Of a stretch of 64,000 bases of DNA, positions 1 through 64,000 are shown piece after piece; position 1 is the stretch's first letter, and each line of letters begins with the position of its first letter. The position numbers and the translations under genes are program-made. Source of the stretch: Lentibacillus sp. Marseille-P4043 (lineage in GTDB: Bacteria; Bacillota; Bacilli; Bacillales; Amphibacillaceae); NCBI RefSeq assembly GCF_900258515.1, contig NZ_LT984884.1, positions 2,639,353-2,703,352 of the forward strand, in the 5' to 3' direction. The notes under the pieces were generated by a model. That model ran no database searches, was not told the DNA's origin, and saw nothing but the letters and a program-made list of their open reading frames with translations.

Positions 1-129
1 CGATTAAAACAGTATTTAAATGTTAGAGTAATTGACGTTGATGATGCATCACACAATGTTTACTGGGATAAGCCAGGTTTTATTAGTAATCAGATGAGTA
101 AATGGATAAAAAACCAAACGAAAAACTAA
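1..129 (+). CDS. alpha/beta hydrolase, C-terminal fragment (gene runs off the window start)
   Basis: The first 42 codons are open in frame 1 and end at TAA 127-129. The peptide contains an Asp-Val-Asp-Asp-Ala-Ser-His-Asn run followed by a Pro and an amphipathic last helix. This is how the catalytic-His end of alpha/beta hydrolases usually looks, with the His about 25 residues from the end. The nucleophile elbow would lie upstream of the window, so the family call rests on the tail only. It could be another alpha/beta-fold esterase or peptidase. Confidence 0.5.
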   Translation, partial: RLKQYLNVRVIDVDDASHNVYWDKPGFISNQMSKWIKNQTKN

Positions 130-390
130 ATATCAATTAATTTTTCTTGGGCTAACTGCTGCTTTACTTTAATAAGGTCTTGGAACGGACTTCTGTAATC
201 GGATGCAATAATATTAAATCTAGCTGGAGTTGTATTGATAACTAGTGAAAAAGACTGGTTGCCCAATATCTTGTGGATCAGATTGGATAAATTAAGTTAA
301 TTGCTCAATTCTTTAAAGATGAAACTACACCAAATTTTTATAATTGGCAAAAAACAGTAAAAAAATGATAACTGGATTACTGTCCTTAAA
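126..390. other. region without an intact gene; possible decayed fragments
   Basis: No open frame of credible length spans this stretch. On the minus strand about 38 codons ending near 126 read as a protein-like tail (Asn-Thr-Pro-Ala-Arg-Phe ... Lys-Leu-Ile-Asp-Ile-stop). On the plus strand near 297-365 a short peptide with Phe-Phe-Lys-Asp-Glu-Thr-Thr ends at a TGA. Neither is recognised. I read the region as debris left between the hydrolase gene and the YoaP-like remnant. Confidence 0.3.
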
Positions 391-643
391 TCAGAACAGT
401 GTCCATTTATTCAAGACGCTGTAAATTAACTTGAAGGCTGTGGCTGATGAACTTGATATAAATGTAAATGTACTAGCATTAGATAATTATGAAATGGCTC
501 AACAAAAATATCCGATACCTTTTGGAGTATTCACAGTTATTTATAATGTTGAAATTATTACATATCATCCTGAAACAAAAATTTACAAAGCTATTAGAAA
601 AGTCACATTCGCGATTGTTAAATACGGAACAATCGCTTCTTGA
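391..643 (+). pseudogene. YoaP-like C-terminal domain remnant, frameshifted
   Basis: Two frames must be joined. Positions 391-428 encode Ser-Glu-Gln-Cys-Pro-Phe-Ile-Gln-Asp. From 431 the next frame encodes a stretch with Ala-Asp-Glu-Leu-Asp-Ile-Asn-Val, then Pro-Ile-Pro-Phe-Gly-Val-Phe and Tyr-Asn-Val-Glu-Ile-Ile-Thr-Tyr-His. This order (CPF motif, helix, PxPFG/T, YNGE) matches the thioredoxin-like YoaP C-terminal domain that follows a GNAT domain in Bacillus acetyltransferases. The GNAT part is absent, so this is a relic. The family is assigned from memory of the motif pattern, not a search. Confidence 0.45.
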
Positions 644-1102
644 GTTATCGGGGCAGATTATTTAAATATGAAATCAGCAAAAAAGTGCAAAAATAATTAG
701 TCAATTTTGTTGAATTTAAAGGTATTTAGAAAGTCGATGAAGTTTTCTCAAGTAGAACTGATTATTGCGGATGAATTGATCCACTTGTGCTTAGTTTTGA
801 GCCACTAATGTACAACCTGTCTTTAAAGTATAGATTCGGAGCTACAGTGGAGCTGCTTGTCATTAAACTGTTGGCACCCGATTCTTTGCATTTGCTGGAA
901 GGGGTCGGGGCTTAGCTTTGAAATAAAGTTTGGTAATTTATTAAAAGTGGCTTGCAGGATTATCTAATGGATATTATATTTGATTTAATATCAAATTATA
1001 TAGTGATTGTGAAAAGAATCACTTAAACTAACGGGGGCAGGTTTGTTTAAGTAGATGTTTTAATGAGTCGGAGATATATGCAAAATTTATTGGGGAAATT
1101 AT
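644..1102. other. intergenic, decayed coding fragments
   Basis: About 460 bases hold no intact gene. A plus-strand frame from about 735 to 913 is protein-like but interrupted by a TGA, and it ends Leu-Glu-Gly-Val-Gly-Ala-stop. I do not recognise it. A copy of the dispersed GGGYGC motif lies at 1007-1050, just before the lipoprotein pseudogene. Confidence 0.35.
1007..1050 (+). repeat. dispersed intergenic motif, copy 1
   Basis: It reads TTGTGAAAAG, then ACTTAAACTAACGGGGGC, then a TTGTTTAA-like tail. It matches the layout of the copies at 8765, 10032, 42098, 57661 and 58031 (TTGTGAAA, about ten bases, CTTAAACTA, GGGYGC, TTGAACAA-like). Its function is unknown. Confidence 0.5.
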
Positions 1103-1492
1103 ATGTTAAAAAAGGTCTTGTTAGTATTGCTTATATCTGTAATTTTAGGTGCGTGTTCGAAAACAGAAATATATAATTTTGAAGGTTAAAGTGATAATTG
1201 GAAAGTAATTTATATGGTAGAAATACTTGATGAACAAATAGAGCAAACAAAAACAAAAATAGATTATATTGGTGAGAAACCTATTCCACACGAAATTAGA
1301 TACATTAGCGAAACCGACAGTGGAAAAATGGAATGTAATACTTCATTAGGTGATAAAGTTGTAACAGAAATAGGAGGACATAGACGTTCTTGCAGTGAGT
1401 GTACATTTATAATCGATGAATCTGAAAATATAGAAGCAACTATAAGTTGGAATGATAACCTAGAGGAACTAAAGTTGGAGTACGATAATTAG
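1103..1492 (+). pseudogene. lipoprotein gene with in-frame stop (paralogue of the 27.6 kb lipoprotein)
   Basis: ATG 1103 opens a lipoprotein signal (MLKKVLLVLL ... lipobox Leu-Gly-Ala-Cys18). The same frame meets TAA at 1187-1189 (codon 29) and then continues open to 1492. The part after the stop aligns with the intact minus-strand lipoprotein at 27573-27950. Both have FxGxSDNW near the mature N-terminus, GEKP before a beta strand, and a Ser/Gly-Cys-x-x-Cys segment followed by Glu-Ala-x-Ile-x-Trp-Asn. A single-base change (GAA to TAA) would explain the stop. It is either a pseudogene or a sequencing error. Confidence 0.75.
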
Positions 1493-1530
1493 TTTCTTTA
1501 ACTGGTGCGGTTGCGGAAAAAGTAGAAAAG

Positions 1531-1576
1531 AGTGATACATAGTATACATGACTAATATGTATCACTCTATAATTTT
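1531..1576 (+). terminator. intrinsic terminator after the lipoprotein pseudogene
   Basis: An 11-bp perfect inverted repeat (AGTGATACATA, 1531-1541, with TATGTATCACT, 1556-1566) is followed by an AT-rich run with five T. It closes the lipoprotein locus. Confidence 0.7.
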
Positions 1577-1868
1577 TAATGGCTTTTTGCGATTTAGGTC
1601 TTGATAAATTTTAAAAGTTTGATTATTTTCTGCCCGAACTTTTCACAATTCCGCGTCATTTATTGAACATTTGATTTTTCAAGATATAATATTTAGCCAT
1701 AACTTCTTAAAAAAGGGGTCCCACCAATAAACCGCATTTCCTGACGGTACCCCAATTAGAGATGAATAATTTACGGGCTAATACATTATTACTCTACTTT
1801 AAATAACTCCTGTCAGACAATCAACAACATCAGTTTTATACTTACTTGCTGGTTAAAATCGGATATCG

Positions 1869-3713
1869 TTAATTAGCAAGTTTATTTAAATAAGCTCTCC
1901 GAATAAAGAAAAAGCTTATTGTAAACAGCAGTAAAAATATACTTAAGCCAATTGCTGTTAGTTGATAAAATGCCAATGAGATATGGTTATGCATGCCGAG
2001 CAATGTTGCCAATAAAATAAAAACTGCAATGGTAAATGGGATAAAAATTAAGGTAGCCAGCTCTTTTGTCACGACAGATGTTAATTCCTTAATGGAAAAA
2101 CCAACTTTTCTAATGCCTGAAAACTTTACTCTTTCTTGTTCAAGCGATGTTTGGAGGTAAAAATAAAGAATACTCATTGCTGCGCTCATAAAAATCAGAC
2201 TAAGCATAAACCCAATGAGGACCATAATGCTTTTTATAAACTTCTCTGCATCATATAAATCAATTTTAGAAGACATTAAGCGTATATCAGGTTCTGAAGT
2301 AATTTTTGATGAAATAGTTTCAGCCACTTGAGTCTTGTTTGTCCAATCATCCAATTCATAAGCAAATATTTTATATTCTGGATACTCAATTGTTTCATAT
2401 ATTTCATCAGGAACGATATAAAATACATTTTGCAACCCAGTTTGTAAAATATTTTCCTTTTCTGTACCTGTATATTCAAGGTTTCCAAATGGGTAATCAT
2501 GAATGGATTCTTTGCTAGGGTCAACACCTTCATTACCAGCCGCAACAAAATACTCATTGTCCTTTATCGTGATAGGCTTATGCTGGCCAAGTTGATTGAA
2601 ATTCGAAACGGACATAAAAGCAATCCTACGATCTTCATCCGTTTTAAAGGCAGAATAGTATGCTTCATAATTACCTGCTTTATCTAAGGACTCTTCTATA
2701 AATGCTATATCTTTCCGAGCTTCTGATTCGTTACCGGGGTAAGAAGTATATTGGAAACTATAAGGATATAACCTTTCTGTTTTTTCCTCTACACTGTAGT
2801 AAGAGCTGTATAGTACGCTTGTACTTATAAAGGCACCTAATAGTAAGACGGTTAATAAATAAATGATATGGGCATGTGAACGCCCTTTTGCCTTTAAGTT
2901 AGAAACAAAAAGCATATTAGTTTTTCTAAAATACGATGGATGCTTTTGCCATAAACGAATGGCTAACAACATTCCTTGTGTGACTGTAAAGTAAATGGCT
3001 AATAACAGACTAATAAATAACGCAATGTAAGAAATAATTCCAAAGGATTCCACCCAATTTAATTCCTTCATCATGGAAAAGAGCAAGAACACACTAACGA
3101 TGATGGATAGGATCAATTTAATTGGTGCAGGTTTAATCAGCTTTTCTTGTGTAATATCTGCTTTTAATAGTTGAACAATTTCTTCATTTTTAATCATACG
3201 TGTCATTAGTCTAGTAACAATCAAGAATAACAGAGAAAATAAAACAATTGTTATTAGAGTGGCTTGAATTGGGACATACATGCCAAAGATTTCCGCACGT
3301 AAGATCTTTTTGGCAACCATTAAAAATAATGGTGCAATAACAAGCCCACACACAATAGCTGTGATAATTGCTACGCCAGCAATGATCATATTTTCTCTGA
3401 AAACCATTTTGCGGATTTGCTTCATGGAAGCACCCATCATCATAAAGGTGCCTAGCGTTTTCGATTTCTTTTTCAAAAAAGCGAACAACGAATAGATGAT
3501 AAAGACAAAAGAAAAAATATAAATAAAGAAGCTGGCAAGCACCATTGTTACTCCTAGTGTACTTGATGGATCCAATTCCGCCAACATTGGATGAAAAGCG
3601 ATAGTTGAAAACAGGAAAAAAACCACTATAGAAAACACACAGCTTAGAAAGTAGGAAATGTATGTCGACTTATCCCGTAAAATATTTTGAACAACAATAT
3701 GATTAAAACTCAT
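1869..3713 (-). CDS. Bce-type ABC transporter permease (FtsX family)
   Basis: About 614 residues with many hydrophobic segments and a large hydrophilic loop of roughly 200 residues between later helices. This is the hallmark of BceB/YtsD/PsdB permeases, which sense and detoxify cell-wall-active peptides such as bacitracin. The N-terminus MSFNHIVVQNILRDKSTY is typical of the family. I start at ATG 3713, which overlaps the ATPase stop by 11 bases (ATGAGTTTTAA) behind a GGTGGTGG ribosome site. The longer GTG start at 3725 is less likely. Its partner ATPase, kinase and regulator lie immediately upstream. The ligand cannot be told from sequence. Confidence 0.88.
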   Translation of the reverse strand: MSFNHIVVQNILRDKSTYISYFLSCVFSIVVFFLFSTIAFHPMLAELDPSSTLGVTMVLASFFIYIFSFVFIIYSLFAFLKKKSKTLGTFMMMGASMKQIRKMVFRENMIIAGVAIITAIVCGLVIAPLFLMVAKKILRAEIFGMYVPIQATLITIVLFSLLFLIVTRLMTRMIKNEEIVQLLKADITQEKLIKPAPIKLILSIIVSVFLLFSMMKELNWVESFGIISYIALFISLLLAIYFTVTQGMLLAIRLWQKHPSYFRKTNMLFVSNLKAKGRSHAHIIYLLTVLLLGAFISTSVLYSSYYSVEEKTERLYPYSFQYTSYPGNESEARKDIAFIEESLDKAGNYEAYYSAFKTDEDRRIAFMSVSNFNQLGQHKPITIKDNEYFVAAGNEGVDPSKESIHDYPFGNLEYTGTEKENILQTGLQNVFYIVPDEIYETIEYPEYKIFAYELDDWTNKTQVAETISSKITSEPDIRLMSSKIDLYDAEKFIKSIMVLIGFMLSLIFMSAAMSILYFYLQTSLEQERVKFSGIRKVGFSIKELTSVVTKELATLIFIPFTIAVFILLATLLGMHNHISLAFYQLTAIGLSIFLLLFTISFFFIRRAYLNKLAN

Positions 3714-4464
3714 GCTGACCACCACCTAGAAATGTGAGTGTATCCATAATTTCTTGGTAAAATTGCTGTTTGTTTTTCCCTCGATGTATCTCATTATAGA
3801 GAATACCGTCTTGTATAAAGATGACACACTGAGCAAAACTAGCAACGTAGGCATCATGTGTTACCATTAAAATGGCAGTATTAAAGGTTTTATTAATTGA
3901 TTCGAATAACGTCATAACACTATTCACAGATTTAGAATCCAAGTTTCCAGTCGGTTCATCTGCTAATAGTAATGTTGGATTATGAATAACCGCTCTTGCA
4001 ATCGCCACACGTTGCTTCTGTCCACCAGAAATTTCAAACGTGCGCTTTTTTAATATTTCTTCAATCCCTAAAAAATCAACGACTTGCTTTAAACTCTGTT
4101 TCATTTCTTTCTCTGCCACAGAATCAAGTGTTAAAGGAAGTAATATATTCTCCTCAACTGTTAATGTGTGGACAAGGTTAAAATCTTGAAAGACAAAGCC
4201 TAATTCTGTACGCCTGAACCTTGCTAATTCATCATCATTTAATTTATACGGATCTTTTGAATTAATTATTATTGAACCATTAGTGGGACGATCGATGGTG
4301 GAAATGCAGTTTAGGAAGGTCGTTTTTCCACTGCCAGATGGGCCCATTACTGCAACAAATTCTTTCTCCCCTAAATGGAAATCAATGCCGTTTAATGCCT
4401 TATATGTGATTTCTCCGGTATATTCCTTTTGTAGTTGTTTTACTGTTAAAATTGTATCTCCCAT
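3703..4464 (-). CDS. Bce-type ABC transporter ATP-binding protein
   Basis: About 253 residues with Walker A GPSGSGKTT, signature ISGGQKQR, Walker B LLADEPTGNLD and the switch His in MVTHD. The GNLDS form is typical of the MacB/BceA subfamily. It energises the adjacent FtsX-like permease. The start is ATG 4464, preceded by AAGGAGTGAAACCGT. The longer frame to 4497 has no ribosome site. The gene has its own upstream region with a 22-bp palindrome (4546-4567), so it is probably induced by the neighbouring response regulator. Confidence 0.92.
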   Translation of the reverse strand: MGDTILTVKQLQKEYTGEITYKALNGIDFHLGEKEFVAVMGPSGSGKTTFLNCISTIDRPTNGSIIINSKDPYKLNDDELARFRRTELGFVFQDFNLVHTLTVEENILLPLTLDSVAEKEMKQSLKQVVDFLGIEEILKKRTFEISGGQKQRVAIARAVIHNPTLLLADEPTGNLDSKSVNSVMTLFESINKTFNTAILMVTHDAYVASFAQCVIFIQDGILYNEIHRGKNKQQFYQEIMDTLTFLGGGQHEF

Positions 4465-4545
4465 TACGGTTTCACTCCTTGGTGTTCTTTGATACATTTA
4501 GTATAAACAAACCGTTCCCCTCTTAAAATCTTTAGACATGACAGC

Positions 4546-4567
4546 AATATGACAAAATTGTCATATT
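4546..4567 (-). promoter_or_regulatory. palindromic operator upstream of the Bce-like transporter genes
   Basis: Arms AATATGACAA and TTGTCATATT are separated by two bases, a perfect 10+10 dyad about 80 bases before the ATPase start. A further half-site (TGTCAT) lies next to it. OmpR-type regulators of the BceR group bind inverted repeats just upstream of their transporter promoters, so I infer binding by the response regulator encoded at 5571-6263. Confidence 0.6.
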
Positions 4568-4596
4568 AAAAAACGACTACCTTATTTGGAAGCCGT
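4567..4596 (-). terminator. terminator after the histidine kinase gene
   Basis: On the minus strand a 9-bp stem with one mismatch (ACGGCTTCC with GGTAGTCGT), a 6-base loop and a run of T follow directly after the kinase stop. It would separate the regulator-kinase transcript from the inducible transporter transcript. Confidence 0.65.
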
Positions 4597-5574
4597 CTAT
4601 TCTCTGGAAAAATCAATCTCAAAAATCGTTTCATTATGAGCAGAGGATAACTTATAAGGATGATTTAGTGTAGAGAGTATCTTTTTGACTAAATATAGTC
4701 CGATACCAGTCGCTTCACCTTGGATGCGTCCTTTAGTACCAGTGTAAAACAAATCAAATACACGATTAATTTCACTTTCCGGTATTGTTTCGCCTTTGTT
4801 CTTGATCCATAACTGACTACTATTTTCATATCGAATTAGAACGAACGATTTCTTTTCACCATATTTGGCAGCATTACTTAATAGTTGATAGATAACAACT
4901 CTAAGCCATTTACGATCAGAATAAATGATGATATTTTCTTCGATTGTACTTTTGGGGTATACCTCCATTTCAATAAAGTAATCTTTTAAATCATTAGCCA
5001 CTTCTTGGACTATATTCTTTAAAGATATCGGTTCAATCTTTAGATCAGCCAATAATTGGGATGATCGGCTATAAGTTAATAGCTGATTTAAAGAAAAATT
5101 TACTTTATCGCACTCTTTTTTTATCTTTTGCCATTCTTGGAATAAACTTGGTTCTTTTAATTGATTCGTTTGTATAAGTAATTGAATGACGGAAAGTGGT
5201 GTTTTCATTTGGTGAACAGTTTGAGAAATCATTAGTTGCTGTTCATGTAAGAAATCTTTGTGTTCATCCTCTTTTGTAAGAAAAAGGGACTGAATGAACC
5301 GCATTTGCTTTGCATATGCCTTTTCAACCGGGGCTTGAGGATGGTGAATTAATAAATCACTTGTTTCTCCCTTTCCATTCAAATGAGCATACATTTTTTT
5401 GCGTCGAATATATCGAAATAAAAGAAGAATGGCTAATAAAATAGTAGCTAAAAATATAAAATAGGCATAATGATTCCTAAAGTCATCTAGCAAATGAATA
5501 ACAATTGGTAAGCAAATCATCGTTATAATGTAAAGAGTTATAAAACTTAAATGATCACGTAAAAAAGGCTTCAT
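4597..5574 (-). CDS. intramembrane-sensing histidine kinase (BceS type)
   Basis: 325 residues. Two membrane segments (about 10-29 and 37-55) are joined by only a few extracytoplasmic residues, as in kinases that sense through their ABC transporter. The H-box is SQTVHQMKTPLS with phospho-acceptor His121. The N-box LLSNAAKYG and G-box TGIGLYLVKK follow. The start overlaps the response-regulator stop by 4 bases (translational coupling). It should phosphorylate the adjacent regulator when the Bce-like transporter meets its peptide. Confidence 0.9.
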   Translation of the reverse strand: MKPFLRDHLSFITLYIITMICLPIVIHLLDDFRNHYAYFIFLATILLAILLLFRYIRRKKMYAHLNGKGETSDLLIHHPQAPVEKAYAKQMRFIQSLFLTKEDEHKDFLHEQQLMISQTVHQMKTPLSVIQLLIQTNQLKEPSLFQEWQKIKKECDKVNFSLNQLLTYSRSSQLLADLKIEPISLKNIVQEVANDLKDYFIEMEVYPKSTIEENIIIYSDRKWLRVVIYQLLSNAAKYGEKKSFVLIRYENSSQLWIKNKGETIPESEINRVFDLFYTGTKGRIQGEATGIGLYLVKKILSTLNHPYKLSSAHNETIFEIDFSRE

Positions 5575-6263
5575 AAGATCTTCTCCGCTAATTGATAGCC
5601 AATCCCTCGGATAGTTGTTATTTCCAATGAAGAATAAATAGATTCTAGTTTTTTGCGTAACCGAACAATATTGACTGTTAATGTATTTTCTTCAACAAAT
5701 GACTCATCATCCCAAATGGCTGCCAGCAGTTGCTGCCTTGTCACAACATTCGAGAATGCTTCAAAAAGTACAGAGCATAACTGTAATTCCTTTATTGTCA
5801 ATGTTGTCTCTTGTTCGGGTGTAAATAATCGAAAAGTATCCAAATTTAAAGTTGTATTTCCCTCTTTCAACATTCGGGTTTGCGAATCCTTCGCATATTC
5901 CCCATATACTCGACGAATTTGCCCATTTACTTTTGCTAGAACTACATCCATTAAAAAAGGTTTTGTTATAAAGTCATCTGCCCCATTTTCAATACCATAG
6001 ACTTGATCTAACTCACTCATACGGGCAGAAAGTATCATAATGGGACAATTTGAAACTTGCCTAATTTTTCGAGACCAATAATAGCCGTCAAAAGCGGGAA
6101 GATTAATATCCATTATGACGAGGTGTGGTTGGAATTCTTGGAAAGTATCAAGTACCCTTTCAAAATCCTCTACAATATGGCAATCATAATTATATTTTTC
6201 AAAATGGATCTTTAATGTATTCGCAATATTCACTTCATCTTCAACGATTAATAGTTTATACAT
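5571..6263 (-). CDS. OmpR-family response regulator (BceR type)
   Basis: 230 residues: receiver domain (acidic pair in VEDE, phospho-acceptor Asp52 in MDINLP, Lys in ITKPF) followed by a winged-helix DNA-binding domain ending RGIGYQLAEKIL. I start at ATG 6263, which sits behind a clear AGGAGGATACA. The extension to 6305 adds 14 unconserved residues and no ribosome site. First gene of the regulator-kinase pair. Likely target: the palindrome at 4546-4567. Confidence 0.92.
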   Translation of the reverse strand: MYKLLIVEDEVNIANTLKIHFEKYNYDCHIVEDFERVLDTFQEFQPHLVIMDINLPAFDGYYWSRKIRQVSNCPIMILSARMSELDQVYGIENGADDFITKPFLMDVVLAKVNGQIRRVYGEYAKDSQTRMLKEGNTTLNLDTFRLFTPEQETTLTIKELQLCSVLFEAFSNVVTRQQLLAAIWDDESFVEENTLTVNIVRLRKKLESIYSSLEITTIRGIGYQLAEKIL

Positions 6264-6305
6264 TGTATCCTCCTGTGTATCAGTGACTCGTATACCTCTC
6301 ACCAT

Positions 6306-6635
6306 TTCAATATTATAATAGAAAAATTTCTGTCAGCGGTATTGCCTGTGCCATCGTTATCGCTCTTAACCTATACAGACGATAAAGTAGAAGTTGAGAT
6401 CAACTATGAAGGAACATTAACAAAAGATTTACCGAACAGTTTTAAATCGTGGAAATCTAATTTTGCTATTCCAATAAAGTTTTTTTATGGAATAAGGATG
6501 GATTATTTTCCTTTCCGATAGCTTTCTATGTTTGATTTACAGTCATACTTCCTTCGTTATATAACTTTACCGCATAATTCACCTATCCATGATTTTTATG
6601 ATATTTCCTTTTTGTTCAGGTCCCCGAAAATCCTT
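6306..6635. other. intergenic with a plus-strand coding remnant
   Basis: A plus-strand open frame, about 6330-6521, has no start codon of its own. It encodes a protein-like piece (TYTDDKVEVEINYEG) ending at TAG 6519-6521. It looks like the 3' part of a lost exported protein; I do not recognise the family. The rest up to the LysR gene shows nothing convincing. Confidence 0.3.
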
Positions 6636-7541
6636 CTAACAGGAATGTTCCTCTATAGTTATGACTTCCCTTGCTGCTTCTATGAAAGATAATATGATTG
6701 GTGAAAGCCACTTGTCTTTATGCCATGCCATATGTGTATATACGTGCAAATCCGAAATTTGCCATGGAAGAGCAATAAGTTCACCCCGTTCAACTTCAGC
6801 TTCCACTGTTATTTCTGGAAGAAAGGCAATACCGATTCCTGTAATTGCACATTGTTTAATGGCTTCAGCATTTTGAAACTCTAAATAAGTAATATCATCA
6901 ATGCCCTTTTTCTCAAATGACCGGTCAAACATGGTTCGATAGGTACAACCTTTTTCATTGACCAGAAACACTTCTCCGTGAAAGTCTTCAAACTGTAGTA
7001 CAGTAAGTTTCGCGAGAGGGTGGTCTGGAGCGACGAAAAAGCGAAAAGTTTCTTCGAGTAACGGTTCCACTGTAAGTCCTGTTGAAAGTATGGGTTCGTC
7101 TAGCATAAAGACGACATCCGCAGTTCCCTCAAAGAGCGTTTGCTTCAGATGCTGATTTGGAACCGAGCGGAAGGTGATGCGCACTCCCGGATGGCGCGAA
7201 CGAAATAGTCGAAATACAGATGGAAGCCGGTAGGCGCAAAGAACCTCATTGGCACTTATCGTTAAGGTACCGCTTAGATTTTCATTGTCGTGAACGACAC
7301 TTCTAGCTTCGTCCAATTTGTCTAGAACGCCTTGGATATGAGTTAGAAAACGTTTACCTGCAGTTGTGAGAACGAGTTGCTTGCTCAGGCGGTCAAAGAG
7401 ACGAACACCAAGCTCGTCCTCCAATGACTTTATTTGCATCGTAACGTTGGAGGGGACGTAGTTCAGAACTTCTGCAGCCCGACTGAAATTTAAAGTTGAT
7501 GCAACCGTGCGGAACGTAATCAGTTGGCGTAATTCCATCAT
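6636..7541 (-). CDS. LysR-family transcriptional regulator
   Basis: 301 residues. An N-terminal winged HTH (ELRQLITFRTVASTLNFSRA, then an LGVRLFDR-type segment) is followed by a periplasmic-binding-like effector domain. The ATG at 7541 follows AAAGGATGAAGC; a second ATG at 7538 is equally possible. It is divergent from the MetX-like hydrolase at 7682, with a T-N11-A dyad between them. It therefore probably controls that gene and itself. The effector is unknown. Confidence 0.9.
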   Translation of the reverse strand: MMELRQLITFRTVASTLNFSRAAEVLNYVPSNVTMQIKSLEDELGVRLFDRLSKQLVLTTAGKRFLTHIQGVLDKLDEARSVVHDNENLSGTLTISANEVLCAYRLPSVFRLFRSRHPGVRITFRSVPNQHLKQTLFEGTADVVFMLDEPILSTGLTVEPLLEETFRFFVAPDHPLAKLTVLQFEDFHGEVFLVNEKGCTYRTMFDRSFEKKGIDDITYLEFQNAEAIKQCAITGIGIAFLPEITVEAEVERGELIALPWQISDLHVYTHMAWHKDKWLSPIILSFIEAAREVITIEEHSC

Positions 7542-7557
7542 GCTTCATCCTTTCACT

Positions 7558-7572
7558 TTCAATATTATTGAA
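7558..7572. promoter_or_regulatory. candidate LysR box
   Basis: TTCAAT-ATT-ATTGAA is a perfect 6+6 dyad that satisfies the T-N11-A rule. It lies in the 140-base divergent region, 17 bases before the LysR start codon. This spacing suits autorepression and activation of the opposite gene. Confidence 0.5.
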
Positions 7573-7681
7573 TACTATTTTGAATTATGTTCACTTTTAT
7601 TGAGAGTATCACAGCTTTATACTTAATAACAAGAAATGCATTCTAATGTTTGTGTTTCATTTTGAAAGGAGTGATAAAACA

Positions 7682-8692
7682 ATGGATTATGAGACTTTTA
7701 ACTTAGGTGACGTAACCTTGCAATCAGGAATAACTTTACCAAACGCTTTTCTTGCTTATAAGACTTATGGAGAATTAAATGATAAGAAAGACAATGTTGT
7801 CATCTATCCAACTGCTTTTGGTGACCAACATGTTCAGAATGAATGGCTGATTGGAAATGGCAGGGCACTAGATCCGAGAGAATATTTCATTATCATTCCA
7901 AATTTACTGGGAAACGGATTATCTTCCTCTCCTAGTAACACACCTGCTCCATTTGACAAGGCAAATTTTCCACAGGTAACCATCTATGATAATGTGAAAT
8001 TTCAATATCGGCTGGTTACCGAAAAATTCGGCATTCAAAAGATTGCACTCGTGGTTGGATGGTCAATGGGAGGCATCCAATCTTTCCAATGGGGAGCAAG
8101 TTATCCTGACATGGTGGAACGAATTGCACCCTTCTGCGGAGGTGCAAAGACTTGGCCGCAAACATATGTGGTCTTAGACGGAATGAAAGCTGCCCTTATG
8201 GCTACAATTGGCTTCGAATCGAGTAAACTAAACCAATTAACTACTGAGGACATGCGCGCTGTTGGCCGCGTCTATGCAGGGTGGGGATTATCACAAGCCT
8301 ATTATAGAGAGAAACTCTATCGAGAAATGGGATTTGATTCATTGGAAAGTTTTGTGTCTGGCGTCTATGAAAATAGCTTTATGAAAATGGATCCGCACAA
8401 TTTCCTAGCTATGTTATGGACAGGCCAATTTGCAGATATTAGTGCAAACAACACCTATAACGGAGATTTCGATGAGGCTCTTAGAAGTATTAATGCGTTT
8501 GCCTCCATCATGCCTGGAAGTACAGATCTCTTCTGTACTGCGGACGAGAACGAATACGAGGCAAATCTTATACCTAATGCTGTTTATAACCCTATCGAGT
8601 CGATTTGGGGCCATTTTGCAGGTCGCGGAATCAACATTGCTGATAATAAAATTATTGATGACAATCTAAAACGCTTGTTGGTACTAGTATAA
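7682..8692 (+). CDS. alpha/beta hydrolase of the homoserine O-acetyltransferase (MetX) superfamily
   Basis: 336 residues. The N-terminal strand pattern, LGNGLSSSPS oxyanion-side segment and nucleophile elbow GWSMGG are those of MetX-like hydrolases. The Asp in SIMPGSTDLFCTADE and His in WGHFAGRG complete a plausible triad. The start is ATG 7682 behind GAAAGGAGTGATAAAACA; a longer frame from 7646 lacks a ribosome site. It stands alone, opposite a LysR gene and away from methionine genes. A role as a general hydrolase or acyltransferase is as likely as homoserine acetylation. Confidence 0.8.
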   Translation: MDYETFNLGDVTLQSGITLPNAFLAYKTYGELNDKKDNVVIYPTAFGDQHVQNEWLIGNGRALDPREYFIIIPNLLGNGLSSSPSNTPAPFDKANFPQVTIYDNVKFQYRLVTEKFGIQKIALVVGWSMGGIQSFQWGASYPDMVERIAPFCGGAKTWPQTYVVLDGMKAALMATIGFESSKLNQLTTEDMRAVGRVYAGWGLSQAYYREKLYREMGFDSLESFVSGVYENSFMKMDPHNFLAMLWTGQFADISANNTYNGDFDEALRSINAFASIMPGSTDLFCTADENEYEANLIPNAVYNPIESIWGHFAGRGINIADNKIIDDNLKRLLVLV

Positions 8693-8764
8693 ATGGATAG
8701 ATGAAATTTAGCTTTATATTTTTGGGTGTCCATTATTATAAATTTATACTAAAGTTAAAGACAA

Positions 8765-8809
8765 TTGTGAAGAAATGTACTTAAACTATAGGGTGCAAGA
8801 ATTGAACAA
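8765..8809 (+). repeat. dispersed intergenic motif, copy 2
   Basis: TTGTGAAGAA, then GTACTTAAACTATAGGGTGC, then ATTGAACAA, ending right at a GGAGGAG ribosome site. It is one of the best-preserved copies of the family. Confidence 0.55.
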
Positions 8810-8822
8810 GGAGGAGATTCTT

Positions 8823-8994
8823 TTGAAAAAAAAAGGTTTCTATTGGGTTGATTATGATAGCTATTATAATTGTAGCCTTTGTTTATTATCCAATCTCGAA
8901 AGAACCTATTAAAGAAACAGATACCATCATAACGGATAAAAACGGAAAAGTAGTAGAACCAATTAATGGTGACAATGATAACATTGGTCATTAA
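8823..8994 (+). pseudogene. small membrane-anchored protein, frameshifted in a run of nine A
   Basis: A strong GGAGGAG site precedes TTG 8823, then nine A. With eight A the frame would read a Lys-rich start, a hydrophobic helix (IGLIMIAIIIVAFVYY) and a polar tail ending NIGH-stop at 8994, a normal 56-residue small membrane protein. With nine A the frame stops early. It may be a pseudogene, phase-variable, rescued by polymerase slippage, or a sequencing error. An internal ATG at about 8850 could still give a shorter product. Confidence 0.55.
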
Positions 8995-9203
8995 TGAATA
9001 TTAATAATAGATACAAAAAATGCAAATGAAACTGATTTATCTGGAAGGCTGCCTTGCCAACTTATAAATCAGGTTGTTCAAGAATCGGGTGCTTTTAGTT
9101 ACCTTTGCCAATAAAGTGGTTAATTAAGATCCTTTGTTAAAATAAAATCAAAAATGGTTTATAATATTAATAAAAGAATGTAGAGAAAAAGGTGGTGTAA
9201 GTA

Positions 9204-9464
9204 ATGGCTATTCGTAAGGAAGATTTATATAGAATGGTGGAGTCATTAAGCAATGAAGATAAGAAAGCAGCCTTTGACTTTATGGAGTTTTTAATTGAAC
9301 GTTCAAAGAATAAAAAGCCCGAGTCTTGGCAAAGGATTGATGAATCGGAAAGTGATAAAGAACCGTTGACTGAAGAGGAACATAAGCAGTTAGAAAGCGA
9401 AGAAGGATACATTTCAGGGGAGGATGCAAAGCATGAATTCGGACTACAAGTTGATTTACCATAA
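9204..9464 (+). CDS. antitoxin of a RelE-type module (DUF2281-like)
   Basis: 86 acidic residues. The N-terminus MAIRKEDLYRMVESL with EDKKAAFDFMEFLIERS resembles the short helical antitoxins paired with RelE/YoeB-like toxins in Firmicutes. The neighbour overlapping its 3' end is such a toxin. Relatives in this window are at 43455 and the orphan at 44928. The ribosome site is AAAGGTGGTGTAAGTA. Confidence 0.7.
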   Translation: MAIRKEDLYRMVESLSNEDKKAAFDFMEFLIERSKNKKPESWQRIDESESDKEPLTEEEHKQLESEEGYISGEDAKHEFGLQVDLP

Positions 9465-9696
9465 GTCCGCAGTTAAATTCATAGCTAAAATAGATAAAAC
9501 CTCTCAAGAAAGAATTGTAACTGGGTTAAAAGGACTTTTATCAATACCACCAGAAGGAGATATTAAAAGACTTAAGGGGCATCCAGGTTTATACAGATTA
9601 AGGATTGGGAGTTTTCGTGTGATCTTTAATATTGATCACCAAGAGCAAGTGGTCTATATCGAAGCCATTGGAAACCGTGGAGATATTTATAAATAG
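9433..9696 (+). CDS. RelE/ParE-family toxin
   Basis: 87 residues. It has the RelE fold pattern: LIYHKSAVKFIAKID, then IKRLKGHPGLYRLRIGSFRVIFN, and the closing GNRGDIYK. These toxins usually cleave mRNA at the ribosome. I choose ATG 9433 because GGGGAGG ends nine bases upstream; ATG 9424 is too close to that site. It overlaps the antitoxin gene by 32 bases and is followed by a terminator. Confidence 0.85.
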   Translation: MNSDYKLIYHKSAVKFIAKIDKTSQERIVTGLKGLLSIPPEGDIKRLKGHPGLYRLRIGSFRVIFNIDHQEQVVYIEAIGNRGDIYK

Positions 9697-9705
9697 TTTA
9701 TTATA

Positions 9706-9740
9706 TATAACTCTCTCTAGATTACCCTAGGGAGAGTTTT
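9706..9740 (+). terminator. terminator of the 9.2-9.7 kb TA operon
   Basis: AACTCTC pairs with GAGAGTT, with a further CTAG/CTAG pairing inside the loop, followed by TTTTT. Confidence 0.7.
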
Positions 9741-9750
9741 TCGTTAAACC

Positions 9751-9971
9751 TTAAAGAAGAGGATCTAAGCAAAACTGTTTTTTTGAGACAACAACCATTA
9801 AGCGTACTTCAGGCAGTTCAGACTGAAATAGCTCATATGAGTTACCACTTAGGACAAATTCTTTATATTGGAAAACAAAAAAAGGACAAGAATTGGAATA
9901 TATTAAGCATCCCTAAGAATGGCTCGATGGAATTCAATCAGCAGGTATTAGCCAAGAAAGATATGAAATAA
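9751..9971 (+). pseudogene. DinB/DUF1572-family 3' remnant
   Basis: An open frame without a credible start encodes PLSVLQAVQTEIAHMSYHLG, then QILYIGKQKKDKNW and SIPKNGS. This is the C-terminal signature of DUF1572 (DinB-like four-helix) proteins, including the last metal-site His (HMSYHLGQ). The N-terminal two thirds are missing, so the gene is truncated. Confidence 0.65.
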
Positions 9972-10031
9972 TTTTTTTGACTAAATAGATACTTTTAGGA
10001 ATGTCCCTTATTCTATAACAAATGGACAAGT

Positions 10032-10076
10032 TTGTGAAAAGAAGCACTTAAACTATTGGGTGCGTAAGCTTAACAA
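10032..10076 (+). repeat. dispersed intergenic motif, copy 3
   Basis: TTGTGAAAAG, then CACTTAAACTATTGGGTGCG, then TTAACAA. Same layout as the copies at 8765 and 58031. Confidence 0.5.
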
Positions 10077-10119
10077 AGAAACGATCAAACTTTATTGTAA
10101 TAAATAATATTCATTAATA

Positions 10120-10162
10120 AACCGTAACTTTAATCAATATTGATTCAAAGTTACGGTTTTCT
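10120..10162. terminator. strong hairpin terminator
   Basis: A perfect 12-bp stem (AACCGTAACTTT / AAAGTTACGGTT) with a 15-base loop, followed by TT and a T-rich run. No intact gene precedes it, so it is a leftover of the lost gene(s) here. Confidence 0.65.
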
Positions 10163-10227
10163 GTTTGTTGTTGTATAGGGATAGAAGATGTTTTTATATC
10201 AATTTTTATTTTAAAGCTACAGGGGGA

Positions 10228-10310
10228 TTGTCTGTGTTATCATACATAAGCAGGTGTGCCTCTTTGGCAATATTTATGACAGACCTGCGATTGTTCCTTA
10301 ACACAGACAA
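10228..10310. repeat. 83-bp nested inverted repeat
   Basis: Outer arms TTGTCTGTGTTA (10228-10239) and TAACACAGACAA (10299-10310) are a perfect 12-bp pair. Inner arms GCAGGT (10250-10255) and ACCTGC (10283-10288) pair again. There is no T-run, so it is not a simple terminator. It may be a small non-autonomous element or a structured RNA. Confidence 0.45.
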
Positions 10311-10340
10311 AAGTTAAGTCATGGGGGCGGACAATATTAT

Positions 10341-10664
10341 TTGCGCTATTTATGGCAAAGCATTTACTGTGGATCTCCCTTCCACAATTACTGGCTCAAA
10401 CATCCGCATACAGTGGCTCAAAACTTCGTACTGCTGGCTCAAACTGTCCGCAATATTCAAGAACTTGCTAAAAGATGTGGTGTGACTTATACAGAAGCTT
10501 TACTAATATGGGCTTTTTATGATTTTATAACTACTGGAGACTATGGTTGGAAAATGACAATTGTTTTAATCGCCGCTGCTTATTCTGGTGGTCAAGAACA
10601 ATTTTATATAGAAAAACCAAGGGAAATAGATGCTCCCTTTTTTGATATTGTGTTACAGATGTAA
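10341..10664 (+). CDS. doubtful ORF, unknown product
   Basis: Open for 107 codons from TTG, but the first third runs through three degenerate 21-22-bp direct repeats (10392-10456, each starting TGGCTCAAA). Only the part from about 10455 looks like real protein (IQELAKRCGVTYTEALLIWA ... YSGGQEQFYIEKPREIDAPF). I do not recognise it. It is probably the 3' part of a gene whose 5' end was replaced by repeat DNA. Confidence 0.3.
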   Translation: MRYLWQSIYCGSPFHNYWLKHPHTVAQNFVLLAQTVRNIQELAKRCGVTYTEALLIWAFYDFITTGDYGWKMTIVLIAAAYSGGQEQFYIEKPREIDAPFFDIVLQM

Positions 10665-10880
10665 TTGTTAAAATGAAGTAGTTCTGTTAGTGGCTTTGAA
10701 ATATGTATACTTTGTAGCAATAAAAGCCGATCTTGTATTGAGAAAATCGACAAAAAACAACCATTTTAGTGTGGGATGGATTTTCATATTTGAATTATCT
10801 ATAATTAGGATTGAACAAGATGTCAATGTTTAGTAAAATATCGTTTAGCTATCTACTTTTAAATAAGGAGGGGAAGTACC
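10665..10880. other. intergenic before the HTH-TPR pseudogene
   Basis: AT-rich, with no coding signal seen. It ends with AAATAAGGAGGGGAAG, a strong ribosome site that now precedes an ACG rather than a start codon. Confidence 0.3.
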
Positions 10881-11649
10881 ACGAAAAAGGGTGAAATTAT
10901 TAAGCTAAATAGACTGAAATGCGGCCTTACCCAGGGAGAATTGGCAGAAGGAATAATATCTGTTTCCTATCTGTCTAAGATAGAACATAATCAAATTTTC
11001 CCTAGTGAAGAGGTTTATAACCTAATATTTAAACGTTTGGGAATAGATATTGAAGAAGAACTTCAGTTAAATGATTTTGTACTGGAAAAGAAATGCCGTA
11101 CTTGGTTCCATGCTTTACTCCTTGGGTCTGAAAAGGATAGACTTAGTTATCTTTATGAAGATATAAAGAAACCATTTAGTAGGGCTTTCATACATGAATA
11201 TGGGTCATCTGTTCTCCGAAAAGGGAGATAGCGAACAATCTATACACTATTATAATAAGTCCTTGGAATATTTTACGCTTGATTGTGACAAAGCACTTAC
11301 TTTATTAGGTTTAACAAAAGAGTATTTTAAGAATAATGATTTTGTATCCGCATACAAAGGTGCTACAACTGGTCTTTCCTTACTAGAACATCATGATGAT
11401 ATCGACAGTTTAGATACACGGTTGGAACTTTCAGCCTACAAATACAGGCTAAATGAACAATATGACGAAATGGAATATTTCATTAAGAATGAATTGCTAC
11501 CTATTTTATCGCAAAGAAATAATTACGTAAAAATAGCGCGTTACTCAGAAATACTATCAAAATACTATTCTGAGAAAAAGATGTACAAAAAGGCATTATG
11601 GTTTGAAAGAAAAATAAGCCTTGCGTATAAAGAAATGGCAGATATATAG
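10881..11649 (+). pseudogene. HTH-TPR regulator (Rgg/PlcR/NprR type), start codon lost and frameshifted
   Basis: After a strong AGGAGGGG site the expected start is ACG (10881-10883). In frame follow KKGEIIKLNRLKCGLTQGEL and SYLSKIEHNQIFPS, a clear N-terminal HTH. The frame fails near 11190-11231. Coding resumes in another frame at 11194 and runs to 11649 with TPR-like helices (SIHYYNKSLEYF, KKMYKKALWFERKISLAYKE). Joined, the product would be about 255 residues. Such regulators sense short exported peptides. Two independent lesions argue for a true pseudogene. Confidence 0.7.
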
Positions 11650-11704
11650 AAAATCTGACTATATAACTGCTGACCAAACCTAAGTAAAGAGGGACAGAAT
11701 AATT

Positions 11705-12655
11705 ATGGAAACTAAACGAGTAGTAAAGAGAAGGAAACTCCGAAGAAAAAGAGTACTTCTTCTAGTACTTATTACGATCTTCACCCTTGTCATTGGAACC
11801 TTTGGCTATGCTTACTGGCAGTATAAGTCTGCATTAAAGGCATCTTTAGCTGAGGTTGGTGATGATAACGAATCTGAAACAGAATTCCATGGTGTGAAGG
11901 ACAAATTTGGCAATGTCAATGTATTACTGATTGGCGTGGACTCAAGGGGAGAAAAACACTCACGATCAGATGCGATTATGATTGCCCAATATAATCAAGA
12001 TACCAAAACACCCAAATTAGTATCTATTATGCGAGATTCTTATGTTAACATTCCAGGTCATGGAATGAATAAAATCAATGCAGCAGAAGCCTTTGGGGGA
12101 CCGGAATTACTTCGTCAAACGATAAAGGAAAACTTTGATGTAGATGTTCAATATTATGCGTTAATCGATTTCAAAGGTTTTACTAAAATGATTGATAAGG
12201 CTTTTCCGGATGGCATAGAAATAGATGTCGAAAAACAAATGTCAAAAGAAATTGGAGTAACCCTATCCCCAGGTGTGCAAACGCTAAATGGAAAAGAATT
12301 GCTAGGATATGTACGATTTAGGAAAGATGCTCAAGGGGATTTTGGTAGAGTTAACAGGCAACAGGTGGTTTTAAAAACCCTTGCAGATAATGTAGTTAGT
12401 TTTTCTGGAATTACACAAGTGCCAAGAATGGTTGGAACCATTCAGCCATATATTGACACCAATGTAGACAAGAAACTCATACTATCTGTGGCTACTAGCT
12501 TTATATCTGATGACAATAGTATTCAATCTTTTAGAATACCTGTAGAGAATGGATATAGAAATGCTAGGGTTATGATAGGCGGTTATAATAGCGCAGTACT
12601 TGAACTAGACTTGGAGAAGAATCGTTCAGCTTTAAACGACTTTTTAGAAAATTAG
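11705..12655 (+). CDS. LytR-CpsA-Psr (LCP) family cell-wall ligase
   Basis: 316 residues: a very basic N-terminus (KRVVKRRKLRRKRV), one signal-anchor helix (about 18-37), then the LCP domain with NVLLIGVDSRGEKHSRSDA, SIMRDSYVNIPGHGMNKIN and LLGYVRFRKDAQGDFGRVNR. The Asp and Arg residues that hold the polyprenyl-pyrophosphate lipid are present. The family attaches teichoic acids or capsule to peptidoglycan outside the membrane. The gene is monocistronic. TagU/LytR-like, but the paralogue cannot be named. Confidence 0.9.
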   Translation: METKRVVKRRKLRRKRVLLLVLITIFTLVIGTFGYAYWQYKSALKASLAEVGDDNESETEFHGVKDKFGNVNVLLIGVDSRGEKHSRSDAIMIAQYNQDTKTPKLVSIMRDSYVNIPGHGMNKINAAEAFGGPELLRQTIKENFDVDVQYYALIDFKGFTKMIDKAFPDGIEIDVEKQMSKEIGVTLSPGVQTLNGKELLGYVRFRKDAQGDFGRVNRQQVVLKTLADNVVSFSGITQVPRMVGTIQPYIDTNVDKKLILSVATSFISDDNSIQSFRIPVENGYRNARVMIGGYNSAVLELDLEKNRSALNDFLEN

Positions 12656-13227
12656 GGATTCGCAATATTCAAGTTATCATTTTGTAGTAACGTGATGAAA
12701 AGCAAAAGTATTATATTATTATGTATCATAGCTTGTCTAGTTTTGATTGTGCCCACCTGTAGTACGTAATCAGCCTAGGGTTTAAATCGTTGAAAGAAGG
12801 CATAGGTATAGGTTTTGGAAACGCGGAAAAAACATAGTCCATCAAGAAGGTGCTTTTTAATTTGTCTATATTTTTACTTTCTGTGCAGATTTTGTCTGAA
12901 TATGTTTCTGTATGTAAAAATCTATAAGTCTATCACGCATTCGTAGGCGAGCAGGACAGTAAAGGAGAAAGCAACTCTCACAATGAAAAAGAAGATAAAG
13001 ATGATGACAGTGTTGATTATCCAGAAGATGTTATTGCATTAGGAGGCAAAATTATGGCAGCTGGAACCGTCACTTATAGCGGAAATGGAGATGGAACGAT
13101 TATTCACAGACGTTATAAAATCAATTAACTAAAAATTCATTATTGTGTAAAGGACGATTCATTTTGATGGATGTCAATATCTAGGTGTGGAATTATGGAA
13201 TAAACTAGAGATGTGGAGGAATTGAGC
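12656..13227 (+). pseudogene. remnants of a secreted lipoprotein gene
   Basis: No intact gene lies here. ATG 12695 starts a lipoprotein-like signal (MKSKSIILLCIIACLVLIV, then PTCST-stop at 12769). In another frame, 12946-13128 encodes an Asp/Glu/Lys-rich linker followed by GGKIMAAGTVTYSGNGDGTI and a stop. The two pieces look like the head and tail of one decayed surface lipoprotein with its middle lost. The family is not recognised. Confidence 0.4.
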
Positions 13228-14133
13228 GTGAGAACAATTTCAAGCGAAAATTATTTAGAAGTACGAGGCAAGGATATGTATGTTGAAATCCACGGAAATG
13301 CAGATGCTTATCCGCTGTTGTACCTTCACGGAGGGCCAGGTGAGAGTTGCTATGAATTTTGCTATCATCAAGCTGAGAGGCTGCAAGAAGATTTCAGACT
13401 TATCGCTATCGATCAACGGGGTGTTTGCAGGTCCGAGATGATCAGAGAAAATGAGCATTTTTCCATAGATGATATCTTAATGGATGGTGAAGAGCTAAGG
13501 AAGAAGTTAGGGATTAAACGATGGGCATTGCTAGGACATTCATTTGGGGGTTATATTGCCTTGAAATATGCCAGTATGTTTCCTGATTCCATTACACGAA
13601 TTGTATTTGAATGTCCAACTTTTGATTTTGGGCTTTCAGGCAGAAGTCTATTAAGGAAAATGGCCCAGATTTCTAAAGAGGAAAATATGGTAGAATTGGC
13701 AGAAAAATGTTTTATGTTAGCTGAATCCGATAAATCAGCCAAAGAACTTATGCTAAAATTTATTGAATTGCGCCCTGAACTTGGCGAACAGGGTATGAAG
13801 ATCCATGTACATAATCCGGAATATAAGACTGATTACTCCCTTTATACAGATGAAGAGTGGAAGCAGTTTTTGGAAAGGACGAATGTTCATAATAGTCGAT
13901 TGATACAAGGGGAAGAGATGTTTGAATCCATTCTTCCAATGCTGAAAAAAGTAAAAAATCCTTCACTTTTGATTAGGGGTCAGTACGATCCTGTTACGTG
14001 CAAGGAGCAAATGGTGAAATTTAAAGAAGATGTTGCAGTTGCAGATGTAATAACATTCAGTAGCAGTGGACATTTCCCGCACGCTGAGGAACCTGATGAA
14101 TTTGCTAAATCAGTTGTTGAATTTTTGAAATAA
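13228..14133 (+). CDS. alpha/beta hydrolase, proline iminopeptidase-like
   Basis: About 301 residues. It has HGGPG (oxyanion hole), IDQRG, nucleophile elbow GHSFGG, an Asp in GQYDPVT and the catalytic His in SGHFPHAEEP, the order of the S33 proline iminopeptidase family. I start at GTG 13228, seven bases after GGAGGA; the frame extends to GTG 13213, which overlaps the ribosome site. Cytoplasmic. Substrate uncertain. Confidence 0.85.
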   Translation: MRTISSENYLEVRGKDMYVEIHGNADAYPLLYLHGGPGESCYEFCYHQAERLQEDFRLIAIDQRGVCRSEMIRENEHFSIDDILMDGEELRKKLGIKRWALLGHSFGGYIALKYASMFPDSITRIVFECPTFDFGLSGRSLLRKMAQISKEENMVELAEKCFMLAESDKSAKELMLKFIELRPELGEQGMKIHVHNPEYKTDYSLYTDEEWKQFLERTNVHNSRLIQGEEMFESILPMLKKVKNPSLLIRGQYDPVTCKEQMVKFKEDVAVADVITFSSSGHFPHAEEPDEFAKSVVEFLK

Positions 14134-14221
14134 AGCAAAGTAGTTATTTTCGGTAAGAATCATTCATTGAAAGAGGATTTTTTTAAAAGTGATCGAAATA
14201 AATAATGGAGGAGGTCTTAAA

Positions 14222-14602
14222 ATGGATAAATCAATACCGATAAAGAACCAAATGAATGGTGTTTTTGTTCATGTATCTAATTTAAAGTTCTCAGTAAAAT
14301 GGTATTCTGATTTGTTAGATTTAGATATTGATGTAGATAAGGTAAAGTCGCCTATCTTTAATATACCGTTAGTAGGAACAACTGCTCTAACCTTAGATGA
14401 TCACGCCTTTGATCCAGAATTTAAACATAATACAAGCCCCAGTCCAATTTTTAACCTTTATGCCCCGGAAATTGAGGAAGCCTATCAGTATATTAAAGAG
14501 AAAGATATTCAAATTGCACGAGAAATAGAGTGGGTTGGAGAGACAGCTTGGTTTAATATAAAGGATCCTGATGGTAACGTAGTAATGATCTGTAATTGTT
14601 AA
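14222..14602 (+). CDS. VOC/glyoxalase-family protein
   Basis: 126 residues with one full vicinal-oxygen-chelate repeat pair: NGVFVHVSNLKFSVKWYSDL at the start and WFNIKDPDGNVVMICN at the end (metal-site Glu/His positions partly replaced). The start is ATG 14222 behind GGAGGAGGTCTTAAA. Members include glyoxalases, dioxygenases and antibiotic-resistance binders; the role here is unknown. Confidence 0.82.
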   Translation: MDKSIPIKNQMNGVFVHVSNLKFSVKWYSDLLDLDIDVDKVKSPIFNIPLVGTTALTLDDHAFDPEFKHNTSPSPIFNLYAPEIEEAYQYIKEKDIQIAREIEWVGETAWFNIKDPDGNVVMICNC

Positions 14603-14835
14603 GCAAATTCGATATATGCGTGTTAAATTTATGGTTGTTGACTTCCATTAAAGGGTAGCTTTTAGTAAAAGAAAATATGGAAAACAATATTGCGATAGTC
14701 TGGTTTAAAGTTTTATTTGATTAATAAAATGCACCGAAAAAGGAGAATTGGAATTTTCGGAATTGGTCAACTTTGTTGGGTGGCGTGTGTTAAAATTAAT
14801 TAAGTCATTGAACTACATAAGAGAGGAGGGCACCT

Positions 14836-15468
14836 ATGTTAGACACACAAACTTTTGGCATGTTTATTATTGCTGCGTTGGTACTGCTTGTGATACCTGG
14901 ACCGTCTGTTCTCTATATTATAGCACGTAGCCTTGACCAAGGGCGTTTGGCAGGTCTTGTGTCTGTCTTGGGTAATGCACTGGGAAGCGTCATACTTTCT
15001 GTCGCGGCTGCGGCGGGATTGTCCGCAATTCTGGCTTCATCTGGTGTGGTTTTCAATGTAGTGAAGTATCTTGGTGCCGCCTATCTAATTTATCTGGGAA
15101 TAAACCGCTTGTTCAGTAATGATAGTCATGACCCGATAGTACCTCAACGTAAACGACTTTTACATATATTTAACCAGGGAATCATTGTTGCGGTATTGAA
15201 CCCGAAAACCGTACTATTTTTCGTTGCATTTGTCCCTCAGTTTGTTGATGCATCACAGGGAGGCATATGGGAACAAACACTCTTTTTTGGACTTATGCTC
15301 GTAATACTTGGAGTTTGTACCGATAGTATTTATGCATTGCTAGCTGGAACGGCCGGAAACTGGCTGAATCGGCGAGGGATTTTGGGTGGGAAACTGCGCT
15401 ACGTATCTAGTGGAATTTATATGGTTCTTGGTGTAGTTTTTGCATTCTCAGGTTCAGGAAAGCGATGA
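14836..15468 (+). CDS. LysE/RhtB-family amino-acid exporter
   Basis: 210 residues, about six membrane helices. It carries the family N-terminal signature PGPSVLYIIARSLDQGR with GLVSVLGNALGS, and the mid-protein FNQGIIVAVLNPKTVLFFVAF. The ribosome site AGAGGAGGGCACCT precedes ATG. It probably exports an amino acid or a homoserine-lactone-like compound from the cytoplasm; the substrate cannot be told. Confidence 0.9.
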   Translation: MLDTQTFGMFIIAALVLLVIPGPSVLYIIARSLDQGRLAGLVSVLGNALGSVILSVAAAAGLSAILASSGVVFNVVKYLGAAYLIYLGINRLFSNDSHDPIVPQRKRLLHIFNQGIIVAVLNPKTVLFFVAFVPQFVDASQGGIWEQTLFFGLMLVILGVCTDSIYALLAGTAGNWLNRRGILGGKLRYVSSGIYMVLGVVFAFSGSGKR

Positions 15469-15499
15469 AACGATCGTAAATATGAAAGGATGTTGAAAT

Positions 15500-16009
15500 T
15501 TGCGAGTTACCTCGGCAAGGTTGTTATTTCGTCCATACAATGACGTTGACTTTGCATTTCTTATGTCGTTGTTGTCAGATCCTGAAGTAGTGCGATTTAT
15601 CGGAAATGGGAAGACAAGGGATAAAAACGGTGGGAAGTATTTTTTGAGTTGGATATATCGTACATATGAATACGGTGAGAATATGGGATTAAGGCTTTTA
15701 GTCAATAAAGAAGATGACACGTTAATTGGACATGCAGGTTTCGTTCCCCAAGTTGACAAGGTGAAAGAAATTGAAATAGGCTATTGGATTACGCGCGAAC
15801 ATTGGGGAAAAGGATATGCAACAGAAGCAGCTAAGGCATTGTTGGAATATGGACATAAACAACTTGATAGAGAAAGATTTATTGCATTGATTCAACCTGG
15901 TAATGTAGCTTCTCGAAAAGTTGCAAAGAAACTAGGGATGGCGTTAGAGAAAAAAGTTGTGTTGGGCGGGGAGGAGGTGGATGTGTATTCCACGATTATA
16001 GATGATTGA
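15500..16009 (+). CDS. GNAT N-acetyltransferase (RimJ/RimL type)
   Basis: 169 residues. TSARLLFRPYNDVDFAFL is the usual RimL-type start, and the acetyl-CoA loop WGKGYATEA and ARKVAKKLGMALEKK segment follow. The start is TTG 15500, after AAAGGATG. The gene begins 31 bases after the LysE gene, so it may be co-transcribed. The acceptor could be a protein N-terminus or a small molecule. Confidence 0.88.
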   Translation: MRVTSARLLFRPYNDVDFAFLMSLLSDPEVVRFIGNGKTRDKNGGKYFLSWIYRTYEYGENMGLRLLVNKEDDTLIGHAGFVPQVDKVKEIEIGYWITREHWGKGYATEAAKALLEYGHKQLDRERFIALIQPGNVASRKVAKKLGMALEKKVVLGGEEVDVYSTIIDD

Positions 16010-16090
16010 CTCGGAAAATTGTGCCTGACTGCGGGACAGATAGATCAAAAAGGACTTTCCAAAAACGATTCGAAATGGAGTAAAAACGAA

Positions 16091-16621
16091 ATGATTGTAA
16101 TGATAAATGGGGCATTTGGAGTAGGTAAAACAACCATTTCGAATGAACTTTTAAGAGAGATAAAAAATAGTATGATATATGACCCTGAAGAGGTAGGTTT
16201 TTTGTTACGAAATATAATCCCAAGGAATATAAAACAGCTTGAAGCGGAAACAGGGGATTTTCAAGATTTACAATTATGGAGGAAGCTGACTGTTCACGTA
16301 GCAAATCTTTTAATTACGACATATGAAAAGAACCTAATCGTACCAATGACTATTCGCAATCCAGCTTACCTCCATTACATTAAAGAGGGATTTCAACGTA
16401 TCGATAAACAAACATACCACTTTTGTTTAACAGCAAATAAGGATACTATTTACGGAAGACTTAGGAAACGGGGAGAGGATGAAGGTAATTGGTGTTTTCA
16501 ACAAACTGATAAGTGTTTAAATGCCTTTCGAGAAAACAATTTTGAGGAGTATATTGACACTGAAAATGAAAGTATTGCTGCTGTTGTTGATGCGATAAAG
16601 CAAAGGCTTGACCTTTCTTGA
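16091..16621 (+). CDS. P-loop ATPase/kinase, TmrB-like
   Basis: 176 residues. Starting at ATG 16091, MIVMINGAFGVGKTTISNEL is a P-loop N-terminus and MIYDPEEVGFLLRNIIP matches the TmrB signature. TmrB confers tunicamycin resistance in B. subtilis. A GGAG lies 11 bases upstream. The frame extends to 16019, but that part is not conserved-looking. Function in resistance is an inference by family; it could be another small-molecule kinase. Confidence 0.75.
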   Translation: MIVMINGAFGVGKTTISNELLREIKNSMIYDPEEVGFLLRNIIPRNIKQLEAETGDFQDLQLWRKLTVHVANLLITTYEKNLIVPMTIRNPAYLHYIKEGFQRIDKQTYHFCLTANKDTIYGRLRKRGEDEGNWCFQQTDKCLNAFRENNFEEYIDTENESIAAVVDAIKQRLDLS

Positions 16622-16710
16622 AACCAGTCCTATCTTTCATGAAAGCATAGCCAATAATCCCTTTTATGTCTAAATCATAATTCATTGATCACAATTTACT
16701 TCTATTTCTT

Positions 16711-17208
16711 TTATTCATCGGCTAGTTCCAATGCATGGTGATAGATGGCTTTTGAAATAAAAAAGTTATAACCTATTAATTTGTCAAGTAAAGGCCTAAC
16801 CTCCTTAATTAAGCCTCTATCTTTAGCAATGATTAATATACCAACTGTACCAATTGGCCGTAATTGAAAAGTTTTAGCAAGCGTTCTAGCAGCTTTTTCA
16901 TCAATAGCAACAATTCCGATGTTAAGTTCCTTCGCTCCAACGATCACTTCAAGTTCTCCTTCGTGAAGCTTTCCATATAATTTGCGAACTAAATTACGAT
17001 TTTCAACTTTTCTTAACAGGATTTTTCCAACATCAATCATTTTATTTAATTCTGTTTTACCATAATCATTTACAGAATCACTGAATACTATTTCTTTATA
17101 GACCCCTTCTGGTACAAAAACTTCATCAAATATATCACACAGAAGATCTATTTTGCCAAGAATAGACAATCCAATAATAGGAGTTGAATTAGTTATGATT
17201 CTACTCAT
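16711..17208 (-). CDS. DUF3368 PIN-like toxin
   Basis: 165 residues: IITNSTPIIGLSILGKIDLL, VFVPEGVYKEIV, LHEGELEVIVGAKE, VAIDEKAAR and PIGTVGILIIAKDRGLI follow the DUF3368 pattern. The scattered acidic residues form a PIN nuclease centre. It overlaps the upstream UPF0175 antitoxin gene by 8 bases, the standard partner order. Predicted RNase toxin of a VapBC-like pair. Confidence 0.85.
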   Translation of the reverse strand: MSRIITNSTPIIGLSILGKIDLLCDIFDEVFVPEGVYKEIVFSDSVNDYGKTELNKMIDVGKILLRKVENRNLVRKLYGKLHEGELEVIVGAKELNIGIVAIDEKAARTLAKTFQLRPIGTVGILIIAKDRGLIKEVRPLLDKLIGYNFFISKAIYHHALELADE

Positions 17209-17494
17209 CTGCTTTTTCGTCTCCTAAAACTTCTTTAATCACGCGCTGATCATCTTGTAAGTGTTCTTCTGAATACTCCATCCAAGGTATATTTTTTGAT
17301 CGTAATAAATCAATAAAATCACTTAATGACTTTCCAGATAATTGAGCTGCTCTTGCCAAAGTTACCTGTTTATTGACAAAAAGCCCAAGAGCTAATGATA
17401 CCTTCGCTTTAGCATCAAGATTCGGTCCTTCTAGCTCATCAATTAACGGGTAAAATTCTTTAGGTATGTTAATTTGAAAAGAGTCAATTGACAT
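17201..17494 (-). CDS. UPF0175-family antitoxin
   Basis: 97 residues. Its central AKVSLALGLFVNKQVTLARA followed by AQLSGKSLSDFIDLLRSKNI is the UPF0175 HTH-like core, a DNA-binding antitoxin module. First gene of the pair with the DUF3368 toxin. A GGAGTGACC ribosome site precedes the ATG. Confidence 0.85.
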   Translation of the reverse strand: MSIDSFQINIPKEFYPLIDELEGPNLDAKAKVSLALGLFVNKQVTLARAAQLSGKSLSDFIDLLRSKNIPWMEYSEEHLQDDQRVIKEVLGDEKADE

Positions 17495-17875
17495 AAAAGG
17501 TCACTCCCTTAAAATTTATTGTAACCCTATATTTGTTCATATCATTAATCATCTAATTTTATTGTATCATAATATTCTCGGAATTCCTTGGCAGTGTTAA
17601 ATATATTAAAATAAAAGTTATAGAATAAGAAAAAGGCTCTCATCCCTACTGAGAAACAATATTTATAGATAAACATCAAACATATCTGTGTTATTTACAG
17701 GTACATTCCTTGTCATATTCAACAAATGAAAGCAGTGGTGAAATGATCATAATGAAAGGGGGATTCCTCCTAAAGAAAAACCAATCTCTATTTACTGCAA
17801 AGATTATGCAATCACAATACTTGATGCATAATCTTTGCCAGAAGACTCATGTTAAGGTTGGGAGGTGCTAAAAAA
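17495..17875. other. intergenic between the TA pair and ypzI, containing a 14-bp inverted repeat
   Basis: Divergent promoter region for both sides. A perfect 14-bp inverted repeat (GCAAAGATTATGCA at 17797-17810; TGCATAATCTTTGC at 17825-17838) lies about 40 bases before ypzI with no T-run behind it. It is better explained as an operator or mRNA leader structure than as a terminator. Confidence 0.5.
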
Positions 17876-18016
17876 ATGGGAAGGGATCGGCAAGAGCAAA
17901 AGTTAAGAAAAAGCGGACATGTTGAATCTGATCGAGATGTTGGTCTACGCTATAAAGGGGCAACAAAAATGTCCAGCCCTGAAGAAGCTAGAAGATTAAA
18001 TGATGGGAAAAAGTAA
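17876..18016 (+). CDS. ypzI: YpzI-family small protein
   Basis: 46 residues: MGRDRQEQKLRKSGHVESDR, then GLRYKGATKMSSPEEARR. This matches the small, highly charged YpzI family of endospore-forming Bacillaceae. The strong ribosome site GGGAGGTGCTAAAAAA supports the start. Function unknown. Confidence 0.8.
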   Translation: MGRDRQEQKLRKSGHVESDRDVGLRYKGATKMSSPEEARRLNDGKK

Positions 18017-18057
18017 CGGGTTAACGATCGGAATGTAAACAATCAAATGGCATATCA

Positions 18058-18099
18058 ATCCACACGTTATTTCACACTAGAAATAACGTGTGGATTTTT
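18058..18099 (+). terminator. terminator of ypzI
   Basis: A perfect 16-bp stem (ATCCACACGTTATTTC with GAAATAACGTGTGGAT) and 6-base loop, followed by TTTT. Confidence 0.85.
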
Positions 18100-18383
18100 A
18101 TTGGCAACATGATTTGAGTGCTTGGTAACGATACTCAAACGCTTTTTCAGTTATAAATTCACCGGACAGAAATATTTATTAATTTCAATTAGGGTGCAAA
18201 TTCAAGTGTTGGTTATAATATTCAGTGAATTTATGTAAAAGTAATTTATAATTTGTGTTAAAATAATTATGAGTATTGCGAAAATGCGTTTATTGTCGCA
18301 ATAGATATCATGCTTGCTTCTCTGCGTTAATTAATGATCAAATTTATTATGTGGTTTTTGAACCTACAGGAGGGGGATAAGTG
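18100..18383. other. intergenic, no gene seen
   Basis: AT-rich. A weak copy of the dispersed motif (AATTAGGGTGCAAATTCAAG) lies near 18188. The region ends with AGGAGGGGG, the ribosome site of the next gene. Confidence 0.35.
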
Positions 18384-18578
18384 ATGGTTATATTCGGTAA
18401 AGAAATTAAATGGAGTCCTATTATATTTTCAATTATTTTTGCTATGAGTTTGATTATAGTGTTCTTGAACGTAATTTATTTTATTGTTTTTGATAAAAGT
18501 CTGATGAATAATAATATGCTTGTAGGGGCTATTTTACTTGTCTATTCAAGCTTAAACTTGTTTCATAGGAAAGACTAA
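18384..18578 (+). CDS. small membrane protein, unknown
   Basis: 64 residues with two hydrophobic helices (IIFSIIFAMSLIIVFLNVIY and MLVGAILLVYSSL) and a short basic tail. The AGGAGGGGG site supports ATG 18384, with GTG 18381 as alternative. No family recognised. Confidence 0.6.
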   Translation: MVIFGKEIKWSPIIFSIIFAMSLIIVFLNVIYFIVFDKSLMNNNMLVGAILLVYSSLNLFHRKD

Positions 18579-18650
18579 AGAATGTGTTCGTTTGTAAGCA
18601 TTGTAATTGGAATAGGCATATGATTATTAAACTTTGGAGAGAAGGATTTC

Positions 18651-19202
18651 ATGTTTACGTATAAAGTGGATGAAGATTTGTCATTGAAATTACTTGAAAA
18701 AGAAGATGCTGATGTATTGTTTGCTTTGGTGGATGATTCCAGAGATTACTTAAGGGAGTGGCTTCCATGGGTTGATAACATGAAACAAGTGGCGGATTAT
18801 GAGCCTGTCATTGAAATGTGGTTGAAGCAATTTGCCGACCATGATGGTTTTCAAGTCGGCATTATGTACAATGAACGTCTTGTGGGCATGGTTGGTTTCC
18901 ATGGCATTGATTGGTCAAACAGAAAAACAAGCATTGGCTATTGGTTGTCCGAAAAATACCAAGGACGAGGTTTGATAACAAGGGCTGTAGCAGCATTGAT
19001 AGATTATGCGTTCACAGCTTATGATCTGAATCGTGTTGAAATACAGTGTGGGATCGCTAATCAAAGGAGCAAAGCCATCCCTGAAAGACTCGGGTTCAAG
19101 CAGGAGGGGATCATTAGGAACGGTGAATACGTATACGATCACTATCATGATTGCGTTTTGTATAGTGTGCTTGCACAAGAATGGGAGACTTATGATTGCT
19201 AG
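18651..19202 (+). CDS. GNAT acetyltransferase, ribosomal-protein-serine type (YdaF/RimL-like)
   Basis: 183 residues. It has the RimL-type hallmarks LREWLPWVD, IGYWLSEKYQGRGLITRA (acetyl-CoA loop), LNRVEIQC and GFKQEGIIRNGEYVYDHYHD. The ribosome site GAGAGAAGG precedes ATG. Likely acetylates a protein N-terminus or polyamine. Confidence 0.9.
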   Translation: MFTYKVDEDLSLKLLEKEDADVLFALVDDSRDYLREWLPWVDNMKQVADYEPVIEMWLKQFADHDGFQVGIMYNERLVGMVGFHGIDWSNRKTSIGYWLSEKYQGRGLITRAVAALIDYAFTAYDLNRVEIQCGIANQRSKAIPERLGFKQEGIIRNGEYVYDHYHDCVLYSVLAQEWETYDC

Positions 19203-19302
19203 TGAAACTGCAGAAAAATTCGATTATACATATCCGGTAAAGGCTGACAAAAAAGCTACCGAGTGGATTTACCAGCAATTCAAAGAGAACACTTTAGAAT
19301 GA
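19192..19302 (+). CDS. possible small ORF overlapping the acetyltransferase stop
   Basis: 36 codons from ATG 19192, behind GGGAG, giving a hydrophilic peptide that ends WIYQQFKENTLE. It overlaps the upstream stop by 11 bases. It could be a small gene or the tail of a lost one. Confidence 0.25.
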   Translation: MIASETAEKFDYTYPVKADKKATEWIYQQFKENTLE

Positions 19303-19326
19303 AATCTCCGTCTCCACCAATAGTTA

Positions 19327-19365
19327 TCTAGCACTGTTTTAGTCTTTCAAACAGTGCTAGATTTG
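19327..19365. terminator. bidirectional terminator
   Basis: A 13-bp perfect stem (TCTAGCACTGTTT / AAACAGTGCTAGA) lies between the convergent acetyltransferase and aldehyde dehydrogenase genes. Confidence 0.75.
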
Positions 19366-19378
19366 CAATTAGTGAGCC

Positions 19379-20644
19379 TTACTTCATCACCCGTTTAACG
19401 AGTGAATTTGCTAGTTTGCTTCCAGGATAGCGCAATGGCATATCAAACTTCGTCGTTTGCTTCATGATGCTCTTTTCATGGGAGAATGTTTCAAAGCTAT
19501 ATTTCCCATGATATCCGCCGATGCCGCTATTGCCGACACCACCAAATGGCAGGTGTGGGTTTGCTAGATGGTAGAGGGTGTCATTGATACATCCGCCACC
19601 AAAGGAGATGTGCTGCATTACTTTTTGCTGATCTTGTTCATTTTCGCCAAAATAATAGAGTGCTAGTGGTTTATCCATTTGTTTTAACTTGGAAATGACA
19701 TCATCCAATTTGGTAAAGGTCAATACAGGCAGGAGGGGACCGAAAATTTCTTCCTGCATAATGGAATCTTTCCAAGAAATTTCATCCACTAAAGTTGGTT
19801 CAATCATGTGGTTATCCGAATCAACCTTCCCACCGAAGATAATGCTTCCATCATTCATGTACGCTTGTAATCGGTCAAAGTGCTTCTTGTTAACGATGCG
19901 TACATAATTCTCGTTTTTTAATGGGTTTTTACCATAAAAGGATTTCAGATGTTTTTTCATTGCTTTTAGTAATTTTGGTTTTGCATGTTCATGAACATAT
20001 ACGTAATCTTGTGCTACACATGTTTGTCCTGCGTTTGTAAATTTTCCCCAAACAATCCGTTTTGCTGCAAGATTAATGTTTGCGTCTTGTTCAATAATGG
20101 CAGGGCTTTTCCCGCCTAATTCCAAGGTGACAGGAATGAGGTGCTTACTTGCTTCGCGCATAATGAGTTTCCCGACTGCTGAACTACCTGTGAAAAAGAT
20201 GTAATCAAAAGGTTGCGCTACTAATTGTGCGCTTGTTTCTTTTTCTCCTTCAACTGCCGTAACATAGTGGCTGTCAAACGTATCACGAATCATTTCCGCT
20301 AGTAGCGATGATGTTGCTTGAGTGAACTCGGACGGTTTTAGTACGACTGTATTCCCCGCAGCCATCGCACCAATCGCTGGAGCAATGGCTAGTTGTAACG
20401 GATAATTCCAAGGGGAGATGACAAGTGTAACTCTATATGGCTCTCGGACAATATAATTTTTCGTTCCTTTATGGGTGATGGGTGTGTCAGCTTTTTCCGG
20501 CTCCATCCAATCCTTAAGATGTTTAAGGGCAAAATCAATTTCAGTATATAAAAAGCCTAATTCTGTTGTAAGTGTCTCGTGCTGTGATTTGTTTAAATCC
20601 ATTTTTAATGCCTGATAAATCCGCTTTTCGTTCGCTTTCAGCAT
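19379..20644 (-). CDS. aldehyde dehydrogenase (class 3 / YwdH-like), N-terminus apparently damaged
   Basis: 421 residues. Catalytic Glu is in VTLELGGKS and Cys in NAGQTCVAQDY. PWNYPLQLAIAPAIGAMAAG and FTGSSAVGK (NAD site) are present. Family members are about 455 residues and begin some 35 residues earlier. Here the expected upstream residues (QQTLRKELFVKNG) sit in another frame just 5' of the ATG, and beyond them lies a GC-rich repeat at 20758. So the 5' end seems frameshifted in an A-run and cut by repeat DNA. The remaining ORF keeps the whole catalytic core; activity is uncertain. Confidence 0.8.
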   Translation of the reverse strand: MLKANEKRIYQALKMDLNKSQHETLTTELGFLYTEIDFALKHLKDWMEPEKADTPITHKGTKNYIVREPYRVTLVISPWNYPLQLAIAPAIGAMAAGNTVVLKPSEFTQATSSLLAEMIRDTFDSHYVTAVEGEKETSAQLVAQPFDYIFFTGSSAVGKLIMREASKHLIPVTLELGGKSPAIIEQDANINLAAKRIVWGKFTNAGQTCVAQDYVYVHEHAKPKLLKAMKKHLKSFYGKNPLKNENYVRIVNKKHFDRLQAYMNDGSIIFGGKVDSDNHMIEPTLVDEISWKDSIMQEEIFGPLLPVLTFTKLDDVISKLKQMDKPLALYYFGENEQDQQKVMQHISFGGGCINDTLYHLANPHLPFGGVGNSGIGGYHGKYSFETFSHEKSIMKQTTKFDMPLRYPGSKLANSLVKRVMK

Positions 20645-20757
20645 GGATTTTAATTTTTTAACCGTTCTTTACGAAAAGCTCTTTCCGTAATGTTTGTTGC
20701 TTTTTAATTTCGTAGTAGATATAAACTGCGCAGTAAGCTGTGATTTTTTCTATAAGT

Positions 20758-20886
20758 ACGTGCATTTCCCGCCGTCCGGGATCGTTCCGGGTGGATGCTT
20801 TCCGCGGGCACGGCCTCAGCCTCCTCGAGAAAACCACTCTGCGGGGTCTTCGGACACGTGCTGTTCCCGCAGGAGTCACCACCCTC
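20758..20886 (-). repeat. GC-rich dispersed repeat, copy A (inverted)
   Basis: About 130 bases of high GC in AT-rich surroundings. Read on the minus strand it has ACTCCTGCGGGAACAGCACG, then GAAGACCCCGCAG, GAGGAGGCTGAGGCCGTGCC and CGGAAAGCATCC. This order is known to me from dispersed intergenic repeats in many Bacillaceae. It lies against the damaged 5' end of the aldehyde dehydrogenase gene. Confidence 0.7.
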
Positions 20887-20960
20887 CACTCACCCGGACT
20901 AGTGAAGTGGTAGGATAATTATGGAACACTTACCGCTATTGGTAGTAAATGCAATACCAG

Positions 20961-21072
20961 CGGAGGAAATACACGCAGACTCCTGGGGGGAGAGAGGCAT
21001 CGGTGAGACCCCGCAGTGCGTTAGCACGAGGAGGCTCAACAGCCGCCCCCGGAAAGCGAAGTGTATTTCCGT
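20961..21072 (+). repeat. GC-rich dispersed repeat, copy B (opposite orientation)
   Basis: Same module order as copy A but on the plus strand: GGAAATACAC, GCAGACTCCTG, GTGAGACCCCGCAG, GAGGAGGCTCA, CGGAAAGCG, GTGTATTTCC. The first and last blocks (20965-20974, 21061-21070) are a perfect 10-bp terminal inverted repeat, so the unit folds back on itself. Confidence 0.7.
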
Positions 21073-21232
21073 AGCGGTAATTAGTGTCGCATTTTATATC
21101 TAATGTGTAACAAACAACAATCTTTTAGAAAACAGCTTTACGAAAAGCGTACGACAATGTTTCCCCAGTTAAGAAATATTCCCGTTGACTGTTGACTATT
21201 TCTGCAAACTGATTCATGAACGTCCTCCTCGA

Positions 21233-22156
21233 TTATTTTGATTCTATAGGAACAACATAAAAATCATTCGCAAGTTCTGTGTTTGGAAAAACGTCACGAG
21301 CTTCCTGGAGTAATTGTTGATAATCGGCTTGCTGGTAACGTGAAGAGATATGATTTAAAACCAATTTCTTGACCTTGCTCAGTTTCGCAAGTAATGCAGC
21401 CTGGGTTGTTGTCGAGTGAAAATAATCGTTTGCCAGTGCTGCTTTGTCGTGATCAAATGTTGCTTCATGAACAAGGACATCGGAATTCTCTACAAACGAC
21501 TGATTTCGTTCGGGGAAGCGTGTATCCCCGAGAATCGAAATAATACGTCCTGGTTTATCTGGCCCGATAAAATCAGCGCGGTGAATCGTTTTTCCTTCCT
21601 CGGTTGTCGAGATAGGGTTGTCTTTAATTTGTTTATAGATTGGCCCTGGTTGAATTCCGGCTTCTCTTAATTTATCCACCAAAAGCTCGCCTGGTTTGTC
21701 CTTTTCGACGATGCGATAACCGAAACATTGGATTCCATGGTTCAGTTCTTGGCAATAAACAGTGAACGTATCATCTTCAAAAATTTGTCCTTCGTTAATT
21801 TCAATAATTTCTAATGGGTAGGCAAGATGAGTGCCGCTTACTTCCAGGCTCGTCTCAATATACCGTTTAATCCCTGTTGGCCCATAAACCGTCAATAAAT
21901 CATCGCCACCTTGGAAGGAACGACTACTCAAAAACCCAGGAAGTCCAAAGATATGGTCCCCGTGAAGGTGGGTAATAAAAATTTTCGTGATTTTTCTTGG
22001 TTTAATTGATGTTTGTAAAATTTGGTGCTGGGTTGCCTCGCCACAATCAAAAAGCCAGATACTGTTGTGCTCTTGAAGCAACTTCAGAGCAACTGCTGAT
22101 ACATTACGTTCTTTTGCTGGGACACCTGCACCAGTGCCGAGGAAAAATAGTTCCAT
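21233..22156 (-). CDS. rnz: ribonuclease Z
   Basis: 307 residues, the normal length. Metallo-beta-lactamase fold with the zinc motif [13 protein letters not shown] (His63, His65, Asp67, His68), [11 protein letters not shown], the [20 protein letters not shown] segment and a final His in LNHISSRY. It trims the 3' trailer of tRNA precursors lacking encoded CCA. The position next to namA matches yqjK-yqjM of B. subtilis. Confidence 0.96.
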
Positions 22157-22168
22157 TGTAAAGTCCTC

Positions 22169-23185
22169 CTATTTCCAGCCTCGTTTGTATTGTGTTGGTG
22201 CTTCAATCGCATAGCCTAGCTCGTCAGCAGCAGCTTTGGCCCAATATGGATTCCGCAGTAGGGCACGACCAATGATGACGACATCTGCACGGTCATTTTG
22301 GACAATTTCCTCTGCTTGTAATCCACTCGTGATCAATCCAACCGCACCTGTGGCAATGTCTGTCTCGTGTTTAATCATGTCACAGCGAGGGACTTGATAA
22401 CCTGGATAGGAATGGACTTTGGCTGGGACGACACCACCTGAACTACAGTCAATTAAATCGATTCCTTGTTTTTTCATTTCATTTGTGAAGTAAAGAATAT
22501 CATCCTTATTGTTGCCTGCTTCATCATATTCATCTGTTGAAATGCGTACAAAAATTGGACCATCCCATTCTGTTTTTACCGCGTCAATGACTTCGGATAA
22601 AAAGCGATAGCGATTTTCCCGGGTTCCACCGTAGTTGTCTGATCGATGATTCGTTAATGGTGACAAAAATTGATTAATTAAATAGCCATGTGCACCATGA
22701 AGTTCAATGATGTCAAATCCGGCTGCTTTTGCACGTCTGGCTGCTTGTTTAAAAGCATCGATGGTTTGCTTAATATGTTCCTCAGTCATTTCTTTTGGCA
22801 CTTTGTAGTTTTCGTTAAACTGTTTTGCTGTTGGTGCGAAAATATCTGACTCAAGTTCTGCTTTACGACCGGCATGGGCCAATTGTATCGCGGTTTTTGC
22901 ACCATAAGCATGAACTTGTTCGTTGATCATTGTTAGTCCTTTCACATGATCCTCATCCCAGATGCCCAAATCTTGGGGAGAAATGCGCCCCTCTGGCTGA
23001 ACAGCTGTTGCTTCAGTGATGATTAATCCTACTTGCCCGACTGCCCGGCTTGCGAGATGTGTTAAGTGGAAAGGGGTGACTTTTCCGTCTTGCTTATAGC
23101 AGGAGTACATACACATCGGAGACATAACGATCCGGTTTTTTAGTTCAACGTTTTGGAAATGGATTGGTGTAAATAATTTTGGCAT
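22169..23185 (-). CDS. namA: NADPH dehydrogenase NamA (old yellow enzyme, YqjM)
   Basis: 338 residues. FMN-dependent OYE barrel with [25 protein letters not shown], the His pair in [21 protein letters not shown], and FVRISTDEY. The Cys in MSPMCMYS is the YqjM redox-tuning residue. Reduces alpha,beta-unsaturated carbonyls. It sits 12 bases upstream of rnz on the same strand. Confidence 0.95.
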
Positions 23186-23196
23186 GGTGAATCCTC

Positions 23197-23952
23197 CTAG
23201 TGTTTTTGTTCGGTATGAAATAGCTTTCGTTGCTCGATGGCGAGATCTGGTACGTCGGTGAAAATTCCGTCGCTTTCAAGTGTAAAGCAGCGCTGCATCC
23301 TTATTGATCTGTTTATCGTATAGACACGCACAGGCATATTTTCCTCGTGACATGCGTCAATAAGCGATTGATTAAGCAGCCGGTATTTCACGTGCAGGGC
23401 AGTTGCGCCAAGTTGTTTCGCATCACGTACCAGATATCGATTTCGTCTTGATGTTAAAAGAGCGACATTTATATCTGGATGAAGCTCATGTGTTCGCTTT
23501 ACACTGGCCGGGTTAAATGTCGACAGAATAGTTCGATTTATCAATTGATATTGTCTAAGTTTTTCATATACAATTGTTTCAATGTTCGTATAATCTATCT
23601 TATTATTTTTCAACTCAATATTTAAGTATAACGACTTGGGTTTGATCCATTGCAAAAATTCGTCTAAAGAAACGATCGTGGCTCCGGCATATTTTTGTGA
23701 AAACCAGGAACCGGCATCTAATTGTTGTAACGCTTGAAATGTAAAATTTTTGATGTACCCTTTTCCATTTGTTGTTCGTCTTACATGTTCATCATGGATT
23801 ATTACGGGAACATTGTCTTTCGTAAGTTGAACATCTGTTTCAATTGCATCTGCACCTAGCTTGTAGGCGAGTTCAAAGGCAGGCATCGTGTTTTCAGGTG
23901 CAAGCCTGCTAGCACCACGATGTGCAATAATTTTTGTTTTCAAACGTTTCAC
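23197..23952 (-). CDS. glycerophosphodiester phosphodiesterase
   Basis: 251 residues without a signal peptide, hence cytoplasmic (UgpQ-like). [18 protein letters not shown] carries the catalytic His-Arg-Gly and Glu-Asn, [14 protein letters not shown] the metal ligands, and [15 protein letters not shown] the second His. Cleaves deacylated phospholipid diesters to glycerol-3-phosphate. It is 11 bases upstream of namA, so the three genes probably form one operon. Confidence 0.93.
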
Positions 23953-24074
23953 CTCATCTTGATTTTAAATAGGGGAAATTTGGTTTTGGCGTTACGTGCT
24001 AAACAGGCGCTTACGCTTTTGTTCATTGTGTTGCAATTTTTTCTAAAAGTCAATTTCCAGGGGAGGAATTTAGA

Positions 24075-25697
24075 ATGAAACATTGGCAAACGAAAGAAGC
24101 GTTAACGGAATTGTTATGTTCACTCGTGCATCATCAAAGTGTTACCGAAAGCAATGCGGAAATTGCGCTTGCTGAATATCTCTACCATATTTTAGCACAA
24201 AAGGAATATTTTCAAAGCCATCCTGATTTCTTAAAACTGCATCCGTTAGACGATGGCAGAAGACTTTTAACTGCATTCGTAAAAAAGGGCAATACAAAAG
24301 AAACAGTTATTTTGCTAAGCCATTTTGATGTTGTCGGTGTGGAGGATTATGGATCATTAGAAAATCTTGCTTTTCATCCAAAGGAATTAACGAAAGAAAT
24401 GGAACGGATCAAGGATGAGTTACCAGAACAGGTCAGGCAGGATATTATAACTGGTGACTGGTTGTTTGGACGGGGTTCGATGGATATGAAAGCAGGTCTC
24501 TCTCTTCACTTATCCATGATTGAAAAAGCGATAGATGATGAATTTGACGGAAACATTCTTTTGTTGACGGTACCAGATGAAGAAGTGAATTCACATGGAA
24601 TGTTAACAGCGTTGCCCGTATTGAACCAATTAAAAAAAGAAGAAAACATAACCTATAATGCCTGTTTAAATGGTGAGCCAATGTTTAGCAAATATCCCGG
24701 TGACGATCATTACTATGTATATACAGGGTCGATCGGAAAAGTGCTTCCTGGTTTTTATTGCTATGGAAAGGAATCACATGTTGGAGAACCGTTTGCGGGT
24801 GTAAATCCTAATTTAATGATCAGTTTTTTATCGCAGCAATTGGAACTAAATGAAGCGTTTATTGAAAAAATTGGTGATGAAGTGACACCGCCGCCAACAA
24901 GTTTAATGCAGCGGGATTTGAAAGAAGCCTATTCGGTCCAGACACCAAATGCTGCAATTGCGATGTACAATGTTCTGTATTTAAAACAATCCTTTCACGA
25001 ACTAAATGAAAAATTGATTGCTGGTGCAACACAAGCAGCGCAGGAAATCGAAAATCACGTAAAACAGAAAGCAGGATATTTTGCTGATGTTGCCACGGAT
25101 TTTACATTGCCAGATTTTCGGGTACGTGTCATGATGTATGAAGAATTATATCATGAAGCAGTAAAACGATATGGAAAAGAAGAGATTACGCGGCGGCAAA
25201 ATTTATTAGTTTCCAAACGGGAACATGGCGACCGTGATTTTTCCACATTGCTCGTACAAGATTTGGCTGCACTTTGTAAAGATTTGGGGCCAATGATTAT
25301 TTTATTTTACAGTCCACCATTTTATCCCGCTGTTTCATCGTTTGATGACCCGTATATTCAAGATGTGATGGATAACGTGACGAAACAAACAAAAGAGGAA
25401 TATCAGATTGAATTGACTGTGGCAGAATTTTTTACCGGACTGTCCGATTTAAGCTATGTTGGACCACCATCATCACAAAGCAAATTAAGTCAATTAACAA
25501 CGAATATGCCACTGCAAAATAATGGGTTTGTTTTTCCCGAAGATGTCATGGAACAGCTGACAATGCCAGTATTGAATATTGGCCCACTAGGGAGGGACCC
25601 GCATCAGTGGACAGAGCGATTGGAACTGACATACAGCTTCGAGTATTTGCCAGAAATTTTGACTGATGCGATTAAACAACTTCTGAAAAAGAAATAA
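24075..25697 (+). CDS. yqjN: M20-family peptidase, RocB/YqjN-like
   Basis: 540 residues. The M20 metal-site segments are LLSHFDVVG, LFGRGSMDMKAGLSLHL and TVPDEEVNSHG. The length and the NHxxxFPxxSSFDDPYI-like later part fit the RocB/YqjN subgroup rather than ordinary dipeptidases. The location between namA and the yqjP/yqjQ genes repeats the B. subtilis order. Substrate unknown; RocB is linked to arginine use. Confidence 0.88.
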   Translation: MKHWQTKEALTELLCSLVHHQSVTESNAEIALAEYLYHILAQKEYFQSHPDFLKLHPLDDGRRLLTAFVKKGNTKETVILLSHFDVVGVEDYGSLENLAFHPKELTKEMERIKDELPEQVRQDIITGDWLFGRGSMDMKAGLSLHLSMIEKAIDDEFDGNILLLTVPDEEVNSHGMLTALPVLNQLKKEENITYNACLNGEPMFSKYPGDDHYYVYTGSIGKVLPGFYCYGKESHVGEPFAGVNPNLMISFLSQQLELNEAFIEKIGDEVTPPPTSLMQRDLKEAYSVQTPNAAIAMYNVLYLKQSFHELNEKLIAGATQAAQEIENHVKQKAGYFADVATDFTLPDFRVRVMMYEELYHEAVKRYGKEEITRRQNLLVSKREHGDRDFSTLLVQDLAALCKDLGPMIILFYSPPFYPAVSSFDDPYIQDVMDNVTKQTKEEYQIELTVAEFFTGLSDLSYVGPPSSQSKLSQLTTNMPLQNNGFVFPEDVMEQLTMPVLNIGPLGRDPHQWTERLELTYSFEYLPEILTDAIKQLLKKK

Positions 25698-25775
25698 ACA
25701 ATGTGACAAAAAGAAGAAAAAAGGGTAAACTATAGATAAATGAATGACCATTCACTTTTAGAGGAGCTTATATAA

Positions 25776-26738
25776 ATGAAAGTATTACACGACACGATTA
25801 CGAAAATTACATTACCAACACCATATCCTGTAGGGGATGTTCATGTTTACCTTTTGAAAGGGGATACACTGTCACTTGTTGATGCCGGTGTGAAAACGAA
25901 AGAGGCGTGGGAAGCTCTAACCGTACAATTAAAACAAATCGGCTACACGCCAAATGATATCGAACAGCACATCTTAACCCACCATCATCCAGATCATATT
26001 GGATTAGTAGGTGAATTCCCGAGGGCACAAGCAATTGTTGGCCATAAATACAATGATCCCTGGTTAACAAGGGATGAAGCATTTTTAAATCAGTACCAGC
26101 AGTTTTTTAGCGATGCGTTTAAGCTTGCTGGTGTGCCTAATCGATATTTACAACTCTTGGAAAAACTGCAAACACCATTAGAACTTACCGGTCATGGAAA
26201 GCTAACGGCCTTCCTTGATGAAGGGGACATTTTGCCAGGTCATGCGGATTGGCGGGTTATTGAGACGAAGGGGCATGCGCAAAGTCATTTGTCATTTTTC
26301 CGTGAGGCTGATGGGGCGTTTCTTGGAGGAGATCATCTGCTCAAGCATATTTCACCAAACCCAATTTTGGAACCGCCACATGCAGATGAGACAGAGCGAG
26401 CTAAACCATTGCCACAATATCGAAAAAATCTCGAAAAATGTTTGCAGCTTGGGATCACCACCGTTTACCCGGGGCATGGTGATATATTTTCAAATGTGGA
26501 CGAATTGATTCCAATGCGTTTGGCGAAGCAGGAGCAGCGAGCGAATAAGGTGCTTCACATGTTACAGGAAAAAGAGCAGACACCTTTTGAAGTTTGCCAA
26601 CAACTCTTTCCGAGAAAATATGAAAGTGAACTTGATTTAACCATGTCAGAAACGATCGGTCAGCTTGATTTTCTGGAAGAGGAAGGAAAAATTGAGAAAA
26701 CAAAGCGTGATGGTGTTCTTTTCGTTAAAGCAAAGTAG
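25776..26738 (+). CDS. yqjP: MBL-fold metallohydrolase YqjP
   Basis: 320 residues: YPVGDVHVYLLKGDTLSLVD leads into the beta-lactamase fold, zinc motif LTHHHPDHIGLVG, later ligands in ETKGHAQSHLSFF, GGDHLL and YPGHGDIF, and a C-terminal helical domain with a winged-helix look (FEVCQQLFPR). It abuts the SDR gene downstream, as in B. subtilis. Confidence 0.9.
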   Translation: MKVLHDTITKITLPTPYPVGDVHVYLLKGDTLSLVDAGVKTKEAWEALTVQLKQIGYTPNDIEQHILTHHHPDHIGLVGEFPRAQAIVGHKYNDPWLTRDEAFLNQYQQFFSDAFKLAGVPNRYLQLLEKLQTPLELTGHGKLTAFLDEGDILPGHADWRVIETKGHAQSHLSFFREADGAFLGGDHLLKHISPNPILEPPHADETERAKPLPQYRKNLEKCLQLGITTVYPGHGDIFSNVDELIPMRLAKQEQRANKVLHMLQEKEQTPFEVCQQLFPRKYESELDLTMSETIGQLDFLEEEGKIEKTKRDGVLFVKAK

Positions 26739-26747
26739 GTGATGTAT

Positions 26748-27545
26748 GTGAGGCTGCATTTACAAAATAAAACGATTATTGTAACAGGAGCATCAAGTGG
26801 GATCGGTGAACGTCTATCGTGGCATATAGCGAAAAATGGCGGGACACCGATCATGATTGCCCGTTCACTTGATAAACTGGAAAATCAGCGGGAGAAATTG
26901 AAACGCTCATTTGATGCCACGTCATTTGCTTATCAGGCAGATATAACCGATCATGAAGAGTTTGAAGATGTGATCAAGCAAATTTTAACGGACCATAAAC
27001 AAATACATGGCCTGATTAATAATGCAGGTGTAGGTGTTTTTGACTATGTAAACGAAATGAAACTTGATGATATGGAGCGCATGTTTCAATTGAATGTATT
27101 CGCTTTGATTCGTGGTACAAAACTGCTGTTGCCACACTTTTCAGCGAATCGGCGGAAATGTCATATTGTCAACATCGCCTCCCAAGCCGGTAAAATTGCC
27201 ACACCGAAATCCGCTGTTTACGCGGCTACAAAACATGCAGTCATTGGCTTTACCAATGCTCTTCGGCTGGAAGTTGCCAGTAAAGGAATTTACGTGATGG
27301 CGGTTAATTTAGGACCAGTACGCACGAATTTCTTTACAACCGCGGATCCAGACGGTAGCTATCAGAAAAGCGTTGCCCGGTATATGCTTGATCCAGATAA
27401 AGTGGCAACGAAAATTGTAAAGAACTTATTTAGTAAGAAGCGGGAAATTAATTTGCCACATTGGATGGATGCTGGAAGTAAGCTTTATCAGCTGTTTCCA
27501 GGTGGAGTGGAGACGTTGTTGAAGAAGCAATTTAATCGGAAATAG
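26748..27545 (+). CDS. yqjQ: short-chain dehydrogenase/reductase YqjQ
   Basis: About 265 residues: TGASSGIGERLS (NADP-binding), NNAGVGVFD, NIASQAG and the catalytic Tyr-x-x-x-Lys in VYAATKHAVIGF. I place the start at GTG 26748, five bases after AGGTGA; GTG 26739 and ATG 26742 are in frame too. Directly behind yqjP, probably co-transcribed. Confidence 0.9.
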   Translation: MRLHLQNKTIIVTGASSGIGERLSWHIAKNGGTPIMIARSLDKLENQREKLKRSFDATSFAYQADITDHEEFEDVIKQILTDHKQIHGLINNAGVGVFDYVNEMKLDDMERMFQLNVFALIRGTKLLLPHFSANRRKCHIVNIASQAGKIATPKSAVYAATKHAVIGFTNALRLEVASKGIYVMAVNLGPVRTNFFTTADPDGSYQKSVARYMLDPDKVATKIVKNLFSKKREINLPHWMDAGSKLYQLFPGGVETLLKKQFNRK

Positions 27546-27570
27546 AAGGGGGGAGCTTTTCCCCCATCGC
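27546..27570. terminator. short GC hairpin between convergent genes
   Basis: GGGGG pairs with CCCCC around AGCTTTT directly after the yqjQ stop. It has no T-run downstream on the plus strand, so its strength is uncertain. Confidence 0.35.
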
Positions 27571-27572
27571 AA

Positions 27573-27950
27573 TTAGTTGGACGATTCAGGAGTTAATGTA
27601 AAGCTTTCCGTTTTTCCATTCCACATAATCACTGCTTCGATTTCCTCATCCTCTTGCGTTACGGCACATCCGAAACAGCTGCCACCTTTACTGGTAACTG
27701 CGGATGTGTCCTTGTTTACTATCCTCCCATGTACGGAGAGGCTGCCTAATTCATAATCAATTGTTTCAGGGGCAGGTTTTTCTCCTATATAGCGAATAGC
27801 ATATTCAATACTTTCACTGTCAGTTTCGTGTATATGAGCAGTGTACCGAACAGACCAATTGTCACTCCCACCGGTAAATGTAAGCGTCTTTTGGGAGCAG
27901 CTAACTAAAATAAAAGCGATAATTACAAATAGAAACAGACTTTTTTTCAC
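27573..27950 (-). CDS. lipoprotein, unknown (intact paralogue of the 1.1 kb pseudogene)
   Basis: 125 residues from GTG 27950, behind GGAGGGGGAATAAT. Lipobox Leu-Val-Ser-Cys at 18. Mature part: FTGGSDNWSVRYTAHIHETD, YIGEKPAP, a Gly-Gly-Ser-Cys-Phe-Gly-Cys segment that may hold a disulfide, then EAVIMWNGKTESF. It has the pattern of a small beta-sandwich lipoprotein on the outer face of the membrane. Function unknown. Confidence 0.75.
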   Translation of the reverse strand: MKKSLFLFVIIAFILVSCSQKTLTFTGGSDNWSVRYTAHIHETDSESIEYAIRYIGEKPAPETIDYELGSLSVHGRIVNKDTSAVTSKGGSCFGCAVTQEDEEIEAVIMWNGKTESFTLTPESSN

Positions 27951-27988
27951 ATTATTCCCCCTCCGAGAAATTAGGTGAAAATGCCAAT

Positions 27989-28414
27989 TCATGGTGATAC
28001 AACTTGAGCTCCTAACTGTTGCACGACTTGCAAATCACTCATCTCGCACCATTGCTCCTTCACTTTTCCATCTTCTATTCGGAATATAATGATACCTGTT
28101 TCCTTCACTTGCTGATCTTCAGATTGGATATCAAGTAAACCGCCTTTATATGTGCTGTAGCCAGTATAACGAGCAACGATTTTATCGCCTTCTTCAATCG
28201 TATCTTGGACTACCCAGCTACGATCGACAAAAGAAGTGCAGTACCACGATAGCCAATTTTTAAAATTATCCCTCCCAACAAAACCTTCATCATGCCCTTG
28301 TGAGTAAGTGATCATGTCTGCTGCTGCGACCTGATCAACAGCCTGTAGATCGCCTTTTGTAAACACCTCTTCAAACCATATTTTTACAATTGCTTCCTTC
28401 TCGTTCGTAGGCAA
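27989..28414 (-). CDS. SnoaL-like / NTF2-fold protein
   Basis: 141 residues from TTG 28414 behind GGAGGG. VKIWFEEVFTKGDLQAVDQV, then YSQGHDEGFVGRDNFKNWLS, then GDKIVARYTGYSTYKGGLLD and IIIFRIEDGKVKEQWCEMSD follow the polyketide-cyclase/SnoaL ester-cyclase pattern. Catalytic role unknown; many members bind small hydrophobic ligands. Confidence 0.8.
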   Translation of the reverse strand: MPTNEKEAIVKIWFEEVFTKGDLQAVDQVAAADMITYSQGHDEGFVGRDNFKNWLSWYCTSFVDRSWVVQDTIEEGDKIVARYTGYSTYKGGLLDIQSEDQQVKETGIIIFRIEDGKVKEQWCEMSDLQVVQQLGAQVVSP

Positions 28415-28426
28415 AAAAACCCTCCT

Positions 28427-28480
28427 TTATTCTTGGACAAAGCCTAATTCATTACCATCTGGATCGCTGATTGTTTCTAG
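28427..28480 (-). pseudogene. 3' fragment of a VOC/glyoxalase gene
   Basis: The minus strand encodes ETISDPDGNELGFVQE-stop, the closing signature of glyoxalase-like proteins, with nothing coherent upstream. The rest of the gene was lost next to the tandem-repeat block. Confidence 0.6.
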
Positions 28481-28613
28481 CTATCATATGTGGTGGGGAA
28501 TAGGCTTTCTGCTACTTACACTTTATGATGTATTGCATCCTGACATGCTTCTGTATCGTCTACTAAACTATTTCGAGAATATTGATGTAAAACCCTGCTT
28601 CTGTCGGTTGGAA

Positions 28614-28866
28614 AAGTTGAGAAGTCGCCGGACAAAAGTGGAAAGTCGCCGGAAGAAAGTGGAAAGTCGCCGGAAGAAAGCGGAAAGTCGCCGGAAGAAA
28701 GCGGAAAGTCGCCGAACGAAAGCGGAAAGTCGCCGGAAGAAAGCGGAAAGTCGCCGGACGAGAGCGAGAAGTCGCCGAACGAAAGCGGAAAGTCGCCGGA
28801 CGAAAGTGGGAAGTCGCCGGAAGAAAGCGGAAAGTCGCCGGACGAAAGCGAGAAGTCGCCGAACGA
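28614..28866. repeat. 21-bp tandem repeat block, about 12 units
   Basis: Units of the form AGTCGCCGGAAGAAAGCGGA (variants GGACAAAAG, GAACGAAAG, GGACGAGAG) run without a break. Because 21 is divisible by 3, several frames stay open on both strands, giving Arg/Lys-rich or Ser-Gly-Asp-Phe repeat ORFs that I regard as spurious. GC is well above the surroundings. The run ends at a small hairpin (ATCCGCAATCT ... AGATTGCGGAT, about 28875-28902) after yyaL. Confidence 0.85.
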
Positions 28867-28906
28867 GCACAAAATCCGCAATCTCCCAAAAAAGATTGCG
28901 GATGCT

Positions 28907-30952
28907 TTAATTTTTTTTCACTAGTTTCCAGGCTGCTGCTGGGTCTGTTGTCGGGTGGTTACATACGAAATTTTCACATACGTAAAAAGTTGTCTCTCCA
29001 TCCAGTTTCGTAAAATTAGACGCAAAGGGGGAAATGGCGGTCAATTGTTCAGGTGTTTCACATTGAAGCAGTGAAACATTTGGTAAAAATTCTTGCTGTA
29101 ATTGTGTTGTGAAATCACGATCATTACCGATCATGATAACCTCTTTTGTTGGCAGTTCTGTCAATAGTAGGCTCTGCATAAATGATGTTGTTGTAGCTGG
29201 ATTTTGCCGTACATCCATGTAGAATGTATGATACATGTCATCAACTTTATCAAAATAGGCGGTTTCTCCGGTTAAATGGCCTAATTGGATAAGGGCAAGT
29301 GCCGCAACACTATTTCCAGATGGCAGCCTATGATCAAAGATTTCTTTATCCTGAATAAATAATTTTTCACTGTCATATCCAGAAGCGAAGAATCCAGCTT
29401 GGTCGCGATCCCAAAACAAACCAATCATCCTGTCGGCTAGCTCCCTGGCCTTGTTTAGGTAGGGCAATGCTAATGTTGTGTGATACAATTCGATGTATGC
29501 CTCTAAAAGATACGCATAGTCGTGCAGATAGCCATTACATTTTAAGGTGTCGTTGTCATAGTAACAAGCCATTACCCGTTCGTTTTGCACCAAGTTCGTT
29601 TCGATGAATGCCATGGTATCCTCGGCTGTTTTAAGATAATTTGGTTCCTCGAATACATTGCCTGCTTTTGCTAGTGCGGTGATCATCATTGCATTGCTAG
29701 CCGTTAAAATTTTCTTATCGACTGTTGGGTGCTCTCGCTCTGCTTCACGAGCTGCTAATAATGGAACACGCGCTGCCTCTAACTGCTGATATAGTTCTTC
29801 TAATGTAAGCTGATGTTCCTCCGCTATCGCTCCCAGATCGGAATCAACCAAGTTGGGTATATTTTTGCCCTTGAAATTACCTTCGGGTGTCATGCCATAT
29901 GCCTTCGTATAGAGTTCTTCAAGTTCCTCATCAAGGATCTGCTGTACATCATCCAACTCCCATACATAATAACCACCTTCCACACCACCTGATTCACTAT
30001 CAATTGCAGAATGGAAAGCGCCATTTGATCGATGCAGCTCACGCATAACAAACGAAATAATTTGTTCGCTTACTTCTTTGTAAAACGGTTTTTTCGTCAT
30101 TTGATAGCATTCCGTAAAAGCGATCAGCAACAGCGCATTGTCAGACAGCTTTTTTTCAAAGTGGGGGACAAGCCACTTCTCATCGATAGCATAATGGGAA
30201 AAACCAAAACCAATATGATCGTAAATTCCTCCGTTCGCCATTGCTTTTAATGTATGTTCCGCTGTTTTTAAGGCATCTTTTTTACCAGTTAGACGGTAGA
30301 AACGCAACAAAAATAAAATATTTTGCGGGGCAGGGAATTTGGGTGCTGCACCAAATCCGCCGTATGTTGTATCCTGTCTCTCGTGAAGCAGCTGGTAAGC
30401 TTTAATCGTGTATTTGCTCGATAATTTCTTCGGGCTCTTGGTAGATAGGCTATTTTTTAACTCCTCACTGACACTTTTGGTAACTGCTGTGATATGCTCC
30501 GGGTCATCGTGAAATTCATGATGCATGCTCATAAGTACGTCCATAATTCCGGGTATAAACGATTTACCTTCCCTTGGGAAATATGTCCCCGCATAATATG
30601 GGATTTGCTTAGGTGTCATGAAAATAGACAGTGGAAAACCGCTTTGACCGGTCATCATGCGGCATACTTTTGCGTACAATGAAGCAATGTCTGGTCGTTC
30701 TTCCTGATCAACTAAAATAGAAACATAATGCTCATTTAGGTAATCCGCAACTTGTTGATCTCTAAATGATTCGCGTTCAATCACATGACATAAATGATTT
30801 GTACTGTAACCGACGGATAGAAAAATAGGTTTATTTTCTTGTTCTGCTTTTGCAAATGCTTCGTTTCCCCATGGATACCAATTTACCGGATTATCAGCAT
30901 GCTGTTTTAGAAAGTTCGAGTTTTCCTGGAATAGTTGATGTTCTTTAGGCAT
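28907..30952 (-). CDS. yyaL: thioredoxin-domain protein YyaL (DUF255/SSP411 family)
   Basis: 681 residues, normal for the family: N-terminal thioredoxin-like domain followed by an (alpha/alpha)6-barrel resembling N-acylglucosamine epimerase. Conserved runs such as [26 protein letters not shown] and PYYAGTYFP identify it. Unusually, the CxxC site (normally STCHWCHV) reads STNHLCHV, so residue 52 is Asn and only Cys55 remains. A thiol-disulfide role is thus doubtful for this copy. Cytoplasmic; function of the family is unsettled. Confidence 0.92.
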
Positions 30953-31005
30953 GGTCGAGTTCTCTCCTTACACATTGGATTTATGTTGATATGTATGTTG
31001 TTTTG

Positions 31006-31539
31006 TCACCGGATTTCTTTCTTCACAGGAAACCCTGTATAGGTAAAACATGTTATAAACGCAAGGAATGTAATAATTATCGCAAAAACAAGGCCGATAG
31101 CTCCCATAAATGTATCTTCTCCTGGATAAGAAGGCTTCATTGTCAATAGGAAATAAACGAAAACGAACGTTAATACCATATAGAAACTGCTTCCGATTAG
31201 CCCCATTTTGACGCGGTTTTTCTTCGTACCTTGCCATGCTTTGTTAAAAAGAATCCATAAAAAGATACAACTGATTACTGCAAAAAACATGATCACAAAA
31301 TGGACAAATGGAATTAAGAAATACGTCAATGCGAACAGGATTAGCCCTGCAGCGAAAAATATAGCAGCGTTCAGCACAAACAGAAATATTCCCGCTGACC
31401 AATGATTGTGAAACCATGTTACACGTTCAAATTTTCGAACAAATTTATGATCGTTGCTGATTAGACCAATTATTGGTTCTTTGAAAAAGATGGCAATTAA
31501 GACGCCGATAAGTCCGATTAAAAAGACAAGGGACACCAT
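31006..31539 (-). CDS. four-helix membrane protein, unknown
   Basis: 177 residues with hydrophobic segments near 2-18, 50-85, 90-110 and 120-165. GGAGATGAT precedes the ATG. An overlapping frame at 30968-31237 is a shadow. No family recognised. It is upstream of yyaL on the same strand and divergent from the next membrane-protein gene. Confidence 0.65.
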   Translation of the reverse strand: MVSLVFLIGLIGVLIAIFFKEPIIGLISNDHKFVRKFERVTWFHNHWSAGIFLFVLNAAIFFAAGLILFALTYFLIPFVHFVIMFFAVISCIFLWILFNKAWQGTKKNRVKMGLIGSSFYMVLTFVFVYFLLTMKPSYPGEDTFMGAIGLVFAIIITFLAFITCFTYTGFPVKKEIR

Positions 31540-31682
31540 ATCATCTCCTTTGGTACAAGTTACCTTTACTTTAACATAAAATTCCTTTTATAGCTGTTTT
31601 GAAAAGGGGCAAAAAAACTATTGACTTCCTTATTGTTTAAATGGAAACTGAATATAGTGAAAAAGAAGGGAGTGAGCAATAG

Positions 31683-32327
31683 ATGGAACTAATTCTCACT
31701 TACCAATGGGAAATATTTATTACAATTGAAGTGTCGTCCATTGTAGCACTTTTACTTTTTGGGTTTGTACGTTATTTCCTGAATAAGAAAAAAGTAAGCA
31801 CCTTATTCATCCTCGCTTTTCTAGCATTAATAGCATTGGAGGCACTGTTGGCATTATTGATTTATCAAGAAACAGGGAAGATTTCTACCTTCCAGATTGT
31901 CATTGCTATATTCGTCATCTATGCGTGCACATTTGGAATTTTTGACTTTATGAAACTTGATCGCTGGATGCGGATGAAAATTGGTGGTTGGCGTGGTGTG
32001 GAACTTTTAAAAGAAAAAGACTATCAAATCATGGAAAGAAATAAGGATCCGAAGTATGTGGCGAGAAAATATCGTCGAACTTCCATCGCGCATTTCGTTG
32101 TATTTGCTTTGGTACAATCCATATTCTGGATGTATGGGACAGATAGTCTGGAAGATGCGATCGGATATTTACGTGATCTTTCATGGATTGATGCGGGTAC
32201 TGCCGCAGAATCTCCATATCCGAATGAAACGATTTATTCGATCGGGATGCTTTGGGGGATTGTTTTCATTGTTGATTTTATCTGGTCATGGTCGTATACT
32301 ATTTTTCCATCAAAACCGAAAGCATAG
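31683..32327 (+). CDS. integral membrane protein, unknown
   Basis: 214 residues, three N-terminal helices, a basic cytoplasmic segment (MKLDRWMRMKIGGWRGVELL ... DPKYVARKYRR) and two C-terminal helices. GGGAGTGAGCAATAG precedes the ATG. Bacillus genomes carry similar uncharacterised proteins. Single gene with its own terminator. Confidence 0.75.
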   Translation: MELILTYQWEIFITIEVSSIVALLLFGFVRYFLNKKKVSTLFILAFLALIALEALLALLIYQETGKISTFQIVIAIFVIYACTFGIFDFMKLDRWMRMKIGGWRGVELLKEKDYQIMERNKDPKYVARKYRRTSIAHFVVFALVQSIFWMYGTDSLEDAIGYLRDLSWIDAGTAAESPYPNETIYSIGMLWGIVFIVDFIWSWSYTIFPSKPKA

Positions 32328-32347
32328 TCCCTGGCGTGGGGAGATGC

Positions 32348-32390
32348 TGGTGAACCTGGGGCATATAAATAGGAGATCTTCCCCCAAGTT
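32348..32390 (+). terminator. terminator after the 31.7 kb membrane protein
   Basis: GGTGAACCTGGGG pairs with CCCCCAAGTTCACC with single offsets, followed by a T-rich stretch. Confidence 0.65.
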
Positions 32391-32529
32391 CACCTCGTTT
32401 TCGTCCTCTTTTCATTGTTTTTCACAATAGATTATATTATGATTTATAATGTTGGTTTTAAGCAAGTTTTATTTGTGAAGAAAATCACTAAGTTATTTAA
32501 AAATTTATACTGGTAAGAAAAGGTGAAGA

Positions 32530-33705
32530 ATGGTGAAAATAGGAATTGACAAAATAGGATTTTATACACCGCATTTATATGTTGACATGAACAAGCTAGC
32601 TGTCAGCAGAAATGTAGAACCAGAAAAGTTTACAATCGGGATTGGTCAATCGAAAATGGCGATACCTCCAATCTCACAGGATCCGGTTACATTAGCAGCA
32701 AATGCGGCATTGGAAATTTTGGATAATGAAGATAAAGAAAAGATAGATTTTGTTATTTTCGGCACGGAATCAGGGATCGATAACTCGAAATCTGCAGGGG
32801 TTTACGTCCATCGTTTATTAGGGTTGAACCCCCATGCTCGTGCGGTTGAAGTGAAACAAGCCTGCTATGGTGCAACAGCAGGTATTCAAATGGCAAAAGG
32901 ACATATTGCGTTAAATCCCGACAGCAAGGTGTTGGTATTAGGATCCGACATTGCCAGATACGGTTTGAATACGTCAGGTGAGGCAACACAAGGAGCGGGG
33001 GCCGTTGCACTACTGATCAGCGCAGAACCCCGTATCATGGAACTAGAAGAAAACAATGTATACCTGACAGATGATATTATGGATTTCTGGCGTCCGATCT
33101 ACTCAGATAAAGCGTTTGTTGATGGCAAGTTTTCCAATGAACAATACATTCTATTTTTTGAAAAAGTTTGGGAACAGTACAAAGCAAAGACAGACCTTTC
33201 ATTGAAGGACTTTGAAGCAATCTGTTTTCACCTTCCATATACAAAAATGGGACTAAAGGCGTTACGGGCTGTTTTGGATGAAGCAGAGGAAGAAGATAAG
33301 GAACGATTATTAGCCAATTTTGAAATCAGCAGGAAGTATAATCGAAATGTCGGAAATATTTATACCGGCTCATTATATTTAAGCTTGCTTTCTTTGCTAG
33401 AACAAAAAGATGATTTACAGTCTGGTGCAAAAATTGGACTCTTTAGCTATGGTTCCGGCGCAGTAGGGGAGTTTTTCACTGGTATCTTGCAGCCAAATTA
33501 CCGGGAACATTTACACATTGCAGAGCATACACAGTTATTTGCAGCAAGAAAAGAAGTAACCGTTGCAGAATACGAGGAAATTTTTCAAGAAACATTACCG
33601 ATTGATGGGTCAACATTAGAATTAGATGTTACGAATGATCCAGCAACAATTTGTTTAGCCGGAATGAAGGACAATATGCGGCAGTATGTGAATAAAGAAG
33701 ATTAA
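32530..33705 (+). CDS. mvaS: hydroxymethylglutaryl-CoA synthase
   Basis: 391 residues. Catalytic Glu80 (FGTESGIDNSKS), Cys112 (VKQACYGATAGIQ) and His234 (ICFHLPYTKMG) match the bacterial MvaS triad. It condenses acetoacetyl-CoA with acetyl-CoA, the first committed step of the mevalonate pathway to isoprenoids. No other mevalonate gene is in the window. B. subtilis uses the MEP route, so presence of mvaS points to the Virgibacillus/Oceanobacillus side of the family. AAAAGGTGAAGA precedes ATG. Confidence 0.95.
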   Translation: MVKIGIDKIGFYTPHLYVDMNKLAVSRNVEPEKFTIGIGQSKMAIPPISQDPVTLAANAALEILDNEDKEKIDFVIFGTESGIDNSKSAGVYVHRLLGLNPHARAVEVKQACYGATAGIQMAKGHIALNPDSKVLVLGSDIARYGLNTSGEATQGAGAVALLISAEPRIMELEENNVYLTDDIMDFWRPIYSDKAFVDGKFSNEQYILFFEKVWEQYKAKTDLSLKDFEAICFHLPYTKMGLKALRAVLDEAEEEDKERLLANFEISRKYNRNVGNIYTGSLYLSLLSLLEQKDDLQSGAKIGLFSYGSGAVGEFFTGILQPNYREHLHIAEHTQLFAARKEVTVAEYEEIFQETLPIDGSTLELDVTNDPATICLAGMKDNMRQYVNKED

Positions 33706-33723
33706 GTGACTTGTGGATTGGAT

Positions 33724-33768
33724 AAGAGTAAGAACCTGTAGATGATGCAGGGTCTTGCTCTTTTTTTG
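33724..33768 (+). terminator. terminator of mvaS
   Basis: AAGAGTAAGAACCTG pairs with CAGGGTCTTGCTCTT (one mismatch) and is followed by seven T. Confidence 0.8.
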
Positions 33769-33885
33769 ATGTTATCTTATGCTGCAGGGGATTGGTACCT
33801 GGATAAAATATTTGTATAATTACCTGCGTATTGGAACTAACGGTTAATTCCATACGTATACTAGAGTTGGGAGGGAGTTGAGGAT

Positions 33886-34392
33886 TTGAAAAAGCTTTTC
33901 CTTACTATGACGATCGTTTTGTTTCTTGTTGGTTGTTCGAATGTTCATGATGACAAAGAAAATGTAAATGATGATCTTTCCTTTGAGGAGAGCCTTCAAG
34001 AGGTTATGATCCAGAATGATTTTAACTACGATGCGATTATTGATTATGATGTTAAAGGCAATTTTATTTATATAATGGCAAAAAGTAATGGCGGTTATGG
34101 ACAGTTGGCTATGGCTATTTTAAAGAAAGATGAGCAGGAATTACAATGGATTATGGGAGAAGAAGTTTCACCTCCTGTCACTTCTTTAGCAGATAAAGGG
34201 TCTCCAGTTGTTACGGTCATCAAACCAAGAGATTATAATGTAAAACAAGTAAAAGTATTTGGCGAACCAGTCAAATCAATCACTTATTATGATGATGTGA
34301 TGGAGAATTATTCAGAGAAAATACAGTATTGGATAGCTTACACTGACGAACCTCCTGGGGGCAAGGAAGATATAGAATACATGAAAGAATAG
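33886..34392 (+). CDS. lipoprotein, unknown
   Basis: 168 residues from TTG 33886 behind GGGAGGGAGTTGAGGA. Signal KKLFLTMTIVLFLVGC with lipobox Leu-Val-Gly-Cys17; acidic mature protein with a Gly-Gly-Tyr-Gly turn and YSEKIQYWIAYTDEPPGG. No family recognised. Confidence 0.75.
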   Translation: MKKLFLTMTIVLFLVGCSNVHDDKENVNDDLSFEESLQEVMIQNDFNYDAIIDYDVKGNFIYIMAKSNGGYGQLAMAILKKDEQELQWIMGEEVSPPVTSLADKGSPVVTVIKPRDYNVKQVKVFGEPVKSITYYDDVMENYSEKIQYWIAYTDEPPGGKEDIEYMKE

Positions 34393-34482
34393 CTAGCTAC
34401 TGATTAACCACGTTCATGATAATGTAATAAGGCAGGCAAATCGTTTGAAGTCAAATTTCAAATTAAAAACGAAAGGAGAATT

Positions 34483-34662
34483 ATGGTGAATGTATGGATT
34501 TTCTTTGTAATTCCACTTGGCGGATTACTCCTAATCGGAATTATTGCCGACCTAATAGCGAAATTAAGAGGAAAAAAAATAAACCTAGAAAGAGACAAAA
34601 ATACGAGTGAATCCGGAAATGTATATTCAGAAGGTTTAAAGCAAAATGATAATCCTTTTTAA
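34483..34662 (+). CDS. small single-helix membrane protein
   Basis: 59 residues from ATG 34483 behind GAAAGGAGAATT: VWIFFVIPLGGLLLIGIIAD helix, then a basic RGKKINLERDKN segment and a polar tail ending QNDNPF. Good ribosome site and protein-like composition support it. Unknown function. Confidence 0.6.
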   Translation: MVNVWIFFVIPLGGLLLIGIIADLIAKLRGKKINLERDKNTSESGNVYSEGLKQNDNPF

Positions 34663-34698
34663 ATAGGTTGGAAACCCAGTCTATTAGTTGTAAAACAA

Positions 34699-34916
34699 AT
34701 GGAGTGGTTGACTCTTTCCGTGATGAGCATTAGTACCTGTGCTATTTCGCTATGTTTCCGATTTTCTATAGCTATCATCTAGTAAAGATTGAGGATTGGT
34801 CTGCGCTTATGGACACAACGGGTGCTGTGGCATTACTCGCAACAGTTCTTCTCACTGTTACCATCCTATTAAATGTAATTACTTTGGTTGTATATCGTAA
34901 TAGAACAGCAAACTAG
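34699..34916 (+). pseudogene. truncated, frameshifted copy of the 40.2 kb membrane protein
   Basis: It begins in MSISTCAISLCF and, after a one-base deletion, continues FYSYHLVKIEDWSALMDTTG and VVYRNRTAN-stop. This is nearly identical to the gene at 40196-40492, and the similarity continues about 70 bases past the stop. The N-terminal helix is missing. It is a duplicated and decayed copy 5.6 kb from its parent. Confidence 0.8.
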
Positions 34917-35228
34917 TATGTCCTAACACAAGTTATCTAAATATTAAAATTTCAATGGAACATTACGTTCAAGGAGGCAAAAAAGCATACGAATTTTGAA
35001 TTATATACTTGCCGTACATATTTTTGATTGAATTTCAATAATAATTATCTTCAACAAACGAGGCCAGATTGTTGAATAAGTATCTTAAGCAAATATCCTG
35101 TATTTTTCTAAAGAGTGATATTTGCGGGGATTTTAATGAAATTGGACTTGAGGTAAGCGAAACTTAATTGATGAATAGACATAATAATGATATAATTATG
35201 GCATAATAATGTAATGGGAGATGATGTT
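34917..35228. other. intergenic with a hairpin
   Basis: No gene seen. GCAAATATC and GATATTTGC around 35091-35124 form a 9-bp stem followed by a short T-run. The region ends with an AT-rich promoter-like stretch before the TA pair. Confidence 0.35.
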
Positions 35229-35495
35229 ATGCCTGAAATCCGCCCGATAAAAGATTTAAGAAATACCACGGAAATTTCTGAACTGTGTCACCAATTAAAG
35301 GAACCATTATTCATCACAAAAAATGGTTATGGGGATATGGTCGTTATGAGCATGGAAACTTATGATAATTCTCTGGCTAAGCTGGAGTTATATGAAAAAT
35401 TAGCTCAAGCGGAAGCTCAAATTAAAAGCGGGGATGAACTTTTAGATGGAGAAAGAGTCTTTAAGGATCTAAAGAAAAAATATGACAGAGGATAA
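35229..35495 (+). CDS. Phd/YefM-family antitoxin
   Basis: 88 residues: MPEIRPIKDLRNTTEISELC then KEPLFITKNGYGDMVVMSME is the YefM/Phd core; a helical C-terminus (LYEKLAQAEAQIKSG) binds the toxin. I start at ATG 35229, eight bases after GGGAG; the frame also opens at 35214. It overlaps the toxin gene by 14 bases. Confidence 0.88.
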   Translation: MPEIRPIKDLRNTTEISELCHQLKEPLFITKNGYGDMVVMSMETYDNSLAKLELYEKLAQAEAQIKSGDELLDGERVFKDLKKKYDRG

Positions 35496-35883
35496 ATATA
35501 CAATTAAGTTTGCACCAAAAGCATTTGAAGATTTGGATGAGATTTATAGCTACATCACTGATGACCTTTATAATGAAGGTGCAGCCGATAGCCTATTGAA
35601 GAAGATAGAAACGAGTGTCATGAGGCTAAAAGAATTCCCTTTTTCCTGTAGTTTTGTAACGGATGAAATTTTAAAGAGTAAAGGTTACCGTAAGCTCGTT
35701 ATTGAGAATTACATTGCATTTTATTTAATTGAAGAAGAAGAAAAACAAGTTGTTGTCATGCGTGTCCTGTTTGGAGCACAAAAATTTGGTCGTAGGGTTT
35801 TATTCATGCAACGTCTGTTGAAAAATGGTACTAATTGCCATATTGGAAGGAGGTTCTCATGCAGGTTGCAATCGTATGTTTAG
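35482..35883 (+). CDS. ParE/RelE-family toxin with atypical C-terminal tail
   Basis: 133 residues. KFAPKAFEDLDEIYSYITDD, YRKLVIENYIAFYLIEEEEK and VVMRVLFGAQKF are the ParE/RelE core. Members end within a few residues of this point, but here about 32 further residues (rich in Arg and Cys) run into the ribosome site of the next gene. A frameshift near 35785 probably replaced the true end. Toxicity is therefore uncertain. Confidence 0.8.
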   Translation: MTEDKYTIKFAPKAFEDLDEIYSYITDDLYNEGAADSLLKKIETSVMRLKEFPFSCSFVTDEILKSKGYRKLVIENYIAFYLIEEEEKQVVVMRVLFGAQKFGRRVLFMQRLLKNGTNCHIGRRFSCRLQSYV

Positions 35884-36644
35884 CGTTTTTTCTAGCTATC
35901 ATGAACTTCCAGTTAAGCAGGTGGTTATTCGGTGAGAAAAGAAAAAAGATTTCCGAAACAGACGGTGAAACGATTCATCGGTGGCTGACTTTTTTACTTG
36001 TATGTATTGGTATTGGTGTTTACATTTTCATCGTTCGTATGGATGCAGTGGATAGTAAGGCTATTATGGTGTTTTTGCTGTGTTTTTTGGTTGTGATGTA
36101 TGTCTTTCAAGCCTTTATGGAATGGAAGTATTTGCAGGGGTCGAAACAATATGTGATTCCTCTGATCCTTATGGTAGTTGGTGCAGCCTGTCTGTTGGCG
36201 ATATATTTCATCAACGACCAGATGAAATATACGACATTTTCAGAGGTTGTGTCTGATCAACTTAACGAAGAAACAACCGTTCGAAGCATTACCATTTATC
36301 AGAACGATCTGACTGGCGATATTCCGGAGAGGAAGGCTAGCGCAGCCATCAAAGATGAAGAAATGCTTGATCGTATAGTGGAAGATTTCTCAGATATGGA
36401 ATTGAAAAAAATGGATGGGTTTCCTGAGTATCGGAAATATAGGGTCAGAATTGTTGTTACCAATCAGGTTGCAACGGATCATTACTCAACGGAAAGTTTG
36501 ACTGTCGGGTTCAATGAAAATTATCTTACTACTTCTGCAGGTTCCAATGGAGTTTATGAAATCGTTGATGGGACAGATCAAACGAAAACGATTGAATCGC
36601 TTGTTAAGAGTGGGGAAATTGACTGGGAATATTATGATGAATGA
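35859..36644 (+). CDS. membrane protein, DUF4181-like
   Basis: 261 residues. Four helices in the first 130 residues, then an extracytoplasmic domain of about 130 residues (YTTFSEVVSDQLNEETTVRS to the end). EKRKKISETDGETIHRWLTF resembles the start of DUF4181 proteins. I choose ATG 35859 because GGAAGGAGG lies just upstream. It overlaps the tail of the ParE-like ORF. Confidence 0.6.
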   Translation: MQVAIVCLAFFLAIMNFQLSRWLFGEKRKKISETDGETIHRWLTFLLVCIGIGVYIFIVRMDAVDSKAIMVFLLCFLVVMYVFQAFMEWKYLQGSKQYVIPLILMVVGAACLLAIYFINDQMKYTTFSEVVSDQLNEETTVRSITIYQNDLTGDIPERKASAAIKDEEMLDRIVEDFSDMELKKMDGFPEYRKYRVRIVVTNQVATDHYSTESLTVGFNENYLTTSAGSNGVYEIVDGTDQTKTIESLVKSGEIDWEYYDE

Positions 36645-36743
36645 GTCTGTTTGCTGGCGGGGGATTTGAAACCTTTGCATGGTTCTTATCAAGAAGAAAT
36701 GGTAGTTGAATGGGTGTACATGTACCGTTTTCATGGTAAACTG

Positions 36744-36811
36744 TATGTATGTCCGAGAAAATAGATCTCCGAACAGAGCGTGGATACTCAGAGGGGAGGT
36801 CTTATTTTTTG
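36744..36811 (+). terminator. dispersed 65-bp terminator-like element, copy 1
   Basis: TGTCCGAGAAAATAGATCTC, then GAACAGAGCGTGGATACTCA, then GAGGGGAGGTCTTATTTTTT. The AGATCTCC/GGGAGGTCT arms and T-run make it a working terminator here. The same sequence, inverted, occurs at 55076 and 55286. Confidence 0.75.
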
Positions 36812-36879
36812 ATTTGTCATTTCACAATAAAAAGAGAACTAGATGCATCTAGTCCCCCTTAAGTAAATACCCACCTATA

Positions 36880-37881
36880 TTATTTTCCATCCACCACTTC
36901 TTTTAAAATCTCATACGAACGTTTTTGTTTATCAGGATCATACATATAGGATACGGCCATGAGCTCGTCCACGTTGTATTTCTCCTGGAAACTTGTCAGT
37001 TGTTCGCGGATTGAATCTTTACTTCCCATCAACGTCATGCTGGACATGGATTTCGCTGCTTGCTTCTCTTGTGGGTTCCAAATTTCATCCATGTTTTTAA
37101 CTGGCGGACATAATAGTTTCTTCGTACCACGTACAATATTTAGGAAAAATTGCTGCATGGTTGTTGCTTCAAATGCTGCCTCTTCATCCGTTTCTGCCGC
37201 AATGACATTTAGACAGACCATCATATATGGTTCAGCTAAGTATTCCGATGGCTTGAAGTTTTTGCGATAAATAGAAATAGCGTCCTCCATGAATCTCGGT
37301 GCGAAATGAGAAGCAAATACATATGGTAATCCTAATTCAGCTGCTAGATGGGCGGAATTGGGTGATGAACCAAGAATGTAGATTGGAATATTTGTGTCAA
37401 TACCTGGAAAAGCTTTGACAAAACCTTGCTTTTCTTCCGGACCAAAATAAGTTAATAAGGATTGGACATCATTTGGAAATGTATTAACAGTATCACTTTT
37501 TGACCGTCTTAATGCGCTTGCAGTCAGTTGGTCTGTACCAGGCGCACGGCCCAGACCCAAGTCCAGACGATCAGGATAGATGGTGGCCATCGTTCCAAAT
37601 TGTTCGGCAACGACTAATGGGGAATGGTTAGGCAGCATTACCCCGCCGGAGCCAACACGGATCTGTTTCGTATGTTCTAGCGTATGTTTTATTAAAATCG
37701 AGGTAGCCGAGCTCACCAATGTTGACGTGTTATGATGTTCAGCTATCCAATATCTTGTATAGCCCATGTCATCTGTGGCTTGTGCCAAATCGACCATGGC
37801 ATCGACTGCATCTTTAGCATTGCCTCCTTGGCGAATCGGAGCCAAATTCAATACTGATACGGGTATATTAATAGTTGCCAT
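36880..37881 (-). CDS. luciferase-like (LLM-class) flavin monooxygenase
   Basis: 333 residues: [20 protein letters not shown] at the start, the [19 protein letters not shown] segment, [20 protein letters not shown] and [11 protein letters not shown] are the hallmark runs of the bacterial-luciferase-like group that includes YtmO and YwcH. FMN-dependent oxidation; substrate unknown. Ribosome site AAAGAGGTAAC upstream. Confidence 0.92.
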
Positions 37882-38193
37882 TATATGTTACCTCTTTTCT
37901 TTAAGCGTCTCGAATTCATTGTAGCAATAAGTATTGGGGAAACAAACTTAATTGCTTACTATGCTTAAAAGTTAAAGGAATTCGGTGATTTTAAAGATTC
38001 GCGTTACTGACCTTTTTATATGGGAGCAAGCAACCTTCCAAATTATTTCAAAAGTTTCCCAGAATAGCAGAATAAAATAACTTTTTAAATAACTTGGGTG
38101 ATTACAATGGCAGTTAATGTTAAAATAAAATCATATTATAAAACGAATGGGAAAGTTTAACGAAAAAAGGTGGCGGGGAGAAAGAGGGGTAAA
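37882..38193. other. intergenic, no gene seen
   Basis: AT-rich divergent promoter region. Ends with GGGGAGAAAGAGGGG, the ribosome site of the next ORF. Confidence 0.3.
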
Positions 38194-38475
38194 ATGAAAT
38201 TAAATAAACCTGTAAGTAGAACTATATCTATATTAAGCATTAGCCTAATAATCGTAGGTATTATAAGTGTTATTTTAATGTTTATGGACCGTCAAAACTA
38301 TTTAATTTATAGCGAAATTGTGCTGTTTATAGCATTCCTTTTTTTCTTAGGAAGGGGAATCTATTACGTTAAATCTAATAATTATCCGTATGCTATCATG
38401 TGTTTTATCTTTGTAATAATGGCTATGGCTTTAGAAATAGTCAACTACCCACCACTTATCGGCCTTTCGGCCTGA
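38194..38475 (+). CDS. small membrane protein, 3' end inside the IscB element
   Basis: 93 codons from ATG 38194: three hydrophobic helices and short basic loops. The last codons (PLIGLSA-stop) lie inside the hairpin that begins the IscB element. The original C-terminus was therefore probably replaced by insertion. No family recognised. Confidence 0.6.
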   Translation: MKLNKPVSRTISILSISLIIVGIISVILMFMDRQNYLIYSEIVLFIAFLFFLGRGIYYVKSNNYPYAIMCFIFVIMAMALEIVNYPPLIGLSA

Positions 38476-38695
38476 TTGAAGTGGGGGCTTGAAAAAGCTT
38501 TAGTTGTCTAGCCTAAGTCTTCATTGACTACGTTAGTTTGGTTATCACACCCATGGATGATACCCTAGTCCATTGCTCTGTGCCGGCACTGTAATAGTTC
38601 TGAATGGGGAGGAACGGTCAACCGGAATTTGGCGGTATTACCGCAAAGCCTTACCAACATTGGCGAAGGGTAACCACTCTGAGAGGAGGAACACA
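38452..38695 (+). ncRNA. omega RNA and left end of an IscB (IS200/IS605-type) element
   Basis: The left-end hairpin pairs CCACTT with AAGTGG around ATC-GGCC-TTTC-GGCC-T-GAT (38453-38485). Then follow about 200 non-coding bases with GGCTTGAAAAAGC, TAGCCTAAGTC, GTGCCGGCACTG, GGGGAGGAACGGTCAACCG, TTGGCGGTATTACCGC and GAGAGGAGG. IscB proteins use an RNA encoded directly upstream whose guide is taken from the 5' flank of the element. Position, length and block order fit. The exact 5' end and guide cannot be fixed from one copy; the guide should be the roughly 16-20 bases just left of the hairpin. Confidence 0.75.
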
Positions 38696-39970
38696 ATGAT
38701 AGTGTTCGTTATCAATAAGCATGGCAAGCCTTTAATGCCGTGCAAACCAAGAAAAGCAAGATTGCTGCTCAAAGAAAAGAAAGCAAAAATTGTTTCCCGC
38801 AATCCATTTGGAATTCAATTATTGTATGAAACCAATAGTTACACACAGGAAGTGAAGATTGGCATTGATTTAGGAGCGAAATATGTTGGCATCGCCATTA
38901 CGAGCGAAGACAAGGTGCTAGCCAAAGGGGAAGTGGAGCTTCGCCAGGATGTCAAATCTGCCATTGATACCAGAAGAACATACAGACGTTCCAGAAGAAA
39001 CAGGAAAACACGTTATCGTAAACCGCGTTTTCAAAATCGTACCCGCGGAAAAAGATGGTTGCCGCCGAGTATACAAAGCCGGGTGGAGAATACTTTCTTT
39101 TGGATTGACAAGTTTTGTGACCTTGTGCCAAATCCTAAGTTGACAATGGAGGTCAGCAAATTCGATGTGCAAAAAATGATTGATCCAGCTATTCAAGGTG
39201 TGGCCTATCAAGAAGGTCAAACGTATGGCTATCATGATGTGCGCTACTTTGTATTGGCAAGGGACCACTATACTTGCCAAGTATGCAAAAAGAAAGGCAA
39301 AATTTTGAACACACATCACATTATATACCGTACACACGGAGGTTCCAATCGGGCAGACAACTTGATTACCGTTTGTACAGACTGCCATACACATGACAAC
39401 CATCAGCGAGGAAACATTCTTTGGAAATGGATGGTAGAAGGGAAAAGATTGCCCCAGTACAAAGAAGGTCCGTTCATGAATATTGTTCGTAAGAGGGTAT
39501 TTACCAAGTATCCTCATGCAAGAATTACATACGGATCAGTGACAACACCGAAACGTAAAGCATTAGAATTGGAAAAAACGCATGCAAATGATGCGATTGC
39601 CATCAGTGGTATTTCATCCATCAAGGAAAACGCCAAGACAACGTTCAAAATCAAGCAATTCCGCAAAAAGAAACGTTCATTACACGAGGCAACGGCAAGA
39701 AAGGGACGTAAATCTAAAAACATCACGAGTAAAAGAAATGAAAAGAACAAGAAATATCTTAAGGGATTTTATTTGAATGACAAGGTAAGGTTATATGAGA
39801 AAACCGGATACATTACAGGCTTTACTGGAACAAGTGGTGCTTATGTCAAGTCCATTGATGGAGATTATATCATCATGCCAAATAAAAGCTATAAACAAGT
39901 AAGTCTCAAGAAATTGACACAAATCAGTCATCATAACAATTGGCAGTTTGAATACAAAGCATTTGGCTAA
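38696..39970 (+). CDS. iscB: IscB RNA-guided DNA endonuclease
   Basis: 424 residues from ATG 38696 behind GAGAGGAGGAACACA. Domain order is complete: PLMP domain (Pro12-Pro15), RuvC-I with Asp58 (GIDLGAKYVG), Arg-rich bridge helix (93-120), RuvC-II with Glu152 (LTMEVSKFD), HNH domain with CQVC (194-197), catalytic His pair in NTHHII (207-208), DNLITVC and the second Cys pair (227, 230), RuvC-III HANDA (296-300, Asp299), and a C-terminal RNA/TAM-interaction region. All expected catalytic and zinc residues are present. IscB is the ancestor group of Cas9 and cuts both DNA strands under omega RNA guidance. No TnpA transposase is near, so this copy would move only in trans. Confidence 0.95.
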   Translation: MIVFVINKHGKPLMPCKPRKARLLLKEKKAKIVSRNPFGIQLLYETNSYTQEVKIGIDLGAKYVGIAITSEDKVLAKGEVELRQDVKSAIDTRRTYRRSRRNRKTRYRKPRFQNRTRGKRWLPPSIQSRVENTFFWIDKFCDLVPNPKLTMEVSKFDVQKMIDPAIQGVAYQEGQTYGYHDVRYFVLARDHYTCQVCKKKGKILNTHHIIYRTHGGSNRADNLITVCTDCHTHDNHQRGNILWKWMVEGKRLPQYKEGPFMNIVRKRVFTKYPHARITYGSVTTPKRKALELEKTHANDAIAISGISSIKENAKTTFKIKQFRKKKRSLHEATARKGRKSKNITSKRNEKNKKYLKGFYLNDKVRLYEKTGYITGFTGTSGAYVKSIDGDYIIMPNKSYKQVSLKKLTQISHHNNWQFEYKAFG

Positions 39971-39984
39971 CGCCAACCGAAATT

Positions 39985-40065
39985 CTTCTCCCACCTACTC
40001 ATTGGGCTATAGCCCTTCACATTCCTTGAGGAGGGAGACTTCTTTCGGAGTACAGTTAAAGTTTT
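39985..40065 (+). mobile_element. right end of the IscB element
   Basis: TCTCCC pairs with GGGAGA across a segment that holds the perfect palindrome GGGCTATAGCCC. Paired subterminal hairpins 3' of the nuclease gene are what IS200/IS605-type right ends look like. The element thus spans roughly 38452-40065. Confidence 0.6.
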
Positions 40066-40195
40066 TAATGTATCGTGGAGCCATTTAAAAATACATAACT
40101 TAACAAACGGATGCGAATAAATAAGCAGAATTGCTGAACAAGAATGAAGAAATAAATACTACAAAGGGGATAAGAAATGATTACTTTGCTTCATC

Positions 40196-40492
40196 TTGGC
40201 AGTCTTTTGCTTGGAAATTGCCTGGCTACTTCCTATTATTAATCTTACGCGGGATAAAAGGGATGACCATAAGAGTTGGTTCATTCTTTCCATAATGAGC
40301 ATTAGTGCGTGTGCTATTTCACTATGTTTCCAGATTTTCTATAGCTATCATCATCTAGTAAAGATTGAGGATTGGTCTGCGTTGATGGACATAACGGGGG
40401 CGGTGGCATTCGTTGCAACAGTTCTTCTCATTGTAACAATCATCTTAAATGCAATTACTCTGGTTGTACATCGTAATAGAACCATAAACTAG
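40196..40492 (+). CDS. membrane protein, unknown (parent of the 34.7 kb copy); start uncertain
   Basis: 98 residues from TTG 40196, three to four helices, ending VVHRNRTIN. The frame continues upstream (LLCFILAVFCLEIAWLLPI) to a TGA. The nearest ATG with a good site (AAAGGGGATAAGAA before ATG 40177) is one frame off, so a one-base shift near 40180 may have damaged the start. Homologous to the decayed copy at 34699-34916. Confidence 0.55.
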   Translation: MAVFCLEIAWLLPIINLTRDKRDDHKSWFILSIMSISACAISLCFQIFYSYHHLVKIEDWSALMDITGAVAFVATVLLIVTIILNAITLVVHRNRTIN

Positions 40493-40560
40493 AATGTCAA
40501 ACATAAGTTATCTAAATATTAAAACTATAGAAACACATTACATTCAAGGGGGAGTTAAGA

Positions 40561-40938
40561 TTGGGATTAAGAGTAGGGGATCAACTAAGCTTTGAACGTA
40601 CATTCACGACAGAAGATGTGGAAATGTTTACAAAAATATCTAGAGACGAAGGGGACCATCACTTGAATCCTGATGAACAGGGGAGACTTGTTATTCAGGG
40701 GTTATTAACTGCTACATTGCCGACAAAAATTGGCGGGGATAACAATGTACTCGCTCGCACGATGAATTTTGAGTTTCTAAGACCGGTGTTTACAACAGAT
40801 ACCATATGCTGCGGTGTAACAATTGAAAAGTTTGAAAAGCAAGATAATCATCGAACAGCAATTGTTGCATCTTTTATATGTACAAATCAGAAGGAGAAAC
40901 AAGTATTGAAAGGAAACTTTGCAGGAGTGATATTGTAA
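40561..40938 (+). CDS. MaoC-like (hot-dog fold) dehydratase
   Basis: 125 residues from TTG behind GGGGGAG: LRVGDQLSFERTFTTEDVEM, HHLNPDEQGRLVIQGLLTAT and NFEFLRPVFTTDT. This is the MaoC/R-hydratase pattern (usual Asp-His dyad partly preserved as the HHLNPD segment). Enoyl-CoA hydration or a related acyl-thioester role is inferred. Confidence 0.8.
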   Translation: MGLRVGDQLSFERTFTTEDVEMFTKISRDEGDHHLNPDEQGRLVIQGLLTATLPTKIGGDNNVLARTMNFEFLRPVFTTDTICCGVTIEKFEKQDNHRTAIVASFICTNQKEKQVLKGNFAGVIL

Positions 40939-40961
40939 ATGGCTGAACGTGATGAAGATTC

Positions 40962-41384
40962 ATGATGGATATTAAACAAAAAATAGGAACAGTTGTAGGA
41001 GTAACACTCTTTATCGTCTTGGTATTCGGTTTTATTATTGGGATTTACCTGTTTGGAATGGCCGGTATTTTTGAATTGCTTGGTATTCAATACACATCTG
41101 TTTGGTCATTAATTATTTTTGTTATCAGTTTTTTTATTCTGGCTTCCATTGTCGAACTGTTTTCTAAACCCATTTCTGAATTACTTACAGAAAAAATAAC
41201 AGGAAAATTTGAGATCTTGTTTATCCAATTTAGTATTCATTGTCTAACAAATTGGTTAGGCCTTTTTGTAGTTGATGTGTTTATGGATAATATTACATTG
41301 TCCTGGAAAATAGGGATAATAGTTGCGATGTTACTAACTTTATTCGAAATGACATTCGAAGACAAAGAAAATAAGAATGAATAA
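40962..41384 (+). CDS. membrane protein, YrvL-like
   Basis: 140 residues, four helices. The GIFELLGIQYTSVWSLIIFV segment resembles the core of YrvL-family regulatory membrane proteins. Family call is from memory and moderate. It starts 24 bases after the MaoC-like stop. Confidence 0.5.
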   Translation: MMDIKQKIGTVVGVTLFIVLVFGFIIGIYLFGMAGIFELLGIQYTSVWSLIIFVISFFILASIVELFSKPISELLTEKITGKFEILFIQFSIHCLTNWLGLFVVDVFMDNITLSWKIGIIVAMLLTLFEMTFEDKENKNE

Positions 41385-41486
41385 TCAAATGGGGGTAGGA
41401 ATTAAAGGATAGGAATCATCGACTTTATCGTTTAAATAATCTTTGCAAGTGAACACAGAAACAACGTATGAATTGGAGGAAGTGCA

Positions 41487-41618
41487 GTGATAAACCCAGG
41501 AGTTACGGTCGGAGACAATGTTGTTATTGCATCAGGTTCAGTAGTAACTAAAAATGTACCAGATAATGTAGTCGTAGGTGGGAACCCAGCAAGAGTCTTT
41601 AAACAAATTGAATTATAG
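41487..41618 (+). pseudogene. hexapeptide O-acetyltransferase 3' fragment (Maa-like)
   Basis: 43 codons: [20 protein letters not shown], then [17 protein letters not shown]. This is the left-handed beta-helix end of maltose/galactoside O-acetyltransferases. The catalytic-His part and N-terminus are absent, so it is a relic. Confidence 0.75.
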
Positions 41619-41656
41619 TGACAAAAATATTTACTACATCGTGGAGGGGAATAGAG

Positions 41657-42037
41657 ATGAAAATTGAACATGTAGCTATTTGGGTAAATGATCTGGAAAT
41701 CATGAGAGAGTTTTATCAAACGTATTTTAATTGTAAGTCAAACAATAAGTATCATAATGCAGAAAAGAAATTCGAATCATATTTTCTCTCATTTGATTCT
41801 GGAACACGTTTAGAGATTATGCGTAAATTTGGTATTGATAAGAAAAAACAGGAAGATATGATAGGCTGGACTCATATTGCAATTTCTTTAGGAAGCAGGG
41901 AATCTGTTAATGACTTGACAGCCAGATTAAAAAATGATGGTTATCGCCTTATTAGCGGTCCTCGAGTTACTGGGGATGGATATTATGAAAGCGTTATTGA
42001 AGATCCAGAAGGAAATCACGTTGAGTTGACTGTATAA
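41657..42037 (+). CDS. VOC/glyoxalase-family protein
   Basis: 126 residues from ATG 41657 behind GGAGGGGAATAGAG. KIEHVAIWVNDLEIMREFYQ opens the fold with the first metal His, IGWTHIAISLGS carries the second, and SVIEDPEGNHVELTV closes it. Glyoxalase-I-like; substrate unknown. Confidence 0.88.
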   Translation: MKIEHVAIWVNDLEIMREFYQTYFNCKSNNKYHNAEKKFESYFLSFDSGTRLEIMRKFGIDKKKQEDMIGWTHIAISLGSRESVNDLTARLKNDGYRLISGPRVTGDGYYESVIEDPEGNHVELTV

Positions 42038-42097
42038 TACAAAGGGAAATTCAGTTTCAATGACAACAATACTTTGTATGAAGGTCTTTATAAAATT

Positions 42098-42148
42098 TTG
42101 TGAAATATTGTACTTAAATTAACCTAAAGGACGCGCTAATCGAACAAA
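42098..42148 (+). repeat. dispersed intergenic motif, copy 4
   Basis: TTGTGAAATATTGTACTTAA then AATTAACCTAAAGGACGCGC and CGAACAAAAG. Lies upstream of a TA pair. Confidence 0.5.
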
Positions 42149-42249
42149 AGCAAACATCTTTTCTGCGCATTAGGACCTGTTTATTGGAGATACGCAAGAA
42201 ATCCTTTATAATAATTAATAAGAATAAATAAATGATTGGGGGTAAAAAA

Positions 42250-42432
42250 ATGAGTGTCAAAGATCATGTTATAAAAGCAATAAAAGAGCTTCCAAACGAT
42301 GTAACTTATGAGGATATTATGGAGGAGATATATGTTCAATCTAAAATTGATGCCGGATTAAGGCAACTTGATGAAGGGAAATATCTTACTCATGATCAAG
42401 TAAAGGAGCGTATGAGTAAGTGGCTGAGTTGA
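42250..42432 (+). CDS. antitoxin of a ParE-type pair
   Basis: 60 residues from ATG 42250 behind GGGGGTAAAAAA. Two short helices then DAGLRQLDEGKYLTHDQVKE and KERMSKWLS. This tail (LDEGKxxTHDEVKxxxxKW) is common to small antitoxins that precede ParE-like toxins. Overlaps the toxin start by 13 bases. Confidence 0.8.
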   Translation: MSVKDHVIKAIKELPNDVTYEDIMEEIYVQSKIDAGLRQLDEGKYLTHDQVKERMSKWLS

Positions 42433-42716
42433 GATGGTCATTACTGGCAGCAGATGATTTAGAAAACATCTGCTTAGATATCGCAAAGGACTCAGAAAGA
42501 TATTCAAAGATAGTTGCTCGGGAGATTGTAAACATTGTTGATTCAATCTCAACGTTCCCATATTCAAGGAGAGCTGTATCAAAGTATAATTCCGAAATGA
42601 TTAGAGAAAAAATGATTAAGAGTTACAGGATACTTTATAGGATACATGAAGAATATATTGAAGTGGTTCGAGTATTACACCAATCAAGACAATTAAAGGA
42701 TGATTTAGAGGAATAA
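42420..42716 (+). CDS. ParE/RelE-family toxin
   Basis: 98 residues from GTG 42420. LRWSLLAADDLENICLDIAK, FPYSRRAVSKY, KSYRILYRIHEEYIEVVRVL and HQSRQL follow the ParE pattern, including the closing basic helix. ParE toxins poison gyrase, RelE types cut mRNA; the branch cannot be decided. Confidence 0.88.
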   Translation: MAELRWSLLAADDLENICLDIAKDSERYSKIVAREIVNIVDSISTFPYSRRAVSKYNSEMIREKMIKSYRILYRIHEEYIEVVRVLHQSRQLKDDLEE

Positions 42717-43454
42717 TCATGGTAACTACAGCTGTTCCTTTTAGCTTGTGGCCATGGTTTATTTTTTGGGATCTTTGTCCAACATCAATATCTTAACGAA
42801 AGCGGCAATTATGTATCCATTATAAATGGTTTATAATCTTCATCAATCGGGCGCCATTCCGGAACTAAGAACAGCGCCCAATTTGCTAGTGTTGGACCAT
42901 TTAAATCTCTATTAGTTATATTGCAATAAATAAAAATTATTTTGATTTATTCAAATTGGGTATAAATTTAACAACAAATGTATAAATCATTGCTCATTAA
43001 AAGGACATGTTAACCTAGGGATTTTGTCTGACTATGCCGCAAACGGGCTTTTTCCTAATAAGAATAGCGTCAATACCATATATAAGGGCCAGATTGCTGA
43101 AAGGTGGGAGTTGTCTTGCAAAAATGTGAAAATTGCAATGTGTTATTTAGCTGGAGTAAATAGAGGGGTATTCTCCTCTTACTTTGAAGATGTACGGCTT
43201 TCAATGTGACCTTTTAAAGCGTTATTTTGGTGATATCAGAGCGGTAATTGTACAAAGTTGCGCATTATTTATATAATATACAGTTAGATTATTCTACAAA
43301 CGGGCGCTTTAGCAGGATAAGGAAGTGCCCTTTATAATGTGATTATGAAAGGGGAAGGACTTAAAACTGTCGTGTACCTCGTTGAAACTAAGAAAAGTTG
43401 AACCGTCTCCCTCTAAACATGATATAATAAATAAAAGGATGGTGAGGGGTCATG
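42717..43454. other. long intergenic between two TA pairs
   Basis: An imperfect hairpin with a T-run (about 42714-42768) closes the upstream operon. Inverted repeats GGGCGC/GCGCCC (42849-42879) and GGGCGCTTT/GGAAGTGCCC (43302-43330, with ACAAAC just before it) belong to the dispersed GGGYGC family. No protein gene is supported; the 61-codon ORF at 43024 lacks a ribosome site. A TATAAT near 43427 probably serves the next TA pair. Confidence 0.45.
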
Positions 43455-43664
43455 ATGGATCGCAAAGAACTGCACCGATTAGTGGAGGAATTACCGGAAG
43501 AAAAATTGCCCCGGATGGGGGACTTTTTCCGTTATTTGTTCGATGAAGATGAATTGGAATTGAACGATGAGACGAAAAAAGAAGTTGACAAGGCCCGTGA
43601 GCGTATTAAAAGCGGTGAGCATGTTACACTGGATGAACTTTTGAAGGAAAATCAGGATGTATGA
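43455..43664 (+). CDS. antitoxin of a RelE-type pair (DUF2281-like)
   Basis: 69 residues, acidic: MDRKELHRLVEELPEEKLPR start and RERIKSGEHVTLDELLKE end. ATG 43455 has better spacing from GAGGGG than ATG 43452. Overlaps the toxin by 8 bases. Confidence 0.8.
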   Translation: MDRKELHRLVEELPEEKLPRMGDFFRYLFDEDELELNDETKKEVDKARERIKSGEHVTLDELLKENQDV

Positions 43665-43917
43665 GTTGAAGATTGATAAGCAAGCAGCCAAATACCTCAA
43701 AAAGTTGGATAAGCCAACTCGTAGACGGTTAGTGGAAGCCTTGATGAAATTAGCAGAAACCCCCTTTACTGATGCAAACGTGACACGGCTGAAAGGTTAT
43801 ACGAGTACATTCCGGAAGCGCGTTGGTGATTTTTGGATAATTTTCGAGGTCGATCAAGGCGATCTCATTGTGCTTGTCTTGAAAATCGGCAGCCGTGGCG
43901 ATATTTACAAAAAATAA
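43657..43917 (+). CDS. RelE-family toxin
   Basis: 86 residues: YELKIDKQAAKYLKKLDKPT, VTRLKGYTSTFRKRVGDFWI and a closing KIGSRGDIYKK, the same architecture as the toxin at 9433. Predicted ribosome-dependent mRNA interferase. A hairpin (TGGACACC / GGTGTTCA) with a short T-run follows at 43918-43953. Confidence 0.9.
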   Translation: MYELKIDKQAAKYLKKLDKPTRRRLVEALMKLAETPFTDANVTRLKGYTSTFRKRVGDFWIIFEVDQGDLIVLVLKIGSRGDIYKK

Positions 43918-43953
43918 GTGGACACCATCTTTACAAAAGGGGTGTTCATTTTG
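43918..43953 (+). terminator. terminator of the 43.5 kb TA pair
   Basis: TGGACACC pairs with GGTGTTCA around an 11-13 base loop, followed by TTTT. It overlaps the end of the toxin gene. Confidence 0.6.
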
Positions 43954-44176
43954 TATAGGGACGTATTGTTGAATAACAACTAAGATAAATCAAGGTAGAA
44001 TGACTCAATATCTTGGTTGGAATAACCAGAGATAAAAAACTTTAAATGAAAAAAGCTTTTTAAAAAATGTTTAATGAAGTTTTTGGGGCTTGTATAGATA
44101 CTCAAAATAAATTTGTTTTGTAATATTATCTTGAATTCAAGTCTTCAGCTAAAGGGCGCGCTAATCAAATAGGAAA

Positions 44177-44216
44177 GATTTTTTGATACGTGATGGTGTA
44201 AGTTTCATATAAATAA
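44177..44216 (+). repeat. 40-bp direct repeat, copy 1
   Basis: GATTTTTTGATACGTGATGG then TGTAAGTTTCATATAAATAA, identical to 45588-45627. In both copies it would encode the tail DFLIRDGVSFI-stop. So it is the 3' end of the same lost gene in duplicate. Confidence 0.75.
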
Positions 44217-44283
44217 TAAATTGCGTCTGAAGCTTGCTTAAAAATCGAATTGAAGGAACAAAGAAGTAAAAATGAATAAAATG

Positions 44284-44311
44284 TGTACAAACATTGATTT
44301 CGTGGTATAAT
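44284..44311 (+). promoter_or_regulatory. promoter for the type I antisense RNA
   Basis: TGTACA and TATAAT are separated by 16 bases. The predicted start near 44318 gives a transcript running toward the 3' end of the holin-like toxin gene on the other strand. Confidence 0.5.
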
Positions 44312-44317
44312 GAACAT

Positions 44318-44470
44318 AGATAGATTATAAGTGCATACACTAATAAAGACCGCCCATGCTGGTGCATGGAACGGTCATAATAGACCGAACCCCATCAAGA
44401 GGGGCTAGGCAGCATCTAGGAAAAATAATCCCTCAGCGCCAGTCAAACGCATAGGAGGGGTTATTTTTTT
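44318..44470 (+). ncRNA. predicted antisense antitoxin RNA (RatA-like)
   Basis: About 150 bases from the promoter at 44284 to a terminator (AATAATCCCTC 44424-44434 with GAGGGGTTATT 44455-44465, then T-run). It overlaps the 3' part of the toxin message by about 65 bases. A hairpin (GACCG ... CGGTC, 44348-44376) lies at its 5' side. This is the layout of TxpA/RatA-like type I systems. Confidence 0.6.
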
Positions 44471-44542
44471 ATGGTCTGACATTATAAACGCAATTAACAT
44501 CCCGAAGGATATCATAAGCGTTAGTACATGTGTCATTTCCAT
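44405..44542 (-). CDS. holin-like type I toxin
   Basis: 45 residues from ATG 44542 behind GGGGAGGGAGGTGTTGCGA. MEMTHVLTLMISFGMLIAFI is the single-helix signature of putative holin-like toxins (LMISFGM, then a charged SDHKK). It has an unusually long tail ITPPMRLTGAEGLFFLDAA overlapping the antisense terminator. The peptide should insert in the membrane when the antisense RNA is lost. Confidence 0.75.
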   Translation of the reverse strand: MEMTHVLTLMISFGMLIAFIMSDHKKITPPMRLTGAEGLFFLDAA

Positions 44543-44927
44543 TCGCAACACCTCCCTCCCCGGGAAGTCTCCCAACCGAAGACTACCGACGAGCGACAGT
44601 GCTGCCAACCCCTCATGCGAAGCCAGTCTATTGTATTTTATTATAACATATTACGATCATTTATACTTAATTTACAAGGTTATTTTTATTCAAATTTGGG
44701 TAAAAAGTTTAACAACAAATGGCATCAATCATTGTTCCGTAAAAGGACGCCATTTTAAAAGGATACCTCTTCCCATGAGAAAAGTGGGTATGCAACAAAC
44801 GGGCGCAAGAGTTGAACAATGATAAACAATTAAACAGAGGGAAGCGAGATTTTGACATAAGGATGAGTTAAGTAAATGATGCATTCAATGGTATAATGGT
44901 GTTAGTAAATACAAGGCGGTGTTTAAA
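44543..44927. other. intergenic, toxin promoter side
   Basis: The toxin gene is transcribed leftward from here. A dispersed-motif copy (CAACAAACGGGCGC, then TTGAACAA) lies at 44799-44820. No other gene seen. Confidence 0.35.
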
Positions 44928-45206
44928 ATGAGTGTTAACCGTGAAGAGCTAAAACAGTTAATTGACTTTATTCACGAAGAAGATGCAGCTGAAGTATATG
45001 ATTTTATTGGTTATCTAAACATGAAACGGGATAGAGAAGTCATTGACCAATTTGATTTAGACCTATTTACGGGGGATAAAGAACTCATCCGCCAAGTACA
45101 GAAAAGTCAGGATGATCGTACAAATGGACATATTTATAATCAAGAGCAGGAACTAAAATATCTTCAGAACAAAATTAGGGAATTTGAAAGTGAACAAAAC
45201 TTATAA
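44928..45206 (+). CDS. orphan antitoxin-like protein
   Basis: 92 residues from ATG 44928 behind AAGGCGGTG. VNREELKQLIDFIHEEDAAE and YDFIGYLNMKRDRE resemble the antitoxins at 9204 and 43455 but with a longer, Gln/Glu-rich C-terminus (QEQELKYLQNKIREFESEQN). No toxin gene follows. It may be a solitary antitoxin (anti-addiction) or its toxin is lost. Confidence 0.6.
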   Translation: MSVNREELKQLIDFIHEEDAAEVYDFIGYLNMKRDREVIDQFDLDLFTGDKELIRQVQKSQDDRTNGHIYNQEQELKYLQNKIREFESEQNL

Positions 45207-45339
45207 CGTTTATTGGTCACAAACGCCCTTGATTAATTGAGTAATATACTTGCATATCCCCCAAAAGTTTAAGAACGCAAATATCTGGATACTTTTGAAC
45301 GTTTATCCTATATGTGCATTTTGACTGCAAATCAAATAC

Positions 45340-45622
45340 CCAATGGGAGAAGTGCCGTTGTTTGGATTGATGGTATTAAACATAAGAGAGAAAATGTTTA
45401 TTGGAAGAAAAGGAAATAAGTTTGCAGAATTGCCCTCTATGGAAAGGGGTTTCTTATTAAAGGTAGTCAAAAGTATTTTAAGATTATTTTCAATCTTCCG
45501 CAAAATGGTGCAAAATCTGGAATAAGAATTGTACTGGAATCGGCTCATTTTCTTGAGCTTATTGAAGAGGTGAAATATGAAGTATTAGATTTTTTGATAC
45601 GTGATGGTGTAAGTTTCATATA
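45340..45622 (+). pseudogene. decayed gene ending in the 40-bp repeat
   Basis: After a frame change, about 45453-45622 encodes LIKGSQKYFKIIFNLPQNGA, then IVLESAHFLELIEEVKYEVL and DFLIRDGVSFI-stop. A 5' portion in other frames (about 45340-45450) looks equally coding-like. No start is left. Family not recognised; the same tail recurs at 44177. Confidence 0.5.
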
Positions 45623-45742
45623 AATAACACAACTTTCGCGGCAATAAAATAAGATCAAACAGTTAACTAAGGCAAACTTGGAACGTTTCTAATAAATTCT
45701 GAATCAGGTCACATTGTGGAAGTGCGGATTAGAGGTGTTTTA

Positions 45743-46294
45743 ATGTCAAAAATCTTTCAGTTTACCATTTTGATAGTCTTTATTTTTCTGGCTGGATGTA
45801 ACGGTATTTCAAACTATGATGATAACGAAGTAGCAGCCATTGTAAAAGGACAAGAAATTACAGTAGGTGATTTGCGGTTTTTATACCCAGATGATACTGC
45901 GTTGGATTATCTTGAATGGGCAATAAATGTAGAGTTGGTAAAACAAGAGGTAAAGGATATGAACCTTGATGTTTCTGACAATTTAGAAGGGGCCGATGAT
46001 TGGTTTAGGGAACTGCCTCCTAAAAACACAAAAGATGAAGGAGGAAAACAAATTCGTAAGTTTGCCGAATCACAAGCAAAAAAATTAGATATGAAACCAG
46101 AAGAATTTCAGCGGGATTATGCGAAAAGAATTGATGAGCAAAATGCTTATATCACTACTTACCTTGAAGAAAAGTTAGGGGAAGCAGAACTTAATGATGA
46201 AAAATGGGCGGAGGAATCTCACGAAAAAGTTGACTATTTATTAGAGGAATTGGTGGAAGAGAATGAGGAAGAAATTGAAGTATTAATTGATTAA
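45743..46294 (+). CDS. SurA/PrsA-N-like lipoprotein
   Basis: 183 residues from ATG 45743. Signal ending LIVFIFLAGC (lipobox Leu-Ala-Gly-Cys). The mature part starts NYDDNEVAAIVKGQEITVGD followed by helices like the SurA N-terminal chaperone domain (LEWAINVELVKQEVKDMNLD). There is no parvulin domain. The C-terminus is strongly acidic. An extracytoplasmic chaperone-like role is inferred. Confidence 0.7.
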   Translation: MSKIFQFTILIVFIFLAGCNGISNYDDNEVAAIVKGQEITVGDLRFLYPDDTALDYLEWAINVELVKQEVKDMNLDVSDNLEGADDWFRELPPKNTKDEGGKQIRKFAESQAKKLDMKPEEFQRDYAKRIDEQNAYITTYLEEKLGEAELNDEKWAEESHEKVDYLLEELVEENEEEIEVLID

Positions 46295-46610
46295 TTTATA
46301 CCATAATAAGGCGCGATTCCAGAATAGCTTACGGTCTAATCCTTTTAAAACGCTTTTAGGATTAAGCAGGTAAACATTCCTGAGAATCCAATTAACAATT
46401 GTTGTGAGAGTTAATTAAAGATGGTGAAAGCGGTGAAAGAGGTAGAGAAACATTAGGGCTTTCATTGGTGGAGGTAAACAGTATGTGGATGCCCTAAAAT
46501 TTGAAAATAAATAAACACATTTCAACAAACGGACGCTTTTATGATAAATTGACCAAGCCTTTTCTGTTTGTAAAATTCTGTTGCTTCTTTGATATAATAG
46601 AGGTAAACAT
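46295..46610. other. intergenic with a dispersed-motif copy and promoter
   Basis: CAACAAACGGACGC near 46514 is a motif copy. GATATAAT at 46591-46598 is a good -10 ahead of the small ORF at 46611. Nothing else seen. Confidence 0.35.
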
Positions 46611-46751
46611 TTGAACGGAGGAAACTGTGGGCATAAACAATACATTTCCGCTGATACCCAAAGGTTATTTACATTAGGGTATCTAAGTCTTTTATTTGTT
46701 CCTTTTCTTCTTTTTCGTATTAAACTAAGTGATAAAGATGAACCGATGTAG
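46611..46751 (+). CDS. small membrane peptide (candidate)
   Basis: 46 codons from TTG 46611, six bases after AGAGGT and just downstream of a TATAAT. NGGNCGHKQYISADTQRLFT then one helix GYLSLLFVPFLLF and a basic/acidic tail. The head with Cys-Gly-His is protein-like. Unknown. Confidence 0.45.
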   Translation: MNGGNCGHKQYISADTQRLFTLGYLSLLFVPFLLFRIKLSDKDEPM

Positions 46752-46876
46752 TAGTTTTTTCAACAATACGCTAATGCGGAATAAAACAATTCTTGAACTA
46801 AGCCATATTGTGGAGTTTATGGATTGGGGAGATAAAAATTTGTTGACGTTAATTCGAGGAATTGATACCCTTGTAA

Positions 46877-46892
46877 TAGAAAGGTCGTTCTA
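46877..46892. promoter_or_regulatory. TetR operator 1
   Basis: TAGAAAGGTCGTTCTA: the 5-bp arms TAGAA/TTCTA flank a 6-base core and are followed by TATAAA. It lies 26 bases before the TetR start. The nearly identical site at 47489 precedes the MFS gene. Confidence 0.65.
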
Positions 46893-46917
46893 TATAAATA
46901 AAGGAGAAGTGGATGAC

Positions 46918-47472
46918 ATGAGTCGGTCTGTAAAAAAAGATACATTACTTGAAGTGGCTGAACGATTATTTTATGAATACGGATTTCGTGGGGTAGGTTT
47001 AAAGCAAATCATAAGTGAAGCGAATGTAGCAACGATGACGCTTTATAATCATTTTTCTTCCAAAGACAATTTGGTCGAAGAAGTACTTAAGCAACGTGAA
47101 GCACGTTATTGGTCTTATTTGGATTCAACCATAGAAACAGAATCGGATTCTCCTTTTATTCTTGCTGTAGAAGCTCATGGCCGCTGGTTGAAAGAACAGT
47201 CCTACAAAGGAGATATGTTTTTACGAGCGATAGAAGATTATGCAGGAACGGATAATGAGATTGAAAATATTGCAAGGGGACATAAATCTAGATTGCTAGA
47301 ATATTTTCAGCAATTGGCTCAAATAAAAGAGAAAGAAAACAAACGAGATTTAGCTAATCAATTAACGTTGCTGCTTGAAGGAACTACCTCCATGACGACA
47401 TTGATTGGTGCAGATAAAGCAACGGAGTACTCTATTGCGATGGCGAGGACACTTGTCCAACATACATCGTAA
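46918..47472 (+). CDS. TetR-family transcriptional regulator
   Basis: 184 residues from ATG 46918: VKKDTLLEVAERLFYEYGFR, GVGLKQIISEANVATMTLYN and HFSSKDNLVEEVL form the TetR HTH. The C-terminal ligand domain follows. The frame extends to 46729, but that part contains the operator and has no ribosome site. It probably represses itself and the adjacent MFS gene through the two TAGAA-N6-TTCTA sites. Confidence 0.92.
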   Translation: MSRSVKKDTLLEVAERLFYEYGFRGVGLKQIISEANVATMTLYNHFSSKDNLVEEVLKQREARYWSYLDSTIETESDSPFILAVEAHGRWLKEQSYKGDMFLRAIEDYAGTDNEIENIARGHKSRLLEYFQQLAQIKEKENKRDLANQLTLLLEGTTSMTTLIGADKATEYSIAMARTLVQHTS

Positions 47473-47488
47473 TTTTTTAATACAAAAT

Positions 47489-47504
47489 TAGAAAGGTCAT
47501 TCTA
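47489..47504. promoter_or_regulatory. TetR operator 2
   Basis: TAGAAAGGTCATTCTA followed by TATAAA, 24 bases before the MFS start. It differs from operator 1 by one base. Confidence 0.65.
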
Positions 47505-47527
47505 TATAAATTATTGAGTTAGGGTGA

Positions 47528-48715
47528 ATGGATACGATGAAATTTTCAAAGTTAGTTTTACCAGGGGTTACCATGATTGCTGTCACCTATGGATTAGCGA
47601 GATTTAGCTTTGGGTTGCTTCTTCCCGATATGAATGAATCACTTAATATGTCTGAGTTTGTATCAGGGGTGATCTCCTCGTTATTTTATTTGGCCTATTG
47701 CTGTACGATTGTCTTATCCACTGTGATTACGACAAAGGAAGGACCAAGGAGGATGATTATTTTAGCTGGTCTGTCAGCTTTTGCTGGATTGCTGTTGATG
47801 TCTATGACTCCAAATGCATGGTGGCTTGCGTTGGGCGTGTTACTTGCTGGAGGAAGCACAGGCTTGGCATCTCCACCATATGGTGCGGCGATATCGCTAT
47901 GGATTAGAGGGGATAAACAGGGGAAAGCAAATACATGGATTAATTCGGGAACAAGTTTTGGCATTATCCTGTCTGGAGCTGGAGCTATTCTATTATCACC
48001 GAATTGGAGACTAACGTATTTGATTTATGCAATGTTGACATTTCTGATATTGATATGGAATTTCCGAGCCATTCCAAAAGTCGGGATGGGGGAGGGATTG
48101 CAGTTTAAAAAGGGGAACCTCTCTATACGAGGAGTGAGAGGGTCTATCCCTTTGATATTGGCATCGCTTATCCTGGGAATCTCCACAGCACCCTTTTGGA
48201 CATTTTCCAGATCGTTTATTGAAGCGGCTGGTGATTACAGTGATTGGGAACTTTCTGGATTTTGGATCGCCATTGGATTATTTGGTGTGCTGGGTGGTTT
48301 TTCTGGTTATCTAATTGAAAAGAGAGGGCTGTCTTTTTCTTATACATTAGGAAGTTTGTCTATTGCTTCAGCGTCCATTATTCTGGCTCTTTCACCCGAA
48401 TACTTTTCAACTTCCTACTTATCAGCTGGAATTTTCGGTAGCTCCTATATATTTCTAAGCGGTGTTCTCCTTGTGTGGGGAATTCGTGTATTTATTACAA
48501 ATGCATCATTAGGTATTGGCGTTCCATTTTTACTTTTGGCAGTAGGGCAAGTAATTGGTTCCATACTCGCTGGCTGGTTTATTGGAGCATGGGGCTATGC
48601 TCCTTCGTTTATACTTTATGGAGTAATTGGTATGGTGGCTACCCTTATAGGCCCAAAAAATCGTCAGAAAGAGAGTCTAAAAACAAGAAAGCATTGGATT
48701 GAAAGTACACAATAA
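47528..48715 (+). CDS. MFS transporter, YbfB/YjiJ type
   Basis: 395 residues, 12 helices. YGLARFSFGLLLPDM at the start, GPRRMIILAG in the first cytoplasmic loop, and SPPYGAAISLWI with NTWINSGTSFGIILSG are the YbfB/YjiJ signature runs. Probably an efflux or uptake carrier controlled by the upstream TetR protein. Substrate unknown. Confidence 0.9.
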   Translation: MDTMKFSKLVLPGVTMIAVTYGLARFSFGLLLPDMNESLNMSEFVSGVISSLFYLAYCCTIVLSTVITTKEGPRRMIILAGLSAFAGLLLMSMTPNAWWLALGVLLAGGSTGLASPPYGAAISLWIRGDKQGKANTWINSGTSFGIILSGAGAILLSPNWRLTYLIYAMLTFLILIWNFRAIPKVGMGEGLQFKKGNLSIRGVRGSIPLILASLILGISTAPFWTFSRSFIEAAGDYSDWELSGFWIAIGLFGVLGGFSGYLIEKRGLSFSYTLGSLSIASASIILALSPEYFSTSYLSAGIFGSSYIFLSGVLLVWGIRVFITNASLGIGVPFLLLAVGQVIGSILAGWFIGAWGYAPSFILYGVIGMVATLIGPKNRQKESLKTRKHWIESTQ

Positions 48716-48725
48716 AACAAGAAAC

Positions 48726-48887
48726 ACCATTTCGCAGGGCATGGTGGAAACCCCGTTTAGTTCAAAAAGTCCATTTGAGAATGACCGGAAAAAATTTGAA
48801 ACGACTGATATTGCACGAGCGGTCATATATGCTGTGACGCAGCCTGACTATATAAATGTAAACGAAATTACAGTTAGACCGATTTAA
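48726..48887 (+). pseudogene. short-chain dehydrogenase 3' fragment
   Basis: QGMVETPF followed by FETTDIARAVIYAVTQPDYI and NVNEITVRPI-stop is the closing part of NAD(P)-dependent SDR oxidoreductases. The Rossmann N-terminus and catalytic Tyr are absent. Confidence 0.75.
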
Positions 48888-48903
48888 TTAGATTAATTTC
48901 TGC

Positions 48904-49056
48904 GGACTATTGTACAATAGTCCGAACCCCATTAAGAGGGGGTTGGCAGTTAGAGAAAAAATAATCCCTCAGCGATACCCGGAACGCATATGAGGGGTTA
49001 TTTTTTATGGTCAGACATCATAAACCACAATTAACACCAAAGGAGATCATAAGCAT
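48904..49056 (-). pseudogene. decayed copy of the holin-like type I toxin locus
   Basis: The minus strand from ATG 49056 reads MLMISFGVNCGL-stop. With one base inserted it would continue toward MSDHKK as at 44405. The antisense-strand terminator (48960-49002) is conserved. A perfect 20-bp palindrome (GGACTATTGTACAATAGTCC, 48904-48923) stands where the intact locus has AATAGACC. The toxin is dead; the antisense RNA could still be made. Confidence 0.7.
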
Positions 49057-49203
49057 TAAGGCGTTTCCTCCACTATGTCTCCACAGTATTGAAATTACAA
49101 AAAATTGCCCCTCCTTTTTTCCAAGCATATAACAAACCCTAGTCTCCCTATGCTATCTCTGCTATTATTAGTAATATAGAACTACTTAAGGAGCGAACGA
49201 AAC

Positions 49204-50748
49204 ATGGCAGCTAGAGCAGATATAGATTTTCAAAAAGACTTATTTGATGCAGCGACAAAAATGCGTGGTAGTGTGGCGCCGGCTGATTACAAGCATTATG
49301 TGTTGCCGTTGATATTTTTACGATATTTATCGAATCGATATGAAATCAGAAAAGACGAGATTCATAGTTTAGTAAAAGATCCATCAAGTGACTGGTATGC
49401 ACCAGATGAAGATACACAACACATTATCATGGAAGATTCCGATATGTACTTGGCTGAGAATGTGTACGTTGTGCCGGAAGAAGCAAGATGGTCATACATT
49501 CTTAAAAATGCCAAGCAGCCAAACATTAAAGAAATTTTGGATAATGCGATGAAGCGTTTAGAAGAAGAAAATCCGGATTTGGAAGGGATGTTGCCGCGGA
49601 CATTCCAAGGGAGCAACTTGCCACCGGAAAATATTGCAGGATTAATCGAGATTTTTTCACGAGATGTGTTTAGTGCGAACGATGAACGCAGTGTCGATAT
49701 TATCGGGCGCGTGTATGAGTATTTTATAAGTGAATTTGCCTCAACGGAAGGAAACCGCGGTGGTGAATTCTTTACCCCAGCATCGGTTGTTTCTCTTTTG
49801 GTAAAAATGCTGGAGCCAATTAAGGGTACCGTGTTTGATCCGGCGTGTGGCTCAGGCGGTATGTTCATTCAAAGTGAGGAATATGCTCCAAGGCGGAATG
49901 CGTTATCGTTTTACGGGCAAGAAAACGTGACAACGACGGTTCGGTTGGGAAAAATGAACGTGCTACTACATGGGATGAATGCGGATATTCGTCTAGGGAA
50001 TTCGTTGTTGGATGATAAGTTTCCGGATTTGAAAGCAGATTACGTCATTGCCAATCCACCATTCAACCAGGACGATTGGGGAGCGGATCGCATCTCAAAT
50101 GATGATCCTCGTTTAGTTGGACCGGTAACGAACAGCAATGCCAACTACATGTGGATGCAGCATTTCTTTGCCCATTTGAATGAGCATGGAACAGCTGGGT
50201 TTGTTATGGCGAATGGTGCGATGACGACAAACTTAAAGCAAGAAAAACAGGTCCGTGAATGGTTTGTCGATGGTGGATATATTGATTGTATTGTAGCATT
50301 GCCAGAAAAATTATTCCTATCAACTGGTATTCCTGTTTGTCTTTTCTTCCTCAGCAAGACACGAGATGGAGATGGGGATCACCGCGAACGCAAAAATGAA
50401 ATATTGTTTATTGATGCTCGGCAGAAGGGTTCACTCGTTAGCCGGAAGCAAAAAGCATTGTCTGAAGAAGAAATCGCAGGCATTGCTGAGGTTTATCATA
50501 CATTCAAGTTTGATGAAGAAGCTGTGAAAGATGTGGCAGGGTTCTGTAAAGTTGCGACATTGGATGAAGTGAAGGAAAATGACTACAAGCTGACACCGGG
50601 AATTTACGTTGGAACGGAAGAAATAGAGGATGATGGCGTGCCGTTTGAGGAAAAGATGGAGTTCTTGCGCACGAAATTATTTGAGCAATTTGAGGAATCA
50701 GATCGCCTCCAGGAGAAGATTAGGAAGGATTTGGAGGGGTTGGTGTGA
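49204..50748 (+). CDS. hsdM: type I restriction-modification methyltransferase subunit HsdM
   Basis: 514 residues: N-terminal helical domain (to about 160), then the adenine N6-methyltransferase with SAM motif DPACGSGGM (212-220) and catalytic NPPF (284-287, preceded by IA). AAGGAGCGAACGAAAC precedes ATG. The stop overlaps the hsdS GTG by 4 bases. Together with HsdS it methylates a split recognition site; with HsdR it restricts. Confidence 0.96.
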   Translation: MAARADIDFQKDLFDAATKMRGSVAPADYKHYVLPLIFLRYLSNRYEIRKDEIHSLVKDPSSDWYAPDEDTQHIIMEDSDMYLAENVYVVPEEARWSYILKNAKQPNIKEILDNAMKRLEEENPDLEGMLPRTFQGSNLPPENIAGLIEIFSRDVFSANDERSVDIIGRVYEYFISEFASTEGNRGGEFFTPASVVSLLVKMLEPIKGTVFDPACGSGGMFIQSEEYAPRRNALSFYGQENVTTTVRLGKMNVLLHGMNADIRLGNSLLDDKFPDLKADYVIANPPFNQDDWGADRISNDDPRLVGPVTNSNANYMWMQHFFAHLNEHGTAGFVMANGAMTTNLKQEKQVREWFVDGGYIDCIVALPEKLFLSTGIPVCLFFLSKTRDGDGDHRERKNEILFIDARQKGSLVSRKQKALSEEEIAGIAEVYHTFKFDEEAVKDVAGFCKVATLDEVKENDYKLTPGIYVGTEEIEDDGVPFEEKMEFLRTKLFEQFEESDRLQEKIRKDLEGLV

Positions 50749-51977
50749 GTGAGTTTGAAAGGGTTAGGTTAGGGGATTTAGTTGATAGTATTTCGGTAAA
50801 ACATAAGTTTGATAAGGATAAACTTGTCTTTCTAAACACTTCAGATATACTTAACGGTGAAATTTTGCATCATAATTATAATGAGGTATCAAAATTTCCT
50901 GGACAAGCAAAAAAAACGATTAACAATGGCGATATTTTGTATAGTGAAATAAGACCTAAAAATAGGAGATTCGCATTTGTAGATTTTGATTCTGAAGATT
51001 ATGTTGTGTCTACTAAATTAATGGTTTTAAGGGTGAAAGCTGACACTCGGGTATTAGTTAAGTATGTTTATTATTATTTAACTATGGATCAGACAATAAA
51101 TCAGCTGCAGTCTATTGCCGAATATAGGTCAGGGACGTTTCCTCAAATCACGTTTTCTGAGTTATCAAGTTTGGAGATACCATTGCCTTCAATTGATGAA
51201 CAAGAAAGAATTGTTGATATAATTGAGAGCATTGATAGAAAAGAATCATTAAACCATGAAATGAACGAAACTCTCGAAGAAATGGCCATGACGCTTTATA
51301 AACATTGGTTCGTTGATTTTGGCCCATTTCAAGATGGGGAGTTTGTTGAATCGGAATGGGGGATGATTCCAAAGAATTGGGAAATTCATTCGTTATATAA
51401 TATTGCTGATTTCGTAAACGGAAAAGCTTTTAAAATGAAGAACTTGAATGATTTTGAGGGTTTACCAGTTATTAAAATTGCTGAGTTGAAGTCGGGGATC
51501 ACAAGAAATACCAAATTTTATATGAATAAATACGATATGAAACATGAGATCAATGATGGTGGTATATTGTTTGCTTGGTCAGCTTCACTGGGTGTCTATA
51601 TGTGGACCAAAGGAAAGGCTTTATTAAATCAGCATATTTTTAATGTGCAACCTAAAGAAAAATCAAATATTACAAAACCATTAATTTATTTTATATTAAA
51701 AAGGGTAATCAATAAATTTGTATCAATTGCTGCAGGGCGAGCTACGACAATGGGACATATAACGAAACAGCATTTAATTGACGAAAAAATTGCTCTCCCT
51801 ACTTCAGAATTATTGGATCAAATTCAAAAACAGTTGAAGCCATATTACGATCTAATTTTATCAAATTCAAAAGAAATAGAGGAGTTAATTAGTTTACGTG
51901 ATTACCTCCTCCCAAAACTAATCTCAGGAGAAATCGATGTATCAGATGCAGAGGGCATAGTTGACGAAACGCTTTAG
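50745..51977 (+). CDS. hsdS: type I restriction-modification specificity subunit HsdS
   Basis: 410 residues from GTG. Two target-recognition domains (about 1-150 and 205-360), each followed by a conserved helical spacer (LPSIDEQERIVDIIESIDRK and LLDQIQKQLKPYYDLILSNS). The junction contains NETLEEMAMTLYKHWFVDFG. The gene is visibly more AT-rich than hsdM and hsdR, as expected for exchangeable recognition domains. The recognised sequence cannot be predicted. Confidence 0.94.
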   Translation: MSEFERVRLGDLVDSISVKHKFDKDKLVFLNTSDILNGEILHHNYNEVSKFPGQAKKTINNGDILYSEIRPKNRRFAFVDFDSEDYVVSTKLMVLRVKADTRVLVKYVYYYLTMDQTINQLQSIAEYRSGTFPQITFSELSSLEIPLPSIDEQERIVDIIESIDRKESLNHEMNETLEEMAMTLYKHWFVDFGPFQDGEFVESEWGMIPKNWEIHSLYNIADFVNGKAFKMKNLNDFEGLPVIKIAELKSGITRNTKFYMNKYDMKHEINDGGILFAWSASLGVYMWTKGKALLNQHIFNVQPKEKSNITKPLIYFILKRVINKFVSIAAGRATTMGHITKQHLIDEKIALPTSELLDQIQKQLKPYYDLILSNSKEIEELISLRDYLLPKLISGEIDVSDAEGIVDETL

Positions 51978-51993
51978 CAAAGGGGATTTGACG

Positions 51994-54900
51994 ATGAATG
52001 TACTTGGTGAATCGGATTTTGAGGAAACGACGATTGAGCGGCTTGGGAAGTTAGGCTATGAATACTTGCATGGGCAAGAGCTATTCCAGCGCGGGGAGCG
52101 GGACCGCCTGCAGGAAGTAGTGCTTCATGGACGTTTAGCAACTTTTTTGCGGCATTCCTATCCAATGATTCCGACTGATGAAGTTGATCGATTGGCGAAT
52201 GTTTTTGCGTTGAATGAAGGTGTCGGCTGGGAAGATCGGAATTTTTACTTTCACCAGAAATGTGTCAAGGGACTGGAGTTTGTATATGAGGAAGATAACG
52301 AAGAAAAAGTCCAGCATGTTTATCCAATTGATTGGGAACATCCGGAGAACAATGACTTTCTGGTTGTGAATCAATTTTCGATTGAAGGGCGCATGTCACG
52401 TCGTCCGGATGTAGTTATTTTTGTAAACGGGCTTCCGCTCATTGTGTTTGAATTGAAAAATCCGAACAAGGAAAATGTTACCGTACATGATGCTTACAAC
52501 CAGATCCGCAACTATACGCATGATATTTCGAAGCTGTTTGAATATAATGCCTTTACCGTTGTTTCGGACGGGGTGGAAACAATGCACGGGATGCCGTCTG
52601 CTGCATATGATTTTTTTGCTTCCTGGAAAACGATTGATGGTGTGAGCGTGGACAATAATGTGGCGAATACGATGCGAACGTTAATTCAAGGGTTGTTTCC
52701 GAAAGATCGGCTGCTGAATTATATCCGCAATTTCATCGTCTTTTTGGATAAAGGGGATAAGCGGATAAAGATTGGTGCGAAATATCATCAATATTTTGGT
52801 GTGAATTTTGCAGTTGACGAGACTGTACGGGCAACGAGTCCTGATGGTGATCGCCGTATTGGTGTGATGTATCATACGACTGGTTCCGGCAAATCGATCA
52901 GTATGTTGTTTTATAGTTCGATTTTGGCTAAGCATAAACAATTGGATAATCCGACAATTGTTATTCAGGTTGATCGTAATGATTTGGATGTGCAGCTGCA
53001 CGACACGTTTTCGGAAGGCTATAGCTTGATTGGGCATATTCACCATGCGGAAAAATCTGATCAATTGCGTGACTTATTAAAAGGTGAAGGTGGCCAGATT
53101 GTTTTTTCCACGATTGAGAAATTTCGGCTGAAGGAAGGGGAGGCTAAACACCCTGTGCTTTCAGATCGCAGCAATATTATCGTCATTTCCGATGAAGCCC
53201 ATCGCACCCAATCTGGTTTTGATGGTGGATATGCGGCACAATTACGGTATGCGGTGCCAAATGCTTCATTCGTTGGGTTTACGGGTACACCGGTTCAACT
53301 GCTTGGAAACAATACAGAGGAAATTTTTGGTCACGTAATTCACCGATACGATATGGCGCAGGCTGTTCAGGATAAAGCTGTTTTGCCATTGTATTACGAA
53401 AGTCGGATGATTCCGCTTGATTTTGCAGGGGCGGGAATTGATGAAGAGTATGAATCGATTGTTACGGAAATCGGCATGGAAGATGAGGAGTCTGATTCGT
53501 ACAAGTTGAAATGGGCAGCACTGGAAAAGGTAGTTGGGACACCGAAACGTTTACACAAACTTGCGGGGTCTATTTTGGATCATTTTAACGCCGCGGCAAA
53601 TCCGTATCAAAAAGGGATGATCGTCTGCATGAGCAGGCAAGTTGCGGTTCGCTTGTACGAGGCGTTGAAACAGCGGGATGATTGTCCGGAAGTGGAAATC
53701 GTCATGACCGGAAAGATTGCCAAAGATCCGGATAGCTGGCGCAAGCAAAATCCTGGCAGTAAGTATGCGCATATTAAAACGAAAGAAGAACAGGAAGATG
53801 TGAAAAAGCGCCTGAAAAATCCGGAAGATCCGTTGAAATTAGTTATCGTAGTTTCCATGTGGCTGACAGGTTTTGATGCTCCAAATCTATCATTCTTATA
53901 TGTTGACAAACCAATGCACGGTCACAACCTGATCCAAGCAATTGCTCGTGTTAACCGTGTTTTTCCTGGAAAAGAAGGCGGATTGATTGTTGATTTCATC
54001 GGGATTGCCACATCGCTAAAGGAAGCAACGAACAATTATACTGGAGACAATGCGACCAATCAGACAAACATTGACGTGGATGCTGCGGTTGGAATTTTTC
54101 AAAAACATTTAAAAGAAGTGCGCGGACTATTCGGGGCGATTGAACATCGTGATGACTGGCGGGCTTTGCCGAAGATCGAGCGGGACGATTTGATTGCGGA
54201 TTTGGTGAATGAACAGTTAAATGGTGATCCGGAATCCTTTGTTGAGACATGTGTGAAGTTGGAAAAAGCATATAAGCTCATTAAACATCTGCAGGAAATT
54301 ATTCCACTGGCAGATGAAGTTACCCTCTATCAGATGGTGCGTGTCCAAGTGAAAAAGTTGATTTCACCGAGAAAAGTGGGGACAGAAAGCAATGAAACGA
54401 TTGAGGAGCGGCTGAATCAATTAGTTGATAGCCATCTGGAGACGAAAGATCCAGTCGATATTTATCAAGTAGCTGGAATTGAAAAACCTGATATTAGCAT
54501 TTTGGATGAAGCGTTTTTGAAAGATATCGAAAGCAAGCAGGAGCATGAAGACTTACGACTGAAATTACTGCAGAAACTGTTAGAAGGTCATATTACGGTG
54601 AATTTTAAAAAGAACAGTCCAAAAGAACGCCAGATGCGTGAATTGTTGGAGAAAACGCTGACCGATTATCATAACCGGATAATACAAGCGGCTGACGTTG
54701 TACGGATGATGGTGGAAATGCGAAAGGACGTGGATGAGGAAGCTGAATTTCGCGGGGAGCTTGGTTTGAATGATGAAGAGGCCGAATTTTATAAGGCAAT
54801 AACTGGCCTGGAAATGGAATCCTTTGACAATGCGTTCTTGGCGGATCTGATTCATAAAGTGGTCAAAGAGCTGAAGAAAAACTTGAGCCAGGATTGGACA

Positions 54901-55056
54901 AGCGACCACCGTAAAAATATTTATGCCAAAGTAAAAATCTCCGTAAAAAACGTGTTGATGCGCGAGAATATTAAGGGGCAGCAACTGTTGTTTATTACGA
55001 ATGCGATTATGAAGGAAGCTGTCGAGCAGTATGGGGATTGGCCGAATGAAGCGTAG
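51994..55056 (+). CDS. hsdR: type I restriction endonuclease subunit HsdR
   Basis: About 1020 residues from ATG 51994, behind AAAGGGGATTTGACG (the frame also opens at TTG 51961). Nuclease centre Asp139 ... Glu153-x-Lys155 (RRPDVVIFVNGLPLIVFELK), translocase Walker A HTTGSGKS (294-301), ISDEAHRTQ (DEAH 400-403), GFTGTP and QAIARVNR. All motifs are intact. ATP-driven translocation and random cleavage of unmethylated DNA. Confidence 0.96.
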   Translation: MNVLGESDFEETTIERLGKLGYEYLHGQELFQRGERDRLQEVVLHGRLATFLRHSYPMIPTDEVDRLANVFALNEGVGWEDRNFYFHQKCVKGLEFVYEEDNEEKVQHVYPIDWEHPENNDFLVVNQFSIEGRMSRRPDVVIFVNGLPLIVFELKNPNKENVTVHDAYNQIRNYTHDISKLFEYNAFTVVSDGVETMHGMPSAAYDFFASWKTIDGVSVDNNVANTMRTLIQGLFPKDRLLNYIRNFIVFLDKGDKRIKIGAKYHQYFGVNFAVDETVRATSPDGDRRIGVMYHTTGSGKSISMLFYSSILAKHKQLDNPTIVIQVDRNDLDVQLHDTFSEGYSLIGHIHHAEKSDQLRDLLKGEGGQIVFSTIEKFRLKEGEAKHPVLSDRSNIIVISDEAHRTQSGFDGGYAAQLRYAVPNASFVGFTGTPVQLLGNNTEEIFGHVIHRYDMAQAVQDKAVLPLYYESRMIPLDFAGAGIDEEYESIVTEIGMEDEESDSYKLKWAALEKVVGTPKRLHKLAGSILDHFNAAANPYQKGMIVCMSRQVAVRLYEALKQRDDCPEVEIVMTGKIAKDPDSWRKQNPGSKYAHIKTKEEQEDVKKRLKNPEDPLKLVIVVSMWLTGFDAPNLSFLYVDKPMHGHNLIQAIARVNRVFPGKEGGLIVDFIGIATSLKEATNNYTGDNATNQTNIDVDAAVGIFQKHLKEVRGLFGAIEHRDDWRALPKIERDDLIADLVNEQLNGDPESFVETCVKLEKAYKLIKHLQEIIPLADEVTLYQMVRVQVKKLISPRKVGTESNETIEERLNQLVDSHLETKDPVDIYQVAGIEKPDISILDEAFLKDIESKQEHEDLRLKLLQKLLEGHITVNFKKNSPKERQMRELLEKTLTDYHNRIIQAADVVRMMVEMRKDVDEEAEFRGELGLNDEEAEFYKAITGLEMESFDNAFLADLIHKVVKELKKNLSQDWTSDHRKNIYAKVKISVKNVLMRENIKGQQLLFITNAIMKEAVEQYGDWPNEA

Positions 55057-55075
55057 TGTGGGATGATATTTGGAA

Positions 55076-55141
55076 CCAACAAGAAATAAGACCTCCCCTC
55101 TGAGTACCCAGCTCTAGTCGGGAGATCTTTTCTTCGGACAA
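55076..55141. terminator. dispersed 65-bp terminator-like element, copy 2
   Basis: CCAACAAGAAATAAGACCTC, CCCTCTGAGTACCCAGCTCT, then GGGAGATCTTTTCTTCGGAC. It lies just after hsdR. AAGACCTCCC pairs with GGGAGATCTT. Confidence 0.7.
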
Positions 55142-55177
55142 TGAGCCAACCCTTTTGATGGGGTTTGATCATTGCAC

Positions 55178-55206
55178 CGCTTCATGTGGCCCATGAAGCG
55201 ATTTTT
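55178..55206 (+). terminator. hairpin terminator
   Basis: CGCTTCATG pairs with CATGAAGCG around a 5-base loop and is followed by ATTTTT. Confidence 0.75.
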
Positions 55207-55285
55207 ATATGTTATGCTGTGTAAACTTTTTCTATGTATAGAATACCACGGTTTTGGCGCTTGTAAACATAATAGACGAATAATT

Positions 55286-55350
55286 CCAACAAGAAATAAG
55301 ACCTCCCCTCTGAGTATCCACGCTCTGCTCGGGAGATCTTATTTTTTCGG
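55286..55350. terminator. dispersed 65-bp terminator-like element, copy 3
   Basis: CCAACAAGAAATAAGACCTC, CCCTCTGAGTATCCACGCTC, GGGAGATCTTATTTTTTCGG. Almost identical to copy 1 (inverted at 36744), including the TATCCACGCTCTG loop. Confidence 0.75.
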
Positions 55351-55638
55351 ACATACATATAGCCAGGAAGAGTTAGAAGTAGATATCATTTCATGTTGAA
55401 GAAATGACTTTTTCCGATTTAGTCTTGATATATTTCAAAAGATTGATCATTTAAAAAGTACTGATACAATAAATGCAGATTTTTTGATGGAAATTGAGCT
55501 TGTTTTAAGGTGGAATAACAAAGATTGTGTATTTTTTCACTTAAACGGGCAGGATTGTGCAATAACGAATAAGATGAAACTATTTGCTTTGTAATTCGTA
55601 CTTAAATTAGAGGGTTATAAATGTTGGAGGGAGTTTGT

Positions 55639-55983
55639 TTGAATATAGATATCGACCGAGTAATTCCTTTTTTGTTAATGTGGGGATTCCCAATCTTTTT
55701 TATGGCTAGAGCATATGCGAAAATGGATACAGATGAGAGAAATGATGCAAAAAAGGATTTTAAGACACCTCGTTTTATTTTCACAATAGGTTTTCTCACA
55801 ATTGGTCTGTTTATAGCTCAAGTAGGAAGCATCTTATCCATAAATTTAATAAATACTATTGGAACTTTAATATTTATAATAGGTGGGATTGTAGCAGTAA
55901 TTGATATTTGGGGAAGAAGTAAAATTAAAAGTATGTTAGTTTCTCTGCTTTTCGTGGTTGCTATTTTCTTCCTGAATAACTAG
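55639..55983 (+). CDS. three-helix membrane protein, unknown
   Basis: 114 residues from TTG 55639, six bases after GGAGGGAG. Helices near 8-25, 48-68 and 72-110; the loop KMDTDERNDAKKDFKTPRF faces the cytoplasm. No family recognised. A dispersed-motif copy (CTTAAACGGGCAGG) lies about 100 bases upstream. Confidence 0.65.
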   Translation: MNIDIDRVIPFLLMWGFPIFFMARAYAKMDTDERNDAKKDFKTPRFIFTIGFLTIGLFIAQVGSILSINLINTIGTLIFIIGGIVAVIDIWGRSKIKSMLVSLLFVVAIFFLNN

Positions 55984-55989
55984 GAAAAA

Positions 55990-56020
55990 GTTTACTTAAA
56001 ATTATTGTACTATTGGGTGC
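55990..56020 (+). repeat. dispersed intergenic motif, copy 5
   Basis: TTTACTTAAAATTATTGTAC then TATTGGGTGC, between the membrane protein and the first retropepsin module. Confidence 0.45.
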
Positions 56021-56089
56021 TATAAGACATGATAGTTGTATAAAACGATGATATAATAATTGTAAAGTGTAAAAGAGGTGGTGTATATT

Positions 56090-56338
56090 ATGAAATGGTC
56101 AGAGGTTAGAAAAATGTACCCAAATCAATATGTTAAACTTAACATCATAGACTTTTACCAAGAAGATGATAAAAAGATTGTAACTGATGTTGCGTTAATT
56201 AATGTTATGGAAGATCCTAAATTAGCTACTAAAGAGTTACTTAAGTCTAAGCGCGATACCATTGTTTACCATACAGGGGCTGAAGAAATCGTAATTGAGA
56301 TGAGAAAAGCAATAGGTTTAAGAGGTATGAGATTATGA
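56090..56338 (+). CDS. partner protein of the retropepsin module, copy 1
   Basis: 82 residues from ATG 56090, behind GAGGTGGTG. MKWSEVRKMYPNQYVKLNII, a long beta-rich middle, then LATKELLKSKRDTIVYHTG and EEIVIEMRKAIGLRGMRL. Its 3' end overlaps the protease start (ATGA). A paralogue sits at 56983. I know no function; the strict pairing and overlap suggest the two products act together. Confidence 0.75.
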   Translation: MKWSEVRKMYPNQYVKLNIIDFYQEDDKKIVTDVALINVMEDPKLATKELLKSKRDTIVYHTGAEEIVIEMRKAIGLRGMRL

Positions 56339-56712
56339 GGTTAGAATTTGTAAATAATTTACTAGAAGTTGAAATGACGATTTCCTACAAAGGAAAAATG
56401 AAAACAATAGATAAGCTTGTTGTTGATACAGGTGCAGCTCATACTCTTATTTCATCTGACGTTGTTGATGAGATAGACATATACTTTAAAAATGGAGATC
56501 CTCTTGTAAGCTCTTATGGAATTGGCGGTGAGGAGTATTCTTTCCGTAAACCAGTTGATTTTATCAAGCTAGACAATTATGAAATTCCAGATATGAAGTT
56601 AGACTTTGGTAATTTAGATGGTTGGGGAATCAATGGACTATTAGGACTAGATATATTAATGAATGGAAAGTTTATCATAGATTTAGGGAAATTAGAACTA
56701 ATCCAAAATTAA
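56335..56712 (+). CDS. retropepsin-like aspartic protease, copy 1
   Basis: 125 residues: catalytic motif VVDTGAAHTLIS (Asp31-Thr-Gly-Ala), flap-like SYGIGGEEYSF, and GINGLLGLDIL (98-108), the hydrophobic-hydrophobic-Gly signature before the last strand. One lobe only, so it should act as a dimer. No signal peptide, hence cytoplasmic. Translationally coupled to the upstream small protein. Substrate unknown. Confidence 0.85.
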   Translation: MRLEFVNNLLEVEMTISYKGKMKTIDKLVVDTGAAHTLISSDVVDEIDIYFKNGDPLVSSYGIGGEEYSFRKPVDFIKLDNYEIPDMKLDFGNLDGWGINGLLGLDILMNGKFIIDLGKLELIQN

Positions 56713-56826
56713 TATTACAGATAAATCTATTGATATCACGGCTGCACAATGCTAGAAATTTTAAAGATTAACATCATGGCTTGGGATAAATGCTATGATG
56801 TTATTTTTTATATTAAAACATCGATG

Positions 56827-56862
56827 TTTGTGAGGTAGTGAACTTAAAGTAACGGGTAGCTT
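56827..56862 (+). repeat. dispersed intergenic motif, copy 6
   Basis: TTGTGAGGTAGTGAACTTAA then AGTAACGGGTAGC, between the two retropepsin modules. Confidence 0.4.
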
Positions 56863-56982
56863 TTCTTTAAGAAGTGTGTGTCTGTTTCGAGTCTTTTGTC
56901 CGCAAAATGAATGGAATTTTATGGGTAGGAGATAGAGCGGTGTGTTAAAATAAAGATATAAAAAGAAGGGGCGGTGAAAAAC

Positions 56983-57243
56983 ATGAAATGGTCAGAGGTT
57001 AGAAAATTGTACCCGGATCAATTTGTAAAATTAAAAGTGTTATCGTCTCATATTGAAAATGGTCAAGAATTTATTGAGGATATTGCCGTTATAAAGCCTA
57101 TATCAAATGAATTGGCAACAAAGGAACTTTTAAAATCAAAAGGTGATGAATTGGTTTATCATACTACAAATGAAAATATTTTGCTTGAAGTTCGTCAGGA
57201 TGTTGGATTAAGGAGATTTGACTATCATGAAAATCAAGCATAA
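56983..57243 (+). CDS. partner protein of the retropepsin module, copy 2
   Basis: 86 residues from ATG 56983: MKWSEVRKLYPDQFVKLKVL, LATKELLKSKGDELVYHTTN and ENILLEVRQDVGLRRF. Clear paralogue of 56090-56338. Intact, although its downstream protease is broken. Confidence 0.75.
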   Translation: MKWSEVRKLYPDQFVKLKVLSSHIENGQEFIEDIAVIKPISNELATKELLKSKGDELVYHTTNENILLEVRQDVGLRRFDYHENQA

Positions 57244-57596
57244 ATATGGGTTGCTTTTAGTTGATATAACTTTAACATTTAACGGAAATAGTAAAGTGAT
57301 AGAAAATATGGTGGTAGATACTGGGGCAGCTAGAACACTAATCGCCCAAGATATTGTTGAAGATATCGGTCTTCAAGTCGAGAATCGTCACTTATTTTGG
57401 AGTTGGTGGTAAAGAGCATGCCTTTAGAAAACAAGTAGATTAAATACAAATTAGTGATTTTATGGTTCAAAAAGTTGAAGTAGATTTTAATGACTTTGGA
57501 TATGATGACATTAACGGATTACTTGGGTTGGATTTGTTAATCAAAGCAGGATTTAATATAGACTTGCTTAATCTTGAAATGAATATGAACGCTTGA
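57227..57596 (+). pseudogene. retropepsin-like protease, copy 2, broken
   Basis: The N-terminal half has an intact VVDTGAARTLIAQ. A frameshift near 57385 leads to a stop at 57412. The other frame then reads TYFGVGGKEHAFRKQVD, meets TAA 57441-57443, and continues GYDDINGLLGLDLLIKAGFN to a stop at 57596. Two lesions make this a true pseudogene of the copy-1 type. Confidence 0.85.
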
Positions 57597-57629
57597 AAAG
57601 AACCTTATATAAAAATAGGGTTCTTTTTT
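57597..57629 (+). terminator. terminator of the second retropepsin module
   Basis: AAAGAACC pairs with GGTTCTTT and is followed by TTT. Confidence 0.75.
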
Positions 57630-57660
57630 GCTGATAAATGGAATTACGCAGTGGAACTGC

Positions 57661-57692
57661 CTATTAAACTATAGGGTGCGATTGTTGAATAA
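57661..57692 (+). repeat. dispersed intergenic motif, copy 7
   Basis: TATTAAACTATAGGGTGCGA then TTGTTGAATAAG. Confidence 0.5.
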
Positions 57693-57749
57693 GCAGCAGT
57701 CGCTATTTTACTATTGGGCAGTTTAGTGCAAGTGTAGCCCCTGACATGA

Positions 57750-57959
57750 CAGCCACACAGGATAGAGGGATTTCGTGTAACTGAAGGATTCGAAGCTGGG
57801 AATTATTATATTGTTCATCACTATTTTTCAGGTTGGTTTTATTTATTCCCAATTGCATTATTTACTGTAAGCGGAGTTTTATTTATACTTTGGATGTTAT
57901 TTCAAATTAAGTATGCTTACACCAGCAACAATTTAAAACTAAAACCTTTAATTAAGTGA
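57750..57959 (+). pseudogene. membrane-protein 3' remnant
   Basis: Open without a start: IEGFRVTEGFEAGNYYIVHH then two helices (GWFYLFPIALFTVSGVLFIL, WMLFQIKYAY) and stop at 57959. It looks like the tail of a lost membrane protein. Family unknown. Confidence 0.4.
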
Positions 57960-58030
57960 GTTATCTTTTCTCCAAATGTGTTGGCGGTGCTTTAGATAGT
58001 ATCGCCTTTTTATTTGATTAACGTAAAAGA

Positions 58031-58075
58031 TTGTGAAATATTGTACTCAAACTATTGGGTAGCGTTTGTTCAAAA
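58031..58075 (+). repeat. dispersed intergenic motif, copy 8
   Basis: TTGTGAAATATTGTACTCAA then ACTATTGGGTAGCG and TTTGTTCAAAAGAGG. Confidence 0.5.
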
Positions 58076-58140
58076 GAGGCAATTGCTTCTTGTGTTAAAG
58101 AGGGAGTTTAGTGAAATAGGCTGATAGGGGGATTTTGTCC

Positions 58141-58314
58141 GAAGCAGTTATTCAGCACGTAGGAAGCACGACTATACCAAATAGTATTACAAAGGGTGAT
58201 TTAGACATTCAAGTCAGGGTTAAAGCCCATCTTTTTCCTAATGCTGTTCAGGAACTCTCAAAGTTATATGAGCTAAACGAGGGCAGCGTAAAAACCGAAG
58301 AATTCAGAGCCTGA
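58141..58314 (+). pseudogene. GrpB/UPF0157-like nucleotidyltransferase fragment
   Basis: EAVIQHVGSTTIPNSITKGD then LDIQVRVKAHLFPNAVQELS. The HxGST and KGDLDIQV runs are those of the GrpB (UPF0157) nucleotidyltransferase fold. Both ends are missing. Confidence 0.65.
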
Positions 58315-58387
58315 TACGTTTATTAGACATAAAACATGCGTTCGTATATAATGAAGATGATTCATCAATTTGAAAGGATGTGGTAAA

Positions 58388-59398
58388 ATGATGGCACAAG
58401 AAGCAGTTCTGGAGAAACCGGCTAATTACCAGGTGAAAAGGCCGGATTATGATGCTCTCTGGAAGAAGTTGATTGAAGAATTATTTGAGGAGTTTATGCT
58501 ATTTTTTGCAGCAGATTTATATGAGCAAATTGACTTTTCCAAAATGCCGGATTTTCTTAAGCAGGAACTGTACAAAGAAATTATTCAGGAAAAGAAAGGC
58601 CGAATGATTGCCGATCAAATAGTGAAAGTGTATTTGAAAAGCGGTGAAGAAAAATGGATATTAGTACATGTGGAAGTCCAAGGTAAAGAGGAAGACGATT
58701 TTGGTAAGCGGATGTTTCGCTATTTTTACCGAATTTATGACCGGTTTGACCGGGAAGTCTACGCAATTGCACTTTTAACGGAACAACAAGCGCAAAATCA
58801 GACGAATGGATTTCACTATAATTTTTATGGCACCAAAATAGATTACACATATAATATATATCATTTTAAGGAAAGCAATATCGAAAAACTTGAGCAGTCA
58901 GCCAACCCATTTGCAGCTGCTGTCATCGCAGGCATTTATGCTAATAAATCAAAAACAAATGCATCTAAACGTTATACGTTCAAACGAAAATTAATGATCC
59001 AAACATTGCAGAAATTCACCTCCCAACAAGAAAAATCTCGCACATACCTATCAGCATTATTTTACTTCATTGATTATTTGCTCCAAGTCCCAAAAGAATA
59101 CAGTCAGCAATTGAAAAACGATATTATTCCATATTTAGGAAAGGAGGTTGCACAGAAAATGCGTGCAGAAAAAACGGATACATCTCAAACTTTGGCGGAG
59201 ATATTTGAAGAGATGAAGCGGGAGGGCATAGAGGAAGGGAGAAAGGAAGGGAAAGAGGACGGAAGAAAGGAAGGAAGAAAGGATTCGTTAATTAAGGTTG
59301 TTAGGAAACTGGTAAAGAAGGGTTTCACAAATGACGAAATAGCAGAAATCACGGAATTAGGAACTGGGGAAATAGCGGAATTGAGAGAATCATTTTAG
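58388..59398 (+). CDS. Rpn-family recombination-promoting nuclease
   Basis: 336 residues from ATG 58388, behind AAAGGATG. The PD-(D/E)XK core spans about 20-130: Asp76 in MIADQIVKVYL and Glu96-x-Gln98 in ILVHVEVQGK, then RMFRYFYRIYDRF. The C-terminus is a charged repeat (KEGKEDGRKEGRKD) plus a small helical module (KLVKKGFTNDEIAEITEL). An internal SD and in-frame ATG at 59159 would give the last 79 residues alone. Rpn nucleases degrade DNA and act in phage defence, held by such intragenic C-terminal products. A duplicated C-terminal gene follows at 59505. Confidence 0.9.
   Translation: MMAQEAVLEKPANYQVKRPDYDALWKKLIEELFEEFMLFFAADLYEQIDFSKMPDFLKQELYKEIIQEKKGRMIADQIVKVYLKSGEEKWILVHVEVQGKEEDDFGKRMFRYFYRIYDRFDREVYAIALLTEQQAQNQTNGFHYNFYGTKIDYTYNIYHFKESNIEKLEQSANPFAAAVIAGIYANKSKTNASKRYTFKRKLMIQTLQKFTSQQEKSRTYLSALFYFIDYLLQVPKEYSQQLKNDIIPYLGKEVAQKMRAEKTDTSQTLAEIFEEMKREGIEEGRKEGKEDGRKEGRKDSLIKVVRKLVKKGFTNDEIAEITELGTGEIAELRESF
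59159..59398 (+). CDS. predicted intragenic short Rpn product (antitoxin-like)
   Basis: Inside the Rpn gene, AAAGGAGG (59140-59147) stands 11 bases before an in-frame ATG (59159). It would produce 79 residues, MRAEKTDTSQTLAEIFEEMK through the C-terminal helical module. The same SD, spacing and MRAE start recur in the separate gene at 59505. That supports real initiation here. Inhibition of the full-length nuclease is inferred from published work on Rpn gene-within-gene systems. Confidence 0.6.
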   Translation: MRAEKTDTSQTLAEIFEEMKREGIEEGRKEGKEDGRKEGRKDSLIKVVRKLVKKGFTNDEIAEITELGTGEIAELRESF

Positions 59399-59504
59399 CA
59401 TAAGTGGAAAGGAAACTGATTGGCTTGATCTTAATTCGTTTCGTTTTCATTATCATGATCGATAATAAATCATCACATATTTAGGAAAGGAGGTTGCACA
59501 GAAA

Positions 59505-59732
59505 ATGCGTGCAGAAGAATTGGATTTATCGCCAACATTGTTTGAAGTTTATAAAGAATGGAAGGAAGAAGCGATAAAGGAAGGGAGAGAAGAAGGGAGA
59601 AAGGAAGGAAGAAAGGATTCGTTGATTAAGATTGCTAGGAAACTGGTAAAGAAGGGTTTCACAAATGACGAAATAGCAGAAATCACGGAATTAGGAACTG
59701 GGGAAATAGCGGAATTAAGAGAATCATTTTAA
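59505..59732 (+). CDS. free-standing Rpn C-terminal protein (duplicated antitoxin-like gene)
   Basis: 75 residues: MRAEELDLSPTLFEVYKEWK, KEGREEGRKEGRKD and the last 35 residues almost identical to the end of the upstream Rpn protein. The DNA from the ribosome site to about 40 bases past the stop (59474-59770) is a direct duplicate of 59131-59436. The nuclease part is not duplicated. It therefore encodes only the putative inhibitor. Confidence 0.8.
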   Translation: MRAEELDLSPTLFEVYKEWKEEAIKEGREEGRKEGRKDSLIKIARKLVKKGFTNDEIAEITELGTGEIAELRESF

Positions 59733-60325
59733 CATAAGTGAAAACGAAACTGATTGGCTTGATGAGTTTCACTTTTAACAAAGATCAAAAAACGGAGGGA
59801 TGTGAATGACTGTTATAAGTCCGAATGAGGCTTAGTGAATGGATTTATAAAATTTTATTTTGGGGGTTTTTACCCTGAATTGCGTGCTATCGGCCCTTTT
59901 TATCTATGTTCCAGGCGTTTGAATCGGCTGGGGTCCGAAAAACTGGCAAAAATGATGAAAGGGAATGAAATCATAAAACAAATACACATTTGGTTTTTCA
60001 GCGATTGGTAAAAGGGGATCAGTGAGGGATTACCTAACGATAAGCTTCACACAATAGGAATAGCTTTTTATTATTTTCTTACTCGAATGCTTATTTAAGG
60101 GATGAAATAAAAACAAATATGGATAAGCAAAAGTCTGCAATTGAATGTAGACTTTTTTAATTTGACTTTTTAAGCAAATGGTTTATATAAGCTAAAAATT
60201 TAAATTAATTTAACAATTCAATATTGTTATGTTAAGATGTAAGTACATTATAATTCAATAACTTTATTGTACTTACGTTATAACATATGCACCGTATTGT
60301 CATTCAAACAAAAATGGATGTGATT
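59733..60325. other. intergenic with a terminator
   Basis: No gene of credible length. A GGAGGG-ATG pair near 59800 opens only nine codons. A terminator at 60129-60158 (AAAAGTCTGCA with TGTAGACTTTT, then T) has no intact gene in front, so a gene was probably lost here. AT-rich promoter-like DNA precedes the TA pair. Confidence 0.45.
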
Positions 60326-60577
60326 ATGATGGCGGATAAAAAGACGCGTAAAGTAACACAGATGGGAAATAGTTTAGGAATAGGTTTGCCGAAAGATATT
60401 GTTGATGCTTTAAACATCAAACGTGGCGATGAAATCGAATTTGACGTGAAGGACAATCGAATGATTTTAAGCAAAAAGAATCGTTTAGAAGACCAGGTGG
60501 ATGTTGAAATGATGAAAATGCTTACGGAAACGTTTAAGGAACATCATCGTGTATTTGAAAAGTTAAAAGACAGGTGA
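60326..60577 (+). CDS. AbrB/MazE-type antitoxin of a Doc module
   Basis: 83 residues from about ATG 60326 (ATG 60329 possible): RKVTQMGNSLGIGLPKDIVD then ALNIKRGDEIEFDVKDNRMI is a swapped-hairpin SpoVT/AbrB DNA-binding domain. The C-terminal helix (VDVEMMKMLTETFKEHHRVF) would bind the toxin. It lies 4 bases before the Doc gene. Confidence 0.88.
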   Translation: MMADKKTRKVTQMGNSLGIGLPKDIVDALNIKRGDEIEFDVKDNRMILSKKNRLEDQVDVEMMKMLTETFKEHHRVFEKLKDR

Positions 60578-60581
60578 TGAA

Positions 60582-60974
60582 ATGAATTATTTATTGGCTA
60601 AAGATGTAACCTTAATACACTTCATCGTCATGAAAAAATATGGGGAGGAGGGACAAGCTGGAATAAAGGATGAGAGGTTGTTAGAATCGGCGGTTCACCT
60701 CCCGCAACAATCTGTTTTAGGGGAGGATGCTTATCCTTCTTTATTTGATAAGGCTGGCGTTTTATTTGAATCATTAGCGGGAAATCATTGTTTTGTTGAT
60801 GGAAATGCGAAAACGGCAGTTGCGGTGCTTGATATTTTTTTAAAGAAAAACGGGTTTAAACTAAAGCAAAATGATCAAGAAATGAAAGAATTTACAACAC
60901 TGGTTGCAGAGGGGCAGGTTCCACTACCATATATTGCTAATTGGCTGGTGGAAAATACGGAAAAAGGTATGTAA
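60582..60974 (+). CDS. Doc (death-on-curing) family toxin with altered Fic motif
   Basis: 130 residues: GIKDERLLESAVHLPQQSVL, YPSLFDKAGVLFESLAGNHC and the Fic loop HCFVDGNAKTAVAVLDIFLK. Doc kinases normally read HxFxDxNKRTA; here the Lys-Arg pair is Ala-Lys. The catalytic His and Asp are kept. Doc phosphorylates EF-Tu; this copy may be weakened or altered. AGGTGATGAA precedes ATG. Confidence 0.88.
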   Translation: MNYLLAKDVTLIHFIVMKKYGEEGQAGIKDERLLESAVHLPQQSVLGEDAYPSLFDKAGVLFESLAGNHCFVDGNAKTAVAVLDIFLKKNGFKLKQNDQEMKEFTTLVAEGQVPLPYIANWLVENTEKGM

Positions 60975-60980
60975 GTGTTC

Positions 60981-61151
60981 CTACACAACCCAAGTTAATA
61001 GGCAAGCAATTATCAGGCTTTCAACCAGTAATATTAGAAAATTCTTCTTCCCGCTAACTTCTTTATTAGAGGAGTAGGTTCTGAAAATAAAACCGATAAT
61101 GCCGACAATAATGAAAGCAATTGCAAAGTTTAATCCAAATTCAACGATCAT
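60981..61151 (-). CDS. small two-helix membrane protein
   Basis: 56 residues from ATG 61151, behind GGAGGGATTAT. MIVEFGLNFAIAFIIVGIIG then FIFRTYSSNKEVSGKKNFLI and a second helix LLVESLIIACLLTWVV. Good ribosome site. Convergent with the Doc gene. Function unknown. Confidence 0.65.
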   Translation of the reverse strand: MIVEFGLNFAIAFIIVGIIGFIFRTYSSNKEVSGKKNFLILLVESLIIACLLTWVV

Positions 61152-61273
61152 ATAATCCCTCCGACTTTTGATGTTAATTAGCTTTCATTTTACCATTTTT
61201 TGCATGCCATAACCAATCGCAAAAAAACTAGTTATTGTTTAGATGGTTGAATATATGATGGGGGGTGACATAC

Positions 61274-61618
61274 ATGAACGTTGAGTTAACAAGATTTAAA
61301 GTGAAAAAAGGTAAATCAGAACGTGTAAATGAATGGGTGAAGTTTTTGAATGATCATGCCAAAGATGTTCTTGTAACCTTGGAAGATGAGAAGATGTACG
61401 TAGAGACTATTTTTAGAGAACATCTAAATGGGGATGAGTTTCTATATTGGTATTCCGTACAAGGTGAAGGCGGGCAGGAAGTAGAGCAATCAGAGCATTG
61501 GGTTGATCAGAGGCATTTAGAATTTTGGGATGAGTGTATTGACGAAACTTACCTGCCAATTGATTTAAAAACAGAAGTCGTTATGATTCCTGAAAAGGTA
61601 AGAAAAAGTATGGGGTAA
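61274..61618 (+). CDS. DUF6176-like protein
   Basis: 114 residues from ATG 61274 behind GGGGGGTGACATAC. NVELTRFKVKKGKSERVNEW, VETIFREHLNGDEFLYWYSV and QSEHWVDQRHLEFWDECID match small ferredoxin-fold-like proteins annotated DUF6176. Function unknown. Confidence 0.7.
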   Translation: MNVELTRFKVKKGKSERVNEWVKFLNDHAKDVLVTLEDEKMYVETIFREHLNGDEFLYWYSVQGEGGQEVEQSEHWVDQRHLEFWDECIDETYLPIDLKTEVVMIPEKVRKSMG

Positions 61619-61638
61619 AATTTTAACCGGCACAATGA

Positions 61639-61672
61639 AATGAGACCTCGTCAAGTGAGGTCTCATTCATTA
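61639..61672 (+). terminator. terminator between convergent genes
   Basis: Perfect 11-bp stem (AATGAGACCTC / GAGGTCTCATT) with a 7-base loop. Confidence 0.8.
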
Positions 61673-61831
61673 TTTATTATGATTTCCTTTCTTCACGGCA
61701 TTCTGCATGGATCGTCTATTTTCCAAACCTTTATCACTAAATGCATTATCACTATTCAAGCGATTTTCAACTGGTCCACCGTCTAAATTGTCATTATCTC
61801 TAGCTGATTTATCTGCGTTGTTATTTTCCAT
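61670..61831 (-). CDS. small hydrophilic protein, possibly spore-associated
   Basis: 53 residues from ATG 61831 behind AGGAGTGAAAACA. MENNNADKSARDNDNLDGGP, VENRLNSDNAFSDKGLENRR and a basic tail. Very polar, no Cys or Trp, like small sporulation or stress proteins. Divergent from the next small gene. Family not recognised. Confidence 0.6.
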   Translation of the reverse strand: MENNNADKSARDNDNLDGGPVENRLNSDNAFSDKGLENRRSMQNAVKKGNHNK

Positions 61832-61971
61832 TGTTTTCACTCCTAGATTATATCCATATCTTTATTATTTCAAATCGCAAAATTTCTATACTTTTGTGGC
61901 AAAGTCAGTCACTCTTTACCAATTATATTCTCAAACACTTCGGTTACATTATTAGTAGGAGGTGTTTGAAA

Positions 61972-62181
61972 ATGGCAAAGGATAAAGAAAAAAATCAGGA
62001 AAATATTAATGTTGAACTCGGTGGCATGGGTCTTTATGGAACGACATCAAACATGGAAATTGCAGGATATGAGACTTCTGGCGATATTGAAAATGCCGGA
62101 AAATTGGATAAAGGTTTCAAAAAGGGAGAAGGCCATCGTGGTGCAACCGCATCATGGAAAGGGAAGCACCAAAGGGATTAA
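61972..62181 (+). CDS. small hydrophilic protein, unknown
   Basis: 69 residues from ATG 61972 behind a perfect AGGAGGTG. MAKDKEKNQENINVELGGMG, a central ASTMEIAGYE-like stretch (TSNMEIAGYETSGDIENAGK) and GHRGATASWKGKHQRD. Polar and Gly-rich. The strong ribosome site argues for a highly made small protein; sporulation or stress is a guess. Confidence 0.65.
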   Translation: MAKDKEKNQENINVELGGMGLYGTTSNMEIAGYETSGDIENAGKLDKGFKKGEGHRGATASWKGKHQRD

Positions 62182-62244
62182 TATTGGCTGGAAAATTTGC
62201 AGATTGAGGGTAGGTGACAATATTGCCTCAATCAATTGAATACG

Positions 62245-62285
62245 AAAGCAGAAAATACCGTTGAAACGTTATTTTCTGCTTTATT
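62245..62285. terminator. bidirectional terminator
   Basis: AAAGCAGAAAATA pairs with TATTTTCTGCTTT (13 bp). It lies between the small plus-strand gene and the convergent catalase gene. Confidence 0.75.
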
Positions 62286-62289
62286 TTAA

Positions 62290-64000
62290 TTATTGTCTAT
62301 TCCAAAAGCGTTGCTGGGCAATAGCAGCGACAAAATCTTTCCCGAAGTCAGCATTGTTTCCGGCAAAGACTACACCGGCTAAATTATTTTCCGCTGATGA
62401 CTGAATAAAGGACTGCCCGGTCGTAGCAACACCAATTGGTTTAAAATGTTTATATGCTACTTTTGTGTAATACATAACGTCTTGAAGGAATTTTGCTTCA
62501 TTTTTAGAACTTCCACCAACAATATAAAGCGAGTCAAGCAGGTAAGGACTAGTTGTCAGGAATGTCTGGTCAACTTCAATCGTTGTACCATCCGCTCCTG
62601 TAACCGTACCAAGCGTTTCACTTACAATATCTATAAATACCCCGCATTGCTGCAAGTAGTTAAGCACATTTGTCACTTCTTGACCGTTAAAGCCATTGCC
62701 AATAAGTACACCTACTTTTTGTGTATATGCGTAATTCGGTGAACTGAATATGCTAAGAGAAGGATAACTTGTTGAAACAGGAACATTCGTCCCGCTTGGG
62801 CGGTCTACACCAACATTATCAGCAACAATACATGCCATCTCTTTATCAACGTTGACAAGCAGATTAACAGCTTGCTGACGAACAGATTCGCTTTTACATC
62901 TCCCAAGCTGATAGCTAAGTGATTCAATCAAATGCTGCTTTTCAACTGGTGTCATGCTATTCCAAAATATCCTTGGTTGGGAAAAGTAATCTTTGAACGA
63001 TTCACTTCGGTTCCGAATTGTGTGTCCATCTACTTTCTTTGGATAATGCTCATATCCCCCTTCTTCCGGAGGCGTTGTGTAGGGCGTATTATTTGCCAGC
63101 GAATTTTTGTGATACCATACCTTATCGACATCGATTGAAAAGGTATTACCTCCTCTACGCTGGTTATTATGAAACGGACAGATCGGTTTATTGATCGGTA
63201 ATTCCTGATAATTCGGACCAAGCCGATGATAGTGTGCAGGTAGGTATGCAGCTAATCTTCCTTGCAGGACGGGATCATTGGAAAAATCAATGCCCGGAAC
63301 AACATTTCCAGGGCTAACGGCCGATTGCTCCGTTTCCGCAAAGTAATTATCCACATTTCGATTCAATGTCAACTTGCCAATAAGCTGAACAGGGACAACC
63401 TCTTCCGGCCAAAACTTTGCAGGATCGAGAGGATCAAAGTCGTATTTGAATTCATCTTCCATCGCAATCAACTGGACACCTAATTCATATTCCGGATAAG
63501 CCCCACGGTCAATGGCATCGTGCAGATCTCGCCGGTGGTAATCCGGATCGATGCCACCGATTTTCTGAGCCTCATCCATAAGCATTGCATGTTCTCCAAG
63601 AACAGGTTTCCAAACAAACCTTACAAAAGTTGCTTTCTCTTCTTCATTGACAAACAGGTACGTATTAATTGACCACGATGCCATCATTCGATAGTTTTTT
63701 ATAACGCCCCGGTCAGACATAATCCATAGGGTCTGATGGATCGATTCCGGATTGTTGGCGACATAATCCCAAAACGTGTCGTGTGCGCCAGTAGCTGTAG
63801 GCATATCATCACGTATATTATTGAAATACGCATGCATCGCATCCGGGAACTTCATCGCGTCTTGATTAATAAGCACAGGATTATTAATCGTTGTCAGATC
63901 ATAATTTCCCTCTTCTGTGTAGAACTTAGCGCCCCAGCAGCGCATATCCCTTGCCGTATCCTTTGATCCAGCTCTCCCTTGTACGGTAGAAAATCGGTTA
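62290..64000 (-). CDS. katE: large-subunit (clade 2) catalase, 5' end beyond the window
   Basis: At least 570 residues; the frame stays open to the window edge, where [20 protein letters not shown] continues the protein, so the internal Met is not the start. Heme-pocket segments include [11 protein letters not shown] and [16 protein letters not shown] with the proximal Tyr. After about 430 of the visible residues comes a flavodoxin-like domain ([20 protein letters not shown] ... [20 protein letters not shown]), which defines large-subunit catalases such as B. subtilis KatE. Degrades hydrogen peroxide; probably stress-induced. The DTQ-like residues after the Tyr are changed to PAHY. Confidence 0.92.

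Follow-up and report, generated by a model that had tools for sequence, protein, structure and literature searches.

Unequal repeat lengths in the intragenic and trailing rpnS copies of a Lentibacillus rpn locus and its relatives: a possible alternate-register cassette

According to the sections of the preprint of Zhong et al. drawn on here (PMC10327210), a small protein, RpnS, is translated from inside rpn genes and blocks the toxicity and the DNA cleavage of the long product, RpnL, and a plasmid-borne Rpn gives protection against phages. In the window analyzed here, a whole stretch of 64,000 nt from Lentibacillus sp. Marseille-P4043, an rpn gene is followed by a second, stand-alone rpnS. As described below, such a spare antitoxin almost never matches its neighbor in the feature reported to set specificity, and the question raised by this locus is why an antitoxin that would be expected to fit poorly is kept. 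The layout is not new, since Zhong et al. already reported trailing rpnS genes in E. coli, namely ypaA after rpnE and a second rpnCS after rpnC (PMC10327210), in such a way that the window is a new case and not a new kind.

The rpnL locus and its setting

The features of the locus, in window coordinates, are the following:

58324..58352, + strand, promoter-like site upstream of rpnL, TAGACA-17-TATAAT, 11/12 matches
58388..59398, + strand, rpnL, 336 aa, PD-(D/E)XK nuclease of the Rpn/YhgA family with a C-terminal S module
58448..58867, + strand, nuclease core of RpnL, residues 21-160
59131..59430, + strand, first arm of a direct repeat, with Shine-Dalgarno sequence (SD), S module and 3' flank
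59142..59147, + strand, intragenic SD of rpnL, AGGAGG
59159..59398, + strand, intragenic rpnS, 79 aa, five four-residue repeat units
59225..59284, + strand, repeat tract of intragenic rpnS, GIEE GRKE GKED GRKE GRKD, read by eye
59399..59450, + strand, hairpin 3' of the rpnL stop, -13.5 kcal/mol, z -2.76
59477..59764, + strand, second arm of the direct repeat
59488..59493, + strand, SD of trailing rpnS, AGGAGG
59505..59732, + strand, trailing rpnS, 75 aa, four repeat units, divergent first helix, near-identical tail
59571..59618, + strand, repeat tract of trailing rpnS, AIKE GREE GRKE GRKD, read by eye

As had been predicted for this 336-aa frame, an AGGAGG inside rpnL is followed, after a spacing of 11 nt, by an in-frame ATG (59159), with which the last 79 codons begin. 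The ATG of the trailing rpnS (59505) lies 106 nt 3' of the rpnL stop and has an AGGAGG of its own, with two in-frame stops just upstream of its region and none inside the ORF. The two arms of the repeat align at a score of 389, the maximum in 200 shuffles being 37, and the aligned stretch starts ahead of the SD, reaches into the 3' flank and excludes the nuclease core. The predicted duplication of SD, ATG and 3' flank was therefore confirmed, its coordinates being right within a few bases, and the copy at 59505 is, as claimed, a stand-alone duplicate of the C-terminal module only. The net difference between the trailing and the intragenic copy is -12 nt, exactly one four-residue repeat (4 vs. 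5 units). The promoter scan, which overall gave 4 sites against a shuffle mean of 4.7, i.e., no enrichment, found none for the trailing rpnS, and no terminator was called at the site of the hairpin.

With respect to family membership, residues D22, D76, E96, Q98 and R108 of RpnL are conserved in an alignment with E. coli RpnC, RpnE and relatives, and match D11, D63, E82, Q84 and R94 of RpnA in the same order and with near-identical spacing; RpnA stood outside the alignment, and its residues were taken from the consulted portion of PMC5350276. In that source, the RpnA substitutions D11A, D63A, E82A and Q84K lose all phenotypes, and Q84A and R94A are still toxic. E. coli RpnE has all five aligned residues and yet is annotated as inactive, so that the activity of neither RpnE nor RpnL can be read from these residues. 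The TIGR01784 match of RpnL (E 4e-10, 40 bits) is below the cut-off of 52.1, PF04754 matched 24/69 aligned members and not RpnL, and a profile match to PDB 7th0 (RpnA/RpnAS) was weak (E 0.12). The S module of RpnL follows the expected plan, in which short helices accompany a long helix that carries the four-residue repeats, as judged from the repeats and from the helices predicted by AF2 at residues 267-310, 315-322 and 326-335. At E ≤ 0.1, the Pfam matches of the trailing protein include no DUF4351 (PF14261); stand-alone RpnS proteins carry this annotation in some species only (PMC10327210).

Among 94 family ORFs with 270 codons or more, the window included, 83 have a strong SD with an in-frame start at 55-115 codons from the end. 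The rate is 110 in 5734 codons of this zone vs. 3 in 15,287 codons elsewhere in the genes after codon 50, and in the wider order 19 of 29 ORFs show the motif in the corresponding zone. Judged by this motif, an internal start is conserved among these rpn genes. With its active-site residues conserved and its internal SD and start kept in relatives, the locus looks like a genuine Rpn locus.

The setting of rpnL is defense-like, with type I restriction-modification genes at 49204-55056. Between these genes and rpnL, a two-gene unit occurs twice in tandem (56078-57412), with short ORFs at 56078-56338 and 56974-57243; the retropepsin-like ORF of the first copy (56335-56712) is a PADLOC candidate for PDC-M08B, and its short protease-like counterpart in the second copy (57218-57412) is apparently truncated. 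On the other side, a MazE-like antitoxin ORF (60287-60577) is followed by a Fic/Doc-family ORF (60582-60974), apparently a toxin-antitoxin (TA) pair of mixed origin. Elsewhere in the window, a HEARO RNA (RF02033, 102.6 bits) at 38440-38677 lies directly before, and overlaps the start of, an RRXRR + HNH ORF (38573-39970), which we take to be a candidate IscB-type RNA-guided nuclease with its guide RNA.

Trailing copies in other genomes and constraint on them

The comparative search for Rpn loci with trailing C-terminal-only genes, recommended with the original prediction, brought up such genes. From 60 regions plus the window, and then 59 further regions, 102 full-length family ORFs (at least 225 codons; 48 + 54) were collected, the loci being chosen from the best of the matches listed and not at random, and each ORF was probed with its own C-terminus. 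A C-terminal-only copy was found downstream in 16 of the 102, the window among them. Twelve are readable (window, L049, L050, L058, L065, L100, L103, L138, L146, L148, L163, L165; that of L065 at 1090 nt), and four are frameshifted (L137) or decayed (L056, L142, L187). Three further trailing copies appeared among the 29 ORFs of the wider order (L197, L211, L212). Matches in L054, L060 and L093 were not counted as trailing, as they lay upstream, at an edge or in repeats. Loci L049, L148 and L163 have two readable trailing copies each, and in these arrays the two trailing copies also differ from each other in repeat length.

Other S-only genes were seen. Lentibacillus sp. Marseille-P4043 itself has, at L004 1528-1770, an S-like gene encoding 80 aa, which has a strong SD and keeps TTTAGGAAAGGAGG ahead of its ATG, and no nuclease part was detected in the fetched stretch. 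The same holds for an S-only gene of Lentibacillus sp. CBA3610 (L195, a locus also labeled L088), and L089, L090 and L091 (this one at a contig end) showed the C-terminal part only, with more upstream sequence.

Loci L049 and L050 of Virgibacillus phasianinus (species name inferred), at 60% and 55% identity, are among the closest known systems and have trailing copies as in the window; unlike the window, L049 has two of them, and the copies are 15-16 residues shorter or 8 longer.

One explanation for the trailing copies is that they are functionless remnants of partial tandem duplication, in which repeat number drifts. Arrays of rpnS are said to come from tandem duplication (PMC10327210), and the decay or frameshift in 4 of 16 family loci agrees with this, as does a pN/pS of 0.41 for the window pair, which alone decides nothing. 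However, a free copy compared with a constrained intragenic one should push pN/pS towards 0.5 or above, and the 15 readable family pairs gave a pooled value of 0.19 (bootstrap over 12 loci 0.11-0.25), a figure that omits the four decayed loci and is thereby biased down, is uncorrected for multiple hits and is also affected by gene conversion and recency. The value was 0.15 before the repeats and 0.21 after them, and 0.17 without the window. Moreover, the stops in the readable copies of the window, L163, L211 and L212 are all upstream of the start. The readable trailing ORFs thus appear constrained as a class, which is a statement about the class and not about the window alone, and we consider the neutral remnant unlikely, if the least so of the alternatives.

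Repeat lengths of intragenic and trailing copies

When intragenic and trailing copies were compared, a difference in the length of the repeat helix was seen in 34 of the 35 distinct pairs that could be read (18 from the order of the window, 17 from E. coli). In the family, 14 of 15 pairs from 12 loci were unequal (the window -4, the others from -20 to +8, only L103 equal), and 13 of these 14 differ by a multiple of four residues; in L049, L148 and L163 the single intragenic copy was counted in two pairs. The pairs of L197, L211 and L212, read from printed sequences, were all unequal (+4, -8, -8). Left out of the pair count and of pN/pS were L137, L142, L187, L056 and one unreadable copy of L165, and left out as well were the insertion-interrupted rpnC loci L131 and L134, and L215, which is a poor match and not a pair.

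The E. coli systems behave in the same way. As in the window, a separate S gene that has an SD of its own stands immediately after rpnE with its intragenic S (rpnE-ypaA, rpnES), and four-residue repeats set the two copies apart, YpaA of MG1655 having one more unit, although RpnE is only 21% identical to RpnL. In a sample of MG1655 and 14 of 60 listed matches, from 5371 genomes with a match, 15 rpnE loci were read, of which 12 had both copies, giving 10 distinct pairs and none equal. In some strains rpnC (RpnC is 19% identical to RpnL) is also followed by an S gene; among 10 of 50 listed matches plus MG1655, eight loci had readable pairs, seven of them distinct and none equal (that of L129, 40 vs. 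20, read by hand), but, unlike the window, the difference was not a multiple of four in 4 of the 7. RpnA/RpnAS (PDB 7th0) shares with the window the PD-(D/E)XK nuclease and a three-helix C-terminal S, and the consulted sections of PMC10327210 make no mention of a trailing S for rpnA.

Random pairing of the rpnE copies would yield 0.9 equal pairs in 10, with a probability of 0.36 of finding none, so the 0 of 10 observed is about what chance gives and indicates that repeat lengths are uncoupled, without proving avoidance of equality.

This uncoupling bears on the two-antitoxin arrangement that had been proposed, in which the trailing gene is a second cognate antitoxin that raises the dose of inhibitor for the same RpnL. 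The trailing gene has its own SD and an open frame, the tails of the two copies are 32/34 identical, and YpaA has been detected as a protein in E. coli (PMC10327210), all of which favor such a role. Nevertheless, the window copies are one repeat unit apart with a diverged first helix, 34 of the 35 distinct pairs are unequal, and in RpnC one added four-residue repeat abolishes inhibition by RpnS (PMC10327210). A second antitoxin for the same toxin is therefore unsupported and, provided that the RpnC rule is general, the uncoupling speaks against the trailing gene being kept as a matched antitoxin, an explanation that we find doubtful.

Exchange between copies and the role of the trailing gene

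The divergence noted in the first 30 or so residues of the two window copies is real, but it does not correspond to simple clock divergence. Synonymous differences amount to 8.7/14 before the repeats vs. 4/32.3 after them (Fisher p 0.0008, rounded counts), and on these counts the pair is a mosaic. The closest relative in the database, P0008 of Virgibacillus sp. FSP13 (84% identity), matches the intragenic S of the window at 19/19 in the head and 20/34 in the tail, and the two S copies of the window are identical at 32/34 in the tail and 10/19 in the head. Recombination between the copies near the repeats, in the window, would be the simplest reading, the alternative being that the tail was replaced in FSP13.

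Signs of exchange were also found elsewhere. Two of the three single-copy E. coli rpnE loci read (L114 and L116) carry a ypaA-type tail inside RpnE, which fits the "fusion" described by Zhong et al. (PMC10327210), the direction being unpolarized, and the third (L123) has neither tail type cleanly. Locus L069 has its rpn gene and downstream flank in common with L049, and the sequence that it carries just after the repeats is of the type found as trailing copy in L049 (37/39 nt vs. 25/39); beyond the first 13 codons the comparison is non-discriminating (74 vs. 76 of 87). The ypaA-type tails inside RpnE also bear on the proposal that the locus is a step from a gene within a gene to a conventional TA pair, since a fusion would run the opposite way. 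In a conventional two-gene pair the antitoxin lies only outside the toxin gene, and rpnL keeps its S module, SD and internal start, for which reason that proposal finds no support.

That an off-register S pairs non-productively with the intragenic S or RpnL, lowering inhibition and easing nuclease release, seems very unlikely: RpnAS does dimerize through its long helix, which accommodates the repeats (PMC10327210), and the two window copies have the tail in common, but helices that differ in register might just fail to pair.

The observations are better accounted for by an RpnS cassette of alternate register, recombining with the gene, than by a second antitoxin or a step towards a TA pair. 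By analogy with E. coli, from which translation and the DNase and antitoxin functions at this locus are deduced, RpnL would be a PD-(D/E)XK DNase kept inactive by RpnS from the internal start. The trailing ORF would be a duplicated, translatable S cassette with a repeat helix one unit shorter and a first helix derived from a more diverged allele. Its product, having in mind the behavior of RpnC, most likely fails to neutralize the neighboring RpnL as the intragenic S does, and may be kept as a small protein that acts as antitoxin for an RpnL of another register. It may also be kept as a recombination donor, since a crossover between the direct repeats would move the register into RpnL and the intragenic S together. 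We infer both the direction of exchange and this purpose of the spare copy.

Some data go against the alternate-register cassette: the trailing rpnS lacks a predicted promoter and lies behind a hairpin, the register rule is known from RpnC only (PMC10327210), neutral slippage of the 12-nt repeats could give unequal lengths, L123 has neither tail type cleanly and the rest of the L069 tail does not discriminate. All considered, we are evenly divided on whether this Rpn TA/phage-defense gene has as its trailing ORF an alternate-register RpnS cassette, both small protein and recombination donor. The broader idea, that trailing rpnS genes in two phyla are selected as alternate-register cassettes, which protect from nucleases of a different register (those of an earlier resident or an incoming allele) and are donors switching toxin and antitoxin in one crossover, is possible but tentative.

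The uncoupled repeat register between the copies is the observation added here that is worth following. Should recombination of the cassettes indeed switch the register, Rpn would be a defense system that changes the specificity of toxin and antitoxin in one step, comparable to the orphan immunity cassettes of polymorphic toxins.
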